From an uncultured Arenicella sp. (GTDB lineage: Bacteria; Pseudomonadota; Gammaproteobacteria; Arenicellales; Arenicellaceae), in the NCBI GenBank assembly GCA_937922925.1, contig CALAKU010000008.1:51853-115852 (forward strand): a DNA stretch of 64,000 nucleotides. Reading direction: 5' to 3'. The notes under the pieces are model-generated. The model was given only the letters and a program-made list of their open reading frames with translations. It ran no database searches and was not told where the DNA came from. A program made the translations under genes and the position numbers. This document shows, piece after piece, positions 1 to 64,000 of the stretch (position 1 is its first letter; each line of letters begins with the position of its first letter).

Positions 1-151
1 CATGCAAGCCTGTGTCACTAATAGCAAACTTTGTTCGACCACATCCAAAGCCGCATTTGAAACATTCATGGAGCGAAAATCGGCTTATCTCGGCCCGTAA
101 TTTTAAGTCCATCGACGGGCAAGCCCCGTGTTTTGTTATTCTTAAGTCGAT

Positions 152-643
152 ATGAAACTCAGGCCCATCACACTGCAAGATTCGTCTAGGATTGCCGAGC
201 TTTTGAACGACGAAGAGGTCACGAAATGGATGTCTAATATTGCCTATCCCTATTCACTTGACGATGCAATCGAGTGGATTAAAGCTTCTTCTGACAATAA
301 AAAGCTATGGCCGTATGCAATCATTGTTGATTCGCAACTCGTCGGCTGTATTTCTTATCAGAAGAACCCCGATTCAAAACTTGAGATTGGGTATTGGTTA
401 GGCAAAGAGTTTTGGGGGCGGGGCTTAATGACTGAGGCAATCGGCTTACTTTTGCGGCTGCCTGCGTTTATGGGCGTGAAAAACCCCAGCGAGTTTGAGG
501 TTATCGCAAGAGTGGTCGTGGAGAACAAAGGCTCGCAAAAGGCCTTGTTGAACAATGGGTTTGTAGAGCAAGAACCTTGTTTATGCGATAAACAAGGTGA
601 GCAGCTAGAGGCACTGCTGTTTTCACTAAGGATATCCCCTTAG
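152..643 (+). CDS. GNAT family N-acetyltransferase (RimJ/RimL-like)
   Basis: ORF with typical GNAT pattern (MKLRPITLQDSSRIAELLND..., IGYWLGKEFWGRGLMTEAI, SQKALLNNGFV). Confidence 0.85.
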   Translation: MKLRPITLQDSSRIAELLNDEEVTKWMSNIAYPYSLDDAIEWIKASSDNKKLWPYAIIVDSQLVGCISYQKNPDSKLEIGYWLGKEFWGRGLMTEAIGLLLRLPAFMGVKNPSEFEVIARVVVENKGSQKALLNNGFVEQEPCLCDKQGEQLEALLFSLRISP

Positions 644-785
644 CGCTTGGATGCTCTGTGTGGTTTCACAAGCCGATGGTTGTGATTTGTGACTCTGATT
701 GGCCTTGTTTTGAGAAAGTCGCTTCTGGCGCTCGCGTTTAAATCGTCAAGAGAGGCTCGCAAGACTATGGCCTGCGCTGGCGGGC

Positions 786-1061
786 TTAAGCGGCGTCTGT
801 ATAAATATTGAAAGACGGGTTTTCTAAGTTTGCTGCCTTAACGTTTTTAACGAGCTCGCGGCGGAACTCATGAAACGCCTGCAAGAGTTCGGGGTTGTCT
901 GTCGTGGTTCCGCAGTTCACTACCCGGCGTATTACGTCTGGGTACTGCATTTTAATGTCGAGGCCGAATCTTAGTCTGGCCAAGCGAACAAACTGATTCA
1001 ACAGAATCACGGTTCTCGAGTTTAAGTCGATGACTTTGATCTCGCGTAAACGAATTTTCAT
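786..1061 (-). CDS. hypothetical protein (91 aa)
   Basis: ORF with plausible amino acid composition; no recognised family. Confidence 0.5.
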   Translation of the reverse strand: MKIRLREIKVIDLNSRTVILLNQFVRLARLRFGLDIKMQYPDVIRRVVNCGTTTDNPELLQAFHEFRRELVKNVKAANLENPSFNIYTDAA

Positions 1062-1222
1062 AACTGTTCCCTACTTGCTTCACAGTTATAAAGTAGCAAA
1101 TATTCGCTGCAACGTTGGTCGCTATTTATTTAGACTAAAGTCGGAAAATAAGCCCCGAAAGCACGTATTTGTTTATATAGAGAAACAAAGTCTTAAATCC
1201 GGCACTCACTTTAGTCGCAGTT

Positions 1223-1870
1223 TTAGCTGCCCTGCATCGATTTTACAAAGCGTTGTGACTCAGCAATTGAAGCTTCCATTTGTTCGATCAAGAGGCTTAC
1301 TTTGGATTCGATCGACGTCAATTCACCGCCAATACCAGCAACAGCTCGAGCATTTAAATTGTGCTTTAGAAACAAGGTATTGTCTTGCAGGATTTGCAGT
1401 ACAGGTGTCACTCGCTCAGCAGAGGCCCGCATCTTGCCTAATATGGCTTGATAGCGTTGGCGCGTCGTCGCAAGATTGTTTGCGCTGGTGGTGCGTAAGC
1501 GGTCGCTGGTATAGGCCTTTAATTCTGCTTCCCACTCTCTAAAAAGATCTTTGGCAACCTGGTCTACCGCTTGAATTCGGTTGTTCAGTTGCTGCGCTTT
1601 CGCTTCACTTTTCTCCACGGCTTTCGCCATGGATTTGTATTTTTTCTCTAGCCCAGCCTCATTAACTTGAATCAATTCACTCAGCTCTTCGTAAGCACTT
1701 TTTACTTGGGCTTTAGTTTGCTCCTGGGTTTGCGTGGTTTTTTCAATGCGATCAACCAAAATATCGCGCTTGTGTACCCCAAATTGTTCAAGCGTTGAGT
1801 ATTGGGCGTTTTTGGCGACGCCGCAGGCGCTCAAAGTCAGGGTAAGAAAAATAGCCGTTAGCGCTTTCAT
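1223..1870 (-). CDS. DUF2959-like lipoprotein
   Basis: Lipoprotein signal (LTLSACG) and coiled-coil body; resembles DUF2959 and is paralogous to the divergent neighbour. Confidence 0.75.
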   Translation of the reverse strand: MKALTAIFLTLTLSACGVAKNAQYSTLEQFGVHKRDILVDRIEKTTQTQEQTKAQVKSAYEELSELIQVNEAGLEKKYKSMAKAVEKSEAKAQQLNNRIQAVDQVAKDLFREWEAELKAYTSDRLRTTSANNLATTRQRYQAILGKMRASAERVTPVLQILQDNTLFLKHNLNARAVAGIGGELTSIESKVSLLIEQMEASIAESQRFVKSMQGS

Positions 1871-2021
1871 GGTAATGCGTTCCTTTAGAGCTTCTTATTT
1901 TGTAGATTTATTGGATATTAACAAATTTGCGCGGTGGCATTTAGCTGTGCGTGTTACATTTTGTCAGGCATTGCGCGACGTCGCATGCTTATCTTTTGTT
2001 TGTGTTGTCGAGAAGCTATTT

Positions 2022-2738
2022 ATGAATTGGTTACTAAAAATATTGCCGTTGTTTTCAGATACGAAAGCCTTAAAAGGTAAAAAACGTTGGATAGGCTTAG
2101 TGCTGCTTTTGTTAACGACTTATCAAACGTTTAGCCCCAACGGCTATGGAGCAAAGTGGGGTATACCCAGCTACGATACGTTTTACCAAGAGCCGCGTGA
2201 TGTACTCATTACTCGAGTAGAGGCGGCCAGCGATGCGCAGGAAGAAACCGCAGAAGAGTTTCGTTCGGCCCTAGAAGAATTCAAAGCCGTCACCGGTTTC
2301 GATGGTGGCGACTTAGAAGCTCAGTTTAATCGTTTGAACGCAGCATACAAAAGCAGTGAGTCTTCAGCCCAAGACGTAACCTTTCGGGTCAATCGAGTGG
2401 TTGGTGCAACCAATCGCTTATTAACTGAATGGCGAGCCGAGCTGGATGAGTATCACGACCCCGCTATCAAGCGTCGAGCTGAGGCGCAATTCGATGTCAC
2501 TCGCCAACAAGCCGATAATTTGATTGCCGCGATGCGACGAGCCGAAAGTAAAACTGAGCCGGTCTTAGGCGCTTTTCGCGATCAGGTTTTGTTTTTAAAA
2601 CACAACCTGAATATGCAGGCGATCAGTTCATTGCAGCTTGAGAGCGCCAGCATCGAGCAAGACGTGTCTCAATTAATTGCCGAAATGGAAGCCTCAATAG
2701 CTGAAGCCTCTTCTTTTGTCGAAGCGCTGGCGAACTAA
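2022..2738 (+). CDS. DUF2959-like protein
   Basis: Internal ATG at 2022 (MNWLLKILPLFSD...) preferred over the long ORF start; shares the VLFLKHNLN...IEQDVSQLIAEMEASIAEA block with 1223-1870. Confidence 0.75.
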   Translation: MNWLLKILPLFSDTKALKGKKRWIGLVLLLLTTYQTFSPNGYGAKWGIPSYDTFYQEPRDVLITRVEAASDAQEETAEEFRSALEEFKAVTGFDGGDLEAQFNRLNAAYKSSESSAQDVTFRVNRVVGATNRLLTEWRAELDEYHDPAIKRRAEAQFDVTRQQADNLIAAMRRAESKTEPVLGAFRDQVLFLKHNLNMQAISSLQLESASIEQDVSQLIAEMEASIAEASSFVEALAN

Positions 2739-3150
2739 CGTTGTTCGACCGTCATCTCAATAATGAGTTCGTCGCCATCTTGAATAACCTTGCCGTTTTG
2801 CTTCATCGCTAACTCGCCGTTGCCGACCTTTAAAGGTACGGCAAAGCTGCGAACCCGTGTTACGACTTTGCTTTGATCTAGTGCTTCGATATTCACATAG
2901 AGATAGATCGACGCTTCTTTTTCGGGTAACACCAGAGACGTAATAAGCGACGCCGAATTCTGCTCTAAGGTTTGTCGCTGAGTTTTTTCGGTAATGATAG
3001 CCCAAATACTGAGCTGTCCTTATGCTGAATTTGAATATCCGAAGAATAAAAAAGAGGATTTAAAACGGCGTACTCAAACCCTCTTATTGCTAACAATGTG
3101 TGTTGCCAGAAGTTGAACTCGATCGTAAGCAGCTTGCCTAAAGCTCGCAT
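2735..3150 (-). pseudogene. hypothetical protein split by an apparent 1-nt frameshift
   Basis: Frame 2965-3150 (MRALGKLLTIEFNFW...IQHKDSSV) continues in another frame as WAIITEKTQRQTLEQNSASLITSLVLPEKEASIYLYVNIEALDQ...; span is 3n+2. Confidence 0.5.
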
Positions 3151-3281
3151 GGGATTTCCATTCAGCTAAGGCAGCGACGCACCTAGCAAGTCTCGTCAAG
3201 GCTTGAAAAATTGGTCGCTACATACAAGCCTCGTTCGTTTTATACTCGGGCTTAAATATCCACGTAATCGCCGAAGCTAAA

Positions 3282-4238
3282 ATGGAGTCTCCAGACACTA
3301 AACCAAATTCATTATTCACTGGAATTCTTTTTTCATTAGGTGGGTATGCCGCATATTCTTCTCATGACGCGCTGGTTAAAGCATTGAGCGAGTACAGTGT
3401 TTTTCAAATACTGTTTTTCGCCATGCTCTTCACTTATGTGCCTTTTTCGGTGAGCCGAATTGTGTCGGCAAAGCCTTTGTCCATGCGCCCGATACATCCT
3501 AAGTTAGTGGGCTTGCGTGCCTTGCTGAGCGTGGTGTCGCTGTCGTTGGCATTCTCAGCTTTTGTCAGTTTGCCCTTGGTCGATGTCTATGTGATCCTAT
3601 TTTGCACGCCACTGATGATCTCAGTCTTGGCGGTTGTGTTTCTCGATGAACGCATAGCCTTTGTTCGTTGGATTTTAATCGTCTTAGGCTTGGTCGGTGT
3701 GTTGATCGTATTACGCCCATCAATCGAGAGTGTGCAGCTTGGACACCTATTGGCCTTAGGCGCAGCCTTTTCTAGCGCGGTATCGGCGATTATTGCGCGT
3801 AAAATTGGAAGCCAAGAGAACATGGCAACTATGATTCTCTTCCCATTACTCGCCACCATTTTGTTTACCGGAGCCTCGCTGTACTTCGTATACAAACCTA
3901 TGCCTTTGGAGCATTTGGCCATGATGTTCTGTGTCGGCGCCTTGGGCTTGGTAGGCCAGTATTGCATTTTGACGGGCTTTCGTAATGCGCCCGCAGCGTA
4001 TGTCGCACCGATGCAGTACAGTCAAATTATATGGGCCATGTTGTTCGGCTACCTTTTCTTTAACGAATCGGTTGATCACTGGGTCTTGATAGGTTCTGCA
4101 GTGACCATCGCATCTGGCATCGGGATCATATTGCGAGAGCGAGCCGTATCGAAAATACAAGCCAATTTGAACACGCGAAATGGTCGAGCGGTGGGCGCGC
4201 CGTTAATGAAGCACTCAGAGTCGGAACCGAAAAAGTAG
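3282..4238 (+). CDS. DMT superfamily (EamA) transporter
   Basis: About 10 TM segments with duplicated EamA architecture. Confidence 0.85.
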   Translation: MESPDTKPNSLFTGILFSLGGYAAYSSHDALVKALSEYSVFQILFFAMLFTYVPFSVSRIVSAKPLSMRPIHPKLVGLRALLSVVSLSLAFSAFVSLPLVDVYVILFCTPLMISVLAVVFLDERIAFVRWILIVLGLVGVLIVLRPSIESVQLGHLLALGAAFSSAVSAIIARKIGSQENMATMILFPLLATILFTGASLYFVYKPMPLEHLAMMFCVGALGLVGQYCILTGFRNAPAAYVAPMQYSQIIWAMLFGYLFFNESVDHWVLIGSAVTIASGIGIILRERAVSKIQANLNTRNGRAVGAPLMKHSESEPKK

Positions 4239-4304
4239 TATTGCGCAAACGTGTCTACAGACTCCAGGGTAAAGAGCTAGTTCAGTTAGAAAGTGCGATA
4301 GAAA

Positions 4305-5075
4305 ATGAAAATATTCGTGTTTAGCCTGCTGGTTTTGATGATCGTTCTTTACGCTGTAAGCGCACTGGGCTTGTTCTTTTTTCAACGGAACTTACTGTAT
4401 TTCCCTACTTTTGAATATGCTCATGACTTGCCTGTGTTAACGGTAGACAGCCAGCAAGAGCAAATCGAAGTTTTACTTATTAACCCAGGGCAGGAGCGAG
4501 CGATCATCTATTTTGGTGGTAATGCTGAGCCTGTGATTTTCAATCAAGAACCGTTTGCTCAATTGTTTGAGTCTCACACGGTTTATCTTGTCAATTATCG
4601 AGGGTATGGAGGCAGTACTGGAACGCCGAGCGAAGAGGCTTTATACCTAGATGCCTTGGCGGTTTACGATGCTGTGCAGCCGCATCATAAAAGCGTCGCC
4701 ACCATGGGCCGCAGCCTTGGCAGTGGCGTGGCTACCTATCTAGCCGTACAACGCGAGTTGAGCTTTGTTATTCTGGTAACGCCTTATGACAGTATTTCTG
4801 CAGTCGCGCAAAAGCGGCTGCCCATATTTCCTGTGTCGGTGTTGCTAAAAGACAAATTCAATTCTAAGGCCAGAGCCAAAAAGATAAGGAGCGATACCCT
4901 GCTTATTATTGCTGGGCAAGATCGAGTGATACCACCGGCTCATTCTTATTCTCTGAAAGACGCGTTCGCGCCTGAACTTGTTCGCTCGGTTGAGATTCCT
5001 TCTGCCAATCACAATAACGTGACTGCCGACCAAATGTATCAACAATCAATTCGCGAGTTCGTTGGCCGTTTTTAA
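4305..5075 (+). CDS. alpha/beta hydrolase
   Basis: N-terminal TM, YRGYGGSTGTPSE, nucleophile elbow GRSLGSG, IIAGQDRVIP, and SANHNN near the C-terminus. Confidence 0.85.
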   Translation: MKIFVFSLLVLMIVLYAVSALGLFFFQRNLLYFPTFEYAHDLPVLTVDSQQEQIEVLLINPGQERAIIYFGGNAEPVIFNQEPFAQLFESHTVYLVNYRGYGGSTGTPSEEALYLDALAVYDAVQPHHKSVATMGRSLGSGVATYLAVQRELSFVILVTPYDSISAVAQKRLPIFPVSVLLKDKFNSKARAKKIRSDTLLIIAGQDRVIPPAHSYSLKDAFAPELVRSVEIPSANHNNVTADQMYQQSIREFVGRF

Positions 5076-5573
5076 ATACTGTCGCAAATAGTAGGTGATG
5101 TTTCGTTTTATTTTTTTGGGTTCAGTTTTGCTAATGAAGTTTACATCGAGATTACTTTGCTTCGCATAGTAGCGGTGCACCACGCTTAGAAATCGATTCA
5201 TCGACGAAATCATCGTTATCGGCGTTTCTGGAGAAGCCGCTATGATTAGCTCGATCGCATTGTGCGCGCCTGTAATGCGGTGGTTTACTTTAACGAGCTG
5301 ATCGTGTGCCGCGCCATCACTGGTGTCGGGCAAGTTGCAATCCATTATTGCAAGCATGGGTTTTAAATTTTTTTGAAGGGCGTTTCGCAAGGTTTCCAAG
5401 TTGGATATTTTCACGATGCCTAAGGATTGCAATTTCACCTTGTCGCTTTGCGTCGTATTTTTATCACTCTGAAGCTGCTCTATTTCGTCACGAACCGCGG
5501 CGATCATCATCGCCATTTGATCTGGATCGTCTTCGATTACAAAAAGAGTTTTTTTCAGTGATTCATTTTTCAT
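5046..5573 (-). CDS. atypical response-regulator receiver protein
   Basis: VIEDDPDQ acidic pair, LAIMDCNLPDTSDG phosphoacceptor, TMISSMN, FISKTEP lysine; no output domain. Confidence 0.65.
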   Translation of the reverse strand: MKNESLKKTLFVIEDDPDQMAMMIAAVRDEIEQLQSDKNTTQSDKVKLQSLGIVKISNLETLRNALQKNLKPMLAIMDCNLPDTSDGAAHDQLVKVNHRITGAHNAIELIIAASPETPITMISSMNRFLSVVHRYYAKQSNLDVNFISKTEPKKIKRNITYYLRQYLKTANELAN

Positions 5574-5613
5574 TTTAGGTTCATTGATGTCGTTGCAAGG
5601 GCGCTGCCTAAGA

Positions 5614-5648
5614 CTAGTTTAAATCACGCCTGAGGCTAGTTTAAATCA
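5614..5648. repeat. two direct copies of CTAGTTTAAATCA, 22 bp start to start
   Basis: Exact 13-mers at 5614-5626 and 5636-5648 in the divergent intergenic region. Confidence 0.7.
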
Positions 5649-5747
5649 AAACTGCTAAGAATATTTTTAATCAAGGTTAAATTGTATGAGAGAAGAAGCG
5701 AATAGCCAGCACTAAACCCATATAGAGCAACAATGTGGGGGCGCAAA

Positions 5748-6788
5748 ATGAGCTTATATTCAATTTCCAAAGATGTGGTCGTACCTGCCAAAACGCTATC
5801 TCCGTCGATCAGAGGTTTTAGCAATAACGGTGGCGTGGTTATCGATCAAGACGATCAAAAAACCAAGGTCGATCAAGCGATCGAAGCCTTAGTCAAATTC
5901 ATTCCCGTAGAGGTTGTCGCGCCATATTTGGCCGTTGTGCAGGCGATAAAGCAACAACAACTAAATGGTGTTTCGCTTGAGTTTGTCTACTGGTTTTTCG
6001 CGGCGCTAAGCGTTTTCTTTCTCGTAATTTTCAGTGTTTCTCGCGGCCTCAAAAATGCGTCGATACCGCCGGTTCCTATTTTGGTGTGGAAGAGTATCGC
6101 AGCGGTGATTGCGTTTTGTTGTTGGGCCTTGATCGTAGCTGATGGCGCTTACAGCGAGAGAGTGGGCCTAGCGGTGGCGACGATTCTAGCGCTATTGATT
6201 TCGCCCTTGCTGGTTGCTGTTGATGTGATAGCAGTGCATTTTCTTAGCAAAAAAGAACCGCAGGCCCCGAATGCAGCGCTGGTTCGAAACCTTTCTCGCT
6301 ATGGCTTTGAATTCGATGACGCTATGGTGAGGAATTTCACTCAATCGAGTAGCGTCGAACTTGCAAGCGCGGCCCAAACAACATCGCCCAGTAAATCAGG
6401 CGTGTTTCCGGCATATCATTTTGATGTACCGGCGGGCGCCACACTTCTGACATGGGTTGAGCCTATTTTAAATTCGGATGGCGCGGCACCATTGTATTCC
6501 GCCGAGCTGGATATCAAGGTTTTCGAAGGAGACAAGCTTGTTGATGAACGCCTGGTTGGCGTTGATGCAAATAATCCTCACCGTCACGTCCTTGGTAACG
6601 ATCCCAGATACTTTCATGAAGTTGATTTCGGGTTTGGGCGAACCGATGGCACTGGTTTGAAGATCGTTTCTAAAGTGGTCGACGATGCCGGGGAAATCAT
6701 CGGCGAGGTAGAAGAGCGCAAGGTGCTGTCTAGCACTTACTCAGGCGGCCGTGTGATGACGGATATTTTTATGAAGGCGGAGGCGTAA
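5748..6788 (+). CDS. hypothetical membrane protein with C-terminal soluble domain
   Basis: Several TM helices then a ~150 aa soluble domain; no recognised family. Confidence 0.75.
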   Translation: MSLYSISKDVVVPAKTLSPSIRGFSNNGGVVIDQDDQKTKVDQAIEALVKFIPVEVVAPYLAVVQAIKQQQLNGVSLEFVYWFFAALSVFFLVIFSVSRGLKNASIPPVPILVWKSIAAVIAFCCWALIVADGAYSERVGLAVATILALLISPLLVAVDVIAVHFLSKKEPQAPNAALVRNLSRYGFEFDDAMVRNFTQSSSVELASAAQTTSPSKSGVFPAYHFDVPAGATLLTWVEPILNSDGAAPLYSAELDIKVFEGDKLVDERLVGVDANNPHRHVLGNDPRYFHEVDFGFGRTDGTGLKIVSKVVDDAGEIIGEVEERKVLSSTYSGGRVMTDIFMKAEA

Positions 6789-6791
6789 ATT

Positions 6792-8194
6792 ATGAGTAAG
6801 AAAATAATCGCCTCCCTGAGTCTTATTGGTTTTGTCATGGTAACAACGACACAGGCCAATCAAGCAGAACAAGATCTCGAAAAGGAGTTAAACAAAAATA
6901 CGGCGGCAATTTTGACTTCCGGTGCAGGCTCGCTAAATCAATTGGGCGGATTGATCGATCAATTTTTGCCTGAGTTTGAGGTAAGCGGTTTTGCTGGAGA
7001 CGAGAATCAACCCTTATCAATAGAGCGAAATATTCAGCTTGGGCGGTTTGGGCGAGATGCTAAAGTTCAGGTGGTGTTCAATCGAGGGTCCGAAGTTCTG
7101 CCAGATATTCGCCTATGTTGTCGGACGAGCAAGCTACTCAGTTCGCAGCTGAGCTAAATGATACTGATGATTTTGAGCTTAATTTTTCGTATGAATTTCT
7201 TGGAAAAAAACTAGGTCGAAATGCAGCGCCGCATCTAAAGGACTTTAATGATATCTACAACAAGTACGTTAGCGAAGATCAAACTCTTCAAGATGCCAAG
7301 GAGAAAACCAATCAAGCAAAGAGGGCACTCGAATGCATTATAGTAGATCGATCGGCTATTAAATCTGACAACTATTGCGAGGATGGAGCAAGGTTGATGT
7401 CTCAAATTGACTCTACGACAGTAGAATTTGGCGGCGAAGATTATTGTTCAAAGTTGGTTGGCTTAGATAACGCCAATGTCGAGATGCGTGATGTTTGTAC
7501 TGAATTAGGTAAGGCGGTCGCGACTGAAACTACCACACGTAACGCCCTAGCTAAACGTAGCAACATCTCCACCTTTGGAGAACTTCTGAACAACCAACCT
7601 GAGCTTCAATTGAAGGCCTCATATCGAGATCGTGACGAGTTGATTGGGCCAGACGAACTTTCGATTCGCCTGAGTTATAAATTTGGTTCGGTTAACCTCA
7701 ATTCGTTAAGAAGACAAGTTCCGATACAGTCTTTGGCATTAATGACCGATCAAGATGCGATTAATGGGAACTTAAAGCGATACGAATCGCTGGCGAGCAA
7801 GGCCAAAAAGCTGAGATCGTCGGGGCAATTCATCGCGTCTATTGAGTATACCGACATTGATGATCACGTATTCAATCGCGATGAGCTTAGCTTTTTTAGA
7901 GCAGGCGGACAGCGCCTAACCGGCTCTCTAATGTATGGCTTGCCAATCTCGTATAACGCAGCTGACGATGTGCGTACACGCTTTGATTTAACCGCGCAAC
8001 TCGAGTTGCCGTTGGGGTCGACGCCGGGTGACGATCGGCTTGTGGCGACCGGCGTACTAACCTACAAAGTGAACAACAGTTTTTCTATTCCTTTGACGAT
8101 TCAGTACGCCAACCGCAGTGAGTTCTTAAACGACGACAACGATCAAGTATTCGCCAATATTGGCTTTAAATACGATTTTAGTTTTAAAGAATAA
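6792..8194 (+). pseudogene. hypothetical secreted/outer-membrane-like protein split by a 1-nt frameshift near 7110
   Basis: 6792-7157 has a signal peptide; coding potential resumes at 7115 in another frame (LSDEQATQFAAELNDTDDFELNFSYEFLG...). Beta-strand-rich C-terminus. Confidence 0.65.
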
Positions 8195-8210
8195 TCGACG
8201 CTGTAGTCGC

Positions 8211-9305
8211 TTACTTCGCCCAACCGCGATCACTTATTAAGTAGGTTGCAAAGCTTGCCAGCCAATGCGAGCCCGAGTAGTGCTCATCAGAGACGGCAGC
8301 AACCCCAGTTTTGGCGTGGACATCGGCCGCTGAGTTTAGAGCTGCCTTGCGCTTGTCGTCTTTGGGTAGAGCCCGAGCAAGATTGTAAAGATTCCATGCG
8401 CGCGAGGAATTAACGCCATCTAAATGGACTAATTTGCCATCGCTCGCATCTTTAACGATGCCGGGTTCTAACCAGTTTGACGAACCGTCATTTGGAATGC
8501 CAGGTAAAAAAGCGCTTAACCATGTGGCGAAGTCTTGTTTGTTTAAGATTCGGCGCATTAAGTCGGCTTCCATTAAACACGGTGATAAAAAATCTTCGCC
8601 ACTGGGTTCATATTCAATAGGGCAATCGACATCATTTTGATGAAAGGCCAGCGACTTCTCGACAATTAGTTTTTCCATTTCGGCGTCGCCAACTTCGCGT
8701 GCCCAATCAAGCATCAAGCCAAAGGCAAACGCACTTTGATTGTGTGTACCAAGGCGAATAGGGTAAGCGAGGTTTGGCATCCATTCTTTCAAGCTTGCTG
8801 CGATATCGGTTTCAAGTGGCTTTAGTCGATTAAGCCACTCTTGAGCCTTTGGATGTCGCCATTGGCGAAGTTCGGTCGTGAGTTGCAAATACCATGCTAA
8901 GCCATAAGGGCGTTCCCACGACCCGCGCGCGGGGCGAGAAAAGTTAGCCACCTCACCAGCGAGATTCTGTTCGTTGAAATTTTGATCGAGTATCTCCAAA
9001 GCCTCATCACGCCAATCGGCATTTTGATCTCCAACATGGAGCAAGCGCACAAGCAGCCAGTGACCGTGTACAGCGCTATGCCAATCAAAACAACCATAAA
9101 ACGTAGGGAAGATTTCTTTCGGCCGGCCAATGGCATCGGCATTATCGGTAGTGCGAGAAATCTTATTGGGAAACTCTTTTTGAATGCAGTCCAAAGCAAG
9201 GCGTGCAAACCTTTGTTCGAGTTCGGGCGACAACTCTTCTGATACGCTCACGGGACTGCCAAAGAAAAAGAATGATGAGATGACCAAGGAGAAAATTATT
9301 TTCAT
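8211..9305 (-). CDS. DUF2891-like secreted protein
   Basis: Signal peptide MKIIFSLVISSFFFFGSPVSVS; YGCFDWHSAVHGHWLL and SHWLASFATYLI resemble DUF2891. Confidence 0.75.
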   Translation of the reverse strand: MKIIFSLVISSFFFFGSPVSVSEELSPELEQRFARLALDCIQKEFPNKISRTTDNADAIGRPKEIFPTFYGCFDWHSAVHGHWLLVRLLHVGDQNADWRDEALEILDQNFNEQNLAGEVANFSRPARGSWERPYGLAWYLQLTTELRQWRHPKAQEWLNRLKPLETDIAASLKEWMPNLAYPIRLGTHNQSAFAFGLMLDWAREVGDAEMEKLIVEKSLAFHQNDVDCPIEYEPSGEDFLSPCLMEADLMRRILNKQDFATWLSAFLPGIPNDGSSNWLEPGIVKDASDGKLVHLDGVNSSRAWNLYNLARALPKDDKRKAALNSAADVHAKTGVAAVSDEHYSGSHWLASFATYLISDRGWAK

Positions 9306-9389
9306 TTTAATGTAACTTGATGGATCAGCGACATTCAGAGTATAAACCTCTTTAGCCAGAGTGAGGCAAAGCAAGGAAAAAAAGCGAAG

Positions 9390-9613
9390 ATGAATATAAA
9401 TAACCAGGCATCTCAGCCGATCAACGAAGACGAAGAATTACAAAATTTACTTGAGGTGTTTATTGAATATCGGCAGATGATCGATGACGAGGATACGAGC
9501 TCGAACGTCTTGATCGCGACCAAATGGCTCCTTTGCTTATAGAGCATTTGGACAGCGATGAGTTCAAAAAACATTGGGTATCACAAGCGGTAAGATACTT
9601 AAGCCGGGTGTAA
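9390..9613 (+). pseudogene. small acidic hypothetical protein split by an apparent 1-nt frameshift
   Basis: MNINNQASQPINEDEELQNLLEVFIEYRQMIDDEDT then, in another frame, ELERLDRDQMAPLLIEHLDSDEFKKHWVSQAVRYLSRV*. Not in the ORF track. Confidence 0.5.
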
Positions 9614-9633
9614 TAAGTTTTCACACCAGCAAC

Positions 9634-10110
9634 TTAAGTTAGCTTACTTAACTGCATTTCTATGTGCAGCGGTTTAAAACCTAATTTTTCATACGCGCGT
9701 ATCGCCGCTGTATTTTGTGCATACACGTCTAGGTAGAATGTATTGATATTTTTGTCTTGTGACCACGTTAACAATCGTTGCATTATTTGTTGAATAAGGG
9801 CCTTACCACGATGATTGGGCTCGACATACATAAACCCAAGATAACAGTGTTGCGGGTGTTGAAAATACGGTTTCGATTCGCGAATTTGAGCATAGCCACA
9901 GGCGACAATCTGATTTGTGTCTTCAATGCGGCCTAGGTCTTCAGCCACTAGTAATAAACTTTTGGGTGAGCTGATAAGCGCGTCAAGATCGTAGTAGTGT
10001 GGTTGCCCGGCTCGAATGTTGGCGTTAAACGGGCGTTCGGCTTCAACAACACCTTGTTCAAGCTCTCTTAGTCTGGCGAGATCAGTGATTTGGGCTGGTC
10101 GAAAATTCAC
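9634..10110 (-). CDS. GNAT family N-acetyltransferase
   Basis: YLGFMYVEPNHRGKALIQQIMQRLL and TAAIRAYEKLGFKPLHIEM; GTG start at 10110 preferred. Confidence 0.85.
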   Translation of the reverse strand: MNFRPAQITDLARLRELEQGVVEAERPFNANIRAGQPHYYDLDALISSPKSLLLVAEDLGRIEDTNQIVACGYAQIRESKPYFQHPQHCYLGFMYVEPNHRGKALIQQIMQRLLTWSQDKNINTFYLDVYAQNTAAIRAYEKLGFKPLHIEMQLSKLT

Positions 10111-10640
10111 AAAGCGCTCCGAATTGATATGAAACGCCGCTAGCTTACCTTTATTATGAGTTTGGTGTGGTGCCGAACTCGACAATCAACTCCGGGTCAG
10201 CGCAGCTTGTGCGAACACCCTAGTCAAGTCCAAGTAACCCAAGTAGCCAAAACGGTTAACAATCAAAATTTTGGCGTCCCAATCGTCTTGGCCATTGCCT
10301 GGCGCAAGTTTGATCGGTGTGAGCTTGCTGCAAAAAACGAATGCAAACCTTGTCTGTCGCTTGCCAAAATACGCCATATTCCTGCGGGTGTGACTGGTCA
10401 GAGAAGTGAAGAAATTGAGTTATCTGGAAAGCCAGTTAATAAAAAGAAAAGATTAAATTTTACTGACTTTTATAATTTTGTAACCAAAGATGCGCGTAGT
10501 TAGGGGCCGATACTTTTGTCTTCTAATAGGCAAATGCTCCTTCAGAAATGGGGCTAGGATCTAAGGAGTCTGTCACTCGGTCACGGAGATTTCGGATCAT
10601 GGCGAACAGTTTGTCTAGTAATTCTCAATTAGACACAATG

Positions 10641-10659
10641 TTGTAAAACTCTTTTACAA
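10641..10659. promoter_or_regulatory. perfect inverted repeat TTGTAAAA-CTC-TTTTACAA upstream of a TATACT -10-like hexamer
   Basis: 8-bp perfect arms; TATACT at 10680-10685; downstream gene starts at 10720. Confidence 0.45.
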
Positions 10660-10719
10660 ACGGGCTTGCTTGCACTTCCTATACTGATTGTCTTGAAAAC
10701 AACTTTATTGGGAACAATC

Positions 10720-11874
10720 ATGGGTGACTTAATTAACTCTATTAAATCGGTGTTAGGGCCGGTTGGCTCGAGCACTCTGGGCCATGCCCTAATAGGCTTG
10801 GCTATCTTGGTGGTCGGTTTGATCGTCGTGAGTTTTATTACAGGGCTGTTCAAAAAGGTTCTAAACAAAGTCGATTTCCTAAATCAACATAATTTGGCGA
10901 AGCCAATTGGCTCATTAATTAAAGCCGTATTGACGATTTTTGTGTTGATGGCGGTCTTGCAGCACTTTGGCTTAACTGATGTATTGGCACCGTTGAAAAA
11001 CATGGCTGACCAATTTTTAGCCGCAGTTCCACGAATTATTGGTGCTGGTGTTGTTGGCTATGCGGGCTGGGTTATTGCAAAAATCGTATCTGAATTCGTC
11101 GGTGTCGGTTTAGGAGCTGTTGATCAACAAATAGCCGAACGCACTGGCAATGAAGAAATTAAAGTGTCGAAGTTCGGAAGCGCCTTTATCTTTGGTGGCA
11201 TTTTATTGCCGATCGTTGTCGCTGCCTTAGGTGTGCTGAATATTCCATCAATCAGCGTACCGGCTACGCAAATGATCAACGAGTTGATGGCCGCTGTGCC
11301 CAACATTGTTGGTGCAGGCATTATTTTGTTGGTGACTTATTTTGTTGCCAAGTTTGTTGTGTATATGTTGACCGGCTTGTTAGATGGAATGAACGTCAAT
11401 GAGTTGCCTGCCAAAATGGGTATTGCTCATATGTTTAACGACTCGTTCACGGCTAATAAGTTGATTGGCTCAACAGTTATGTTCTTCTCAATGTTAACTG
11501 CAACCACTGCTGCGATTAATACTTTGGGCATAGACGTGATCTCTCAGATTTTCGCTAAAGTTCTTGAGTTCGGGGGTGGAATCTTGGTCGGCGGTTTAAT
11601 TTTAGTCATCGGTAACTTCTTGAGTTCAATTGCACATCAAAAATTGACCGAGTCGGGTAGCGCAGGCATGGCTAACATTGCTCGCATTGCCATTCTTGGA
11701 TTGGTGTTGGCGATGGGCTTACGGTCGATGGGTCTGGCCGACAACATCGTTAATATGGCGTTCGGTTTTACCATCGGTGCCGTCGCAGTAGCCACTGCGT
11801 TAGCCTTTGGCTTGGGCGGTCGCGATGCAGCCAAATCCGTTGCTGACCACTGGGCATCCAAAATCAAAAACTAA
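10720..11874 (+). CDS. mechanosensitive ion channel family protein (TM_helix repeats)
   Basis: Repeated AVPRIIGAGVVGYAGWVIAKIV / AVPNIVGAGIILLVTYFVAKFVV segments and C-terminal AFGLGGRDAA; ATG at 10720. Confidence 0.8.
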   Translation: MGDLINSIKSVLGPVGSSTLGHALIGLAILVVGLIVVSFITGLFKKVLNKVDFLNQHNLAKPIGSLIKAVLTIFVLMAVLQHFGLTDVLAPLKNMADQFLAAVPRIIGAGVVGYAGWVIAKIVSEFVGVGLGAVDQQIAERTGNEEIKVSKFGSAFIFGGILLPIVVAALGVLNIPSISVPATQMINELMAAVPNIVGAGIILLVTYFVAKFVVYMLTGLLDGMNVNELPAKMGIAHMFNDSFTANKLIGSTVMFFSMLTATTAAINTLGIDVISQIFAKVLEFGGGILVGGLILVIGNFLSSIAHQKLTESGSAGMANIARIAILGLVLAMGLRSMGLADNIVNMAFGFTIGAVAVATALAFGLGGRDAAKSVADHWASKIKN

Positions 11875-11897
11875 TTGATTTAAGTTTAATCTTAATT

Positions 11898-11927
11898 GGG
11901 GCTGACTGTTGTCTGCCCCTTTTTTTT
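11898..11927 (+). terminator. Rho-independent terminator
   Basis: GGGGCTGACTGTTGTCTGCCCC stem followed by a T run, just after the channel gene. Confidence 0.8.
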
Positions 11928-11993
11928 GTCGATATATCGCTTAAATCGGCGAACCTCACTTAACAAAGTTTAACAACAGTATTGGAATTTAAA

Positions 11994-12725
11994 ATGAAAA
12001 AATTACTATCAACAATTTTGCTGACAACCTTATGTACTCCTATGGTTGTGAGTGCCGAAGGTTGGTCCGGTCAGGGTGAAGCAGGTTTGATTGTTGCCAG
12101 CGGCAACACTGACAGTGAAAACGCCAATGTCGGGCTTAGCTTCAAAAAAGAAGGCGAGCTATATCAACATGAATTGGGTTTCGGTCTGTATCGTGCCTCA
12201 AACAATGATGTTGATTCGGCTGAGAGTTTTAACGCTGACTATACGATTAAGCGCAACCTGTCGGAACGACGTTTTGTCTTTGGTTCAGTGTCTTTTCTCG
12301 ATGACCAATTCGATGGCTTTACCGAACAATTAAGTGCGTCTGTAGGGTATGGCTACAAGATATTTGATAGTGAGCCTCGCGCTTGGGATGTTGGCATCGG
12401 TGTGGGTTATCGTGATACCAATGAGTTAATTCGCTTGGATGACGGCAGCGAAGTTGAAGGCATGGATCTCAGTGGCGCGACCTTGGTTTTGCGTTCAAAC
12501 TATCGAAACAAACTAACGGCGAACACCGAATTCATCGACGCTTTTGTCGCAGAGATTGGAGCGGATAACACATTTGTTGAGAACGACGCCGCGATTGTTG
12601 TGTCGATGAACGAGCGTTTCGCGTTAAAAGCGGGTTTGTTGATTCGCCACAACACTGACCCAGCTCCGGGCGCCGAAGAAACTGACACGATAAGCAGCGT
12701 AAATTTAGTGTATAACTTTAACTAA
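11994..12725 (+). CDS. DUF481 family outer membrane protein
   Basis: Signal peptide; GWSGQGEAGLIVASGNTDSENANVGLSF start typical of DUF481. Confidence 0.85.
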   Translation: MKKLLSTILLTTLCTPMVVSAEGWSGQGEAGLIVASGNTDSENANVGLSFKKEGELYQHELGFGLYRASNNDVDSAESFNADYTIKRNLSERRFVFGSVSFLDDQFDGFTEQLSASVGYGYKIFDSEPRAWDVGIGVGYRDTNELIRLDDGSEVEGMDLSGATLVLRSNYRNKLTANTEFIDAFVAEIGADNTFVENDAAIVVSMNERFALKAGLLIRHNTDPAPGAEETDTISSVNLVYNFN

Positions 12726-12758
12726 TCTTATTAGTAAGACATTAAGTCAGGAGCTTTC

Positions 12759-13577
12759 GTGGAATACATCAACACCTATTTGCCTTTGATTCAAGAAAAC
12801 GCGCTGCTTTACGGCGTTAATTTTATAAAAGCCATAGCGATATTTATTGTTGGTCGATGGATCGTCAAACTTATCTCTAAAGCAATTGGTAAGGGAATGG
12901 AGCGTTCGGGTACCGATCCAATGCTGTCGCGCTTTGTTACCAATATTGTTTATGCCTTGATGCTGACCTTTGTCATTATCGCTGCAATTTCCCAACTTGG
13001 TGTGCAAACGGCGAGTTTGGTCGCGATTTTAGGTGCAGCGGGTTTGGCGGTAGGCTTGGCTCTGCAAGGTTCGCTTGCTAACTTTGCGGCCGGAGTAATG
13101 GCCATCATTTTCAGGCCTTACAACGTTGGCGATGTAGTTGAAGTGGCTGGTCATACCGGGCAGGTTGAAGAGGTTGATATTTTTACGACCACCTTGCGCC
13201 TGCCTGATAAAACCAAAATCATTATCCCCAATGGTCAAGCCTTAGAGGGCCCCATCGTCAATTTTACTGAAGCGGGTGATCGACGCATGGACCTCTCGGT
13301 GGGCATTTCCTATGATGCGGATATTCAGCAAGCGCGCGAGGTTATTCTAAAAGCCATTGTAGCGTCAGACTATGTGCTGGATAGCCCGGCGCCGAGTGTT
13401 GGGGTGACTGAGCTGGCTGATAATAGTATTAATCTTACGGTGCGCCCATGGGCTAAGGCCTCTGACCATCCCGCCGCTACTCTAGAGTTATTAGAGCGTA
13501 TTAAGGTTGCTTTGGATGAGGCCAAGATTGGTATTCCTTATCCTCAGCGTGATGTGCATATTTATAACCATTCTTGA
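12759..13577 (+). CDS. small-conductance mechanosensitive channel (MscS family)
   Basis: GAAGLAVGLALQGSLANFAAGVMAIIFRPYNVGDVVEVAG; GTG start; PQRDVHIY C-terminus. Confidence 0.92.
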   Translation: MEYINTYLPLIQENALLYGVNFIKAIAIFIVGRWIVKLISKAIGKGMERSGTDPMLSRFVTNIVYALMLTFVIIAAISQLGVQTASLVAILGAAGLAVGLALQGSLANFAAGVMAIIFRPYNVGDVVEVAGHTGQVEEVDIFTTTLRLPDKTKIIIPNGQALEGPIVNFTEAGDRRMDLSVGISYDADIQQAREVILKAIVASDYVLDSPAPSVGVTELADNSINLTVRPWAKASDHPAATLELLERIKVALDEAKIGIPYPQRDVHIYNHS

Positions 13578-13628
13578 GTGCGAACGTTGTTCGCCCGCTT
13601 CAATGTTGGCGATCGACTCATTTTTATA

Positions 13629-13657
13629 AACGGCATTCGTTTGAGTGCCGTTTTTTT
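13629..13657 (+). terminator. Rho-independent terminator after mscS
   Basis: AACGGCATTC-GTTT-GAGTGCCGTT stem followed by a T run. Confidence 0.85.
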
Positions 13658-13798
13658 ATGAGCATTAATGCTCGCACGTCGAAAAGCGAGCCGTGATAAC
13701 TCTTGTGCACGATTGCGAGTCACAAATAGGAAAGCATTGGCAATGAAGGTCAGAACCGTATTGACCAAGTTGCTAGCCTAAATCAGTGAACTTTCGCT

Positions 13799-14320
13799 TT
13801 GCGTGCGATTCACCGTACAATGCAAGATGCTATGAGCATTTCATTACAACAACGCGGGTTCTCTCTTTTGGAGCTGATGGTCGTTATTGGCATCATTGCT
13901 ATCTTGGCGACCTTGGCAATCCCATCTCAAGCTGGTCGCGTAACCCAAGAGCGCGTTGTCGAAACTCTAGAGCTTATCGAGACGTATAAAGGTAATGTCA
14001 ATACGTTTTATCAATTGTCTGGCGGCGAATTTCCGACCGACAACGAAGCCGCTGGGATGCCTGAGCCTGAAAAAATCAAGGGTTTGTATTTGCGAAAACT
14101 GGAAGTACGAGAGGGTGCTATTCATCTAACTCTGGGGCAAAACCTTCCCAAGCAACTACACAATACAATAGTCAGTCTACGCCCGGTTTATGTCGAAGAT
14201 GCCGTGCAAACTGGTTTGTCATGGGTATGTGCAGGTCAAAAAATCCCGGATGGGATGCAGGTGGCAGGCAGTGATTTAACCAATCTAGATCTGCAATTTT
14301 TACCGGGGCGGTGCCGTTAA
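13799..14320 (+). CDS. type IV pilin-like / type II secretion pseudopilin
   Basis: Class III signal: QQRGFSLLELMVVIGIIAILATLAIP. Confidence 0.85.
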   Translation: MRAIHRTMQDAMSISLQQRGFSLLELMVVIGIIAILATLAIPSQAGRVTQERVVETLELIETYKGNVNTFYQLSGGEFPTDNEAAGMPEPEKIKGLYLRKLEVREGAIHLTLGQNLPKQLHNTIVSLRPVYVEDAVQTGLSWVCAGQKIPDGMQVAGSDLTNLDLQFLPGRCR

Positions 14321-14345
14321 ACAAGATGCCGTTAATAAACAGTGA

Positions 14346-15359
14346 GTGATTATGATTAATACCAAACGAGTTGTATTTAGACTAGCTGGCTTAATGGTGA
14401 TATTGGCCTTGGCTTCTTGTTCAACGCCCAAACTCGCAACCACTATGGAGGTGGTCAATAAGGCGAGTTATACCTTGAGCGAGAATTACGCGAACCATCG
14501 TGCACATCAACACCTACTAAAAGTCGGCGACTACGAAATTGCCTACCTCGATTTAAAGGCAAGTGATTCAGCGCCGGTGCTAGTGCTGTTGCATGGCGTG
14601 CCAAGTTCGTCGTGGTTGTATCGAAAAATGCTCCCCGAATTACAAAACTCTTTTCGAGTTGTGGCAATTGATTTGCTCGGTTACGGCACCAGCGCTAAAC
14701 CCAAATCGAATGGCTCTACATACAGCCGAGAAGCGCAAGCGGATTATGTACAGGCGGTTCTAAATCATCTAGACGTCGATCAATACCAATTGGCCTTTCA
14801 TGATATGGGCGGCCTTGTGGCATGGGAGTTAGTCGAGCGAGATTTGCTTGGCCCAAAAGCAATTCAAACCTTGTTTGTTTTAAACACGATTATTTCAGAA
14901 ATCGGATTCAATCATCCCAAGGTGAAGAAGGGCGTCATGGCTCGTACCATGAGTAACGCGTTTTCCAATGCCGCCACCAGCGCAGCTGCGCTAGAGCTTA
15001 CCTTTAATAATATGGGTTTAAGCTCGAACGCCGACCTCAGTGAAAAAGAGTGCTTTGGTTATGTTGCACCGATGCGAGAAGGGTCGAGTGATGCGCTGTA
15101 TGAATTCTATACTGGGTTTGATGAAGCGCTGTTTGCGCGCTTGTCAGATCAAATAATGGCCCTTGAAGGTTTCCAAGGTGAGGTGCATGTTTTTTGGGGC
15201 GCGCAAGATAAAGTCTTGACCACTGAACAGCTGCCGGTGTTAGAAAGTGCCCTCAACCAAGCTCAGGTCTTTAAAACCATTTACGAAAATCAATCTCACT
15301 TTCTACCAGAGGAAATCCCTCTAAAGCTGGCGGCGGCCTTTAAACAGACCCAGCAATAG
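14346..15359 (+). CDS. alpha/beta hydrolase, putative lipoprotein (haloalkane dehalogenase-like fold)
   Basis: LALASCS lipobox; VLVLLHGVPSSSWLYRKMLPEL; LAFHDMGGLVAWEL. Confidence 0.85.
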   Translation: MIMINTKRVVFRLAGLMVILALASCSTPKLATTMEVVNKASYTLSENYANHRAHQHLLKVGDYEIAYLDLKASDSAPVLVLLHGVPSSSWLYRKMLPELQNSFRVVAIDLLGYGTSAKPKSNGSTYSREAQADYVQAVLNHLDVDQYQLAFHDMGGLVAWELVERDLLGPKAIQTLFVLNTIISEIGFNHPKVKKGVMARTMSNAFSNAATSAAALELTFNNMGLSSNADLSEKECFGYVAPMREGSSDALYEFYTGFDEALFARLSDQIMALEGFQGEVHVFWGAQDKVLTTEQLPVLESALNQAQVFKTIYENQSHFLPEEIPLKLAAAFKQTQQ

Positions 15360-16445
15360 ATAGACAAGAAGGCCCAAGACCAGCAAGATAACTAAGGCGT
15401 AAAAAATAAAGAACCCTTTATCTGCGGCCATCTTTGATATAACGCGATGAGCGAGTAAACCTTTGGGAAGCCCCTCGGTGTTTACAAACTGAATTCTAGG
15501 TGGGATGAAGTCTTGATACTTCGCTGCTTCTTGTTTACCAACAAGGCGAGTTCGATGCAAAACCAAGGTGCATTCGCCACATCCCATAAGATCAAAGCGA
15601 AGCCTTTTGAGGCGTTGTTGTGAATGCAATGGCGCAAAGGGTATAAACAGTTTCTGCTGGTCTGGCCAGGCTTCGCCGCCTCGGTCAGTTGCGAAATGGA
15701 CTGATCGCTTAGCACTAATGCCATGGCGATCAGTTTGCCAAAATAGTTCAAAGTGATGCACTGGGTGAGGTACATCGTAACTGAATTCAAAATACACACC
15801 AGCCAATTCTTTGAAGGGCAGGTTGATCTCATCTTTGTTTAAAATGCGCGGATCCCAGTTGCCATGTTTAAATTGGCCTGGGCCTACTTGAACAAAACCT
15901 TGGCCGCCCCAGTCTTCAGGCGCAATATCAAAGCCAGAGAAAGAGCGAATACGGTTCCGCCATGCTGGCGGTACAAGTGTTGCCAGCTCGGCCGTCTCGC
16001 TTTGCCACTGCAATGGCAATACTTTAAATCGGCAGGCGCAATTATTTATGTCTACCCGCAACTTGGTAATTTGAGAGGCAATCTGGGGATGCGGCAAATA
16101 AAAACGCAGAGATTGGCTGGTGAATTCGACACGATGCTGTTTTGAGAAGCCTCTAGATACGCCTAAAGTATCCGTTTTTGCCGCCCAAAAAAGCTCAACG
16201 GAATACTCTTTTTTTGCTAAAGCGGCATCCAGCGCTTCGAGCTCGACCAAGAGCCCTTGCTGAGCATAATTGACGTTTTCAGGTACCGAAAAGTGAAGCT
16301 GCGGGTCGTTTTGTTTTAGTTGAAAGTGATTGTTGCCTAGGGCTTCTCCATTTATTACGTCGACGCTGGCCCGAGTTAAACCATGTGCGCCGAAAAAACA
16401 GAGACAAAACAAGGCTAAACAAAAGCGGTGGCCCAAGCTCTTCAT
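15321..16445 (-). CDS. hypothetical secreted protein with duplicated domain and C-terminal TM anchor
   Basis: Signal peptide MKSLGHRFCLALFCLCFFGAHG; two related ~100 aa segments; hydrophobic C-terminus. ATGA overlap with the upstream gene. Confidence 0.75.
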   Translation of the reverse strand: MKSLGHRFCLALFCLCFFGAHGLTRASVDVINGEALGNNHFQLKQNDPQLHFSVPENVNYAQQGLLVELEALDAALAKKEYSVELFWAAKTDTLGVSRGFSKQHRVEFTSQSLRFYLPHPQIASQITKLRVDINNCACRFKVLPLQWQSETAELATLVPPAWRNRIRSFSGFDIAPEDWGGQGFVQVGPGQFKHGNWDPRILNKDEINLPFKELAGVYFEFSYDVPHPVHHFELFWQTDRHGISAKRSVHFATDRGGEAWPDQQKLFIPFAPLHSQQRLKRLRFDLMGCGECTLVLHRTRLVGKQEAAKYQDFIPPRIQFVNTEGLPKGLLAHRVISKMAADKGFFIFYALVILLVLGLLVYLLLGLFKGRRQL

Positions 16446-17785
16446 CTCAATGTCTCGCTGCTCTTGGCAAGTGTGTCGCCATGTTTGGCGTTCAGTAGTT
16501 TCCAAAAAAGAACAGCTTGGGCCGCGACTAGAATTGAAAAGAAGACTTGGCGCATGTTTGCCGCGCTAACTACCTGTGCTAGACCAATAGTCTGATTGTA
16601 GAGCTGACCGATGGTCGGGCGGCCAAAGAAGGATGCATCCAGTGGCGTCAATAATAGCCCGGTAAAGTGGGCACCACTTGAATCAAAGCACCAGTACGCC
16701 AGCCAAGCAAACGACATGACAACAACAGCAAACCACGCGCGGGGTACGTAACGTAGGCTGAGTAAAGCTGGTGCGATTGCCCAGGTGTAATAGTGAGCGC
16801 TGTATAGCCCAGCTAAGAAGAACGGTAATATCAGCGCCGTGGCCCCGGTTACAAAAGCGCGATCGCTATCGCGAATATGTTGTTGAATCATCCACAAGGC
16901 AGCGAAACTCGAGACCGCGATAAACGGAAGGATTAACCCGTCTTGATTGACAAAAATTGATTTCTTAAGCCATGGAATTTCTACCAAATTACTTTCTTGA
17001 ATAAACACCGATTGCAGTCCAAACCAATGCTCCATAAAACCAGGTATACGCCAAGCGACTAGAACAATCATGGCGCTTAGAATGGGTGTTCGCCAACTGC
17101 GATTCTGTCGCGCCCAAACCCATAAGGCGAAGAAAAAGGCAGGCAAAAATAGAGTGTTTATTTCCCTCGCATGCAGCGCTAATACAAACGCGAAGCTCGC
17201 TAAGATCAAGCGTTTTTGTTGTAAGCCATACGCACTAAGAATGACGAAAAATAGCGAGATTACCTCAAAGCGCCCGAAGATATAGGTGGCGTAAAGGGTG
17301 ACTGGGTTAAATAACCACAAGCATAAAATCGCTAGGCGATACGGTTGGCCCTTAAAGAACAGCCAAATAAGCCAAGCGCACAAACCATCGAAGACCAAAT
17401 AAGGTAACTTGAATAGAAACAAATGGCGGAAGACGCTGGCATCGCCGGTAAATACAAAGTGATCGGTGGTGGTTGCGCTGGCGTAAGGTACCGAGAGATA
17501 AAACAGCGTGTCGGGCGACACCATGAACGGTTTAGTGAAAAAGTAAAAGAATCGCTCCACATAAAAAATGCTAATGCGGGTAAAGCTAGGGTAATACACC
17601 GCATTTTCGCTGGCATAGTGAATACGTCGCATCTCGCTCAATAGATCCATGTGCAAGAAGAACGGCATTAAAGCCAATCGAATCAATAGAGCAAGCAGCA
17701 AACAAATCCAAAGCGCTTGTTTAGTTGTTATCGCATTATTGATGATTGGGTTCATGATCAGCGATATCGTTTCGCTTTTGGTCAA
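16442..17785 (-). CDS. polytopic membrane protein, GT-C glycosyltransferase-like
   Basis: Many TM segments; LWLFNPVTLYATYIFGRFEVISLFFV resembles GT-C mannosyltransferase-type proteins. Confidence 0.65.
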   Translation of the reverse strand: MTKSETISLIMNPIINNAITTKQALWICLLLALLIRLALMPFFLHMDLLSEMRRIHYASENAVYYPSFTRISIFYVERFFYFFTKPFMVSPDTLFYLSVPYASATTTDHFVFTGDASVFRHLFLFKLPYLVFDGLCAWLIWLFFKGQPYRLAILCLWLFNPVTLYATYIFGRFEVISLFFVILSAYGLQQKRLILASFAFVLALHAREINTLFLPAFFFALWVWARQNRSWRTPILSAMIVLVAWRIPGFMEHWFGLQSVFIQESNLVEIPWLKKSIFVNQDGLILPFIAVSSFAALWMIQQHIRDSDRAFVTGATALILPFFLAGLYSAHYYTWAIAPALLSLRYVPRAWFAVVVMSFAWLAYWCFDSSGAHFTGLLLTPLDASFFGRPTIGQLYNQTIGLAQVVSAANMRQVFFSILVAAQAVLFWKLLNAKHGDTLAKSSETLR

Positions 17786-17832
17786 TGACTAAAGCAAGCA
17801 GTATATCAAAGCCGGGCCACGTTTAGCTTGTG

Positions 17833-18612
17833 TTACTCGACGCTCAGAACTACCGGGGTGTGGTCTGATGGGCGCTCAAGTTTGCGTGGCGATTCGTCGA
17901 TATCGCAGTCTGTTGCGCGGGCTAGCATGGCCGCTGAAGTTAGGATGAGGTCGATCCTCAATCCTGCGTTTGCTCGATAACCCGCGCCACGGTAATCCCA
18001 CCAAGAAAATCGCTCGCCTTCAGTGTGAAAGGCTCGAAAGCTATCGTATAAGCCTTCATTCATTAGGGTCTGTAGCATCAGCCGCTCCAAATCCGAGCAG
18101 TGTATTTTGCCTCGCCACGCCTTTGGATCATGAACATCTAGATCACTGGGCGTGATATTAAAGTCGCCGACTAAGACTACTTGCTCGTTGTCTGCCAGAT
18201 GTCGGCGCATGGTGTGGCGAAGCGAATTGAACCACTCGCGCTTATAAACAAACTTCTCTGAGTCTAGCGCCTGCCCATTAGGGCAATACACATTTATCAA
18301 ACGCAGTGTCGAGTTATCACTAAGTACAATCTCGGCGCTGATGTATCGGCGCATTGGGTCGTCGTAATTATCCAGATGCTTCTCAATACCACTTAGCTGA
18401 TGCCGGCTAATGATGGCAACCCCGTTATACGTTTTTTGACCTGTGTACGCGCAATGAAACCCCTGTTCTTCGAATTCTTTGATCGGAAACTCCTCATCCG
18501 TCATTTTGAGTTCTTGCAAACAAAGCACATCAGTTTGCGTTGTCTGTAACCAATCGATCACGTGGGGTAGGCGAACACGTAAGGAGTTCACATTCCATGA
18601 GGCAATTTTCAT
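17833..18612 (-). CDS. xthA: exodeoxyribonuclease III
   Basis: MKIASWNVNSLRVRLPHVIDWL, LQELKMTDEEFP, VGDFNITPSDLDVHDP, SDHTPVVL. Confidence 0.95.
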   Translation of the reverse strand: MKIASWNVNSLRVRLPHVIDWLQTTQTDVLCLQELKMTDEEFPIKEFEEQGFHCAYTGQKTYNGVAIISRHQLSGIEKHLDNYDDPMRRYISAEIVLSDNSTLRLINVYCPNGQALDSEKFVYKREWFNSLRHTMRRHLADNEQVVLVGDFNITPSDLDVHDPKAWRGKIHCSDLERLMLQTLMNEGLYDSFRAFHTEGERFSWWDYRGAGYRANAGLRIDLILTSAAMLARATDCDIDESPRKLERPSDHTPVVLSVE

Positions 18613-18839
18613 AAACTAGCTCGCGCCGTTGATGGCGTTATTGGGCTTAATAGAAAGTATAGTTCGGGGCCGGTTCAGTTCGAAAGCAGAGTTGAAAAAA
18701 AGTCGAAAGAAAACCTGAAAGCCCAAAAAAAGGAATTGAAACTAAATAACAGCTGAAACTAAACAAAAACCAAAATTATTAAGTGTGAGAGCCGCCAGAG
18801 TTGCAGTGGTGGTGCCTTTTAATCGCGCAATAGTAAGTT

Positions 18840-19331
18840 TTAAGGCGCGTCGTCGGCTGCTTGGATTTGATAGCCGGCTTGTTCGAGAGCTCGGTCAATG
18901 TCGTTTAAATTGCCGCCTTGAATTAGTTCTGTACCGATAAACAAAGTTGGCACAATTAAGCTGTCGGTGCGTTCTAGAATCAAACTCTGCGCTTCCCTGT
19001 CATCTTGCAATGGCAATTCAGATACGGGTATGTTTTGTGAGCGTAAATGCGTTAGTACTTGGGCGCACATCTCACATTCGTCTACAACATAGACTTCTAC
19101 CGGGCTTTGATTGACCGTATTTTTGCCTGAGGCACCGTCGCTGGAGCTATTTTTGGTTGAACCCTCTTCGAGAATCTTTGCACCTTTTGGGGGCGGCTGA
19201 TCTTGATAAGAAACGCGGCCTTCTTTATCAACCCATTTGTAGAGTTTGCTGGCGTTAGCGGCGGGGCTGCTCAGTAATAAGCCAATCGCAAACAAGGCGA
19301 CGCCACTGGAAATCAAAAATTTTATGTTCAT
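18840..19331 (-). CDS. DUF4124 plus glutaredoxin-like domain protein
   Basis: SKLYKWVDKEGRVSYQDQPPPKGA (DUF4124) then YVVDECEMCAQVLTHLRSQNIPV...VPTLFIG (glutaredoxin-like). Confidence 0.85.
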   Translation of the reverse strand: MNIKFLISSGVALFAIGLLLSSPAANASKLYKWVDKEGRVSYQDQPPPKGAKILEEGSTKNSSSDGASGKNTVNQSPVEVYVVDECEMCAQVLTHLRSQNIPVSELPLQDDREAQSLILERTDSLIVPTLFIGTELIQGGNLNDIDRALEQAGYQIQAADDAP

Positions 19332-19504
19332 AAATTGATGAATAGCGCATTTTTAACAAGATTACCAGTATTCGCAGATTAGAGGTCTATGCGCGCAGTT
19401 ATATGGCTATTTTTCGCAATTGGGTTCAGCAACTTACGTTCTGTTAACGCATCTTGCTTCGCGCCGATAAAACTCATAATCTCGGTGTAATCTAATCTTC
19501 CGCT

Positions 19505-20002
19505 TTGACTAACCCTACTATGTTTTATCGACCGTCTTTTCGCCAAGTTATTTTTTCTGTATTCATCAGCCTGCCAATGGTTGCCTATAGCCAAACCGAA
19601 CTTGAACAATTCGAAGAGGTTGCCGAGGCAATGTCTGCAAAAATGAATGAGTTGTTCTTAGTTCAAGACCCTAGCCTCAAAGAAGTGCTGCCTTCCACGG
19701 ATTGGGATGACGAGTTTCGTAGTGCCGCAAAATGCGTGCTTGATTTGTATCGCAGCGAAGCCGGAGATGAGTTTGTCGCGCAAATGTTGGAAAACGGAAA
19801 AAAATTCGCGAGTTCCGAACTCACTAATTTTGACGACATCGAAAAAGCACTCGACTTTATGCCTGATGGCATTAGTGATGCCCGCCAAATAGCGATTAGC
19901 CAAGAGTGTGGCATGACCGATTTAACACTCAAGCGCATGCAAGAAAGCGGTTTTACCGATGCGCTAAGAGGGAAGGCACCAGCGGCAAACGAAAGCGAGT
20001 AG
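19505..20002 (+). CDS. hypothetical secreted protein
   Basis: ORF with signal peptide-like N-terminus; conserved family not recognised. Confidence 0.65.
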   Translation: MTNPTMFYRPSFRQVIFSVFISLPMVAYSQTELEQFEEVAEAMSAKMNELFLVQDPSLKEVLPSTDWDDEFRSAAKCVLDLYRSEAGDEFVAQMLENGKKFASSELTNFDDIEKALDFMPDGISDARQIAISQECGMTDLTLKRMQESGFTDALRGKAPAANESE

Positions 20003-20024
20003 AGCCAGAGCGGTAGCCGCAGGT

Positions 20025-21275
20025 TTAGTCGAGAATCGATTCGCCTGCGGTAAGCTGTTGCAAGGTTTCTCGCTCGCGTACTAAGTGCGCTACATTGCCG
20101 TCAACCATAACCTCAGCAGGTCGGCGGCGTGTGTTGTAGTTGTTGGCCATAACGAACCCATACGCACCAGCGGATTGCACTGCTAACAGGTCACCGGCTT
20201 TTACTGCAAGCGTGCGCTCATAGCCTAGTACATCGGCGGATTCGCAGACGGGGCCGACCACATCTAATACTTGGCTTGGTTCGCTGTGATTGCTGGCGTT
20301 GATAATATCGTGATATGCCTGGTACAAAGATGGGCGAAGCAAGTCGTTCATGCCAGCATCAACGATGGCAAACTGCTTGCTCGCATTTTGTTTCAGATAT
20401 TCAACTCGCGTGAGTAAAATACCGGCATTGCCAGCAATGTAGCGCCCGGGTTCTATTGCGATGGGCAAGGAAATGCCGCGCGCCTTAATGCCATTTAGCA
20501 TGGCGCCCACATATTCTTGTGCAGTCGGTGGTGTTTCGCCTTGATAGTCAATGCCGAGCCCGCCACCTAAATCCAGTTGTTGCAAGGCAATGCCGTTGTC
20601 GGCGAGGCGTTCAACCAAATCCAGTACTCGCTCGAGGGCATCACTGAATGGGCTGGTTTTGGTGATCTGAGAGCCGATATGGCACGCTATGCCATGCACT
20701 TCAATATTGGGCAAGGAGGCGGCTCGTTGGTAGGCCTCAAATGCGGCGTCCATACGCACGCCGAACTTGTTTTCTTCCAAACCGGTTGAAATGTAGGGAT
20801 GTGTTTGTGGGTCTACATCGGGGTTTACTCGAAAGGCAATTGCGGCACGCACGCCAAGCTGGCTAGCAACGTCTTGCACTCGATCAAGTTCGGCCAATGA
20901 TTCGATGTTGATGCTTCGTACGCCTTTTTCGAGAGCGTATCTGAGTTCGGCTTCGCTTTTAGCAACCCCAGAGAAAACCACTTTGCTGGGGTCGCCGCCG
21001 GCTTGCAACACCCGATGCAATTCCCCTTGAGAAACAATGTCAAACCCGGAGCCAAGGCGAGCTAAGACATTTAGCACCGCCAAGTTGCTATTGGCCTTAA
21101 CCGCGTAGCAAATAGTATGCGGGTGTGAACCAAAAGCACTATCTAAATCGCGCCACCGATGCTCTAAAGCGGCACGAGAATATACATAGGTCGGGGTGCC
21201 ATGTCGTTGAGCAATGTCATGCACGGCTACGTCTTCGGCGAATAGCCGACCATTTTGGTATGCGAAAAAATTCAT
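20025..21275 (-). CDS. lysA: diaminopimelate decarboxylase
   Basis: CYAVKANSNLAVLNVLARLGSGFDIVSQGEL, HIGSQI, EPGRYIAGNAG. Confidence 0.97.
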   Translation of the reverse strand: MNFFAYQNGRLFAEDVAVHDIAQRHGTPTYVYSRAALEHRWRDLDSAFGSHPHTICYAVKANSNLAVLNVLARLGSGFDIVSQGELHRVLQAGGDPSKVVFSGVAKSEAELRYALEKGVRSINIESLAELDRVQDVASQLGVRAAIAFRVNPDVDPQTHPYISTGLEENKFGVRMDAAFEAYQRAASLPNIEVHGIACHIGSQITKTSPFSDALERVLDLVERLADNGIALQQLDLGGGLGIDYQGETPPTAQEYVGAMLNGIKARGISLPIAIEPGRYIAGNAGILLTRVEYLKQNASKQFAIVDAGMNDLLRPSLYQAYHDIINASNHSEPSQVLDVVGPVCESADVLGYERTLAVKAGDLLAVQSAGAYGFVMANNYNTRRRPAEVMVDGNVAHLVRERETLQQLTAGESILD

Positions 21276-21302
21276 TTGATTTGGCGCTAAATTGCGCCCA
21301 GA

Positions 21303-21542
21303 TTATTCCCCTTCGGGGTCGTTGGTCTCGCTCTCGTCTTGGACTTCTAACACGGCTTCAGATTCGCTTTCGCTACCATCGTCCGGCGAGATTTCATTGG
21401 GCAGGCCTTCTTGAGTTCGAGTGATATCCTCAGGTGGCCGGTCTACAATTAAGGGGCCTTTTTGACCACACGCACTTAACGTAAAGGCTAGGATTAGGCA
21501 CGCAATCGCGCTGTACTGTGTTTTATTAAGCTTTTTCATCAT
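21303..21542 (-). CDS. lptM: LPS translocon maturation chaperone LptM-like small lipoprotein
   Basis: Short lipoprotein ACGQKGPLIVDRPPED next to lysA, as is typical. Confidence 0.85.
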   Translation of the reverse strand: MMKKLNKTQYSAIACLILAFTLSACGQKGPLIVDRPPEDITRTQEGLPNEISPDDGSESESEAVLEVQDESETNDPEGE

Positions 21543-21543
21543 C

Positions 21544-22962
21544 TTATTTTTTATGTAAAGTCATTGCGCTTGCAAGTCGTTGTCGCGCATCGGCTAGGGC
21601 TTCGGCTACCCGCGCGGGCGCAGTGCCGCCGAAGTGCTTGCGCGAATTTACCGAGCCTTCGAGGCTAAGCACGTCGTAAACATCGTCTTCGATCATCTCA
21701 CCAAACGATTTTAGCTCGTCGAGTGATAGCTCGTTTAGGGCCTTTTTGTGCTCGATGGCGTATTGCACGGTGCCACCGACGATGGCATGTGCATCTCGAA
21801 AGGGCACCTCGCGTCGTACCAGGTACTCGGCCAAATCGGTGGCTGTAGCATAGCCTTTGAGCGCCGCGTATTCCATGTTTTCGGGTAAAAAACGAATGCT
21901 TGGAATCATCGCGGCAAACACCTGTAAGCTACTATGCAGTGTATCAATGGTGTCGAAAATCGGTTCTTTGTCTTCTTGGTTATCGCGGTTGTAAGCCAAG
22001 GGTTGGCTTTTCATCAATACCAATAGCGCTTGGAGGTTGCCAATCACACGGCCACTTTTGCCTCGAACCAATTCAGCAATATCTGGGTTTTTCTTTTGCG
22101 GCATGATGCTTGAACCGGTACAAAAAGCATCACCAATTTCAATAAATCGATAGCTCTCTGAGGCCCACAAAATCAGTTCCTCGCAGAAGCGCGATAAATG
22201 CATCATCACCAAGCTTGCATTGGCTGCAAATTCGATCAAAAAGTCGCGATCAGACACCGCATCCAACGAGTTGCGGCTGGGCCGATCAAAGTCTAAGAGT
22301 TCGCAGGTTAGGTCGCGGTCTAGGGCAAAGCTGGTCCCGGCTAAGGCGGCTGAGCCTAATGGCATTACGTTGATGCGTGTTCGTGCGCCTTCAAAGCGTT
22401 CGGTATCACGCTCGAGCATTTCATTCCAAGCCAACAAATGATGCGCCAAGCTAATCGGTTGCGCGACTTGCAGATGCGTGTAGCCGGGCATAATGGTCTT
22501 GATGTGCTGATCAGCTTGATCGAGTAAAGCCGTTTGCAGTGCGTTGATAAGCTCCGTGGTTTGATCGCTGGCTTCACGTAAGTAGAGCCGAATGTCGGTG
22601 GCCACTTGGTCATTGCGTGAACGACCGGTGTGCAGTTTTTTGCCGGCGTCGCCGATGGCCTGAGTGAGACGCGCCTCGATATTCATATGCACGTCTTCGA
22701 ATTCGGGAGACCACTCAAATTGGTCTGCTTCTATCTGCGCCTCAATGTCACTCAAGCCTTGCTCAATTGACTTTGCTTCGTCATTGGTGATGACACCAAT
22801 TTTGGCCAGCATTTTGCTGTGGGCGATAGAGCCTCGAATATCTTGACGATACAAGCGCGCGTCGAAGCTGATCGATTCAGTAAAAGCCTCTACTAAGGCA
22901 TCCGTGGCTTGGGTAAATCGCCCGCCCCAGAGCTTGCTTGACGAATTTTTTGAGTCCGACAT
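21544..22962 (-). CDS. argH: argininosuccinate lyase
   Basis: [46 protein letters not shown]. Confidence 0.98.
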
Positions 22963-23180
22963 CGGAATCCAATTGCTGAATTAAATCAGCGCGAATTATA
23001 GCTTAGAAGGTGCTCGTCAAGGCAAAAAAGTCGAACCAGACAGCATCTACGAACTGAGCTTGAACCGCGTCGCAGGAAAAGTAAAATCGGCCTTGTTTAT
23101 CTTGAGCCTAAGGCCAGCAGACTGTGGTAAAGTCGTCGAGCCTTGCCAATCTAATTTAAGACTGACCACCTGACCCTACA

Positions 23181-24866
23181 ATGAAAGCAATCAAAATCGC
23201 CACTCGTAATAGCCCACTCGCACTTTGGCAGGCCAATTACGTTCGCGACATATTGCTTGAAGTGCATAGAGGTATAGAAGTAGAGCTGATCCCTATGACT
23301 ACCCGCGGTGATAAGTTATTAGATAGAAGCTTGGCTACCGTTGGCGGCAAAGGCTTGTTTCTCAAAGAGCTCGAAGAAGCATTGCTGAATAAAACCGCCG
23401 ATATTGCGGTGCATTCAATGAAAGACGTGCCGGTCAGTCAGCCCGAAGGTTTGGAGATAGTTTCGGTGATGCAACGCGAAGACCCTCGCGATGCTTTTGT
23501 CTCGAATCGCTTCCAAAATCTCTATGCGATTCCTGAGGGCGGCAAGGTTGGCACATCGAGTTTACGGCGCGTAGCGCAATTAAAACATGCGTTTCCAAAA
23601 TTGGAGTTCTTGGAGTTGCGCGGTAACGTTAATACGCGCTTACAAAAACTGGATCGGGGCGATTTCGACGGCATCATCTTGGCAGCCGCAGGCCTTAAAC
23701 GTTTGGGTTTGAGTGATCGAATAAAGCAATATATATCGCCAACCCTTTGTCTGCCGGCAGTGGGCCAGGGCATCGTGGGCATTGAATGTCGAATTGATGA
23801 TTTCGATATTCGTCGACTGATGGAACCACTCAACGACAAACACAGTGAGCTGGTGATAAGCGCAGAGCGCGCATTAAACGCTGAATTACAAGGCGGCTGC
23901 CAAGTGCCTGTAGGCGGCTTCGCTGAAGTCGACAAAGGCCGTATGACATTGCGCGCCGTGGTCGGCGAGCCTGACGGATCTCGCTTGTTAAATGTCGATG
24001 AAACTGTCGATAGTATTTCTATAGCCGATGCTAAGGCCTTGGGTAAGCGGCTAGCCCATGGCTTGCTCGATCAAGGTGCGGGTGTCATTTTAAATTCGGT
24101 CTCCGCCCATCACCTATCTGATAAGCCTTCGGTTATTATGACTCGCCAATATCGTTACCTTGGCAATATGGGCGAAATTTTGCACCGGCTCGATTACAAC
24201 GCTGTCCACATTCCCGCTATTGGTGTCGAACCGACCAGCAATGCTCGCAGTGACCTGCGTTTTTTGGATGCCTACAGCGACATTGTTTTCGTGTCGCGAA
24301 ATGCGGTAACAATTGGTATGCAAATCATCGCCGATCGCGGTGGGCTGCCGGCTTCGGTGCAAGCCATGGCGGTGGGCGCAGAAACCGCAAAGCAATTATA
24401 TAATTACGGTGTTGATGCCTTGTTTCCAAGTCACGGCAATGGGGCCCAAGCCTTGTTGGATGTCGAGCAATTGAGCGAGCTTAAGGGGCGAAATATTTTG
24501 GTTGTGCGCGGCGAACAGGGTTTGCAATGGCCCGCCGAGGAAATGGCAAAACGCGGTGCCAATGTCACCGAGGCCATTTGCTACCGGCAGGTGATACCCG
24601 AGTTCAGCGAGTCGCGCTTGATCAAAGTGATGCAGCAACTCGATGGCGTTGCTGGCGTATTTGCGCATAGCCCCAACGCCATTCGTAATTTAGTTCTTAT
24701 TGCCGGTGATATGCGCGATCGCTTGCTGAATGCAAATTTGATCGCAGGCAGCGAGGCCATTGCTGAAGCTGCGCGTCAGCTTAACTGGACGGGCCAGATT
24801 CGTGTGGCGGACTCGCCAACCAACAAAGATATGATGATCGCGTTCTCGGCGCAGTTTGAGGCGTAG
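23181..24866 (+). CDS. hemCD: fused hydroxymethylbilane synthase / uroporphyrinogen-III synthase
   Basis: One 561-aa ORF: N-terminal HemC (IATRNSPLALWQANYV, LQGGCQVPVGGFAEV) then HemD-like domain (VIMTRQYRYLGNM, FVSRNAVTIGM, FAHSPNAIRNL). Confidence 0.93.
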   Translation: MKAIKIATRNSPLALWQANYVRDILLEVHRGIEVELIPMTTRGDKLLDRSLATVGGKGLFLKELEEALLNKTADIAVHSMKDVPVSQPEGLEIVSVMQREDPRDAFVSNRFQNLYAIPEGGKVGTSSLRRVAQLKHAFPKLEFLELRGNVNTRLQKLDRGDFDGIILAAAGLKRLGLSDRIKQYISPTLCLPAVGQGIVGIECRIDDFDIRRLMEPLNDKHSELVISAERALNAELQGGCQVPVGGFAEVDKGRMTLRAVVGEPDGSRLLNVDETVDSISIADAKALGKRLAHGLLDQGAGVILNSVSAHHLSDKPSVIMTRQYRYLGNMGEILHRLDYNAVHIPAIGVEPTSNARSDLRFLDAYSDIVFVSRNAVTIGMQIIADRGGLPASVQAMAVGAETAKQLYNYGVDALFPSHGNGAQALLDVEQLSELKGRNILVVRGEQGLQWPAEEMAKRGANVTEAICYRQVIPEFSESRLIKVMQQLDGVAGVFAHSPNAIRNLVLIAGDMRDRLLNANLIAGSEAIAEAARQLNWTGQIRVADSPTNKDMMIAFSAQFEA

Positions 24867-24975
24867 TCGCCGCTCAATAAAATAGCCAGCATTGCAAAAA
24901 TCCGTAACAGTAACCCTAGGCCCCACGCAGGCTGTGCTACACTTTTGCGCCTATTGAGAGCCATCTTTTTTTGTA

Positions 24976-26175
24976 ATGTCAGATCAATCAAAAGCCGATT
25001 CTAATGTCGAAGTTCCAGCTGAAAGCAGTGCCGACACCACAGCCAAAACCACCGCTCAAAGTAAGGTAGAAGCTCACGGTGAAAGCAGCGTCGAACCCCA
25101 AACAACAGCGCCCAAGAGCACGCCGATAGCGCAGCAGGCTGCACCGGTCGTCGTCAAATCGGGTCGTGGTTTGGCGGTATTTGCCATCTTGCTGTCTCTG
25201 TTGGCCTTAGCTGGGGCAGGTTTCACGTTTTATCAAACCCAAATCATTGCGCCGCAGCAGGAAAGCCGACTCGCCGTTGGAGTGGCCGAGATAGGCGGGC
25301 AGGTAAGCCGATTGGGTGACCACATTCAACGCCTTCAAGTTGCTCAAGACGATGTCGTCGCTTCCGCGGTACTGGATGCCAAACTGGCCGAAGCGGTAAG
25401 CAACACCGACGTAAAGATTCGCAACATTAGAGATTCGCAACAAGAGGTCACCAACATTGTGACCAAACTTAGCGACGATTTGGCGCGCGGCACGAAAGAG
25501 TACGCCATTTCTGAAGTGGCCCAGCTATTGAAGCAAGCCAACCATTCGGTCAATTTTGCTAAAGACCCTGCCGCGGCAATCAATGCATTAAAATTGGCAG
25601 ACGCTCAGCTCAAAGAATTAGCCGACCCCCGCTATTCAGCAATAAGACAACGCGTGAATGAAGAAATCGCAAGCTTACAAGCGGTGAGAGTCGTTGATGT
25701 TGAACAGATCACTGGCCAATTGCGAGGGCTTGAAAGCACCATTCCCAGCCTGCCTTTAGAAAACGATACGCCAGTTCTTGGTGAGGTTGAAGTTGCGAGC
25801 GTTGAGGGCGAGACCGGCATTCGAGCTGGCTTGAGAGCCATGTGGAAAGACTTGGTTGCTATTTTGCAACCCCAGCGTATTGATCAAGCGCCCAAGGCTT
25901 TATTGGCACCTGAACAGCGTTATTTTTTGGATCAAAATATTCAATTGCAACTCACTAAAGCCCAACTCAGTGTATTACAAAATCGCCAAAGCGAATATCG
26001 CGCTAGCTTATCGTCAGCTGGAGATTGGTTGCGCGGCTATTTTGATCTGCGAGATCAAGAAGTGACCAAGGCTCTTGCCAAGCTTGATGAGTTAAGCAAG
26101 TTGGAGCTAGCCAGCGAGTTACCGACCATTGCAGGCTCCTATGATGAACTGCAAAAAGTTTCAGGTGGGCAATAA
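24976..26175 (+). CDS. hemX: HemX-like protein
   Basis: Single TM after a Ser/Thr/Ala-rich N-terminus; HemX pattern (DVKIRNIRDSQQ, ISEVAQLLKQANHSVNF); follows hemCD. Confidence 0.85.
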   Translation: MSDQSKADSNVEVPAESSADTTAKTTAQSKVEAHGESSVEPQTTAPKSTPIAQQAAPVVVKSGRGLAVFAILLSLLALAGAGFTFYQTQIIAPQQESRLAVGVAEIGGQVSRLGDHIQRLQVAQDDVVASAVLDAKLAEAVSNTDVKIRNIRDSQQEVTNIVTKLSDDLARGTKEYAISEVAQLLKQANHSVNFAKDPAAAINALKLADAQLKELADPRYSAIRQRVNEEIASLQAVRVVDVEQITGQLRGLESTIPSLPLENDTPVLGEVEVASVEGETGIRAGLRAMWKDLVAILQPQRIDQAPKALLAPEQRYFLDQNIQLQLTKAQLSVLQNRQSEYRASLSSAGDWLRGYFDLRDQEVTKALAKLDELSKLELASELPTIAGSYDELQKVSGGQ

Positions 26176-26176
26176 A

Positions 26177-27412
26177 ATGCGCAGAGTGTTATTGGTCATC
26201 GCGGCTGTGATCGTAGGCTATGGTGTCTACCTGCTGACTTTGATTGGCCCGGGTAACTACGTCAAAATATACGCTGGCAATTACCTATGGGAAATGCGGC
26301 TGGTGGGCTTTTTAATTGCCGTCGCCGTCTTTGTCTTGGCTCTGTATCTATTGATTGCCTTGTTTCGCTTCGCATGGCGTTCGCCAAAGTCATTTAGTGC
26401 GTGGCGACAGCGCAGTAAACGCAAGCAAGCTGATCAAAACCTGGGTTCCGGATATTTGTCGTTGATTAAAGGCGATTGGCGTCGAGCTGAGAAGCAGCTG
26501 CTGACCAAAACAGATGTCAGTGGTGTGCCATATTTAAATTATTTGGCCGCGGCGCAGGCCGCTCAAGAGCAAGGTAAAACCAGCAAGCGAGACGAGTATT
26601 TAAATGCGGCGCTCAAAAGCGCACCAAAGTCGCGTTTTGCCATTGGCCTTGCCAAAGCACGTTTGCATCTTACGGCTGGTGAAATAGATCAGGCCGAAGC
26701 AACCATCAATGATCTGCAAGAGCAAGGTAAGAAAAACGCTCAATACCTTGGTTTGGCGATACAAACGTATATGGCTGCTGGCCATACAGAGCAAGCAAAA
26801 GCCTTGCTGCCCAGCGCCCGTAAATACGACGCGTTACCCTCAGGTCAGCTGGATGCGATCAGTGATCAGGCCTATACAGCGAGCCTCTCTTTAGGGAGCA
26901 GCCCAAGCACCGCTTGGAAGGCGTTGCCAAAACCGCAACGCGCTAAATCCCACAATGTGGCGATTTACGCGCAAGCCCTAATTAATCAACAAGAGTTTGG
27001 CGAAGCTGAAAAAATATTGCGATCTGCATTAAAGCAATCGCTAGACACTGATCTGATTCGATTGTTTGGGCGGCTCGAAAGTGAAAAGCCAGCCAAGTTG
27101 CGAAAAGCCGTTGAGAGCTGGTTGATTGCTAACCCAAATAACGCCGAACTGCGTCTTGCTGCTGGCCGTTTTGCCATGCAAGAGAAAAATTTTGAGGTGG
27201 CGGAAACCCATCTGCAAAGCGCCATCCAAACCGCGCAGTTACCGCAAGCATACGCACTTTTGGGAGAGCTATATCAAAGCAATGAAGACAGCACCAAAGC
27301 ATTGCAGCTTTATCGTTTAGGTATGGCGGCGTTGTCGAGTAATGAAGACAAGCAGCTAAATCAAACCTTGGCGCTCACGACTGGAGAATTGATTCCCGCC
27401 ACTGAAAGTTAG
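26177..27412 (+). CDS. hemY: HemY-like heme biosynthesis-associated TPR protein
   Basis: MRRVLLVIAAVIVGYGVYLLTLIGPGNYVKIYAGNYLWEM; TPR C-terminus; starts 2 nt after the hemX stop. Confidence 0.87.
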   Translation: MRRVLLVIAAVIVGYGVYLLTLIGPGNYVKIYAGNYLWEMRLVGFLIAVAVFVLALYLLIALFRFAWRSPKSFSAWRQRSKRKQADQNLGSGYLSLIKGDWRRAEKQLLTKTDVSGVPYLNYLAAAQAAQEQGKTSKRDEYLNAALKSAPKSRFAIGLAKARLHLTAGEIDQAEATINDLQEQGKKNAQYLGLAIQTYMAAGHTEQAKALLPSARKYDALPSGQLDAISDQAYTASLSLGSSPSTAWKALPKPQRAKSHNVAIYAQALINQQEFGEAEKILRSALKQSLDTDLIRLFGRLESEKPAKLRKAVESWLIANPNNAELRLAAGRFAMQEKNFEVAETHLQSAIQTAQLPQAYALLGELYQSNEDSTKALQLYRLGMAALSSNEDKQLNQTLALTTGELIPATES

Positions 27413-27457
27413 GCTATATTGATGCCAACTTCTTAACGCACGCGCTTTTTAAATTTT

Positions 27458-28276
27458 ATGCCAGAGCTGCCTGAGGTCGAAACCACATTACGAGGTATTG
27501 AACCTTTTGTTGACGGGAAGACTTTAACAAAAGTGTGCGTTCGAGAAACGCGGCTGCGATGGCCCGTACCAAAAGCCGCTCTGGCGCGCCTATGCGGTCA
27601 GCGAGTTGTGTCGATGGAACGGCGTGCGAAATACATCTTAATAAATTTCGATAAAGCCACAATTTTGTTGCATCTAGGGATGTCGGGCTCATTACGAGTG
27701 CTGCCAAGGGCACAGTCTCCAGACAAGCATGACCACATTGATCTCGAGTTTGATGAGCAACACATCATCCGTTTAAACGACCCGCGTAGATTTGGTTGCT
27801 GTTTGGCGCTGGAGCCACCGCTTGATCAACACGCCTTACTTGCAAATTTAGGCCCTGAACCACTTGAGGCAGATTTTGGCGGCAACCTATTGTTTCGCCG
27901 CTCTAGAGGTCGTAAGCAAGCGGTTAAAAATTTTATTATGGACGGTAAAGTGGTGGTTGGCGTCGGCAATATTTATGCTAGCGAATCGCTTTTCAAAGCC
28001 GGTATTCGCCCCGGTACGGCCGCCGGCCGCATTAGTAAAAAACGCTATGAATTATTAGCCTCGGCTATCAAAGAGGTGCTAGGCAAAGCAATACTCGCCG
28101 GCGGTACTACGTTGAATGACTTTACCCAAGCCGATGGCAAGCCCGGTTACTTTCGTCACGAGCTGCAAGTCTACGCGCGCGACAACGAACCTTGCCATCA
28201 GTGTGGAACCAAGATTCGTTCAAAAGTTCTGGGCCAACGAAACACATTCTATTGCCCCTCTTGCCAACGGTATTGA
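27458..28276 (+). CDS. mutM: formamidopyrimidine-DNA glycosylase
   Basis: PELPEVETTLRGIEPF start; C-terminal zinc finger CHQCGTKIRSKVLGQRNTFYCPSCQ. Confidence 0.96.
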   Translation: MPELPEVETTLRGIEPFVDGKTLTKVCVRETRLRWPVPKAALARLCGQRVVSMERRAKYILINFDKATILLHLGMSGSLRVLPRAQSPDKHDHIDLEFDEQHIIRLNDPRRFGCCLALEPPLDQHALLANLGPEPLEADFGGNLLFRRSRGRKQAVKNFIMDGKVVVGVGNIYASESLFKAGIRPGTAAGRISKKRYELLASAIKEVLGKAILAGGTTLNDFTQADGKPGYFRHELQVYARDNEPCHQCGTKIRSKVLGQRNTFYCPSCQRY

Positions 28277-28558
28277 AAAGCCTTCAGCGTTACAAAAAAG
28301 CCAACAGGTTTGGCCTTATAGAAAGCCCTTAAGGCTAACAAGCAAAGAGCCCTGAACCATATTAAATTCTACTTATCGTTGTTACACGAGATTTTGTATG
28401 GGATTGCTGTGCTTCTCATATTGCACTTATTTACAATCCATAATCCTAAACCTATGCTGAGTACTTCAATTAATCAGACTGGCTCATCCTTTACTAAGGC
28501 CCTTGGAACAAGGGCGCTAAAAAAGCGGCGGCCCGGTCACCGATTTACGTGCTCAAAA

Positions 28559-30769
28559 ATGATTCGACTTTTTCTTACTTTACTTACTAGCCTTGTTTTA
28601 CTATCGGCTTGCCAACCTGACTCATCGGCGCCCAGTGCTCCGCAATCCAATTCTATGTCTGAGATTTCTAAGTCTGAATTATCTAATTCTAAACATCGTC
28701 GTCTAAAGCAACTAAGTAGTGCAGCCCCGCTTGCACCAACCATTGATTACAGCGCGCAGTATCATGGACGAACCTTGAGTGACCCATACCATTGGTTGAA
28801 AGATCAAGACTATCCACAAGTAAATGACGAACCAGTGCTTGACTATTTAACAAAGGAAAATGCGTACTACGATAAATTTTTGAGTCCACACAAAGGTTTT
28901 GTTGAAACCGTTTTTCAAGAATTCAAAGGTCGCACGGATGAGCAAGAAACTTCGGTACCTTACATTGATAATGGCTACGAGTATCGTTGGTTTTATAAGC
29001 CTGGCCAAGATTACCGAGTTCGCGCCCGCAAAAACCTAGAGACCGGCGAAGAGCAAGTGTTTCTGGATGAAAATATCTTAGCCAAAGATCATGAGTACTT
29101 TGTGTTAGGCGATTGGGACATCAGCGCAGACAATAAAACTTTGGCGTATTCTTACGATACCTCAGGGGATGAGCGTTATCGAGTTGCGTTTATTGACTTG
29201 GCCAGTGGCCAAGCTTTGGCCGATACCTTAGAAGATGTGAGCGGGCAAATTGCGTTCAGCTCAGACAATAAAAAAGTAATGTACGCTCTCTTGGAGCAAG
29301 ACCGATGGCTAGCTAAACACATCAAGGTGCACACTATTGGCCAGACACAGGCAGACGATGCGACGATTTACTTTGAAGAGGACGACGGCTTTTTTCTTGG
29401 TTTTGGTTTAAGCAGTTCTAAGGAATACATGTTGATTGTCAGCTCGCAAAGCCAAGTGAGCGAAACCTATGCGCTGGCCGCTGATTTTAGTGGTGAACTA
29501 AAACAATTGGTCTCTCGAGACAAAAGCTTTACGCAGTCGGTCGATCACGCTCATGGGCACTTTTACATTTTGGCCAACGATACGCATACCAATTTTCGCC
29601 TAGCAAAAGTTTCCGATCAGAATCCAAGCTATAGCCAATGGGAAACCTTGATCGAAGGTAGCGACGATTCCTATCTAATTAACCTTAAGACCTTTGATGG
29701 CTTTATTGCTTTGAAGACCCGCGACCAAGGTCTTGAAGCTTTGTCGATACGAGACTACCAAGGCGACACGCGCGCCATCCCGTTTCCAGAGGATTTGTTT
29801 ACGGTTGATATCGGTGTTAACCCAGAGTTTGGTCAAGATCATTTAAGACTCTCGTACGAGTCAATGATTACACCGGCCTCGGTCTACGATTATCAGTTAA
29901 GCACTCAGAAGTTGATTGAGCGCAAGGTGCAAAAAATTCCTTCCGGCTACGATAAAACTCAATATGAAACCAAACGCCTGATGGCCCCAGCGCGCGATGG
30001 CACGCTAGTGCCGGTTTCGTTAGTTTATAAAAAAGGCATGACTCGAGACGCTTCTCAACCAGTGTGGTTATACGGATACGGTGCGTATAGCATTACTGTC
30101 GACCCGAGTTTTTCCAGCGCGCGTTTAAGTGCCTTGGATCGTGGATTTATCTACGCCATTGCGCACGTGCGTGGCGGTGCGATGATGGGCTATCAATGGT
30201 ATCTCGATGGCAAACTAAAAAAACGTCAAAACACCTTTACTGATTTTGTCGATGTGGCTCAATTTTTGATCGACGAAAAGTATACTGCCAAGGGAAATAT
30301 CTCTATCTCTGGGCGCAGCGCAGGCGGCGAATTAATGGGTGCAGCGGTCATACAAGCTCCGGAACTATGGCGATCGGTAAATCTAGGGGTGCCGTTTGTG
30401 GATGTGCTCAATACCATGCTCGATGCGAGCTTGCCGCTTACGCCGCCAGAATGGAAAGAGTGGGGCAATCCAATAGAAAGCGCCGACGATTATGATTTGA
30501 TAGAATCCTATTCGCCGTACGACAATATTGAAAAACGCGACTACCCCCCAATGTTTGTAAGCGGTGGCCTAAATGATCCAAGGGTTACCTATTGGGAGCC
30601 CGCCAAATGGGCCGCTAAGATGCGTGCAAACAAAACCGATGATAATTTGTTGGTGATGCGCATGAACATGGGAGCAGGTCACTTTGCTAATAGTGGTCGC
30701 TACGGGCGATTGAAAGACTATGCCGAAGAATACGTGTTTATGTTTTTAGCCCATGGAATCACTGAATAA
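28559..30769 (+). CDS. S9 family peptidase (oligopeptidase B-like), predicted lipoprotein
   Basis: Lipobox LLSACQPD; SGRSAGGELMGA nucleophile motif; SGGLNDPRVTYWEPAKW; internal ATG at 28559. Confidence 0.9.
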   Translation: MIRLFLTLLTSLVLLSACQPDSSAPSAPQSNSMSEISKSELSNSKHRRLKQLSSAAPLAPTIDYSAQYHGRTLSDPYHWLKDQDYPQVNDEPVLDYLTKENAYYDKFLSPHKGFVETVFQEFKGRTDEQETSVPYIDNGYEYRWFYKPGQDYRVRARKNLETGEEQVFLDENILAKDHEYFVLGDWDISADNKTLAYSYDTSGDERYRVAFIDLASGQALADTLEDVSGQIAFSSDNKKVMYALLEQDRWLAKHIKVHTIGQTQADDATIYFEEDDGFFLGFGLSSSKEYMLIVSSQSQVSETYALAADFSGELKQLVSRDKSFTQSVDHAHGHFYILANDTHTNFRLAKVSDQNPSYSQWETLIEGSDDSYLINLKTFDGFIALKTRDQGLEALSIRDYQGDTRAIPFPEDLFTVDIGVNPEFGQDHLRLSYESMITPASVYDYQLSTQKLIERKVQKIPSGYDKTQYETKRLMAPARDGTLVPVSLVYKKGMTRDASQPVWLYGYGAYSITVDPSFSSARLSALDRGFIYAIAHVRGGAMMGYQWYLDGKLKKRQNTFTDFVDVAQFLIDEKYTAKGNISISGRSAGGELMGAAVIQAPELWRSVNLGVPFVDVLNTMLDASLPLTPPEWKEWGNPIESADDYDLIESYSPYDNIEKRDYPPMFVSGGLNDPRVTYWEPAKWAAKMRANKTDDNLLVMRMNMGAGHFANSGRYGRLKDYAEEYVFMFLAHGITE

Positions 30770-31661
30770 TAATTCAGCTAATGCGATTGACCCTCAGTTT
30801 GTCGACTATCTTGTCGACAAACCGTGCCTAACCTATGTGCAACCCAAAGATTCCGCTTTGCGAAAGTGGGTTGTCACGCAACTCGAATTTGCTCTTGGCC
30901 GAAAGAAGCTTGAACGCGTTTATTGGCGTTTAAAAGAATCCCCCTTTGACGTAACAACCTTTTTCGGGCGTGCCATTCGTGCTGGCGGTTTAGACGTTGA
31001 GCATCTTGGTTTGCAACCGAATGAAATCAGGGTTGATGGCCCCATGGTTATTTTGGCCAACCATCCCTTTGGAATTGTGGATGGAATGGTCTTGTGCGAT
31101 ATCGCGGCCAAGATGCGCGGCGATTTTCGTATCTTAATTAATTCAGTTTTGTGTCAAGACGCCGATCTGGTGCCGCATTTTTTGCCTGTGGATTTCGAAA
31201 ACACCAAGCGTGCGACGAAAACCAATATACGCTCGAAACAGTTGGCACTGGATGCTTTATCGCAGAATATCCCCTTACTGGTTTTTCCTAGTGGCATGGT
31301 TTCGACTGCCTCTAAGCTGGGTTTTGGGCAAGTGAAAGACAGCCCCTGGACAACCTTCGCGGCTAAGCTGGTGCGCCAATCTAAAGCGACCGTGCTGCCG
31401 ATTCATTTTCATGGGCGTAATAGCCGTAAGTTTCATGTGGCTTCGCATATCGCTGAGCCGTTGCGAATGGGAATGCTAATGCACGAAGCTCTGAATAAGT
31501 TTGGTGGTAGAGTCAGTGTCACGATTGGTGAGCCGATTGAATGGCGGTCGCTGGAACATCACGAATCTCGTCGTGCCCTAACGGAAGCGCTCTACGAGCA
31601 AGTGCAACAATTAGGCACCGATCATTCAGGCGCCGATAGAGTCAACAGCCTAAACGGATAG
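30753..31661 (+). CDS. lysophospholipid acyltransferase family protein
   Basis: ILANHPFGIVDGMVL (NHx4D variant) and LLVFPSGMVSTA. Confidence 0.85.
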   Translation: MESLNNNSANAIDPQFVDYLVDKPCLTYVQPKDSALRKWVVTQLEFALGRKKLERVYWRLKESPFDVTTFFGRAIRAGGLDVEHLGLQPNEIRVDGPMVILANHPFGIVDGMVLCDIAAKMRGDFRILINSVLCQDADLVPHFLPVDFENTKRATKTNIRSKQLALDALSQNIPLLVFPSGMVSTASKLGFGQVKDSPWTTFAAKLVRQSKATVLPIHFHGRNSRKFHVASHIAEPLRMGMLMHEALNKFGGRVSVTIGEPIEWRSLEHHESRRALTEALYEQVQQLGTDHSGADRVNSLNG

Positions 31662-31689
31662 CGTGTACTAGTAACTGAACTCGCTCGGC

Positions 31690-32142
31690 TTAATCTGGGT
31701 TAAGAATAAGATTGATAATGGGCGTGATCCGAGCAGGGGCGCCGCCTTGATCGCTTGGTTCAGGATTGTCTTGAGGTGGTGATGGGTCAGGAGGATCTGT
31801 AGGCGGGTCTGGGTCTGGATCTGAGTTGATGCGAGTAAAGGTGACGCCCACAGTTCTTGAGCTAATCATAATGACTTCGCAATCTTGATTCCCTGAGCAA
31901 CTTCCACTCCAAGAATCGAATTCCCAGCCCAAAGCTGGTTGGGCCCGCACTTCGACTAAATCGCCAAAATCAAAGCCGGCACTGGCGGCCGTACAGCCTA
32001 TTCCGCAGAACAAACCCGAGGGCCGTGTCGTAATCAAACCTTGGCCTTCTTTTGCCACAAACAAAACTTGCTCATTCAATTGCGCATAGGCAGTTGGTGC
32101 AGCCCACATCAAAGCGAGAAGCGCAACGAGTCTAATCGACAT
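31690..32142 (-). CDS. hypothetical secreted protein with InlB-type repeat-like segment and Pro/Asp-rich tail
   Basis: Signal peptide; GLITTRPSGLFCGIGCTAASAGFDFGDLVEVRAQPALGWEFDSWSGSC; PDPDPPTDPPDPSPP linker; AAAGGAGGT Shine-Dalgarno upstream. Confidence 0.7.
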   Translation of the reverse strand: MSIRLVALLALMWAAPTAYAQLNEQVLFVAKEGQGLITTRPSGLFCGIGCTAASAGFDFGDLVEVRAQPALGWEFDSWSGSCSGNQDCEVIMISSRTVGVTFTRINSDPDPDPPTDPPDPSPPQDNPEPSDQGGAPARITPIINLILNPD

Positions 32143-32394
32143 GTCAGACCTCCTTTAACAACAGCCCCAAGGCTTAACCGCAACCCACACAAAATAACAG
32201 TCGCTCAGCATAATGTAAGCACCAGTCTATATTGAGATAGCTTAAGAGAACGGTAATCTATGTCAATAAACTGGTGTTAGCCGCAATGTGTCCAAATTGA
32301 GGTACTATCCATTCCAACAATAGAGTCGATTACGGTTTCGTTGGCGGCTATCTAGCTTGCGACGAATTAATGGCTTATTTGAAAGAGGTGTGGC

Positions 32395-32817
32395 TTGGCT
32401 CAATGGCAACAAAGTGAAGTAATAATCAGAAGCGAAGGGCGTTCGATAATTGAGGTCGGGCATCATGTTCAAGCGAAAGTAGAAGAGTCGGCAATTCAAA
32501 TTGGCCTTTGCCATGTGTTCTTGCTGCACACCAGCGCCTCACTTATTTTGTGTGAGAACGCCGACCCCACGGTGCTTACCGATTTAGAAATGATCATGCA
32601 GAGATTGGCGCCAGACGGTGACCCGGCTTATCAACATAATTATGAAGGCGATGATGACATGGCCGCGCATGTGCGGTCGGTATTGACGACCAATGACGTA
32701 AGTCTACCGATTGGTAATGGCCGACTTAAGTTGGGAACTTGGCAAGGGCTATTTCTGTTTGAGCATCGTTATCAACCGCATCGTCGTCGACTGGTCGTTA
32801 CCATTACAGGGAATTGA
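32395..32817 (+). CDS. YjbQ family protein (UPF0047)
   Basis: LLHTSASLILCENADPTVLTDLEMIMQRLAP, GTWQGLFLFEHR. Confidence 0.9.
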   Translation: MAQWQQSEVIIRSEGRSIIEVGHHVQAKVEESAIQIGLCHVFLLHTSASLILCENADPTVLTDLEMIMQRLAPDGDPAYQHNYEGDDDMAAHVRSVLTTNDVSLPIGNGRLKLGTWQGLFLFEHRYQPHRRRLVVTITGN

Positions 32818-33002
32818 GCGCCAGAAGCGACGCGTTGCTGACCACGTCAAGTGACGGTGACGACCGCCGTCAATTCTTGGTTTGGGAACAAGGTCGCCTG
32901 ATTGTCGATGCGCCTTCAGCACGATTGCTGCGAAAGCTCTCGGTATTGGCTAAGCACTTGGATGCTAAGTTAGTGATTCCTAAAACACGTCGTTTGCTCT
33001 GA
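32814..33002 (+). CDS. small hypothetical protein
   Basis: 62-aa ORF overlapping the yjbQ stop with protein-like composition; TTG start. Confidence 0.35.
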   Translation: MSARSDALLTTSSDGDDRRQFLVWEQGRLIVDAPSARLLRKLSVLAKHLDAKLVIPKTRRLL

Positions 33003-33061
33003 GGCATGTGACTATGTTGGGGGCTTTGTTGAGGGCTTATAGTCGTGGCCATGCCTGGGCT

Positions 33062-33295
33062 TTAAAATACCCCAAATAGCCTGACTCCAAATACCATGCC
33101 AGCGCCTAAGTAGAGGCTACAGAGGATCAAGCCAATACCCCAAACCCACATCCACATAACCCCGCCTTTGCGCCCGAGAATGGTGAGCGCGAGGCCAATT
33201 ACCACGCCTAAGATCGCTGTTAGCACCAGCATGTCGTCACTCGCATGAACCGCTAGTTGTTCTTTGGGAATTTCGCCTTCTCTGTAGCGTGCCAC
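33062..33295 (-). CDS. small membrane protein (77 aa)
   Basis: Two hydrophobic segments; plausible ORF. Confidence 0.5.
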   Translation of the reverse strand: MARYREGEIPKEQLAVHASDDMLVLTAILGVVIGLALTILGRKGGVMWMWVWGIGLILCSLYLGAGMVFGVRLFGVF

Positions 33296-33311
33296 AATTG
33301 GTTAGCCAAGC

Positions 33312-34658
33312 TTAGTCTTTGTTGCGCATGGTGCAAAATTCTTCGGCGGTGCTTGGATGAATTCCGACCGTTGCATCGAAATCGGCTTTCGTCGCCCCCG
33401 CTTTAATGGCAATGGCGATACCTTGCATGATCTCCGCTGCGTCTGGCCCAACCATATGCGCGCCAACGACTTTGTTACTCGTGGCGTCTACCACGAGTTT
33501 CATCATGGTGCGCTCAGTGTTGTCAGTGATCGTGTGTTTGAGAACACGAAAGCTTGAAGTATACGTGTCTACCTCACCGTAGTGGTTTCTGGCCTCTGAC
33601 TCGCTTAAGCCAACGCTGCCTACGGGCGGTTGCGAGAAGACCGCTGAAGGCACATTGCTGTGATCGGCCAGCCGAGGCTTATTGCCAAAGACCGTGTCAG
33701 CAAAAGCGTGACCTTCCATCGTAGCCACTGGCGTTAAGGCTATGCGATCGGTTACGTCACCAACCGCAAATATGTGTTCGATATTGGTTTGAGATTCTTT
33801 ATTAACGCGGATCTCGCCCTTTGCCCCAAGCTCTACACCAGCGGCGCCCAGATTCAAATCGCCAGTATTGGGTGCGCGCCCAGTAGCAAATAGAACGCAA
33901 TCCACCTCAAGTAAGGTGCCGTCGGTAAGCGTGACCTTGCGGCGACCCTCAGAGGTGAGTTCGATTGCCGTGACGTTAGTATCGGTTCTAAGATCAATTC
34001 CTTTTTTAACGATCTCTTCTTGCAAGTGTTTGGCGACTTCGTCATCGAAGCCGCGCAGAATTTGCTCACCACGATAAATCAAATGTGTGTCGCTGTTCAT
34101 GCCATTGAGAATGCCTGCAAACTCAACAGCAATGTAACCGCCGCCAACCACAATCGCCGACATCGGCTGTTGTTCTAGATGAAAAATCTCGTTCGAGCTA
34201 ATGGCGTACTCGATGCCTGGAATGGCTGGCATAAATGGGGTGCCGCCGGTTGCAATCAGAATTTTGTCAGCGCTGATTTCTTGTTCACCAACTTGAATGG
34301 TATTGGCGTCAATAAATTGGCCGCTGCCGTGCAAAATTTCAACACCGGCATTCTTTAATAAGTTTTCGTATATGCCGTTGAGCCGATCGATTTCAGTGTC
34401 TTTGTTGCGAATCAGTGTTGACCAATCAAAGCCATTGACCGAAACATCCCAACCATAGAACTGACTGTCGTGAAAGTCTTCATGATAGTGAGCTGCGTAG
34501 ACCATCATTTTTTTTGGTACGCAGCCGCGAATAACGCAGGTGCCTCCGTAGCGGAATTCTTCACAGATGGCGACTTTGGCGCCGTGACCTGCTGAGATAC
34601 GCGCGGCTCTAACGCCGCCAGAACCGCCACCAATGACGATAAGATCATAATGTTGCAT
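33312..34658 (-). CDS. gorA: glutathione-disulfide reductase
   Basis: GGTCVIRGCVPKKMMVYAAHYHEDF redox-active site and C-terminal VGIHPSTAEEFCTM. Confidence 0.93.
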   Translation of the reverse strand: MQHYDLIVIGGGSGGVRAARISAGHGAKVAICEEFRYGGTCVIRGCVPKKMMVYAAHYHEDFHDSQFYGWDVSVNGFDWSTLIRNKDTEIDRLNGIYENLLKNAGVEILHGSGQFIDANTIQVGEQEISADKILIATGGTPFMPAIPGIEYAISSNEIFHLEQQPMSAIVVGGGYIAVEFAGILNGMNSDTHLIYRGEQILRGFDDEVAKHLQEEIVKKGIDLRTDTNVTAIELTSEGRRKVTLTDGTLLEVDCVLFATGRAPNTGDLNLGAAGVELGAKGEIRVNKESQTNIEHIFAVGDVTDRIALTPVATMEGHAFADTVFGNKPRLADHSNVPSAVFSQPPVGSVGLSESEARNHYGEVDTYTSSFRVLKHTITDNTERTMMKLVVDATSNKVVGAHMVGPDAAEIMQGIAIAIKAGATKADFDATVGIHPSTAEEFCTMRNKD

Positions 34659-34675
34659 GATTAAATCCGGTAAAT

Positions 34676-34703
34676 AAGAAAAGGGCTCTGATAACAGAGC
34701 CCT
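34676..34703 (-). terminator. Rho-independent terminator of rpoH
   Basis: Minus strand AGGGCTCTG-TTAT-CAGAGCCCT followed by TTTCTTA. Confidence 0.7.
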
Positions 34704-34741
34704 AGTGTAGTAACTAATCGAATAATGTCACGATGAATCGG

Positions 34742-35596
34742 CTAAAGCGTGATTTGCCCCTTCATTTTTTGCATCGCCCGTTTTTCGATTTGTCGGATGC
34801 GTTCAGCAGAGACATTAAACTCGGCAGCAAGGTCGTGCAGTGTCGCCTTGTCTTCGCTTAACCAGCGCCGCTCTAAGATAGTGCGGCTTCGGTCGTCTAG
34901 GTCGGCAATCGCTGTGTATAAAGCATCTCGATTGTTGTTGCTGGACTGGTCTTTCATCACCAATTGCTCAGGGTTATACCGCATGTCGGGCAAATAGCCT
35001 GACGGGCTGGTGCTGAATTCGTCATCATCGTTGTCTTGGCCGTCGAATGAGACATCAGACGACGTCATTCTTTGTTCCATCTCGCGCACGGTCTTAACCG
35101 GAACATCAAGATCGGAAGCCAATTTCTGCGTTTCTGATTCGTTCAATGCGCTTAAGGTCTTGCGTGATTTACGTAGATTAAAGAACAATTTTCGTTGTGC
35201 CTTAGTCGTTGCAACTTTAACGATCTTCCAGTTTTTAAGTACGTATTCGTAGATTTCGGCTTTGATCCAATGCACCGCATAAGACACCAAACGGATGCCG
35301 CGATCTGGGTCAAAGTTTTTGACGGCTTTCATCAAGCCAATATTGCCTTCTTGGATTAGATCAGCAATGGGTAAGCCGTAGCCGGTAAACCCTTTTGCCA
35401 CGTGCACTACATGGCGTAACTGCGATAAAACCAACTCTCGAGCGGCCTCTACGTCGTCTTTGTCTCGGTATTGACGGGCCAAACGAGCTTCATGCTCTGC
35501 CGTTAAAACAGGCGCATTGTTAGCGGCTTTTAAAAAGCTGGCTAAATTCGTCTCCTGGTTTGGGGCCAGGGATACTGTGGCTGCACTTGTTGTCAT
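34742..35596 (-). CDS. rpoH: RNA polymerase sigma-32 factor
   Basis: LIQEGNIGLMKAVKNFDPDRGIRLVSYAVHWIKAEIYEYVLKNWKIVKVATTKAQRKLFFNLRK (RpoH box); ATG at 35596 with GGAG upstream; next to ftsX. Confidence 0.95.
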   Translation of the reverse strand: MTTSAATVSLAPNQETNLASFLKAANNAPVLTAEHEARLARQYRDKDDVEAARELVLSQLRHVVHVAKGFTGYGLPIADLIQEGNIGLMKAVKNFDPDRGIRLVSYAVHWIKAEIYEYVLKNWKIVKVATTKAQRKLFFNLRKSRKTLSALNESETQKLASDLDVPVKTVREMEQRMTSSDVSFDGQDNDDDEFSTSPSGYLPDMRYNPEQLVMKDQSSNNNRDALYTAIADLDDRSRTILERRWLSEDKATLHDLAAEFNVSAERIRQIEKRAMQKMKGQITL

Positions 35597-35679
35597 GTTC
35601 GATCTCCATGCCTCTTTGAAACCATTTTCTGAGGCGGTTGTGGGGAAATAGCCTGTATTTACCCTAATTGAGACCAATT

Positions 35680-35706
35680 TTAGCACTCAGCTATTGCGAG
35701 TGCTAA
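35680..35706. promoter_or_regulatory. CIRCE element (predicted HrcA operator) upstream of rpoH
   Basis: TTAGCACTC-AGCTATTGC-GAGTGCTAA: both 9-bp arms match the consensus exactly with a 9-nt spacer. Confidence 0.93.
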
Positions 35707-35844
35707 TAAATTTATTTTCTTTTAATAATGAAAGTTTTACTAAATGTAAAATTTCATGAATTTAAGTAATACCAGCTTGTTCTTTAGTTTGCCCAGGCGA
35801 ATCGGCGCACTAATCCTAATAACGAGGGTATATCTGAGTAATTT

Positions 35845-36774
35845 CTATGAGGGTTTGATCTTGCGCAGGTGTTGGGCGACTGCCCAGCGAGCCGATAACC
35901 AACCCAGTGTAATGCCGATTAACACTAGGCTACCGATCTCCATAAGAGTCGGTTGATGGACAAAGCCACTGCTTTGGTACGCCGCTGCGAGCTGATCAAA
36001 CGGTTTGGCCACAAGGCTGGCCGCGATTAATAAAAACACCAGCGAGACTACGCTGCCAAACAAGCCAAATAAGCTGCCGTAGTAAAGAAATGGCCGACGT
36101 ATAAAGCCGTTAGTGCCGCCAACCAACTTGGTGATTTCGATTTCGTCGCGCCGGTTGTAAATGAGTAATTTAATGGTATTGCCAACGATCAATACCAATG
36201 CCAAAAAAAGCAATGCACTGAGTAATACCGAGATGCGGCTGAACGCATTCAACATGGCATTAAATCGGTCTGTCCAGGCCAGGTCTAGGCGTACTGAGTC
36301 AATGCCATCAAATTGAGAAAGCTCTTGTTCAAGTGCTTGCAGATGCTGAGCATTAGCGAAACCGCTTTTGGGCATTACAACAATCGAAGCGGGTAAGGGG
36401 TTTTCACCAATAAACGCCAGTTCAGAGTCCAGGTTTCCGCCACCACGTCCGGCGAGAATTCTAAATTCGGCAAGCGCGTCATCGGGGCTTAGCAACTCGG
36501 CAAGTTCTATTTTCGGGTGCAGCTGAATCTCATCAAAGATCAATTGAGCCGCACCATCGCTTATGTCTTTTTGCAGAAAAACGGTGAACTGGGGCTGGCC
36601 TTGCCACTGGCCACTCAGGCTTTTTGCGGTTTGAATACTCACAAACAGTAGGGCTGGAAGGAGCAAGGTGACAGCAATGATCAATATGGTATTGATGCTC
36701 GCCATGGGCGTGCGCGCCATATCGCCGAGTGTGGCAAACAGCACTTGCAGATGACGCGTGAGGTAGCTACCCAT
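35845..36774 (-). CDS. ftsX: cell division ABC transporter permease FtsX
   Basis: Position before ftsE; FtsX architecture. Confidence 0.92.
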   Translation of the reverse strand: MGSYLTRHLQVLFATLGDMARTPMASINTILIIAVTLLLPALLFVSIQTAKSLSGQWQGQPQFTVFLQKDISDGAAQLIFDEIQLHPKIELAELLSPDDALAEFRILAGRGGGNLDSELAFIGENPLPASIVVMPKSGFANAQHLQALEQELSQFDGIDSVRLDLAWTDRFNAMLNAFSRISVLLSALLFLALVLIVGNTIKLLIYNRRDEIEITKLVGGTNGFIRRPFLYYGSLFGLFGSVVSLVFLLIAASLVAKPFDQLAAAYQSSGFVHQPTLMEIGSLVLIGITLGWLSARWAVAQHLRKIKPS

Positions 36775-37426
36775 GTTCTATCAGCGCCCCTTCGTTCAAG
36801 TGCAGTGTTCGTTTTCCCATCCGCTCTATCTGCCTTAGGTCGTGCGTGGCAATGAGAACGGTGACGCCAACCTGATTAAAGTCGGCAAAAATGTCCATTA
36901 TTTCGTCAGACAAGTCTTCGTCTAGATTACCGGTAGGTTCGTCGGCTAATAGGATCGACGGCCGATTGATCACCGCGCGAGCAATACCAACACGTTGTTG
37001 CTCGCCGCCTGACAAAGTAATGGGCAGTTGCTTTTCTTTGCCATGCAGCCCAACCTTGCCTAGGGCCGCGCGCACTCGTTTCGCAATCTCATTGCGAGGC
37101 ATGCCTAGTACAATTAGTGGCAGCGCAACGTTGTCGAACACGGAGCGGTCCATTAGCAGTTTGTGGTCTTGAAATATGACGCCAATCTCGCGGCGTAGTG
37201 CCGGGATCTTGCGCTCAGGGAGTCGCCCTAGATTTTTCCCGTCTACTAATACTTGGCCTTGAGTAGGCCGCTCTATACGCGTGATGAGTTTGAATAAGGT
37301 GCTCTTGCCAGCACCGGAATGACCAGTCACAAACACCATCTCACCTTGAGCTATCTCCAAGCTGACGGATTTCAGGGCTTCATGCCCATTGGGGTAGCGT
37401 TTGCTAACTTGGCTTAGTTGAATCAT
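36767..37426 (-). CDS. ftsE: cell division ATP-binding protein FtsE
   Basis: GHSGAGKST Walker [15 protein letters not shown] signature, [10 protein letters not shown]. Confidence 0.96.
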
Positions 37427-38460
37427 GGTAGTGCTGGAATCAAGGCCTCGGCAAAGGTTTTGGCTTCGAAACGTTTGAGATCATTGTAACCTTCTCCAAC
37501 GCCAATGTAGCGAATCGGCAGCCCGTATTTCTGGGTGATGGAGATGGCCAAGCCACCTTTGGCGGAGCCATCCAGTTTGGTTAAACAAACGGAGCTGACA
37601 TCGACGGCCTTGTGAAAGTGGTCGAGTTGAGACAAGGCATTTTGGCCAGTTCCAGCATCAAGTATTTGCATAACTTCATGCGGCATAGACGGGTCTAAAT
37701 TGGCGAGCACTCGGTTGATCTTTTGTAGCTGCTCCATCAAGTCGCTTTGAGTATGCAGTCGCCCCGCGGTATCAATCATTAACACATGTGCGCCTTTGAC
37801 AATGGCAGAATTCAAGGCATCGTGAGCGACCGCGGCGGCATCCGCGCCATGGCCTTGTGCGACCACTGGAATATCCATTCGGCTACCCCATTCTTTAAGC
37901 TGCTCAACCGCGGCGGCTCGAAAGGTATCGGCTGCGGCCAGCATCACAGACTTTCCTTGGTCTTGGAATTGTTTGGCGATTTTGGCGGTGGTTGTGGTTT
38001 TGCCAACGCCGTTAACGCCGACCATCAGCATGACATAAGGGCGTTGGTGTAATACATTCCAATCTTGCTCGGCTGGTTTGAGCATGATTTCAATTTCGTC
38101 GCGCAAGCCTTGTACAACCTCTGTAGCGGTTTGAAGCTTGTCACTTTTGACCCGTTCGCGCAGGCGCTCAACCAATTTTAAGCTGGCGTCGACCCCGATA
38201 TCGCTAGTGATCAAAACTTCTTCAAGATCATCAAACAAATCGTCGTCTAGATCAAACGAGCCTTTAAAGACATGCCCAAGTTTACCTAAAAGACTGGAGC
38301 GGCTTTTATCCAGGCCATCTTCAACCGTAGCGGGCGAGGCCGCTTCTGGTTCAGTTGAATCGGTTCGGCGACCAAAAAAGCGGCTCAGGCCTGATTTGCG
38401 CTGCGGTTGATTCGCTGAATCTTCGGCTGACTGTTTGTTTGGTGAGTTGGAATCACTCAT
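37423..38460 (-). CDS. ftsY: signal recognition particle receptor FtsY
   Basis: MVGVNGVGKTTTTAKIA, DTFRAAAVEQL, DTAGRLHT, TKLDGSAKGG. Confidence 0.97.
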   Translation of the reverse strand: MSDSNSPNKQSAEDSANQPQRKSGLSRFFGRRTDSTEPEAASPATVEDGLDKSRSSLLGKLGHVFKGSFDLDDDLFDDLEEVLITSDIGVDASLKLVERLRERVKSDKLQTATEVVQGLRDEIEIMLKPAEQDWNVLHQRPYVMLMVGVNGVGKTTTTAKIAKQFQDQGKSVMLAAADTFRAAAVEQLKEWGSRMDIPVVAQGHGADAAAVAHDALNSAIVKGAHVLMIDTAGRLHTQSDLMEQLQKINRVLANLDPSMPHEVMQILDAGTGQNALSQLDHFHKAVDVSSVCLTKLDGSAKGGLAISITQKYGLPIRYIGVGEGYNDLKRFEAKTFAEALIPALP

Positions 38461-38547
38461 AGTTTGGATTGCTAAGACGCTTAGCGTTGCGGTAAGGTTC
38501 GCGAGACTGTAAACCCCAGTATTGTAGGCATTGCGACAAAAATCACA

Positions 38548-39156
38548 ATGAGCAAGCGCGCTAAATCAAATCAAGTGAGAATCATTGCCGGCCAATGGCG
38601 AGGTCGGCCGGTATCGCTTATTGACAGCGATGGTTTGCGGCCAACCATAGATCGAGTGCGCGAAACTCTTTTTAATTGGCTGATGTTTGACCTAAACGAG
38701 GCAACCGTGCTGGATTTGTACGCAGGCTCGGGGGTATTGGGTTTAGAGTGTTTGTCTCGAGGTGCCGCTCATGTTGACTTTGTGGAGAGGGATACCCACG
38801 TTGCCGCTACTATTCAGAGTAATTTAGACTCCTTTCTTAGTACGGTCAGTGCAGCCTCAGTTACGCAAAAGGCCACGTCACCATCGGCTAGGGTTCATAG
38901 GCAATCGGCCCAAGCCTTTTTAGCGACTTCAATCGCTCATAAATACAATGTGGTGTTTGTTGACCCGCCTTTCCAGAGCACCGAGCTAGACGATATATTG
39001 AACGCCCTAGAGAGCTCGGCCTGTTTGGCGAATGAGGCGTTTATTTATGTTGAGCGGGATAAAAATTCATCTGTGCTGAATGTGCCTGAGATTTGGCGTG
39101 AGCACCGATCTGGTAAAGCAGGTCAAAGCCAGTATCATCTTTATCAGCGACTCTGA
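38548..39156 (+). CDS. rsmD: 16S rRNA (guanine966-N2)-methyltransferase
   Basis: VRIIAGQWRGRP, VLDLYAGSGVLGLECLSRGA, VFVDPPFQ. Confidence 0.95.
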   Translation: MSKRAKSNQVRIIAGQWRGRPVSLIDSDGLRPTIDRVRETLFNWLMFDLNEATVLDLYAGSGVLGLECLSRGAAHVDFVERDTHVAATIQSNLDSFLSTVSAASVTQKATSPSARVHRQSAQAFLATSIAHKYNVVFVDPPFQSTELDDILNALESSACLANEAFIYVERDKNSSVLNVPEIWREHRSGKAGQSQYHLYQRL

Positions 39157-39170
39157 GGTATACTTTACGT

Positions 39171-39683
39171 ATGAGTAAAATTGCAATCTACCCAGGCACC
39201 TTCGACCCGATTACCAATGGGCATCTCGACCTATTGGCTCGCGCGGAGCAAATTTTTGATCAAGTGGTGATCGCAATTTCCGACAATCCACGCAAAAAGC
39301 CTTTGTTTGCGACAGAGGAGCGTATTCAATTGCTGGAAGAAGCGGTTGCCGATCGACCACATGTGACCGTCGACTGTTTCAATGATTTGCTGGTTAACTA
39401 CATGGCGCGTAAAGGCTTGCGATTCGTGATTCGCGGGTTGCGAGCGGTATCCGACTTTGAGTATGAGTTTCAGTTGGCCTCCGCAAATCGACGCTTGGAT
39501 TCAAACGTTGAAACCATATTTTTAACGCCGCTGGAGACCAACTATTTTGTTTCCTCGTCGTTGGTGCGCGAAATTTCTTACTACCAAGGCGACGTTAGCA
39601 GTTTTGTGCCAAAGCATGTTGAGCGCGCATTGGCATTGAAGTGGGCGTCGATGGGCCGAGAGACGGCCGAACCTGCTGAATAA
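39171..39683 (+). CDS. coaD: phosphopantetheine adenylyltransferase
   Basis: AIYPGTFDPITNGHLDLLARA, FVIRGLRAVSDFEYE, VSSSLVREI. Confidence 0.97.
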   Translation: MSKIAIYPGTFDPITNGHLDLLARAEQIFDQVVIAISDNPRKKPLFATEERIQLLEEAVADRPHVTVDCFNDLLVNYMARKGLRFVIRGLRAVSDFEYEFQLASANRRLDSNVETIFLTPLETNYFVSSSLVREISYYQGDVSSFVPKHVERALALKWASMGRETAEPAE

Positions 39684-39696
39684 CCATCTTCTGTAG

Positions 39697-39993
<297 letters not shown>

Positions 39994-40092
39994 ATACTAG
40001 GCATTTGTATGCCACAATATTATTTTATAAAAATTTACAATTGCTGTGGTATAACTGAGGGACCCAAAAACGAAGCCCGAAACTAAAACAAT

Positions 40093-40779
40093 ATGAGAAA
40101 TGTATTGGTTGTAAATCCCAAGGGGGGATGCGGAAAGACAACCGTCGCGACAAATCTTGCGGGTTACTATGCGTCCAAAGGTGTGGATTGCACTCTAGTT
40201 GACCTTGATCAGCAAAAATCCTCTTACCAATGGGTTAAAAGCCGCCCGGGCGATCAACCTGAAATTAAGATCAGTACCGATCTGGAAGAAAGCCACGACA
40301 GTAAGCGCGTGATCTATGACTGCCCAGCACAAATACATCTTGGCCTCACTACCGATCTGATTAATAGATCAGACGTTATTGTAATGCCGATCAATCCGTC
40401 GGTGATCGATCATAGGGCCGCGTTTAAGTTTATCTTTGACGTGCGAGGAATGATTCGGGCCGAAGTGTGCAAGCGCATCAAAATTGGTTTAATAGCGAAT
40501 CGCGCGAACCCAGCTTTCAATTCCTATCAGGAGTTAGAAAAGTTTGCCCGTATGATGCAAACGCCGATTGTCACGACCTTACGAAGTTCTCAAAATTACG
40601 TAACGGCCGCTGAGCGTGGCCTTAGTATTTTTGAAATGCCCAGACAAAAAGTCGCCACCGACTTAGATCAGTGGAAGTCACTCACCTATTGGGCTGAAGG
40701 TAAGCTGCTTCGCCATCGAAACGATATTAATGCATCTGGTAAAACATCTGAGCGAGTTGAGGCACAAATCACTCTTTAA
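40093..40779 (+). CDS. ParA family ATPase (orphan)
   Basis: NPKGGCGKTTVATNLAGYYA deviant Walker A, LVDLDQQKSS; no parB neighbour. Confidence 0.87.
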   Translation: MRNVLVVNPKGGCGKTTVATNLAGYYASKGVDCTLVDLDQQKSSYQWVKSRPGDQPEIKISTDLEESHDSKRVIYDCPAQIHLGLTTDLINRSDVIVMPINPSVIDHRAAFKFIFDVRGMIRAEVCKRIKIGLIANRANPAFNSYQELEKFARMMQTPIVTTLRSSQNYVTAAERGLSIFEMPRQKVATDLDQWKSLTYWAEGKLLRHRNDINASGKTSERVEAQITL

Positions 40780-40917
40780 GCTGCTGAGGGTCAGGGCCTT
40801 AAGGTGGGCTCTGTTCTTACTTGGGCCAGCTTAAAAATAAGTGAGTAGATTTGGCGCCAAAGTCCTTATTACGCCAGCCAGTAGATATAGTAGTAAGCCG
40901 CTATAACAATTACCTAT

Positions 40918-40949
40918 AAAAAATGCAGCTCAAAGGGCTGCATTTTTTT
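40918..40949. terminator. bidirectional Rho-independent terminator
   Basis: AAAAAATGCAGC-TCAAAGG-GCTGCATTTTTT between convergent genes. Confidence 0.9.
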
Positions 40950-40972
40950 GTGTGAATTAGCGAACTGTCTGC

Positions 40973-41323
40973 CTACTGTTTTACCAGTGTTGGAACCCAC
41001 ATAATTTTCTTGTTTCTAGAATGTTGCCGTTTAAATTCCTTCGCAGACCAAGTCTTTGTTTGTTCAAAAAAACCTGGGCGAATTACCTTTAAAGAAACAC
41101 TGGTGGCACCGTTGAATCTGACTGGTTTATCAATCACAACCGGCGTTGGACCCAGAAAAATCCAATCACTCTCTTTGTTGCCTTTGTATTTAACTTGCAT
41201 CAACGCGTAAGCGCCCAGCGGATCAGATTGTACTGACATCGCGATATTGCGTTTGCTGCTTCCACAAGCACTCAATGCGAGCAAGAGAACAGGCAGCACA
41301 AGCAGTTTTTGTACTTTATTCAT
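40973..41323 (-). CDS. hypothetical lipoprotein (PEGA-like)
   Basis: ALSACGSS lipobox; a beta-rich domain similar in layout to the neighbour 41351-41677. Confidence 0.7.
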   Translation of the reverse strand: MNKVQKLLVLPVLLLALSACGSSKRNIAMSVQSDPLGAYALMQVKYKGNKESDWIFLGPTPVVIDKPVRFNGATSVSLKVIRPGFFEQTKTWSAKEFKRQHSRNKKIMWVPTLVKQ

Positions 41324-41350
41324 CGTATTTTAATCTCAAGATGGGTTGGA

Positions 41351-41677
41351 TTACTCGCCGCCGATTTTTTGCATGGTGATTTCCACTAATTGTGGATTCT
41401 CTAATGCAGCACTCTCAGAGCGGTGGCGCATACTGAGCCAAAAAGGCATGACTTTTTCATAATAACCGGGGTGACGAACACGAACGGCTATTTGCTGACG
41501 ATTACCGCTGCCGTCTTTCCAACGCATAGTAACCGGAGTGTTGCCGATAATAGTTCCATCATCGGTATTAATAACTTCGGCACCTGGAGGAAAAGACACA
41601 ATACGAGCCGCACCATAATGGGCTCCACAGGCTGTTAGAAGTAAAGACGCTGATAAAATAATGAGCAATCGGATCAT
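41351..41677 (-). CDS. hypothetical lipoprotein (PEGA-like)
   Basis: LLTACGAH lipobox; FPPGAEVINTDDGTIIGNTPVTMRW resembles the PEGA motif. Confidence 0.7.
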   Translation of the reverse strand: MIRLLIILSASLLLTACGAHYGAARIVSFPPGAEVINTDDGTIIGNTPVTMRWKDGSGNRQQIAVRVRHPGYYEKVMPFWLSMRHRSESAALENPQLVEITMQKIGGE

Positions 41678-41816
41678 TGATTTATTCCGCAAAAGCGATT
41701 AATTGTTATAAAGGTTAACGGTTGTAAGAGCAACGTTATGCTCTCACCAAACTGGCTAAGCGCAGAGAGTAGCATATGCCAACTGCGCGACTGTCAAAAC
41801 CCTAAGTTAAGTTAAG

Positions 41817-43838
41817 CTAAAAACTGGTTTTGTGCTCCCAATACAATATTTCACCGTTAACATCTCGCAGTTCAGCGGGTGTGTCGGCTTGGCTGGCCTC
41901 AATTAATAAATCAACCAGTTGATTCTGTAGCACAGTAAATTGATCGTGCTGGCCTTGCAACTGTTGTTTCATTTGGGTTAATTCATTGAGACGCGCTTCC
42001 ACCGTATCTGACGCCTTATGGATGCGCTTTACGCTCTCTAAGCGCCGACGTAATTGAGTATGATGCTCGCGGACATAGGTCTCCATCGGCACCATCAAGT
42101 TATTGTTCCAGTTATTGGCATCGCGGCGCGCACGCCCGAAAATCTTGCGCGAGGCAGTACACACCGACTCGTAGAAACGATTGGTGATACTCATCTGCTC
42201 CTTAAAGAACAGGGTTTTGGTTTGTTTAAGATCGCTGTGCTTGGATTCTAGGCGCTGAATTTCGTGCTGAAATCGCTCTAAGCGCAGGCGTCGAACACGA
42301 AAATTGGCGATGCCATGTTCGGTTTCAAAGTCGCGAGTAATGTTCTCTGAAAGCGCTGCAATTTCATTTGCTTGACTCATGGCGCGCTCAAGGTGCTTGT
42401 TGAGCTCCCGAAAGTAGATACCTATCGTTTTTTGCAAGGTAATAGACGAAGCGCATCGGGCTAACTGATGCCGAGTGGTCGCGATGAGCTTTTCTAGGGA
42501 TTCTTCACTCAGAATGCGAGCCAGTTTGCCGGTTTCTTTGTTGTACACCGATCGCAACGCTTGGTAACGCTGCATATCTTTCTCTAGCGAGGCTTTTTCT
42601 GACTGCACTTTGACCATGATGTGCGCGATCACATCGGTGTTTTTACTGCTCAGTTGCTTAAGTTCGGCGATATGTTCATCGGCATCTTTGAGGCGGTTAT
42701 CGAGAACCGAGCTTGCTGAATCGAGTATTCCTTCAAGGGAAACACGGACTTTGTCGACCACAATTTTGCGTTTTTCCGGGATCAATTTATCAGCAATCGC
42801 CGATTCGAGGCTGGTGATATTAGATCGTGCCAATAAATCTTGGTCGTCGGACAGCTTGGCCAGCAAGCCTTTTTGAGCCGAGACCGGGAAGATGTTCTCA
42901 GGGTCGAGATTCAAAGTTGATGCCGTTTCTTTTACTTGCTTTTTGATCTCTTCATCAATTTCTTGCTTGCTACGGATTCCGTCCCACAGGGAATCAATCT
43001 TGTTGAGCGCCACTAATTTACGTTGGTTGCGCTGTTTGGCGCCACCTTCTCCACCAAGGTGGTTTTCCCAGAGCTTCAAGTCAGATGCGGTTACACCAGA
43101 GTCATGCGACAAAATAAACACCACAGTGTGAGCGGTGGCTAGCTGGTTGATGGTTAGTTCAGGTTCAGCCCCGATTGCATTTAAACCGGGCGTATCCAAG
43201 ATAACCAGGCCTTTCTCTAATAAGGGATGGGGTAGGTTGATAATGGCGTGCCGCCAACTCGGGATTTCGACCTCATCGTATTCGTTGATGGGCAGGCCGA
43301 TTTGGCTTTCTTGTTCGTCTTGCAGATCGAACTTTAAATCTTTCGCATAGGCTTTACTGACCAGCTTACTTTGGGTCATCGCCTGTAGGGCTTCGCTGAT
43401 GCTGGCGATATCGTCGGCATCAAACGTAACTTGTTCCCATATATCGTGGTCTTTTCTTAATTCAAATAAAGCGCGTTGGTCTCGACGAGACTCAATCGGT
43501 AACAATTTTACGCCACTGGGCTCGTCTGGGTTGTAGCGTAATTCGGTGGGGCACATAGTCGTGCGCCCAGTGCCCGAGGGCAGCATCCGTTTTTTATAAT
43601 CGCCTAAGAAAATCGTGTTGATCATCTCTGATTTTCCGCGCGAAAACTCGGCGACAAATGCCACCGAAAGGCTGTCGTCATCCAACGCGCCGAGCACACG
43701 CTCAAATTGATGATGCGTGCGCAAATCAGTTACGTTATTGTTCTTTAAGAACTGGCTAAGATCTTGCACTGATTGGCGCAAGCGTTCCCTCCAATGGGAA
43801 TAGTCTCCAATTTCCGTATGTAAAACTTGATCAGCCAT
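41817..43838 (-). CDS. dynamin family GTPase
   Basis: VAFVAEFSRGKSEMINTIFLGD (G1), GTGRTTMCPTE, LVILDTPGLNA (G3), LNKID (G4), coiled-coil C-terminus. Confidence 0.9.
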   Translation of the reverse strand: MADQVLHTEIGDYSHWRERLRQSVQDLSQFLKNNNVTDLRTHHQFERVLGALDDDSLSVAFVAEFSRGKSEMINTIFLGDYKKRMLPSGTGRTTMCPTELRYNPDEPSGVKLLPIESRRDQRALFELRKDHDIWEQVTFDADDIASISEALQAMTQSKLVSKAYAKDLKFDLQDEQESQIGLPINEYDEVEIPSWRHAIINLPHPLLEKGLVILDTPGLNAIGAEPELTINQLATAHTVVFILSHDSGVTASDLKLWENHLGGEGGAKQRNQRKLVALNKIDSLWDGIRSKQEIDEEIKKQVKETASTLNLDPENIFPVSAQKGLLAKLSDDQDLLARSNITSLESAIADKLIPEKRKIVVDKVRVSLEGILDSASSVLDNRLKDADEHIAELKQLSSKNTDVIAHIMVKVQSEKASLEKDMQRYQALRSVYNKETGKLARILSEESLEKLIATTRHQLARCASSITLQKTIGIYFRELNKHLERAMSQANEIAALSENITRDFETEHGIANFRVRRLRLERFQHEIQRLESKHSDLKQTKTLFFKEQMSITNRFYESVCTASRKIFGRARRDANNWNNNLMVPMETYVREHHTQLRRRLESVKRIHKASDTVEARLNELTQMKQQLQGQHDQFTVLQNQLVDLLIEASQADTPAELRDVNGEILYWEHKTSF

Positions 43839-44121
43839 AATTAACTTTGAGCCGCAGTGATTTAGTTAGATCTTATGAGTGCTTCGCCGAACCGCGCAGC
43901 AAGTGTAACGGAGGGTCTTGGTAGTGTCAAAGATATAATTAAAGTTATGTTTTACAAACATCCCATAACATGTTGAATATAATCACTAAAAATAAGAAAT
44001 ATAAATCTCTTTCTTGCTCTCTAATTACAGCGGCGTCAGGAAACAAGGTTGTGGGTGCAATTCATGTTTTACTCGAACTTTATTCGAGATATTGGGCGCT
44101 AACGGGTAGGGCTGAAGCGGG

Positions 44122-46662
44122 ATGAGCAGCAGCAAGAAAAAAACAACGAAAAAAAGTAAGCGAAACGGAGCGGCAACTAAGCGATCTGCTGGAGTAAGTG
44201 CGTCTAAATCGCAAAAGACCAGCAAAAAAACGTCGGCTAAAAAGAATATTAAGAATAAGGCCAGCTCGCGTAGCCGTTCGACTAAGCTCACTTCATCTAC
44301 TGGTTTGTGGGCACGATTTGCGCGCGGTGCTGGGTTTCTGGCCTTACGTCTGAGTCTGCTGCTATTGATTTGCTTGCTGGCTTACACGGTCTACCTAGAC
44401 AGTAAGATTCGAGGCAAGTTTGAAGGCCAAAAGTGGGCCTTGCCAGCTCATGTTTACACTCGGCCTATGGAGTTGTATCTGGGCCAGCCTTTTGATCGCA
44501 AACAAGTTCAAGAAGAGCTAGACGAATTGGGTTATCTCGAGCGGCCCGGCTTAACGCGGGTTGGCAGTTTCCGTTTTAACCAAGATGGTTTGTCGGTTTA
44601 TCAACGAGAGTTTCGGTTTTATGACGGTTTGCGACCGCAACAAAAAATCCACATCACTGCAAGCCAAGGGCGCATCGAAGGCATTGTAGTTGAGCGCGAT
44701 GGCGAGCCGCTGTATGACACCGAGATTGTTCGGCTTGAGCCGCGACTGTTTGGAAGTGTCTCACCGCTGAGTCATGAAGACCGCGCCTTAATTCGATTAC
44801 AAGACGTACCTCAGGCCTTGATAGACGGTTTAATCGCCAATGAAGATCGCCAGTTTTACTCGCATTTCGGAGTCAACCCATTAGGCATCGTGCGCGCCGT
44901 GATCTCCAATGTGAAAGCCGGCCGAGTCGTACAAGGCGGCAGTACCTTAACGCAGCAATTAGTAAAGAATTACTATTTAACGTCTGAACAAACCTTTGAG
45001 CGCAAGATAAAAGAAGCGATCATGTCGGTGCTGTTGGAATGGCATTATTCGAAAAACGATATCTTGCAGGCCTACATCAACGAGGTTTACCTTAGCCAAG
45101 CGGGCAATAGAGCAATTCATGGTTTTGGCTTAGCGAGCCGTTACTTTTACGCGCGGCCTTTGCAAGAATTAGAGCTGCATGAAATCGCAACGCTGATCGC
45201 GGTCAATAATGGGCCAAGTAAATACAACCCCATTCGTAATCCAAACAATGCCTTAGAGCGCCGTGACCTAGTGCTTAAAACGATGATGGAGCAGGGCAAG
45301 ATTGGCGAAGGTGAATATCAAGGCGCGATCGCGGCAAAACTGAGCGTGGGAGCCACCGCCAGAAGTGTTGCCAACCTTTCTTACCCAAGTTTTATGGGCT
45401 TGGTGCGCCAGAATTTGCGTCGCGATTATTTACAAGATGATTTGCTTAACGACGGTTTGCAAATTTATACGACGCTCAATCCTCGCATTCAATCTGTGTT
45501 AGAGCAGACGGTGCGTTCAGAGCTAGCGCAAATAGAGCAAGACAAGAGTTTGCCAAACGAAAGCTTGCAGGTAGCAGCAACGGTGATTCGCACCGACAAT
45601 GGCGAAGTAGTAGGCATGTTGGGTGATCGCAAAGCAGGCTTCGCTGGCTACAATCGCGCCCTGCAATCGAGTCGCCCCGTAGGTTCTCTGCTAAAACCCT
45701 TTGTCTATCTAACCGCTCTGGAGTCGCCGGAGGTGTTCTCGCTGGCGACGCCTGTCAGTGATACACCGATAACCGTAACTCAAAAAGGCAGCCCTGACTG
45801 GACGCCAGATAATTACGACGGGCAAGCGCATGGCGAAGTAATGCTGATCGACGCTTTATCGAAGTCTTACAATATGGCTACCGTACAAGTTGGTATGCAG
45901 GTTGGTGTTGGCGAAGTCGCGGATACTCTTAAGCGCGCTGGCTATGATGCGCCTTTTCAAGCTTTGCCATCCATGTTGCTGGGCGCTGTGCCGATGAATG
46001 TCATGGATGTCGGCCAGCTGTATCTCACCTTAGCCTCTGGTGGCTTTAAGACGCCGGTGAAAAGCGTGCGCTCAGTGCTCAGCAACGACAATGATCCACT
46101 CGCGCGTTATTCCTTAGACATTGAGCAAGTTGTCGAGCCGCAATTCAGCTCGCTGATTAACTATGCACTGCAAGACGTGATTCGCAATGGCACTGGCCGA
46201 AATGTGATTCGAGGTTTTCGATACGACTATGGATTAGCTGGCAAAACCGGCACCACCGATCAGTATCGCGACAGTTGGTTTGCCGGTTTCAGTGGCAACT
46301 ATTTAACCGTGGTTTGGATAGGCCGCGACGACAACAAAAGCACCGGTTTAACGGGCGCCAGCGGCGCCGCAAGAGTTTGGTCGAAGGTGATGAATAAGTT
46401 GCCATTAAAACGATTAGAGCTGTCTTACCACGACGACCTTGTGCAGCGTGAAATTGCGTACTCACAAGACCCGCTACTCGCCGATTGCAGTCTAAAACGC
46501 AGCATGCCTATGGTCGTTGACAGCGATGTGTCGGCGCTACCGTGTGCTCAGCGAATACAGTATGATGAAGGCTCTGAAGACGAACTCAAACATTTTGAGC
46601 CCGCAAAAAATAGCCGCTCACGCAAGCCCCGAAAATCATGGTGGAAGCGAATCTTCGGGTAG
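44122..46662 (+). CDS. mrcB: penicillin-binding protein 1B (bifunctional)
   Basis: GT51 motifs (NEDRQFYSHFGVNPLGIVRA, QGGSTLTQQLVKN) and transpeptidase motifs (SRPVGSLLKPFVY, SKSYNMATV, AGKTGTTDQYRDSWFAGF). Confidence 0.96.
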   Translation: MSSSKKKTTKKSKRNGAATKRSAGVSASKSQKTSKKTSAKKNIKNKASSRSRSTKLTSSTGLWARFARGAGFLALRLSLLLLICLLAYTVYLDSKIRGKFEGQKWALPAHVYTRPMELYLGQPFDRKQVQEELDELGYLERPGLTRVGSFRFNQDGLSVYQREFRFYDGLRPQQKIHITASQGRIEGIVVERDGEPLYDTEIVRLEPRLFGSVSPLSHEDRALIRLQDVPQALIDGLIANEDRQFYSHFGVNPLGIVRAVISNVKAGRVVQGGSTLTQQLVKNYYLTSEQTFERKIKEAIMSVLLEWHYSKNDILQAYINEVYLSQAGNRAIHGFGLASRYFYARPLQELELHEIATLIAVNNGPSKYNPIRNPNNALERRDLVLKTMMEQGKIGEGEYQGAIAAKLSVGATARSVANLSYPSFMGLVRQNLRRDYLQDDLLNDGLQIYTTLNPRIQSVLEQTVRSELAQIEQDKSLPNESLQVAATVIRTDNGEVVGMLGDRKAGFAGYNRALQSSRPVGSLLKPFVYLTALESPEVFSLATPVSDTPITVTQKGSPDWTPDNYDGQAHGEVMLIDALSKSYNMATVQVGMQVGVGEVADTLKRAGYDAPFQALPSMLLGAVPMNVMDVGQLYLTLASGGFKTPVKSVRSVLSNDNDPLARYSLDIEQVVEPQFSSLINYALQDVIRNGTGRNVIRGFRYDYGLAGKTGTTDQYRDSWFAGFSGNYLTVVWIGRDDNKSTGLTGASGAARVWSKVMNKLPLKRLELSYHDDLVQREIAYSQDPLLADCSLKRSMPMVVDSDVSALPCAQRIQYDEGSEDELKHFEPAKNSRSRKPRKSWWKRIFG

Positions 46663-46688
46663 GGGGCTAACTCTGACTTATAAATGCC

Positions 46689-47318
46689 ATGCTAAATACA
46701 CGTTCTTTAAATACATCCACTCTATCTTTTGGCGCTCGCTTGCAGCGATGCTCTAAAGCTTTCGTTCAAGGATTATCGTGCTTCTTAGATCGACAATTAA
46801 GCCGCCAAGTTTCGCGTCTTATTATAGCGACAGCAGTGATGTCGTTGCTTAGTGCTTGTATCAATACGTCAACCATTGATGTTGTTACTCAAGAACCGGC
46901 CGAGGTCGAAGACCGGGCGGTGGTCGATGGCGAAGCCCTTCCGCTACCAGAAGAAAATAGTTTGAAAACCGAACCCTTAGGCAACGGGCAAGGCATGTCG
47001 CCGGTTGCTAGCCGATTGCTGGCGTCGGCAATATCGAGCAAGGCGGTTGGTGATTTCGATAGCGCGGCAGGGAATTTAGAAAGGGCTCTTCGTATCGAAC
47101 CAGAAAATGCGGTGTTGTGGTCACAACTGGCCGATATTCGCTACAGTCAATCTGCGTATCAACAAGCCGTTCAATTGGCGGCTAAGTCCAATACCTTGGC
47201 CGCGGGAGATCAATCCTTAAGACGCCAGAATTGGGTTTTAATGGCTAACGCCTATGCCGCATCGGGTGATGAAGCGGCAGCCCAGCGCTATCGGGATAAA
47301 TTACAAACAACTCAATAG
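46689..47318 (+). CDS. TPR-containing lipoprotein-like protein
   Basis: LLSACINTS; tetratricopeptide-like repeats (AAGNLERALRIEPENAVLWSQLADI). Confidence 0.75.
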   Translation: MLNTRSLNTSTLSFGARLQRCSKAFVQGLSCFLDRQLSRQVSRLIIATAVMSLLSACINTSTIDVVTQEPAEVEDRAVVDGEALPLPEENSLKTEPLGNGQGMSPVASRLLASAISSKAVGDFDSAAGNLERALRIEPENAVLWSQLADIRYSQSAYQQAVQLAAKSNTLAAGDQSLRRQNWVLMANAYAASGDEAAAQRYRDKLQTTQ

Positions 47319-47384
47319 GCCAATGCTAGCCGAGAGCCGCCCAGAGTTTCGGGGCTTGCTGCGCCTAGCGTATTAATCGATACC

Positions 47385-47840
47385 CTAGTTGTAAATCAAA
47401 ATGTAGGCGTTCAGCGAGGTCGCCAGCAAAACCCAAGCTAGGTACGGAATCAACAGATACGCCGCTGAGCGCAGTTGCGCTTTCAAGCAGGCGAGCACTA
47501 GCCATACTAAAAGGGCCACTAAGACAAGTAAGTTCAATAAGCCAATTAGAACTAAATGCTCGCCGAAGAAAATCCACGACCAAGCGCCATTGAGTAAGAG
47601 TTGAAGAAACCAAAGATTCAACAATAGGCGATGGCCTGATTGCGCAATCCGCGAACCGGCAATGCCGATAAAAACATAGAGTATTGTCCAGACGATAGGG
47701 AACGCGATTTTAGGTGGGTTCCATGGTGCCAGGACGAGAGAGTCATACCATTCGCCGGGCCGAAACAACCCACCAAATAAGTAAATTACTAAACAGGCCA
47801 GCAAATACGGCGCGGCAGACTTAATCGTATTCATCAGCAT
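47385..47840 (-). CDS. TspO/MBR family protein
   Basis: Five TM helices; GGLFRPGEWYDSLVLAPWNPPKIAFPIVWTILYVFIGIA. Confidence 0.92.
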   Translation of the reverse strand: MLMNTIKSAAPYLLACLVIYLFGGLFRPGEWYDSLVLAPWNPPKIAFPIVWTILYVFIGIAGSRIAQSGHRLLLNLWFLQLLLNGAWSWIFFGEHLVLIGLLNLLVLVALLVWLVLACLKAQLRSAAYLLIPYLAWVLLATSLNAYILIYN

Positions 47841-48372
47841 TACTCTGGGTTTGTTCGGCTAGGTACTCGTGTGCTAAGCGAGTGTAGCGCGCACGGTTGA
47901 TTCGTAAAAATTCTAAGTCTTTGTCGTTAATGTCACGTAATTTTTTGGCCGGCCTGCCAGCCCAAACTTCACCGGCTTTTACCACTTTGCCGGGCGTGAC
48001 CAAGGCGCCGGCGGCCACCATTGCGCCTTGCTCAATTAGGCAATCATCCATCACGCAGGCTTGGATGCCGATCATCGCATTGTCTTCAATAGTGCAAGCA
48101 TGCAGCACTGCCGAGTGGCCAACCGTGATGCCATCGCCAAGATAGGTGCCTTGACCTAACTCAGCACAATGAATCATGGTGAGATCCTGAATATTAGTCT
48201 TGCTGCCAATGCGAATCTCATTGACGTCGCCACGCACCACGCAGCCGTACCAAATACCGGAGTCGGCGCCGATTTTGACGTCACCAATAATCGTCGCGGT
48301 TTGCGCAATAAAACTGCGCGGATGCACCTGTGGCCAGACGCCACGATAGGGCAATAGTGGGGGTTTCTGCAT
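47821..48372 (-). CDS. gamma-carbonic anhydrase family protein
   Basis: Left-handed beta-helix hexapeptides; IIGDVKIGADSGIWYGCVVRGDVNEIRIGSKTNIQD; GHSAVLHACTI. Confidence 0.93.
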   Translation of the reverse strand: MQKPPLLPYRGVWPQVHPRSFIAQTATIIGDVKIGADSGIWYGCVVRGDVNEIRIGSKTNIQDLTMIHCAELGQGTYLGDGITVGHSAVLHACTIEDNAMIGIQACVMDDCLIEQGAMVAAGALVTPGKVVKAGEVWAGRPAKKLRDINDKDLEFLRINRARYTRLAHEYLAEQTQSNADEYD

Positions 48373-48458
48373 AAGTTCTTTTTCTTGTAAACACCACAAG
48401 CAAGCCTCAGTTTACGCTAAACTCACGGCCTCACAAAGCCAACAAAACGCAGACCAAT

Positions 48459-49565
48459 ATGGTCGATACTCCTTTGGCTCGCTACGAGCGTGATTTGCAA
48501 AAGCCGGATTTTGAGCCGGATGCTGCGCAGCGCTTGGCAGTCGAACATTTACAAACGCTTTACGAGCAGCTGCTGTCGCAACCTGAGGCTACTACTAGTA
48601 GGGGTTTCTTATCTCGACTTGGGTTTGGCAAAGACGCTACGCCAGAGCCCGTGACCGGTTTGTATTTTTGGGGCGGGGTTGGGCGCGGCAAGACCTATCT
48701 CGTTGATATGTTTTTCGATACGCTGCCGTTTGAGCGCAAACTTCGAATGCATTTTCATCGCTTTATGCACCGCGTGCACAATGAGCGGAAGAAACTTCGC
48801 GATCAGGAAGATCCGCTTAAAATCATCGGTGCAAGCTTAGCAAAAGAAGCGCGTGTTCTGTGTTTTGACGAATTCGTTGTTAACGATGTCGCCGATGCGG
48901 TGATTTTGGCGCGCTTGATGCGCATTCTTTTTGATCATGGGGTTTCCTTGGTCGCCACCAGTAATGTTGAGCCAAAGAACTTGTATCTTAATGGCCTGCA
49001 ACGCGATTTGTTTATTCCAGCCATCGATATGATTTATCACTATACGCAAGTGGTGGAGCTGGATTCGGGCATTGATTACCGCCTGCGCTTTTTGGATAAA
49101 GCCGAAACCTATTTTACGCCGCTTGATGAAGACGCTAATGAGGGCATGGTTTACAACTTTGAACATTTGGCTCCCGAACAAGGAACTCGCGATGGCACCA
49201 TCGAAATCGAAGGTCGAGATTTAAACTACCTGCGCCGCGCCGACGGCGTTATATGGTTTGAATTTAGCGAGCTTTGCGATGGGCCGCGATCGCAAAATGA
49301 TTACATCGAGATCGCTCGAACCTTTCAGTCGGTGTTGGTATCGAATGTGCCCATAATGGATAAATTGCACGACGACCAAGCTCGTCGTTTTATCAACCTT
49401 ATCGATGTTCTTTACGATCACAATGTTAAGCTCATTGTATCGGCGCAAGCCCCGGCTGAAGAGCTCTATATTGGCAAGCGCGTTGCTTTTGAATTTAAGC
49501 GCACCATCAGTCGCCTGCAAGAAATGCAGTCGCACGAGTACTTGGCATTGCGCCACAAAGCTTGA
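48459..49565 (+). CDS. zapE: cell division protein ZapE (AFG1-like ATPase)
   Basis: GLYFWGGVGRGKTYLVDMFFDTLP, RMHFHRFMHRVH, CFDEFVVNDVADAVIL. Confidence 0.96.
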   Translation: MVDTPLARYERDLQKPDFEPDAAQRLAVEHLQTLYEQLLSQPEATTSRGFLSRLGFGKDATPEPVTGLYFWGGVGRGKTYLVDMFFDTLPFERKLRMHFHRFMHRVHNERKKLRDQEDPLKIIGASLAKEARVLCFDEFVVNDVADAVILARLMRILFDHGVSLVATSNVEPKNLYLNGLQRDLFIPAIDMIYHYTQVVELDSGIDYRLRFLDKAETYFTPLDEDANEGMVYNFEHLAPEQGTRDGTIEIEGRDLNYLRRADGVIWFEFSELCDGPRSQNDYIEIARTFQSVLVSNVPIMDKLHDDQARRFINLIDVLYDHNVKLIVSAQAPAEELYIGKRVAFEFKRTISRLQEMQSHEYLALRHKA

Positions 49566-49588
49566 AACTTCTAAATCGACCTCAACAT
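49561..49588 (+). promoter_or_regulatory. candidate sigma-32 promoter of hslVU
   Basis: CTTGAA (perfect -35) - N14 - CTCAACAT (partial match to CCCCATNT), 32 nt before the hslV ATG. Confidence 0.4.
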
Positions 49589-49620
49589 AGTCTCAATGAA
49601 CTTAATTAATGGAGCTTCCA

Positions 49621-50181
49621 ATGCCTGAAATACGAGGGACGACGATTTTGTCCGTACGTCGAGGCAATAGCGTCGTCATCGGTGGCGACGGTCAAGTGTC
49701 AATGGGCAATACCGTCATGAAAGGCAATGCCCGAAAAGTGAGGCGCTTGTTTAAAGGCGACGTTTTAGCTGGCTTCGCCGGCAGCACCGCTGACGCATTT
49801 ACCTTGTTTGAATTATTTGATGCCAAGCTGGCCAAACACCAAGGCATCTTAACTAAGGCAGCGGTAGAGCTGGCCAAAGAATGGCGCACCGATCGCATGT
49901 TACGCAAACTCGAAGCCTTGTTGTGTGTGGCCGATAAAGACGCCTCGTATATTATTTCGGGCACTGGCGACGTAATCGAACCGCAGGGCGGCGTTATGGC
50001 CATTGGGTCGGGCGGCTCGTTTGCCGAATCCGCCGCTCGCGCTCTAGTTGCCAACACCGACATGCCAGCGCGCGATATTGTTGAAGCGTCGCTCAACATC
50101 GCTGCGGATATTTGTGTGTATACCAACCACAATCTAACCATCGAAGAACTCGAATTTGCTCAGCAGGAGCCGTCAGAATGA
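49621..50181 (+). CDS. hslV: ATP-dependent protease subunit HslV
   Basis: [42 protein letters not shown] at 49621. Confidence 0.97.
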
Positions 50182-51518
50182 GTGAGATGACCCCCCGCGA
50201 GATCGTACAAGAACTCGACAAGCATATTATTGGGCAATCCGCTGCCAAACGAGCGGTGGCCATCGCCTTACGTAATCGCTGGCGGCGCACGCAAGTTGGC
50301 GACGAAGCCTTACGCAAAGAAATTACGCCCAAAAACATATTGATGATTGGCCCCACTGGTGTAGGAAAAACTGAGATCGCTCGTCGCTTAGCGAATCTTG
50401 CTGATGCGCCGTTTATCAAAGTTGAAGCCACCAAGTTTACCGAAGTAGGCTATGTGGGTCGTGAGGTCGATTCGATCATCCGTGACTTGGCCGACATTGC
50501 CGTTAAAGGCCAACGAGAAGCCGAAACCCGTAAGGTGCGCGCGCGAGCTGAAGACCTTGCCGAGGAACGTATTCTGGATGTGCTGCTGCCGCCAGCGCGC
50601 GATATGGGGTTTACGCCAGACCACAGTGATAAGCCCGATGGCGCAGCCCGTCAACGCTTTCGCAAAAAATTACGCGAAGGCACTTTAGACGACAAAGAAA
50701 TTGAAATCGAGATCAGTGTATCGCCCTCAGGAGTTGAGATCTTTGGGCCTCAAGGCATGGAGGAGATCACCAATCAATTGCAAGGCATGATGAAAAACTT
50801 CGGAGCGGATAAAAAGACCGCACGCAAGATGCGCGTGAAAGACGCGCTTAAAGCGCTCACCGAAGAAGAAGCCGCCAAACTGGTGAATGAAGAAGATCTC
50901 AAAGAGGCCGCCATTTCCAGATTAGAAAACAATGGCATTGTGTTTCTCGACGAAATCGACAAAATCGTTGGCCGTTCAGAGGGCGGTAAAAGCCCAGACG
51001 TATCGCGCGAAGGCGTGCAGCGCGATTTGTTGCCCTTGGTTGAAGGCAGCACCGTATCGACCAAACACGGCATGGTCAAAACCGATCACATTTTGTTTAT
51101 CGGTTCGGGCGCGTTTCAATTATCAAAGCCTTCGGATTTAATTCCTGAACTGCAAGGCCGCATGCCCATTCGAGTGGAGCTCAGTGCCTTAAGTGTCGAG
51201 GACTTCACGCGTATATTGACCGAGCCAGACGCCTCGTTAACCGAGCAGTACCAAGCCTTAATGAACACCGAAGGTGTTGAGCTGAGCTTTACCGACAATG
51301 GCATTCAGCGTATTGCCGAGCTGGCTTGGCAAGTCAATGAAAGCACCGAAAATATTGGCGCGCGACGTTTACACACCATGCTCGAACGTTTGCTGGAAAC
51401 GGTGTCGTTTGAAGCCAGCGACCGAGGCGGCGATAAAATCACCATCGACCAAGCCTACGTCAACGAGCACTTAGACGAACTTGCCGAGAACGAAGATTTT
51501 GCGCGCTACATTCTCTAA
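50178..51518 (+). CDS. hslU: ATP-dependent protease ATPase subunit HslU
   Basis: [53 protein letters not shown] overlap with hslV. Confidence 0.97.
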
Positions 51519-51565
51519 GTTAGTCGCGGCTAAAGTGACTACGTCAAAACGCCAATAGGTGCTGA

Positions 51566-51856
51566 ATGATTTTCGGTATCCTATTTATTCTTGCGTTTTT
51601 GATCGGCTTGGCTGCGTATCTTTTCAGTGAACGTTGGCCGCTGTCTATCGCGATTCCCTGCGTTTTATTTTTCTTAAATTTACTCAGCGATTCGCAGGCG
51701 AATTGGGGTTTGAATTTAATCTTCGGCTTGCCGATTGTGCTGGTCGGCGGTTTGCTTGGTGCTTACGTCGTTGTTATTTATCGAGGTGAGGACGCCGACG
51801 AGGCCGATTCAATCACAGCAACAGAAGGCGAGGATTCTTCCAATGACTCAGTTTAA
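51566..51856 (+). CDS. hypothetical membrane protein
   Basis: Three hydrophobic segments and acidic C-terminus. Confidence 0.6.
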   Translation: MIFGILFILAFLIGLAAYLFSERWPLSIAIPCVLFFLNLLSDSQANWGLNLIFGLPIVLVGGLLGAYVVVIYRGEDADEADSITATEGEDSSNDSV

Positions 51857-52658
51857 CCATCAAGTCGTCTGGATCACCGGCGCCTCATCAGGCATCGGTG
51901 AGGCTTTAGCCGTGGCCTTTTCAAAGGCTGGCGCCAAGCTCATTTTGTCGTCGCGAAATCAAGCGGAACTAGAACGCGTGCAATCGCTTTGCCAAGGTGA
52001 GAGTTTGGTATTGCCACTGGACGTCACCGACGAGGCAGCCATGCCAGCACTGGTAAAGAGGGCGCACGAATGGCAAGGAAAAATCGATTTTTTGATTAAC
52101 AACGCCGGTATTTCACAGCGTTCTTCTTGTTTGAAAACGGATATGTCGACCTACCGCCATTTGTTTGAAGTCGACGTGTTTGGGCAAATTGCACTGACCA
52201 AACTTGTGCTGCCAATCATGATAGAACAAGGCTCGGGCCATCTGGCCGTGACCTCCTCGGTGGCAGGCAAAATTGGCGTGCCGTTTCGAACCGGCTATAG
52301 CGCGGCTAAGCACGCCATGATGGGGTTCTTTGATGCGCTGCGTACCGAAGTGGCGCATCAAAGTATCAAGGTCACCACGATCACACCGGGCTATATTCGC
52401 ACTAATATCTCGGCGAATGCGGTGGTAGGCGATGGCTCAGCCTATGCCGTTGAAGACACCGACATTCGCAAAGGCATGAGCGCCAATGAGTGTGCCGACG
52501 TAATTCTCAAAGGCTTAGCCAAGCACAAACCAGAAATCGCGGTTGGGCGCGGCGCCGAAATGCACGCCTTGTGGCTTAAACGTTTGTTTCCCAAGGTGGT
52601 ATTTAAAATGGCGGCCAAACGTTTTCATCAAACTGCCGCGGAAAACGACTTCAAATAA
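51843..52658 (+). CDS. short-chain dehydrogenase/reductase
   Basis: VVWITGASSGIGEALAVAFSKAGA, NNAGIS, YSAAKHA. Confidence 0.93.
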   Translation: MTQFNHQVVWITGASSGIGEALAVAFSKAGAKLILSSRNQAELERVQSLCQGESLVLPLDVTDEAAMPALVKRAHEWQGKIDFLINNAGISQRSSCLKTDMSTYRHLFEVDVFGQIALTKLVLPIMIEQGSGHLAVTSSVAGKIGVPFRTGYSAAKHAMMGFFDALRTEVAHQSIKVTTITPGYIRTNISANAVVGDGSAYAVEDTDIRKGMSANECADVILKGLAKHKPEIAVGRGAEMHALWLKRLFPKVVFKMAAKRFHQTAAENDFK

Positions 52659-52761
52659 CCGCTTTTGTCGTAAACTATCAGCACACACATTATGATAAAA
52701 AAGCGTTGGACAGAGACAGCTCTGCCCTACATTCACGCTCATTACCCGCCCAGCGATTGCC

Positions 52762-54348
52762 ATGATTCACTCTGAATGCACTTCCACGCTTGATTTAGTC
52801 GACGACGAACTCGGCCAATTGTTTACCAATATTGGTCGTGGTGTCGAGAAAGAAGGCCTGCGCGTGACGCCAACGGCGCAGATTGCACAAAGCCATCATC
52901 CCGAAGCCTTGGGTTCAACGCTCACGCATCACAGCATTACCACAGACTACTCCGAAGCGTTGCTTGAATTTATTACGCCGGTGCACAAAGAGATCGACGA
53001 CACCATTCGTTATCTCAGTAATTTGCACGCCTTCACGCTTGAGAATATCGGCGATGAAGCTATTTGGCCGGGAAGTATGCCTTGTGTATTAGCGGGCGAT
53101 GAGAGCATTCCCATAGCCGACTACGGCAGCTCCAATATCGGCATGCTCAAGCACGTGTATCGCCAAGGCTTGGCCGTGCGCTATGGTCGCATCATGCAGT
53201 CGATTGCGGGTATCCACTATAATTTTTCTCTGTGTGATGCCTTTTGGGAAACCTATCAGCGTAAGTTCGATGCGGCCAAAACTCCGTCTGGGCAAAACCT
53301 GCAAGACTTTAAGTCGGCGCACTATTTTTCATTGATCCGCAACTTCCGCCGGTACTCCTGGATTTTGCATTATCTGTTTGGCGCTTCGCCGGTATTAGAT
53401 GAGACTTTCTTAGATGGCCGTGAGCCAGAAGAGCATGGCTTGCAAAAAATGGGCGAGCAAACCTGGGGCTTACCATATGCCACTTCACTCAGAATGAGTG
53501 ATTTAGGTTATCAGAATTCGGCGCAGCAAGACTTGCACATCTCTTATGATTCCTTGGAAGACTACGTAGCAACCCTAAGCACCGCCATTCACCAACCCTA
53601 TCGTGAATACCAAGACATTGGCGTTAAGCGCGGCGATCTCTTTCAGCAACTCAATACCAATATTTTGCAGATTGAGAACGAGTATTACAGCGATATTAGG
53701 CCAAAACGCGTGACCCGCTCAGGTGAAAAGCCCGTTGCCGCATTGAGAGATCGAGGCGTTGAGTACATTGAAGTGCGGATTCTCGACATTAATCCGTTTA
53801 TCAACGAGGGCATCTCGAGCCAGCAAATCCGTTTTATGGACGCCTTTTTATTGTATTGCTTGTTCGCCCAATGCCCATTGCAAAGCGATACCCGTTGCAT
53901 GGAAACCCGAGACAATCAAACCAAGGTAATACAACGCGGTCGCGACCCAGAGTTAACGCTCGAAAGCCAAGGCCGGCAAGTGCCGTTGAAAGACGCGGCA
54001 ACTGAATTGCTTGATGCGATTATGCAAATCGCGAATATCTTAGACAAAGCGCACGACACCTTTGATTATTCGTCGGCGGTGTTTGCCCAGCAAGCCAAGG
54101 TTGACGATGTGTCGCTAACCCCGTCTGGGCAAACCATGCAAATGATTGAGCAAGGCAAAGAATTTATTGAAATCATGCGCGAGCAAGCCAACCAGCAAAA
54201 AACGCATTTTTCGAGCATTGACACCGATGAGGCATTCATTGCCGAAATGCAAAAGGAAGCGACTGAGTCTTTAGCGAAACAAGCGCAAATGGAAGCCAGT
54301 GACACGCAGGATTTCGAATCCTTTCTGCAAGACTACAATAATAGTTAG
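52762..54348 (+). CDS. gshA: glutamate-cysteine ligase
   Basis: NIGRGVEKEGLRVTPTAQIAQSHHPEALGSTLTHHSITTDYSEALLEFITP. Confidence 0.96.
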   Translation: MIHSECTSTLDLVDDELGQLFTNIGRGVEKEGLRVTPTAQIAQSHHPEALGSTLTHHSITTDYSEALLEFITPVHKEIDDTIRYLSNLHAFTLENIGDEAIWPGSMPCVLAGDESIPIADYGSSNIGMLKHVYRQGLAVRYGRIMQSIAGIHYNFSLCDAFWETYQRKFDAAKTPSGQNLQDFKSAHYFSLIRNFRRYSWILHYLFGASPVLDETFLDGREPEEHGLQKMGEQTWGLPYATSLRMSDLGYQNSAQQDLHISYDSLEDYVATLSTAIHQPYREYQDIGVKRGDLFQQLNTNILQIENEYYSDIRPKRVTRSGEKPVAALRDRGVEYIEVRILDINPFINEGISSQQIRFMDAFLLYCLFAQCPLQSDTRCMETRDNQTKVIQRGRDPELTLESQGRQVPLKDAATELLDAIMQIANILDKAHDTFDYSSAVFAQQAKVDDVSLTPSGQTMQMIEQGKEFIEIMREQANQQKTHFSSIDTDEAFIAEMQKEATESLAKQAQMEASDTQDFESFLQDYNNS

Positions 54349-54389
54349 CGCCAATAGTTAACGCCGGTTTTTACCAAGCTCGGCGCGAA

Positions 54390-55586
54390 TCATTCAGAGT
54401 AGACTGGCTCGCTGGAACCTTGATGAGCAATTGACACAAAACGCGGGTAGGGAATCTCAATGTCATGCCGATCGAAGGCGCGGTGGATGGCTTTGATTAC
54501 CAAATGTATTGTGAGGCCTCGTTTTTCAGGTTCATCGATCCAGCCCATTAGCTGCACATCGACACCGCTCGCCGCGAAGTTTCTAAAACGGATACGCGGG
54601 GCCGGGTAGTCGCAAATGTTTTCTTGCTCTTGCGCCACTTGCATGAGTACTTCTTCGACTCTATCAAGATCTGATTCATAAGCGCAGGAAACATTAACCC
54701 TGATGCGCATTTTATGCGCCGCCCCACCACTCTCATTGACTATTTTGGAGTTGCCGATAACGCCATTCGGAATTGTGACTTCGATGTCGTCACGTGTGAG
54801 TAGGCGTGTCGAGCGAATGCCGATGTGCGTCACTTTGCCGCGTTCGCCTGAATCCAAGTTTACGTAGTCGCCGAGTTTGTAGGGCCGATCCGCTAAAATA
54901 AACACACCGGAGAATAAATTGGCAAGCGTATCTTTGGCGGCAAAACCCACCGCGATACCAACAATACCGGCCGAGGCGATCAAACCAACCGGGTTAATGC
55001 CCCAGATAATCAGTACCGCGTAGGCGGCCATAATCATCAGTATGATTTTGCTGGTGATGACCAACAGCGGCTCGGTGCGAATATCCAGCTTTTTAAAATG
55101 CAGTGGATCGCGCGACATCGCCTTAATAATTAATTCGCTAATGCCAAGTGAGGCTCGCAAGATCGAAAGTACGATCAATGACAATGCGATTGGCACAATA
55201 TAGGCAAAGCCGCCCTGGTCATAGCCAGAGGATTTAGATGCCACGATTAATCCAAACCACACCACCAAGTTAAAAAGAGGCCCGCGTAATTCGCCGATAA
55301 TATTGTCGTCTAAGTCGCTTTTGGTTTTGGCAGTGAGGCGTTCAATTAAGGCAATGGCGTATCGTCGAAATACATACGCGAAACCCCAAAAGAACGCCAA
55401 AATAATAAATGCTTCAATGATGGGATAGTCACGCAGGTACGACCAATACGGCTGAACCTGCTCAGGCAGCATCTCAACGAAAAGCGGCAGATTTTCACTG
55501 AGATCAATGTTGCTCTCTAAAGCAGAGGCAGCTGAGTCTTGCTCGCTTTCTTGTTTAACCGCTTTGAGTAGTGTCGAATTGCTCAT
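54390..55586 (-). CDS. mechanosensitive ion channel (MscS family)
   Basis: ASAGIVGIAVGFAAKDTLANLFSGVFILADRPYKLGDYVNL; IPYPRFV C-terminus. Confidence 0.93.
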   Translation of the reverse strand: MSNSTLLKAVKQESEQDSAASALESNIDLSENLPLFVEMLPEQVQPYWSYLRDYPIIEAFIILAFFWGFAYVFRRYAIALIERLTAKTKSDLDDNIIGELRGPLFNLVVWFGLIVASKSSGYDQGGFAYIVPIALSLIVLSILRASLGISELIIKAMSRDPLHFKKLDIRTEPLLVITSKIILMIMAAYAVLIIWGINPVGLIASAGIVGIAVGFAAKDTLANLFSGVFILADRPYKLGDYVNLDSGERGKVTHIGIRSTRLLTRDDIEVTIPNGVIGNSKIVNESGGAAHKMRIRVNVSCAYESDLDRVEEVLMQVAQEQENICDYPAPRIRFRNFAASGVDVQLMGWIDEPEKRGLTIHLVIKAIHRAFDRHDIEIPYPRFVSIAHQGSSEPVYSE

Positions 55587-55636
55587 GTGCCCTCTCTCCT
55601 AGTAGACGACGTTATATCACGCGCGATAGCGTGGAG

Positions 55637-56332
55637 CTATACGTCTTGAGCTTCAATCCAATTTTGAATCTCTTGGGTTAGCTGTTGATCGCTTTTACCG
55701 TTAACTTCAATGGGCTCGCCAAACACACAGCGTATTGTGCCGGGCTTAATCCAAAGGCTCTTGTTCGACCAGTAGCGCCCAGCATTATGCGCGACTGGCA
55801 CGATAGGCACTTGAGCTTGAATCGCCAGCATCGCCGCGCCTTTTTTATAGCGGCCTGATTCTCGATATGGGGTACGCGTGCCTTGGGGGAAAATCAGCAC
55901 GTGGCGGCCTTCGGCCAGTTTTTTTACACCTTGCTCAACCACTTGGTCTAAGGCGTTTTTACGATCACTTCGGTCAATGGCAATCGGGCGGGTTGCCCAC
56001 AATCCCCAACCAAACACCGGAATCCGAAAAAGCTCTTTTTTTAAGACCCAGGCTAAGGGGGGTAAGAAGGTTTGCGTGGTAATGGTTTCCCACGTTGATT
56101 GGTGTTCGCAAGCGATCACACAAGGCGCTTCAGGAACGTTTTCAAGGCCAATAATTTCATGTTTTAAACCAACCGTAATGCGCAGCCACCATGTTACAAA
56201 CATAGCCCATCCAGCGATCATTTTGGAACGTCGTTGAGGTGAGAAAAATAAGGCGACACTGGCGATGATAAAAAACGGAACTGTCGACAGCGCTTCGCCA
56301 AGGTAAAAAAGAATGGAACGAAAAACAATCAC
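55637..56332 (-). CDS. 1-acyl-sn-glycerol-3-phosphate acyltransferase family
   Basis: CVIACEHQSTWETI (Hx4 motif), IFPQGTRTPY. Confidence 0.92.
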   Translation of the reverse strand: MIVFRSILFYLGEALSTVPFFIIASVALFFSPQRRSKMIAGWAMFVTWWLRITVGLKHEIIGLENVPEAPCVIACEHQSTWETITTQTFLPPLAWVLKKELFRIPVFGWGLWATRPIAIDRSDRKNALDQVVEQGVKKLAEGRHVLIFPQGTRTPYRESGRYKKGAAMLAIQAQVPIVPVAHNAGRYWSNKSLWIKPGTIRCVFGEPIEVNGKSDQQLTQEIQNWIEAQDV

Positions 56333-56334
56333 AA

Positions 56335-56892
56335 TTAGATCTCGAGGTTTAAAAGTGCGTCGGCAAAAGACGCTAATGAATCAAATACCAAGGTGCCATC
56401 AAGCTTGAGGCTGGCGTCTTTCTTGATCTTTTTTAGGCTCTTTTTACCATTACCCGTTTTAACCAATACGGGGTTGGCACCTGCACTTTTTGCGGCGACC
56501 AAATCACGCACCGAATCACCTACCGAGAACACATCTTGAAAGGTCGTGTTGAGCCGTGCTCCAAGTTCTTCATACATCCCGGTGAGAGGTTTGCGGCAAA
56601 CACACTCGTCGTTAGGGTGATGCGGGCAAAAAAGAATACTGTTAATTTTGCCACCATGTTGTTGAATATAGTCGAGCATGCGCACATGTATTTGGCCCAG
56701 CATATCGGCGGTCAGTAAGCCGCGGCCAATACCAGACTGATTGCTGATAATCACGATGTCGTACTCGGCCTGCGAAAGCCGCGCGATGGCTTCTAAGCTG
56801 CCCTTAATCGGTAACCATTCCTCTGGCGTTTTGATGAAATCCGGCGAATCTTTATTAATGACGCCATCACGATCGAGAATAAGCAGTTTCAT
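56335..56892 (-). CDS. gmhB: HAD-family D,D-heptose 1,7-bisphosphate phosphatase
   Basis: LLILDRDGVINKDSPDFIKTPEEW; CPHHPNDECVCRKPLTGM zinc loop. Confidence 0.93.
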   Translation of the reverse strand: MKLLILDRDGVINKDSPDFIKTPEEWLPIKGSLEAIARLSQAEYDIVIISNQSGIGRGLLTADMLGQIHVRMLDYIQQHGGKINSILFCPHHPNDECVCRKPLTGMYEELGARLNTTFQDVFSVGDSVRDLVAAKSAGANPVLVKTGNGKKSLKKIKKDASLKLDGTLVFDSLASFADALLNLEI

Positions 56893-56897
56893 TTTTT

Positions 56898-58988
56898 TTA
56901 CGCTGTTTGCAGGAGGCTGATGTCAGCAACGCGTAGAAATAAATCTTGCAAACGCTTTAACAAAGCAAGGCGATTCATTTGCTCGCTGGCATCGTCACTC
57001 ATCACCATCACATTATCAAAGAAGGCGTCTACCGGGCTACGCAGGTCAGCTAGCTTGGCTAAGCCTTGTTGGTAGTCGCCCTGATCAAACAAACTGGCGC
57101 AGTCTTGCTCCACCGCCAAGAGCGCCTGATGCAACCGAACCTCTTCTTCAGCCGAGAGGGCTGAGGTGTCAATTTTCGTTACTACCGCCTGATCTTGTTT
57201 CTTAAGAATGTTTGCGATTCGTTTGTTAGCCGCCGCTAAATCTTGCGCTTCGCTGAGTTCACTAAATGCCACAATCGCGTTTAGGCGTTGAGCAAAGTCA
57301 AGAGGGCTGTCGGGCTTACATGCCAGTACGGATTTAATTTGTGTGGTGGCAAAGTCTTGGGTTTGATAAAACGCCAATAGGCGGCTGCGCACAAATTCAA
57401 CTATGTCGTTTTGTGTGTCGTTTGTGACCACAAAACCTTGTTGCTCGGCGTAGACCTCGCTGCACATGGCGACCAAATCGGATAAGCCTAAGGTGTGCTC
57501 TTTGTCGATCAGCAAGCGCAAAATGCTCAGCGCGGCCCGTCTTAAACCATAGGGGTCTTTGTCGCCGGTTGGCACTTCTCCGCTGGCGTAAATGCCAACT
57601 AAACTATCCAGTTTGTCGGCCAGAGCCACGCATTGAGCTTCGAGGCTAACGGGCAAGGTGTCGCCTGCAAATTTTGGCCAATAGTGTTGTTCAACGCATT
57701 CGCCTACCAATGCAGGTTCGCCGTCTCGATCGGCGTAGTAGTGGCCCATAATGCCTTGCAGTTCGTCAAACTCGCCGACCATATCTGAAACTAAATCGGC
57801 CTTGGCTAAACGTGCGCCACGAGCGGCCAGTTTAGTATCGGCCTTTAACTGATTGGCCAGCAGGCTTGCCAATTTCTCAAGGCGTTGAGTCTTATCTAAA
57901 AGGCTCCCTAACTTGGCGTGAAACATCACACTAGAGAGTCGCTCGACTCGATCTTCAAGGCGTATCTTTTGATCGGTTTGCCAAAAAAATTGCGCGTCAG
58001 ACAGCCGCGCTCTTAAGACTTTTTCGTTACCCGATTTTACTTGGGCCGGGTTAGAGCTTTCGATATTACTCAAGGTAATAAAGTGCGGCATTAATTTGCC
58101 GGCGTCATCGACAACATGAAAGTACTTTTGATGATCGCGCATGGACGAAATCAAGCATTCTTGGGGAACGTCTAAAAACGATTTATCAAAGTCACCAATA
58201 ATGGGGCTAGGGTATTCGACCAAGCCGGTCACTTCGTCAAGCAGAGCGGGGTCATCGACAATTTGGCCGCCCAGTGTTTTCGCCGCGTCTTGAACTTGTT
58301 GGGCTATCAACGCCTTACGTTTCTCAAAGTCAGCAATGACATGACCTTGCTCTAAAAGAACCTGCTCGTAGTCATCAGCATGTTCAATATGTATTTCGCC
58401 AGCGCTGTGAAAGCGATGCCCTAGGCTTGTATTGCCAGATTGAATATTCAGCACTTCGCATGGAAGTTGTCGCCCGCCATGCAAAGCCAATAGCCATTTC
58501 ACCGGGCGAACGAATTCAGCATCGCCATTACCCCAACGCATTCGCTTGGGGATGGGCAAGCGCTTGAGCGCTTGCTCAACTAGACCGCTGATCAAGTCGT
58601 CAAGGTGTTTGCCGCTTTCACTCACGGTATAGGCTAACCATTCGCCTTTGTCGGTTTTTAATCGTTCTAGTTGATCGACCTCAACACCACATGAACGCGC
58701 AAACCCCAGTGCGGCTTTGCTCGGGTTGCCGTCGCTGTCGAACGCGGCCTGAATCGCCGGCCCGCGACGCTCATTGGATTGATCGGCTTGCTGTTCTTTC
58801 ACGTCGCTTACGCTAACCGCTAAACGGCGAGGCGACGCAAACGGAGTGACTTGAGCTGCGTTTTCAATCAATTGCGCTTCGAGTAAGGCATTGGCCATTT
58901 CGCGACTAAAGGCGTCGTGCAGATTCTTTAAGGCTTTAGGCGGCAGTTCTTCGGTGCCCAATTCGATTAATAAGGTCTGTAAGCTCAT
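56898..58988 (-). CDS. glyS: glycyl-tRNA synthetase beta subunit
   Basis: [51 protein letters not shown]. Confidence 0.97.
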
Positions 58989-59881
58989 TGCTGCGCCCCC
59001 AAGGCTTTACCGCGTGGAAAGCCTAGCGCTTCACGAGCCTCGTAGTAAGTGCTCGCAACCCCTTTAGCGAGTGTGCGAATACGACCAATGTAACGAGCAC
59101 GCTCGGTAACACCAATCGCGTGGCGCGCATCTAAAAGGTTAAAGCTGTGCGACGCTTTGAGCATTTTTTCGTAGGCTGGCAATGCGAGCTTTTGTTCCAG
59201 CAAATACGTGGCCTCTTTTTCGCAGGCATTAAAGAAGTGCAACAGTTCTTCAACATTGGCGTGTTCAAAGTTGTATTGCGATTGCTCTACTTCTTGTTGA
59301 TGATAAATATCGCCATAGCTAAAGCCGTCGGTCCAGACCAAGTCGTAAATATTGTCTACGCCTTGAATGTACATGGCGATACGCTCTAAGCCGTATGTGA
59401 TCTCGCCAGTGACTGGGCGACAATCCAATCCGCCGACTTGCTGAAAATAAGTAAACTGTGTGACTTCCATGCCATTGAGCCATACCTCCCAGCCGAGCCC
59501 CCATGCGCCAATAGTCGGCGACTCCCAATTGTCTTCCACGAATCGTACATCGTCGGCCAACATATCAATGCCTAAGGCTTGCATTGACTCCAGATAGAGT
59601 TCTTGGATGTTGTCAGGGGAAGGTTTGAGAATCACTTGGTATTGAAAGTAATGTTGCAAACGATTTGGGTTTTCGCCATAACGACCATCAGTCGGTCGTC
59701 GAGAAGGTTGCACGTAGGCAGCATTCAATGGTTCGGGGCCAATGGCGCCCAGAAATGTGGGCTGGTGAAAGGTGCCGGCACCGACCTCAATATCAAGCGG
59801 TTGCATAATCACGCAACCATTGTCTGCCCAGAACTGTTGCAAGCGCAATATCATGTCCTGAAAGCTTAATCCGCTTTTCAT
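58985..59881 (-). CDS. glyQ: glycyl-tRNA synthetase alpha subunit
   Basis: [58 protein letters not shown]. Confidence 0.98.
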
Positions 59882-60215
59882 AAGTCGATCCGATTCTGAT
59901 GGGAAAAGTTGAGTTAAAGAAAACGAGAAACCTTCGTTTAAGGGCGCTTATTATAGCGAGCCAACCTCGGAATGCGAACCAAAACCCGCAAAGCCAAAGT
60001 GGTAAAAAATAGTCGTTTTTAAGTAAATTTATTCGTCGTATTAAAGGCCAACTAGACAATCTGACTAAGACATAACTGGGAATCATGACAGCATTAAAAA
60101 AAAGTTATAAAACGCTAGACAAGCCCTTTTTTTTTGAGTACCTTCCTTCTTGACTTTGGTCAGCCCAAGTCACCTAGGAGTGAGGAAAGTGCAGCTAATA
60201 GCACGACTCATGAAG

Positions 60216-60260
60216 ATAAAAAGACTCGTTAATAAGAATAATAAGGGCGGGTCTTTTTAT
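60216..60260. other. 13-bp stem-loop (possible terminator or ncRNA 3' end)
   Basis: ATAAAAAGACTCG / CGGGTCTTTTTAT arms with 19-nt loop; one G-T pair; T-rich 3' arm. Confidence 0.6.
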
Positions 60261-60450
60261 TTTCGTGCTAAGGATTTTGGCAGTAAGGGAATGTTGCCGA
60301 CGAATCACCAACTTTTGAATTTTTTTCTGCCGCTGGCGCTTTATTTTCGGTTGTTTATTCGTGTTTGGGACTTTGGTTGTAAGGGAATGTTGTCAACGAA
60401 TCATCGGCTTTTATTTTTTTATCTGCTTTGCCGCTTGTGCTTCTCAGCGG
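60259..60450. repeat. two imperfect tandem copies, period 96 bp
   Basis: GTAAGGGAATGTTG recurs at 60283 and 60379; similarity extends over GA(T/C)TTTGG...ACGAATCA(C/T)...CTTTT. Confidence 0.75.
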
Positions 60451-60451
60451 C

Positions 60452-61492
60452 TTAATTTCGTTTTTCTTTTTCGTAGAACTGGATGTTGGCGCCGTCTGGG
60501 GTTTTTATATTGATGAGTTTTAGTTTGCCGTAGGGGCTGATTTTGGCGTGTTGGATGGGCGCTTCTAGTGCTGGGTTTGTCTTTTTGATTCTGGCTAGGG
60601 CTTGTTCAATATTGTTAACTTCGAATCGGGCGGCGAGGATGCCCAGGTTGGGGGCCTTGCATTGTTCGGCGTAGTCGTTACCTTGGATGTCGAGTATCTC
60701 AATGCTTTCTAATCGACCGACTTCGCCGGCTTTGGGTGTGACGATGCCGGCTTGATATCGCACTGACGTTGTTAGGCTCTTGGGTATGCCGATAGGCATG
60801 TTTTCGGGTTTTTCCGATTTTGTTGGCTGGCCGTCGAAGAACACATCGAACCCTAGGGTGCCGGTAAAAAACGCGAGGGTTTCATTTTTGTTGCGCACCA
60901 TTTGCATCAAATTAAAGGGGCCGGAAAATCGTTCAAAGTCAGGAAAGTCGGGCGAAATAGGGCGATTTAGGCGCTCATACGATTGCACTTGCAGACCATC
61001 TGGTCCTTTGAAGATCACAATATTGAGGTGCGATGCGCCAAATTTTAGTTCTGCGATTGGCGTCTCTGTCCACCAGCCCATCTCGATGGCGTCGTCGTAA
61101 ACACTTTGCATGTCTTTCATGCGCACCATCAAGCTAAAATAACAACCGGTATCCCAGGCTCTTGAGCCGGGGCGTGTTGGCACTTGACGGCCCGCGTTAT
61201 CAAAGTCCACCAGCCGAATATAGCCTTCCTCGCGATTGTTTTGCCGCAGTACTAAGGCGGTCGCCGTCGCTTGATCGCTCAAGCCCCAAGCTTGGATTTC
61301 ATCGGCGCTCATCACGCCTCGCCATACGGGTTTGTAGCCGCCAATTTTAGTAAAGAATTCGGCGCTTCGATCAATGTCACTCACACTCACTACGACTTCT
61401 TGCCAAGGTTCATTGGATATCGCCGTTTGAGCAGCGACCTCAGATATTGTGGCCGGTAAAGTAAAGGCAAAGAAAAAGTAGAAAGGGTTCAT
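60452..61492 (-). CDS. VOC/glyoxalase family protein with two domains, secreted
   Basis: Signal peptide; VSVSDIDRSAEFFTKIGGYKPVW and MQMVRNKNETLAFFTGTLGFDVFFDG; LINIKTPDGANIQFYE C-terminus. Confidence 0.85.
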   Translation of the reverse strand: MNPFYFFFAFTLPATISEVAAQTAISNEPWQEVVVSVSDIDRSAEFFTKIGGYKPVWRGVMSADEIQAWGLSDQATATALVLRQNNREEGYIRLVDFDNAGRQVPTRPGSRAWDTGCYFSLMVRMKDMQSVYDDAIEMGWWTETPIAELKFGASHLNIVIFKGPDGLQVQSYERLNRPISPDFPDFERFSGPFNLMQMVRNKNETLAFFTGTLGFDVFFDGQPTKSEKPENMPIGIPKSLTTSVRYQAGIVTPKAGEVGRLESIEILDIQGNDYAEQCKAPNLGILAARFEVNNIEQALARIKKTNPALEAPIQHAKISPYGKLKLINIKTPDGANIQFYEKEKRN

Positions 61493-61657
61493 ATTGAATC
61501 GTATTATTAATTGGCGGCCTATACAGTAGACGATCTCGAGTGAGTGAAATAAGAAGCCTTGAGTTAGCCAGTAAGTTTGCAGCTCTTCTTGGCAGTGCCG
61601 TCATCGCAGGCGCCTGATAACGCCTTGGTTATTAAGCCAAAACCCACGGAAAACAAA

Positions 61658-62626
61658 ATGTCTTCAGCCAGACACGCAAACACAAAAATTCAACTCGCTC
61701 ATTTGCCAACGCCAATAGTAGAACTCACTAATCTGAGCCGCCTATTAAACGGCCCTCGACTTTTAATGAAACGCGATGACTTAACGGGTTTGGCCATGGG
61801 CGGCAATAAGACTCGCAAGCTTGAATATATTCTCAAGGATGCCTTAGATGGCGAATGCGATTCGGTGATCACCGCCGGGGCGCAACAATCGAATCATTGT
61901 CGCCAAACCGCTGCGGCGGCCGCGCAATTGGGGCTGGAGTGCCACCTATTATTGGGGGGAGTTGCGCCGCAAGAAGATACCGGTAATTTGCTATTAAGTT
62001 CCTTGCTTGGTGCCCATATCCATTGGGGCGGCGAAGACCGAAAAGGCGAAGGCATCCCAGCACTCAAGTCACACTTGGAATCCCTTGATAAAAAACCGTA
62101 TGTTGTGCCCTATGGTGGCTCAAGCCCACTGGGAGCGCTCGCTTATGTTAAAGCTGTCGAAGAGTGTGCTGAGCAAACTCAAGAGCAGGAGATATCACAT
62201 ATTGTGTTTGCGACATCTTCAGGTGGAACGCATGCGGGGATGGCGCTCGGGAAAGCACTGACCAAAGGCACGTACCAACTAACGGGAATCAATATCGATA
62301 AAGATGAGCCGGGGTCGGTTCCGTTTGCTCAGCGCATTTACGAGCTCGCGCAGAAAACCAATGAGATGTTTGATTTAAACTGCGAGCTTAAGCTCGAAGA
62401 CATCTGCGTAAATGATGACTATCTGGGTAAAGGCTATGGTTTTGTGAGCGAGACCGAACAAGAAGCGATTGCGCTCTTGGCTGCTAAGGAGGGAATTCTA
62501 CTAGACCCCGTTTATACCGGGCGCGCCATGGCTGGGTTAATCGACATGATTCGCCAAGACCGCTTTGCAAACGACGAGACGGTTTTGTTTTGGCATACCG
62601 GTGGTGCGCCGGCGCTGTTTGCTTGA
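61658..62626 (+). CDS. PLP-dependent D-cysteine desulfhydrase / ACC deaminase family
   Basis: LAHLPTPIVELTNLSRLLNGPRLLMKRDDLTGLAMGGNKTRKLEYIL; AQQSNHCRQTAAAAAQLGL. Confidence 0.92.
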   Translation: MSSARHANTKIQLAHLPTPIVELTNLSRLLNGPRLLMKRDDLTGLAMGGNKTRKLEYILKDALDGECDSVITAGAQQSNHCRQTAAAAAQLGLECHLLLGGVAPQEDTGNLLLSSLLGAHIHWGGEDRKGEGIPALKSHLESLDKKPYVVPYGGSSPLGALAYVKAVEECAEQTQEQEISHIVFATSSGGTHAGMALGKALTKGTYQLTGINIDKDEPGSVPFAQRIYELAQKTNEMFDLNCELKLEDICVNDDYLGKGYGFVSETEQEAIALLAAKEGILLDPVYTGRAMAGLIDMIRQDRFANDETVLFWHTGGAPALFA

Positions 62627-62657
62627 GAGCCTTGAGTCTCGTAAGGGATTTACAGAA

Positions 62658-63299
62658 TTAGGCGATTCGTTCAACCGCAAAAATCAAGGAATGATGTTGA
62701 ATGCCAGGCACATGATCACCGTAGTCTTGCCAGCGAATACGAAGCGTTTTACTGAATACTCGTGTATTGATTTGCTCAAGGTAGGCCGGGTCTTGCAATG
62801 CATGCTCATTAATTGAAAACCCAAAAACCCCATTTATCGGCATTAAATCCAATAGTGTACTGAGCGCCTGCGCTGTGGCATGGCCAGGCGCGAATACACC
62901 AACTGCCGACATAATAGGAAACCCTTCGTGAATGTAATCAAAGGGCGCATCAAGGTCAGCCAGATAAAGTTTTTTATACAGCTCTTTTTGTGCAGCCGCA
63001 TCTAACATCGCTTGACTGAAGTCTGAACCAAATAGTTGGCTAAAGCCGTATTGATGCAGTAATTCGCCTGAGTAGCCGGTGCCGCAGCCAATGTCTAACA
63101 GCGGTAAGTTTTTGTCCTTAACAACCTCAGCTAAGGCGTGGGCAGTTCGCTGCGGCGAGGCATAACCGTTGTTGATCAGTTCCTCATCATAGCTGCCAGC
63201 CCACTGGTCGTATAAGGCCCGAGTTTGGTCTTTGTTTTGCAGCTCGTAGGCGTTGTTAAGAAATTGCGTTTGTTTATTTGAATTATTGTTATTGCTCAT
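62658..63299 (-). CDS. class I SAM-dependent methyltransferase
   Basis: YDQWAGSYDEEL; LLDIGCGTGYSGELLHQYG. Confidence 0.88.
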   Translation of the reverse strand: MSNNNNSNKQTQFLNNAYELQNKDQTRALYDQWAGSYDEELINNGYASPQRTAHALAEVVKDKNLPLLDIGCGTGYSGELLHQYGFSQLFGSDFSQAMLDAAAQKELYKKLYLADLDAPFDYIHEGFPIMSAVGVFAPGHATAQALSTLLDLMPINGVFGFSINEHALQDPAYLEQINTRVFSKTLRIRWQDYGDHVPGIQHHSLIFAVERIA

Positions 63300-63427
63300 C
63301 CAACTCTACCGTAGCTTGACTTTTAGATACGGTAGCAAAAAATTCAAACAAGTTCAGCTGCGCTGCTGGCACGCCTTATTTTTCTAGCGCAAGCATCATA
63401 AGTGCGCGCCTTGGTTTACGAATTGCT

Positions 63428-63994
63428 TTACTTGATTAGTCGAGTCTCAGGGTAGGCCGCATGCCAACCGAACCAAAACGCGCGATGATAAGGCAGGCGC
63501 TCAAGCTTTTGTGAGTCGCTGGCAATTAGATAATCCTCTGTGACTCGCCATTTAACGCCATCGGTGTCAGTTGCTTGATCGCGCCCGTCATACCGTTTGA
63601 GCTTAATATTGCCCGCGTCATAAACCCGGTTTGCACCGCTTTTGTCAGTGAGAACCACAAAGCGCTGGCCACCAATTCGCTCATAAAACACCGGGTTTTT
63701 CTCTAAGAAATCGGTATCAATGGCAAGCTGTTGTTCGGGGGCTGCGGCAAAACGTAGGGCTAACACCTCTTGCTTATTCTCTAAGCGCGTATCATTGAAT
63801 GGCGTATTGAACATCAATTGATCAGTGCTGAAGTAGTCGTTATAAGCCACGCCTTCGCCATAATCGCGCTCATGACCTGTTTGCAGTGAGAGCACAGTCG
63901 TGTCCGGGTGGCGTCGCCGCCACTCTTTCCAGGTGGTGGTAACCACGCTCAAATGCTCGAGCGCAATGCCTTTATCAACTAAAGGGCCTAACAC
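63428..63994 (-). CDS. DUF3179-like protein (partial; probably runs off the window)
   Basis: LSVVTTTWKEWRRRHPDTTVLSLQTGHERDY and FGWHAAYPETRLI resemble DUF3179; N-terminus likely beyond 64000. Confidence 0.75.
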   Translation of the reverse strand: MLGPLVDKGIALEHLSVVTTTWKEWRRRHPDTTVLSLQTGHERDYGEGVAYNDYFSTDQLMFNTPFNDTRLENKQEVLALRFAAAPEQQLAIDTDFLEKNPVFYERIGGQRFVVLTDKSGANRVYDAGNIKLKRYDGRDQATDTDGVKWRVTEDYLIASDSQKLERLPYHRAFWFGWHAAYPETRLIK

Positions 63995-64000
63995 GGGTTC

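Follow-up and report, generated by a model that had tools for sequence, protein, structure and literature searches.

The window, by which we mean the whole 64-kb stretch of DNA that was analysed, carries the gene order ftsY-ftsE-ftsX, then rpoH, then a glutathione reductase gene. The features that concern us lie at and upstream of the start of rpoH.

34742–35596, minus strand: rpoH, encoding sigma-32 (284 aa), ATG at 35596 (TIGR02392, 379.4 bits; cut-off 323.1)
35604–35607, minus strand: GGAG, probably the ribosome-binding site, 7 nt ahead of the rpoH ATG (direct reading)
35677–35682, minus strand: predicted sigma-70 –10 element TAAAAT, which starts in the right arm of CIRCE and ends three bases past it (column logo; conservation of TAnnnT)
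35680–35706, minus strand: CIRCE operator, a putative HrcA binding site (exact match; TTAGCACTC-GCAATAGCT-GAGTGCTAA reading toward rpoH)
35701–35706, minus strand: predicted sigma-70 –35 element TTAGCA, coinciding with the six bases that open the left arm of CIRCE (promoter scan; TTGGCA asymmetry)
35845–36774, minus strand: ftsX, the upstream neighbour of rpoH and a possible source of read-through (TIGR00439, 283.7 bits; cut-off 255)
36767–37426, minus strand: ftsE (TIGR02673, 302 bits; cut-off 264.85)
37423–38460, minus strand: ftsY (TIGR00064, 325.9 bits; cut-off 260.7)

An earlier note on this DNA, made from the sequence alone, had described an exact-armed CIRCE with a 9-nt spacer, 83 nt upstream of the rpoH start codon. 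Direct reading bears this out: the sequence at 35680–35706 is TTAGCACTCAGCTATTGCGAGTGCTAA, without a mismatch to CIRCE (TTAGCACTC-N9-GAGTGCTAA), and it lies 83 nt from the ATG at 35596 on the minus strand. The identity of the downstream gene is equally secure, TIGR02392 being the equivalog family for RpoH and its cut-off being clearly exceeded; the closest named relative by RpoH is an uncultured Arenicella (81% identical), which places the DNA in that gammaproteobacterial lineage. Scanning of all 64 kb gave no other match to CIRCE with up to three mismatches, against a chance expectation of 0.01. That the repeat might be a chance or vestigial palindrome is hardly credible, given this expectation and given arms that are fixed, with variable spacers, across the order and the class; a chance origin is ruled out by the shuffled sequences together with the conservation.

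Predicted promoter elements within the operator

The two predicted hexamers form the arrangement TTAGCA-N18-TAAAAT, with nine of twelve matches to the sigma-70 consensus and a TG ahead of the –10 element. Taken singly, such a score is within chance (0.8 expected in shuffles); it is the comparison of 195 distinct rpoH operators that gives it weight. At the overlap, TAnnnT is present in 183/195 and TAAAAT in 100/195, the column count placing T-A-A-A-A-T at positions 24–29 of the site when the first base of CIRCE is counted as 0, and the last T, which is outside the operator, is 94% conserved. The third base of the left arm is G in 42/195, giving TTGGCA, a closer approach to TTGACA; at the mirror position in the right arm, only 2/195 are changed. 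Such an asymmetry is unexpected for the site of a symmetrical dimer, and fits a –35 role of the left arm. The proposal that the CIRCE arms overlap a sigma-70 promoter is upheld, both in the presence of the hexamers and in the conservation of their overlap. As judged from these alignments, the rpoH operator contains the predicted core promoter of rpoH, the left arm giving the –35 element (TTA/GGCA) and the right arm beginning the –10 element (TAAAAT). The layout at groESL is different: in 12 groESL sites from relatives, a TTGAC...TATTA promoter precedes CIRCE.

It is possible that HrcA binds here and yet affects only a small part of rpoH expression, most of the mRNA being transcribed either as a continuation of ftsYEX or from a second promoter. 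The genes ftsY-ftsE-ftsX are immediately upstream on the same strand, and a search for a terminator-like site between ftsX and rpoH found none. Conversely, at 248 nt the gap between ftsX and rpoH is wide for a pure operon, and the retention of the in-operator promoter in 183 of the 195 sites would be hard to explain if it were unimportant. We consider a dominant contribution from read-through or from another promoter to be quite unlikely.

Alternatively, the repeat might act not as a DNA operator but at the RNA level, forming a hairpin in the leader of rpoH that affects mRNA stability or serves as a thermosensor. The arms could pair in a read-through mRNA, and where A is replaced by G in the left arm, as it often is, a G-U pair would remain; however, the arms are conserved in sequence itself, beyond what pairing asks, and the site tracks hrcA (see below). 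In addition, TAAAAT would put the transcription start downstream, so that the arms would be outside the main rpoH transcript. No Rfam family, including the known RNA thermosensors, reaches threshold at the rpoH locus (a thermosensor of the E. coli type has no certain signature), and the rpoH leader folds no better than shuffled sequences (z = –0.95). With no Rfam match and an unremarkable fold, the reading of the repeat as an RNA element was set aside as highly improbable.

Conservation of the site and co-occurrence with hrcA

CIRCE precedes rpoH in all 21 genomes of the family to which the window belongs, with constant arms and differing spacers. Within the genus all arms are exact and the nine-base spacer varies between species, a combination that marks the arms as the part under selection. 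Of the 71 genomes examined in the order, 70 have the site before rpoH (up to three mismatches). The exception, G043, has two rpoH paralogues (G043:C1:2224166-2225020 and 1117239-1118093; L297, L298), neither of them preceded by CIRCE, and one CIRCE elsewhere in the genome. Another genome, G031, has two tandem CIRCE-like sites before rpoH (G031:C54:78492-78549).

For the class, which is understood in the GTDB sense and thus takes in the former Betaproteobacteria, 126 rpoH upstream regions from about 100 families were compared, and hrcA was scored separately. The sample was made up of the better-scoring rpoH matches, and lineages that lack hrcA are therefore undersampled. CIRCE with up to two mismatches is found before rpoH in 94/108 genomes with hrcA versus 2/18 without (Fisher p = 2.4e-10, the related genomes being non-independent). 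A further 7/108 of the genomes with hrcA have a three-mismatch site and 7/108 have no CIRCE-like site before rpoH. The two genomes in which the site is present and no hrcA was found (L161 in G180; L273 in G113) may reflect an assembly gap or a recent loss of hrcA. Of the 80 named loci, those of Methylomonas, Methyloversatilis, Thauera, Aromatoleum, Pandoraea, Dyella, Alcanivorax, Ketobacter, Sedimenticola and others carry the site, and those of Pseudomonas, Acinetobacter, Halomonas, Chromatiaceae and SAR86 have none before rpoH. When mapped onto a 79-row tree of RpoH, the CIRCE trait requires seven changes, compared with 25 when the labels are shuffled. On the evidence of these genomes, the predicted link between CIRCE and rpoH is the usual wiring in the sampled Gammaproteobacteria that have hrcA, and not an unusual one.

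Outside the class, the site is missing from 37 of the 40 rpoH genes examined, and the wiring is therefore not phylum-wide. Near-CIRCE sequences are seen ahead of rpoH in two loci outside the class (L358 in G379 and L357 in G401; family code f177). One MAG contig is titled Chitinophaga pinensis, of the Bacteroidota (L109); the title looks wrong because its RpoH groups with those of betaproteobacteria.

A different kind of evidence comes from Pseudoxanthomonas, in which the rpoH operator is TTAGCAGTC-N9-GACTGCTAA (L364) and the groESL operator is TTGGCAGTC-N9-GACTGCTAA (L367), with the same change in both arms as the rpoH operator. If a single protein recognises both of these unlinked operators, a matching change in the two is what one would expect, and the altered arms are likely to represent a shift in HrcA specificity. 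The shared change was seen in one genome, the groESL site of G261 having only part of it. The altered arms TTAGCAGTC and GACTGCTAA also occur in genomes of the Xanthomonadales type (L360, L362).

The HrcA regulon and the proposed control of rpoH

The genome that includes the window is a 2.69-Mb bin, 87.6% complete. It has an intact hrcA (TIGR00331, 328.9 bits, over the equivalog cut-off) adjoining an NAD-kinase-like gene (from reading of the ORFs), and the encoded protein has both the winged-helix DNA-binding domain and the C-terminal domain (PF03444 and PF01628). A genome-wide search found exactly two CIRCE sites, one before rpoH and one before groES-groEL (G000:C40:3970-3996), although further sites may be missing because the bin is only about 88% complete. 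The pattern search of the bin found no CIRCE before dnaK, grpE or hrcA. A third CIRCE, ahead of hrcA itself and suggestive of autoregulation, occurs in family f2 (L061:427-1527) and is absent from the genome of the window. Both grpE and dnaK have an exact sigma-32-type promoter, CTTGAA-N14-CCCCA (L314:662-686 and 1433-1457; two found, 0.01 expected). As these genes have sigma-32 sites and no CIRCE, the only route from HrcA to dnaK would, at the level of sequence, be through rpoH.

The central claim of the earlier note was that HrcA represses rpoH. Comparison gives strong support to a control of rpoH by HrcA: the genome has hrcA and close relatives retain the repeat (70/71 in the order), so that two of the findings named in the note as refuting are not borne out; the CIRCE scan returns rpoH and groESL, the site follows hrcA across the class (94/108 versus 2/18), and in one genome, that of Pseudoxanthomonas, the operators of rpoH and groESL share their arm change. 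We think it very probable that the HrcA operator contains the rpoH core promoter, that HrcA represses rpoH by occlusion and that, as a consequence, the sensing of GroE gates the sigma-32 regulon. The operator, the regulator gene, the promoter overlap, the conservation, the co-occurrence and the sigma-32 sites are read from sequence; HrcA binding, repression and a GroE signal are inferred from what is known of HrcA in other species, in which GroEL keeps it active. At low temperature, free GroEL would keep HrcA active, and HrcA on its operator would cover both the –35 and the –10 element of the sigma-70 promoter. Heat or misfolding would titrate GroEL, HrcA would be released and rpoH would be transcribed; sigma-32 would then drive grpE and dnaK, while groESL would be derepressed directly through its own CIRCE. 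Because groESL has that CIRCE, newly made GroEL would restore HrcA and so shut off both rpoH and groESL.

It is also conceivable that HrcA, while controlling rpoH, responds to temperature itself rather than to GroE. In this genome groESL has the operator as well, an arrangement that usually goes with GroE feedback, and we regard direct sensing as unlikely, if worth keeping in mind. In its favour, the HrcA of Campylobacter jejuni has itself been reported to sense heat (PMC8533110).

The proposed gating of rpoH by HrcA resembles the classical HrcA/CIRCE systems (groESL and hrcA-dnaK operons) in its operator, its repressor family and its groESL target. It differs in that the target is a sigma factor gene, and in that the promoter is inside CIRCE and not before it. 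A survey of heat-shock regulons by Permina and Gelfand in 2003 reportedly addressed the same question in the early genomes of beta-, gamma- and epsilon-proteobacteria. The suggestion that HrcA-rpoH links might already have been predicted for some proteobacteria proved correct: in Geobacter sulfurreducens, an exact CIRCE was predicted at a distance of 51 nt ahead of rpoH (Rodionov and co-workers 2004, PMC545781, Table 8), in a study that also records groESL as the only constant member of the HrcA regulon according to earlier observations. The two cases are alike in having an exact CIRCE before rpoH and groESL as the constant partner; Geobacter, however, is one delta-proteobacterial genome, for which no description of a promoter overlap was found (PMC545781), and its hrcA-grpE-dnaK operon has a CIRCE of its own, whereas in the genome of the window none precedes these genes. 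Beyond Geobacter, no report of CIRCE at rpoH was found in the papers searched (the main text of Leyn 2016 does not mention HrcA), and the 2003 survey may already list sites in beta- and gamma-proteobacteria. Because of the Geobacter prediction and of what that survey may list, the CIRCE-rpoH link is rated as known in kind, the new part being its breadth, its co-occurrence with hrcA and the composite promoter.

A predicted sigma-E promoter interleaved with the operator in relatives

In the class-level rpoH upstream regions (L147–L273), a GGAACTT block keeps a constant position, 16 or 17 nt ahead of CIRCE. With at least six of the seven bases matching, it is at –16 in 65 and at –17 in 16 of the 130 class-level and named sites; other offsets account for between zero and two sites each, except for six at –31. 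The first three bases of the spacer favour TAA or TCA, which creates TCTAA or TCTCA, partly within the left arm, at the spacing of a sigma-E –10 element. We take the GGAACTT/TCTnA motif to be of the sigma-E type from the known consensus and from the P3 promoter of E. coli rpoH; a sigma-E promoter was accepted where GGAACTT, 15–17 nt and TCTnA occur together with RpoE in the genome, a combination seen in many relatives. The two halves co-occur (72/133 versus 13/62, p = 1e-5). In the order, the –35 half (at least five of seven bases) is found in 19/23 genomes with RpoE, these including G029, which scores just below the family cut-off, versus 2/47 without (p = 2.5e-11, the genomes being related), and the groups that lack RpoE are spread over several families.

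The window itself belongs to such a group. The best match to the sigma-E box in it is 2/7, no RpoE scores over the cut-off in its genome, and none of the 21 genomes of its family has RpoE; an A/T-rich stretch takes the place of GGAACTT in this family. The box being degenerate throughout the genus and RpoE absent from the family, a sigma-E promoter in the window was rejected.

In relatives with RpoE, HrcA would cover the sigma-E promoter as well, and therefore envelope stress could fully raise rpoH only with HrcA off. Control of rpoH in E. coli involves several promoters, including a sigma-E one (P3), an mRNA thermosensor and chaperone-mediated turnover. E. coli shares the ftsYEX-rpoH neighbourhood and has at P3 a sigma-E-type promoter before rpoH like the one in the RpoE-containing relatives; it lacks HrcA (control search) and the CIRCE-rpoH wiring. 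We lean, by a small margin, towards a broader proposal for Gammaproteobacteria with HrcA: sigma-70 and sigma-E promoters would be combined with the operator of HrcA in a single 45-bp element, HrcA would gate the constitutive and the envelope-stress transcription of rpoH alike, and control in E. coli would be the remnant left after loss of HrcA. Textbook accounts usually present the HrcA repressor and the sigma-32 circuit as alternatives that run in parallel. If HrcA does gate rpoH as proposed, they would be in series in most of the sampled Gammaproteobacteria that have HrcA, with a GroE-sensing repressor above a DnaK-regulated sigma factor, and E. coli would be the exception and not the model; the interleaved sigma-E box would then be a testable gate linking envelope and cytoplasmic stress. 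In Gilvimarinus (L107), an exact sigma-E-type promoter is located about 150 nt before rpoH and has inside it a decayed CIRCE with four mismatches, as if HrcA control had been lost.
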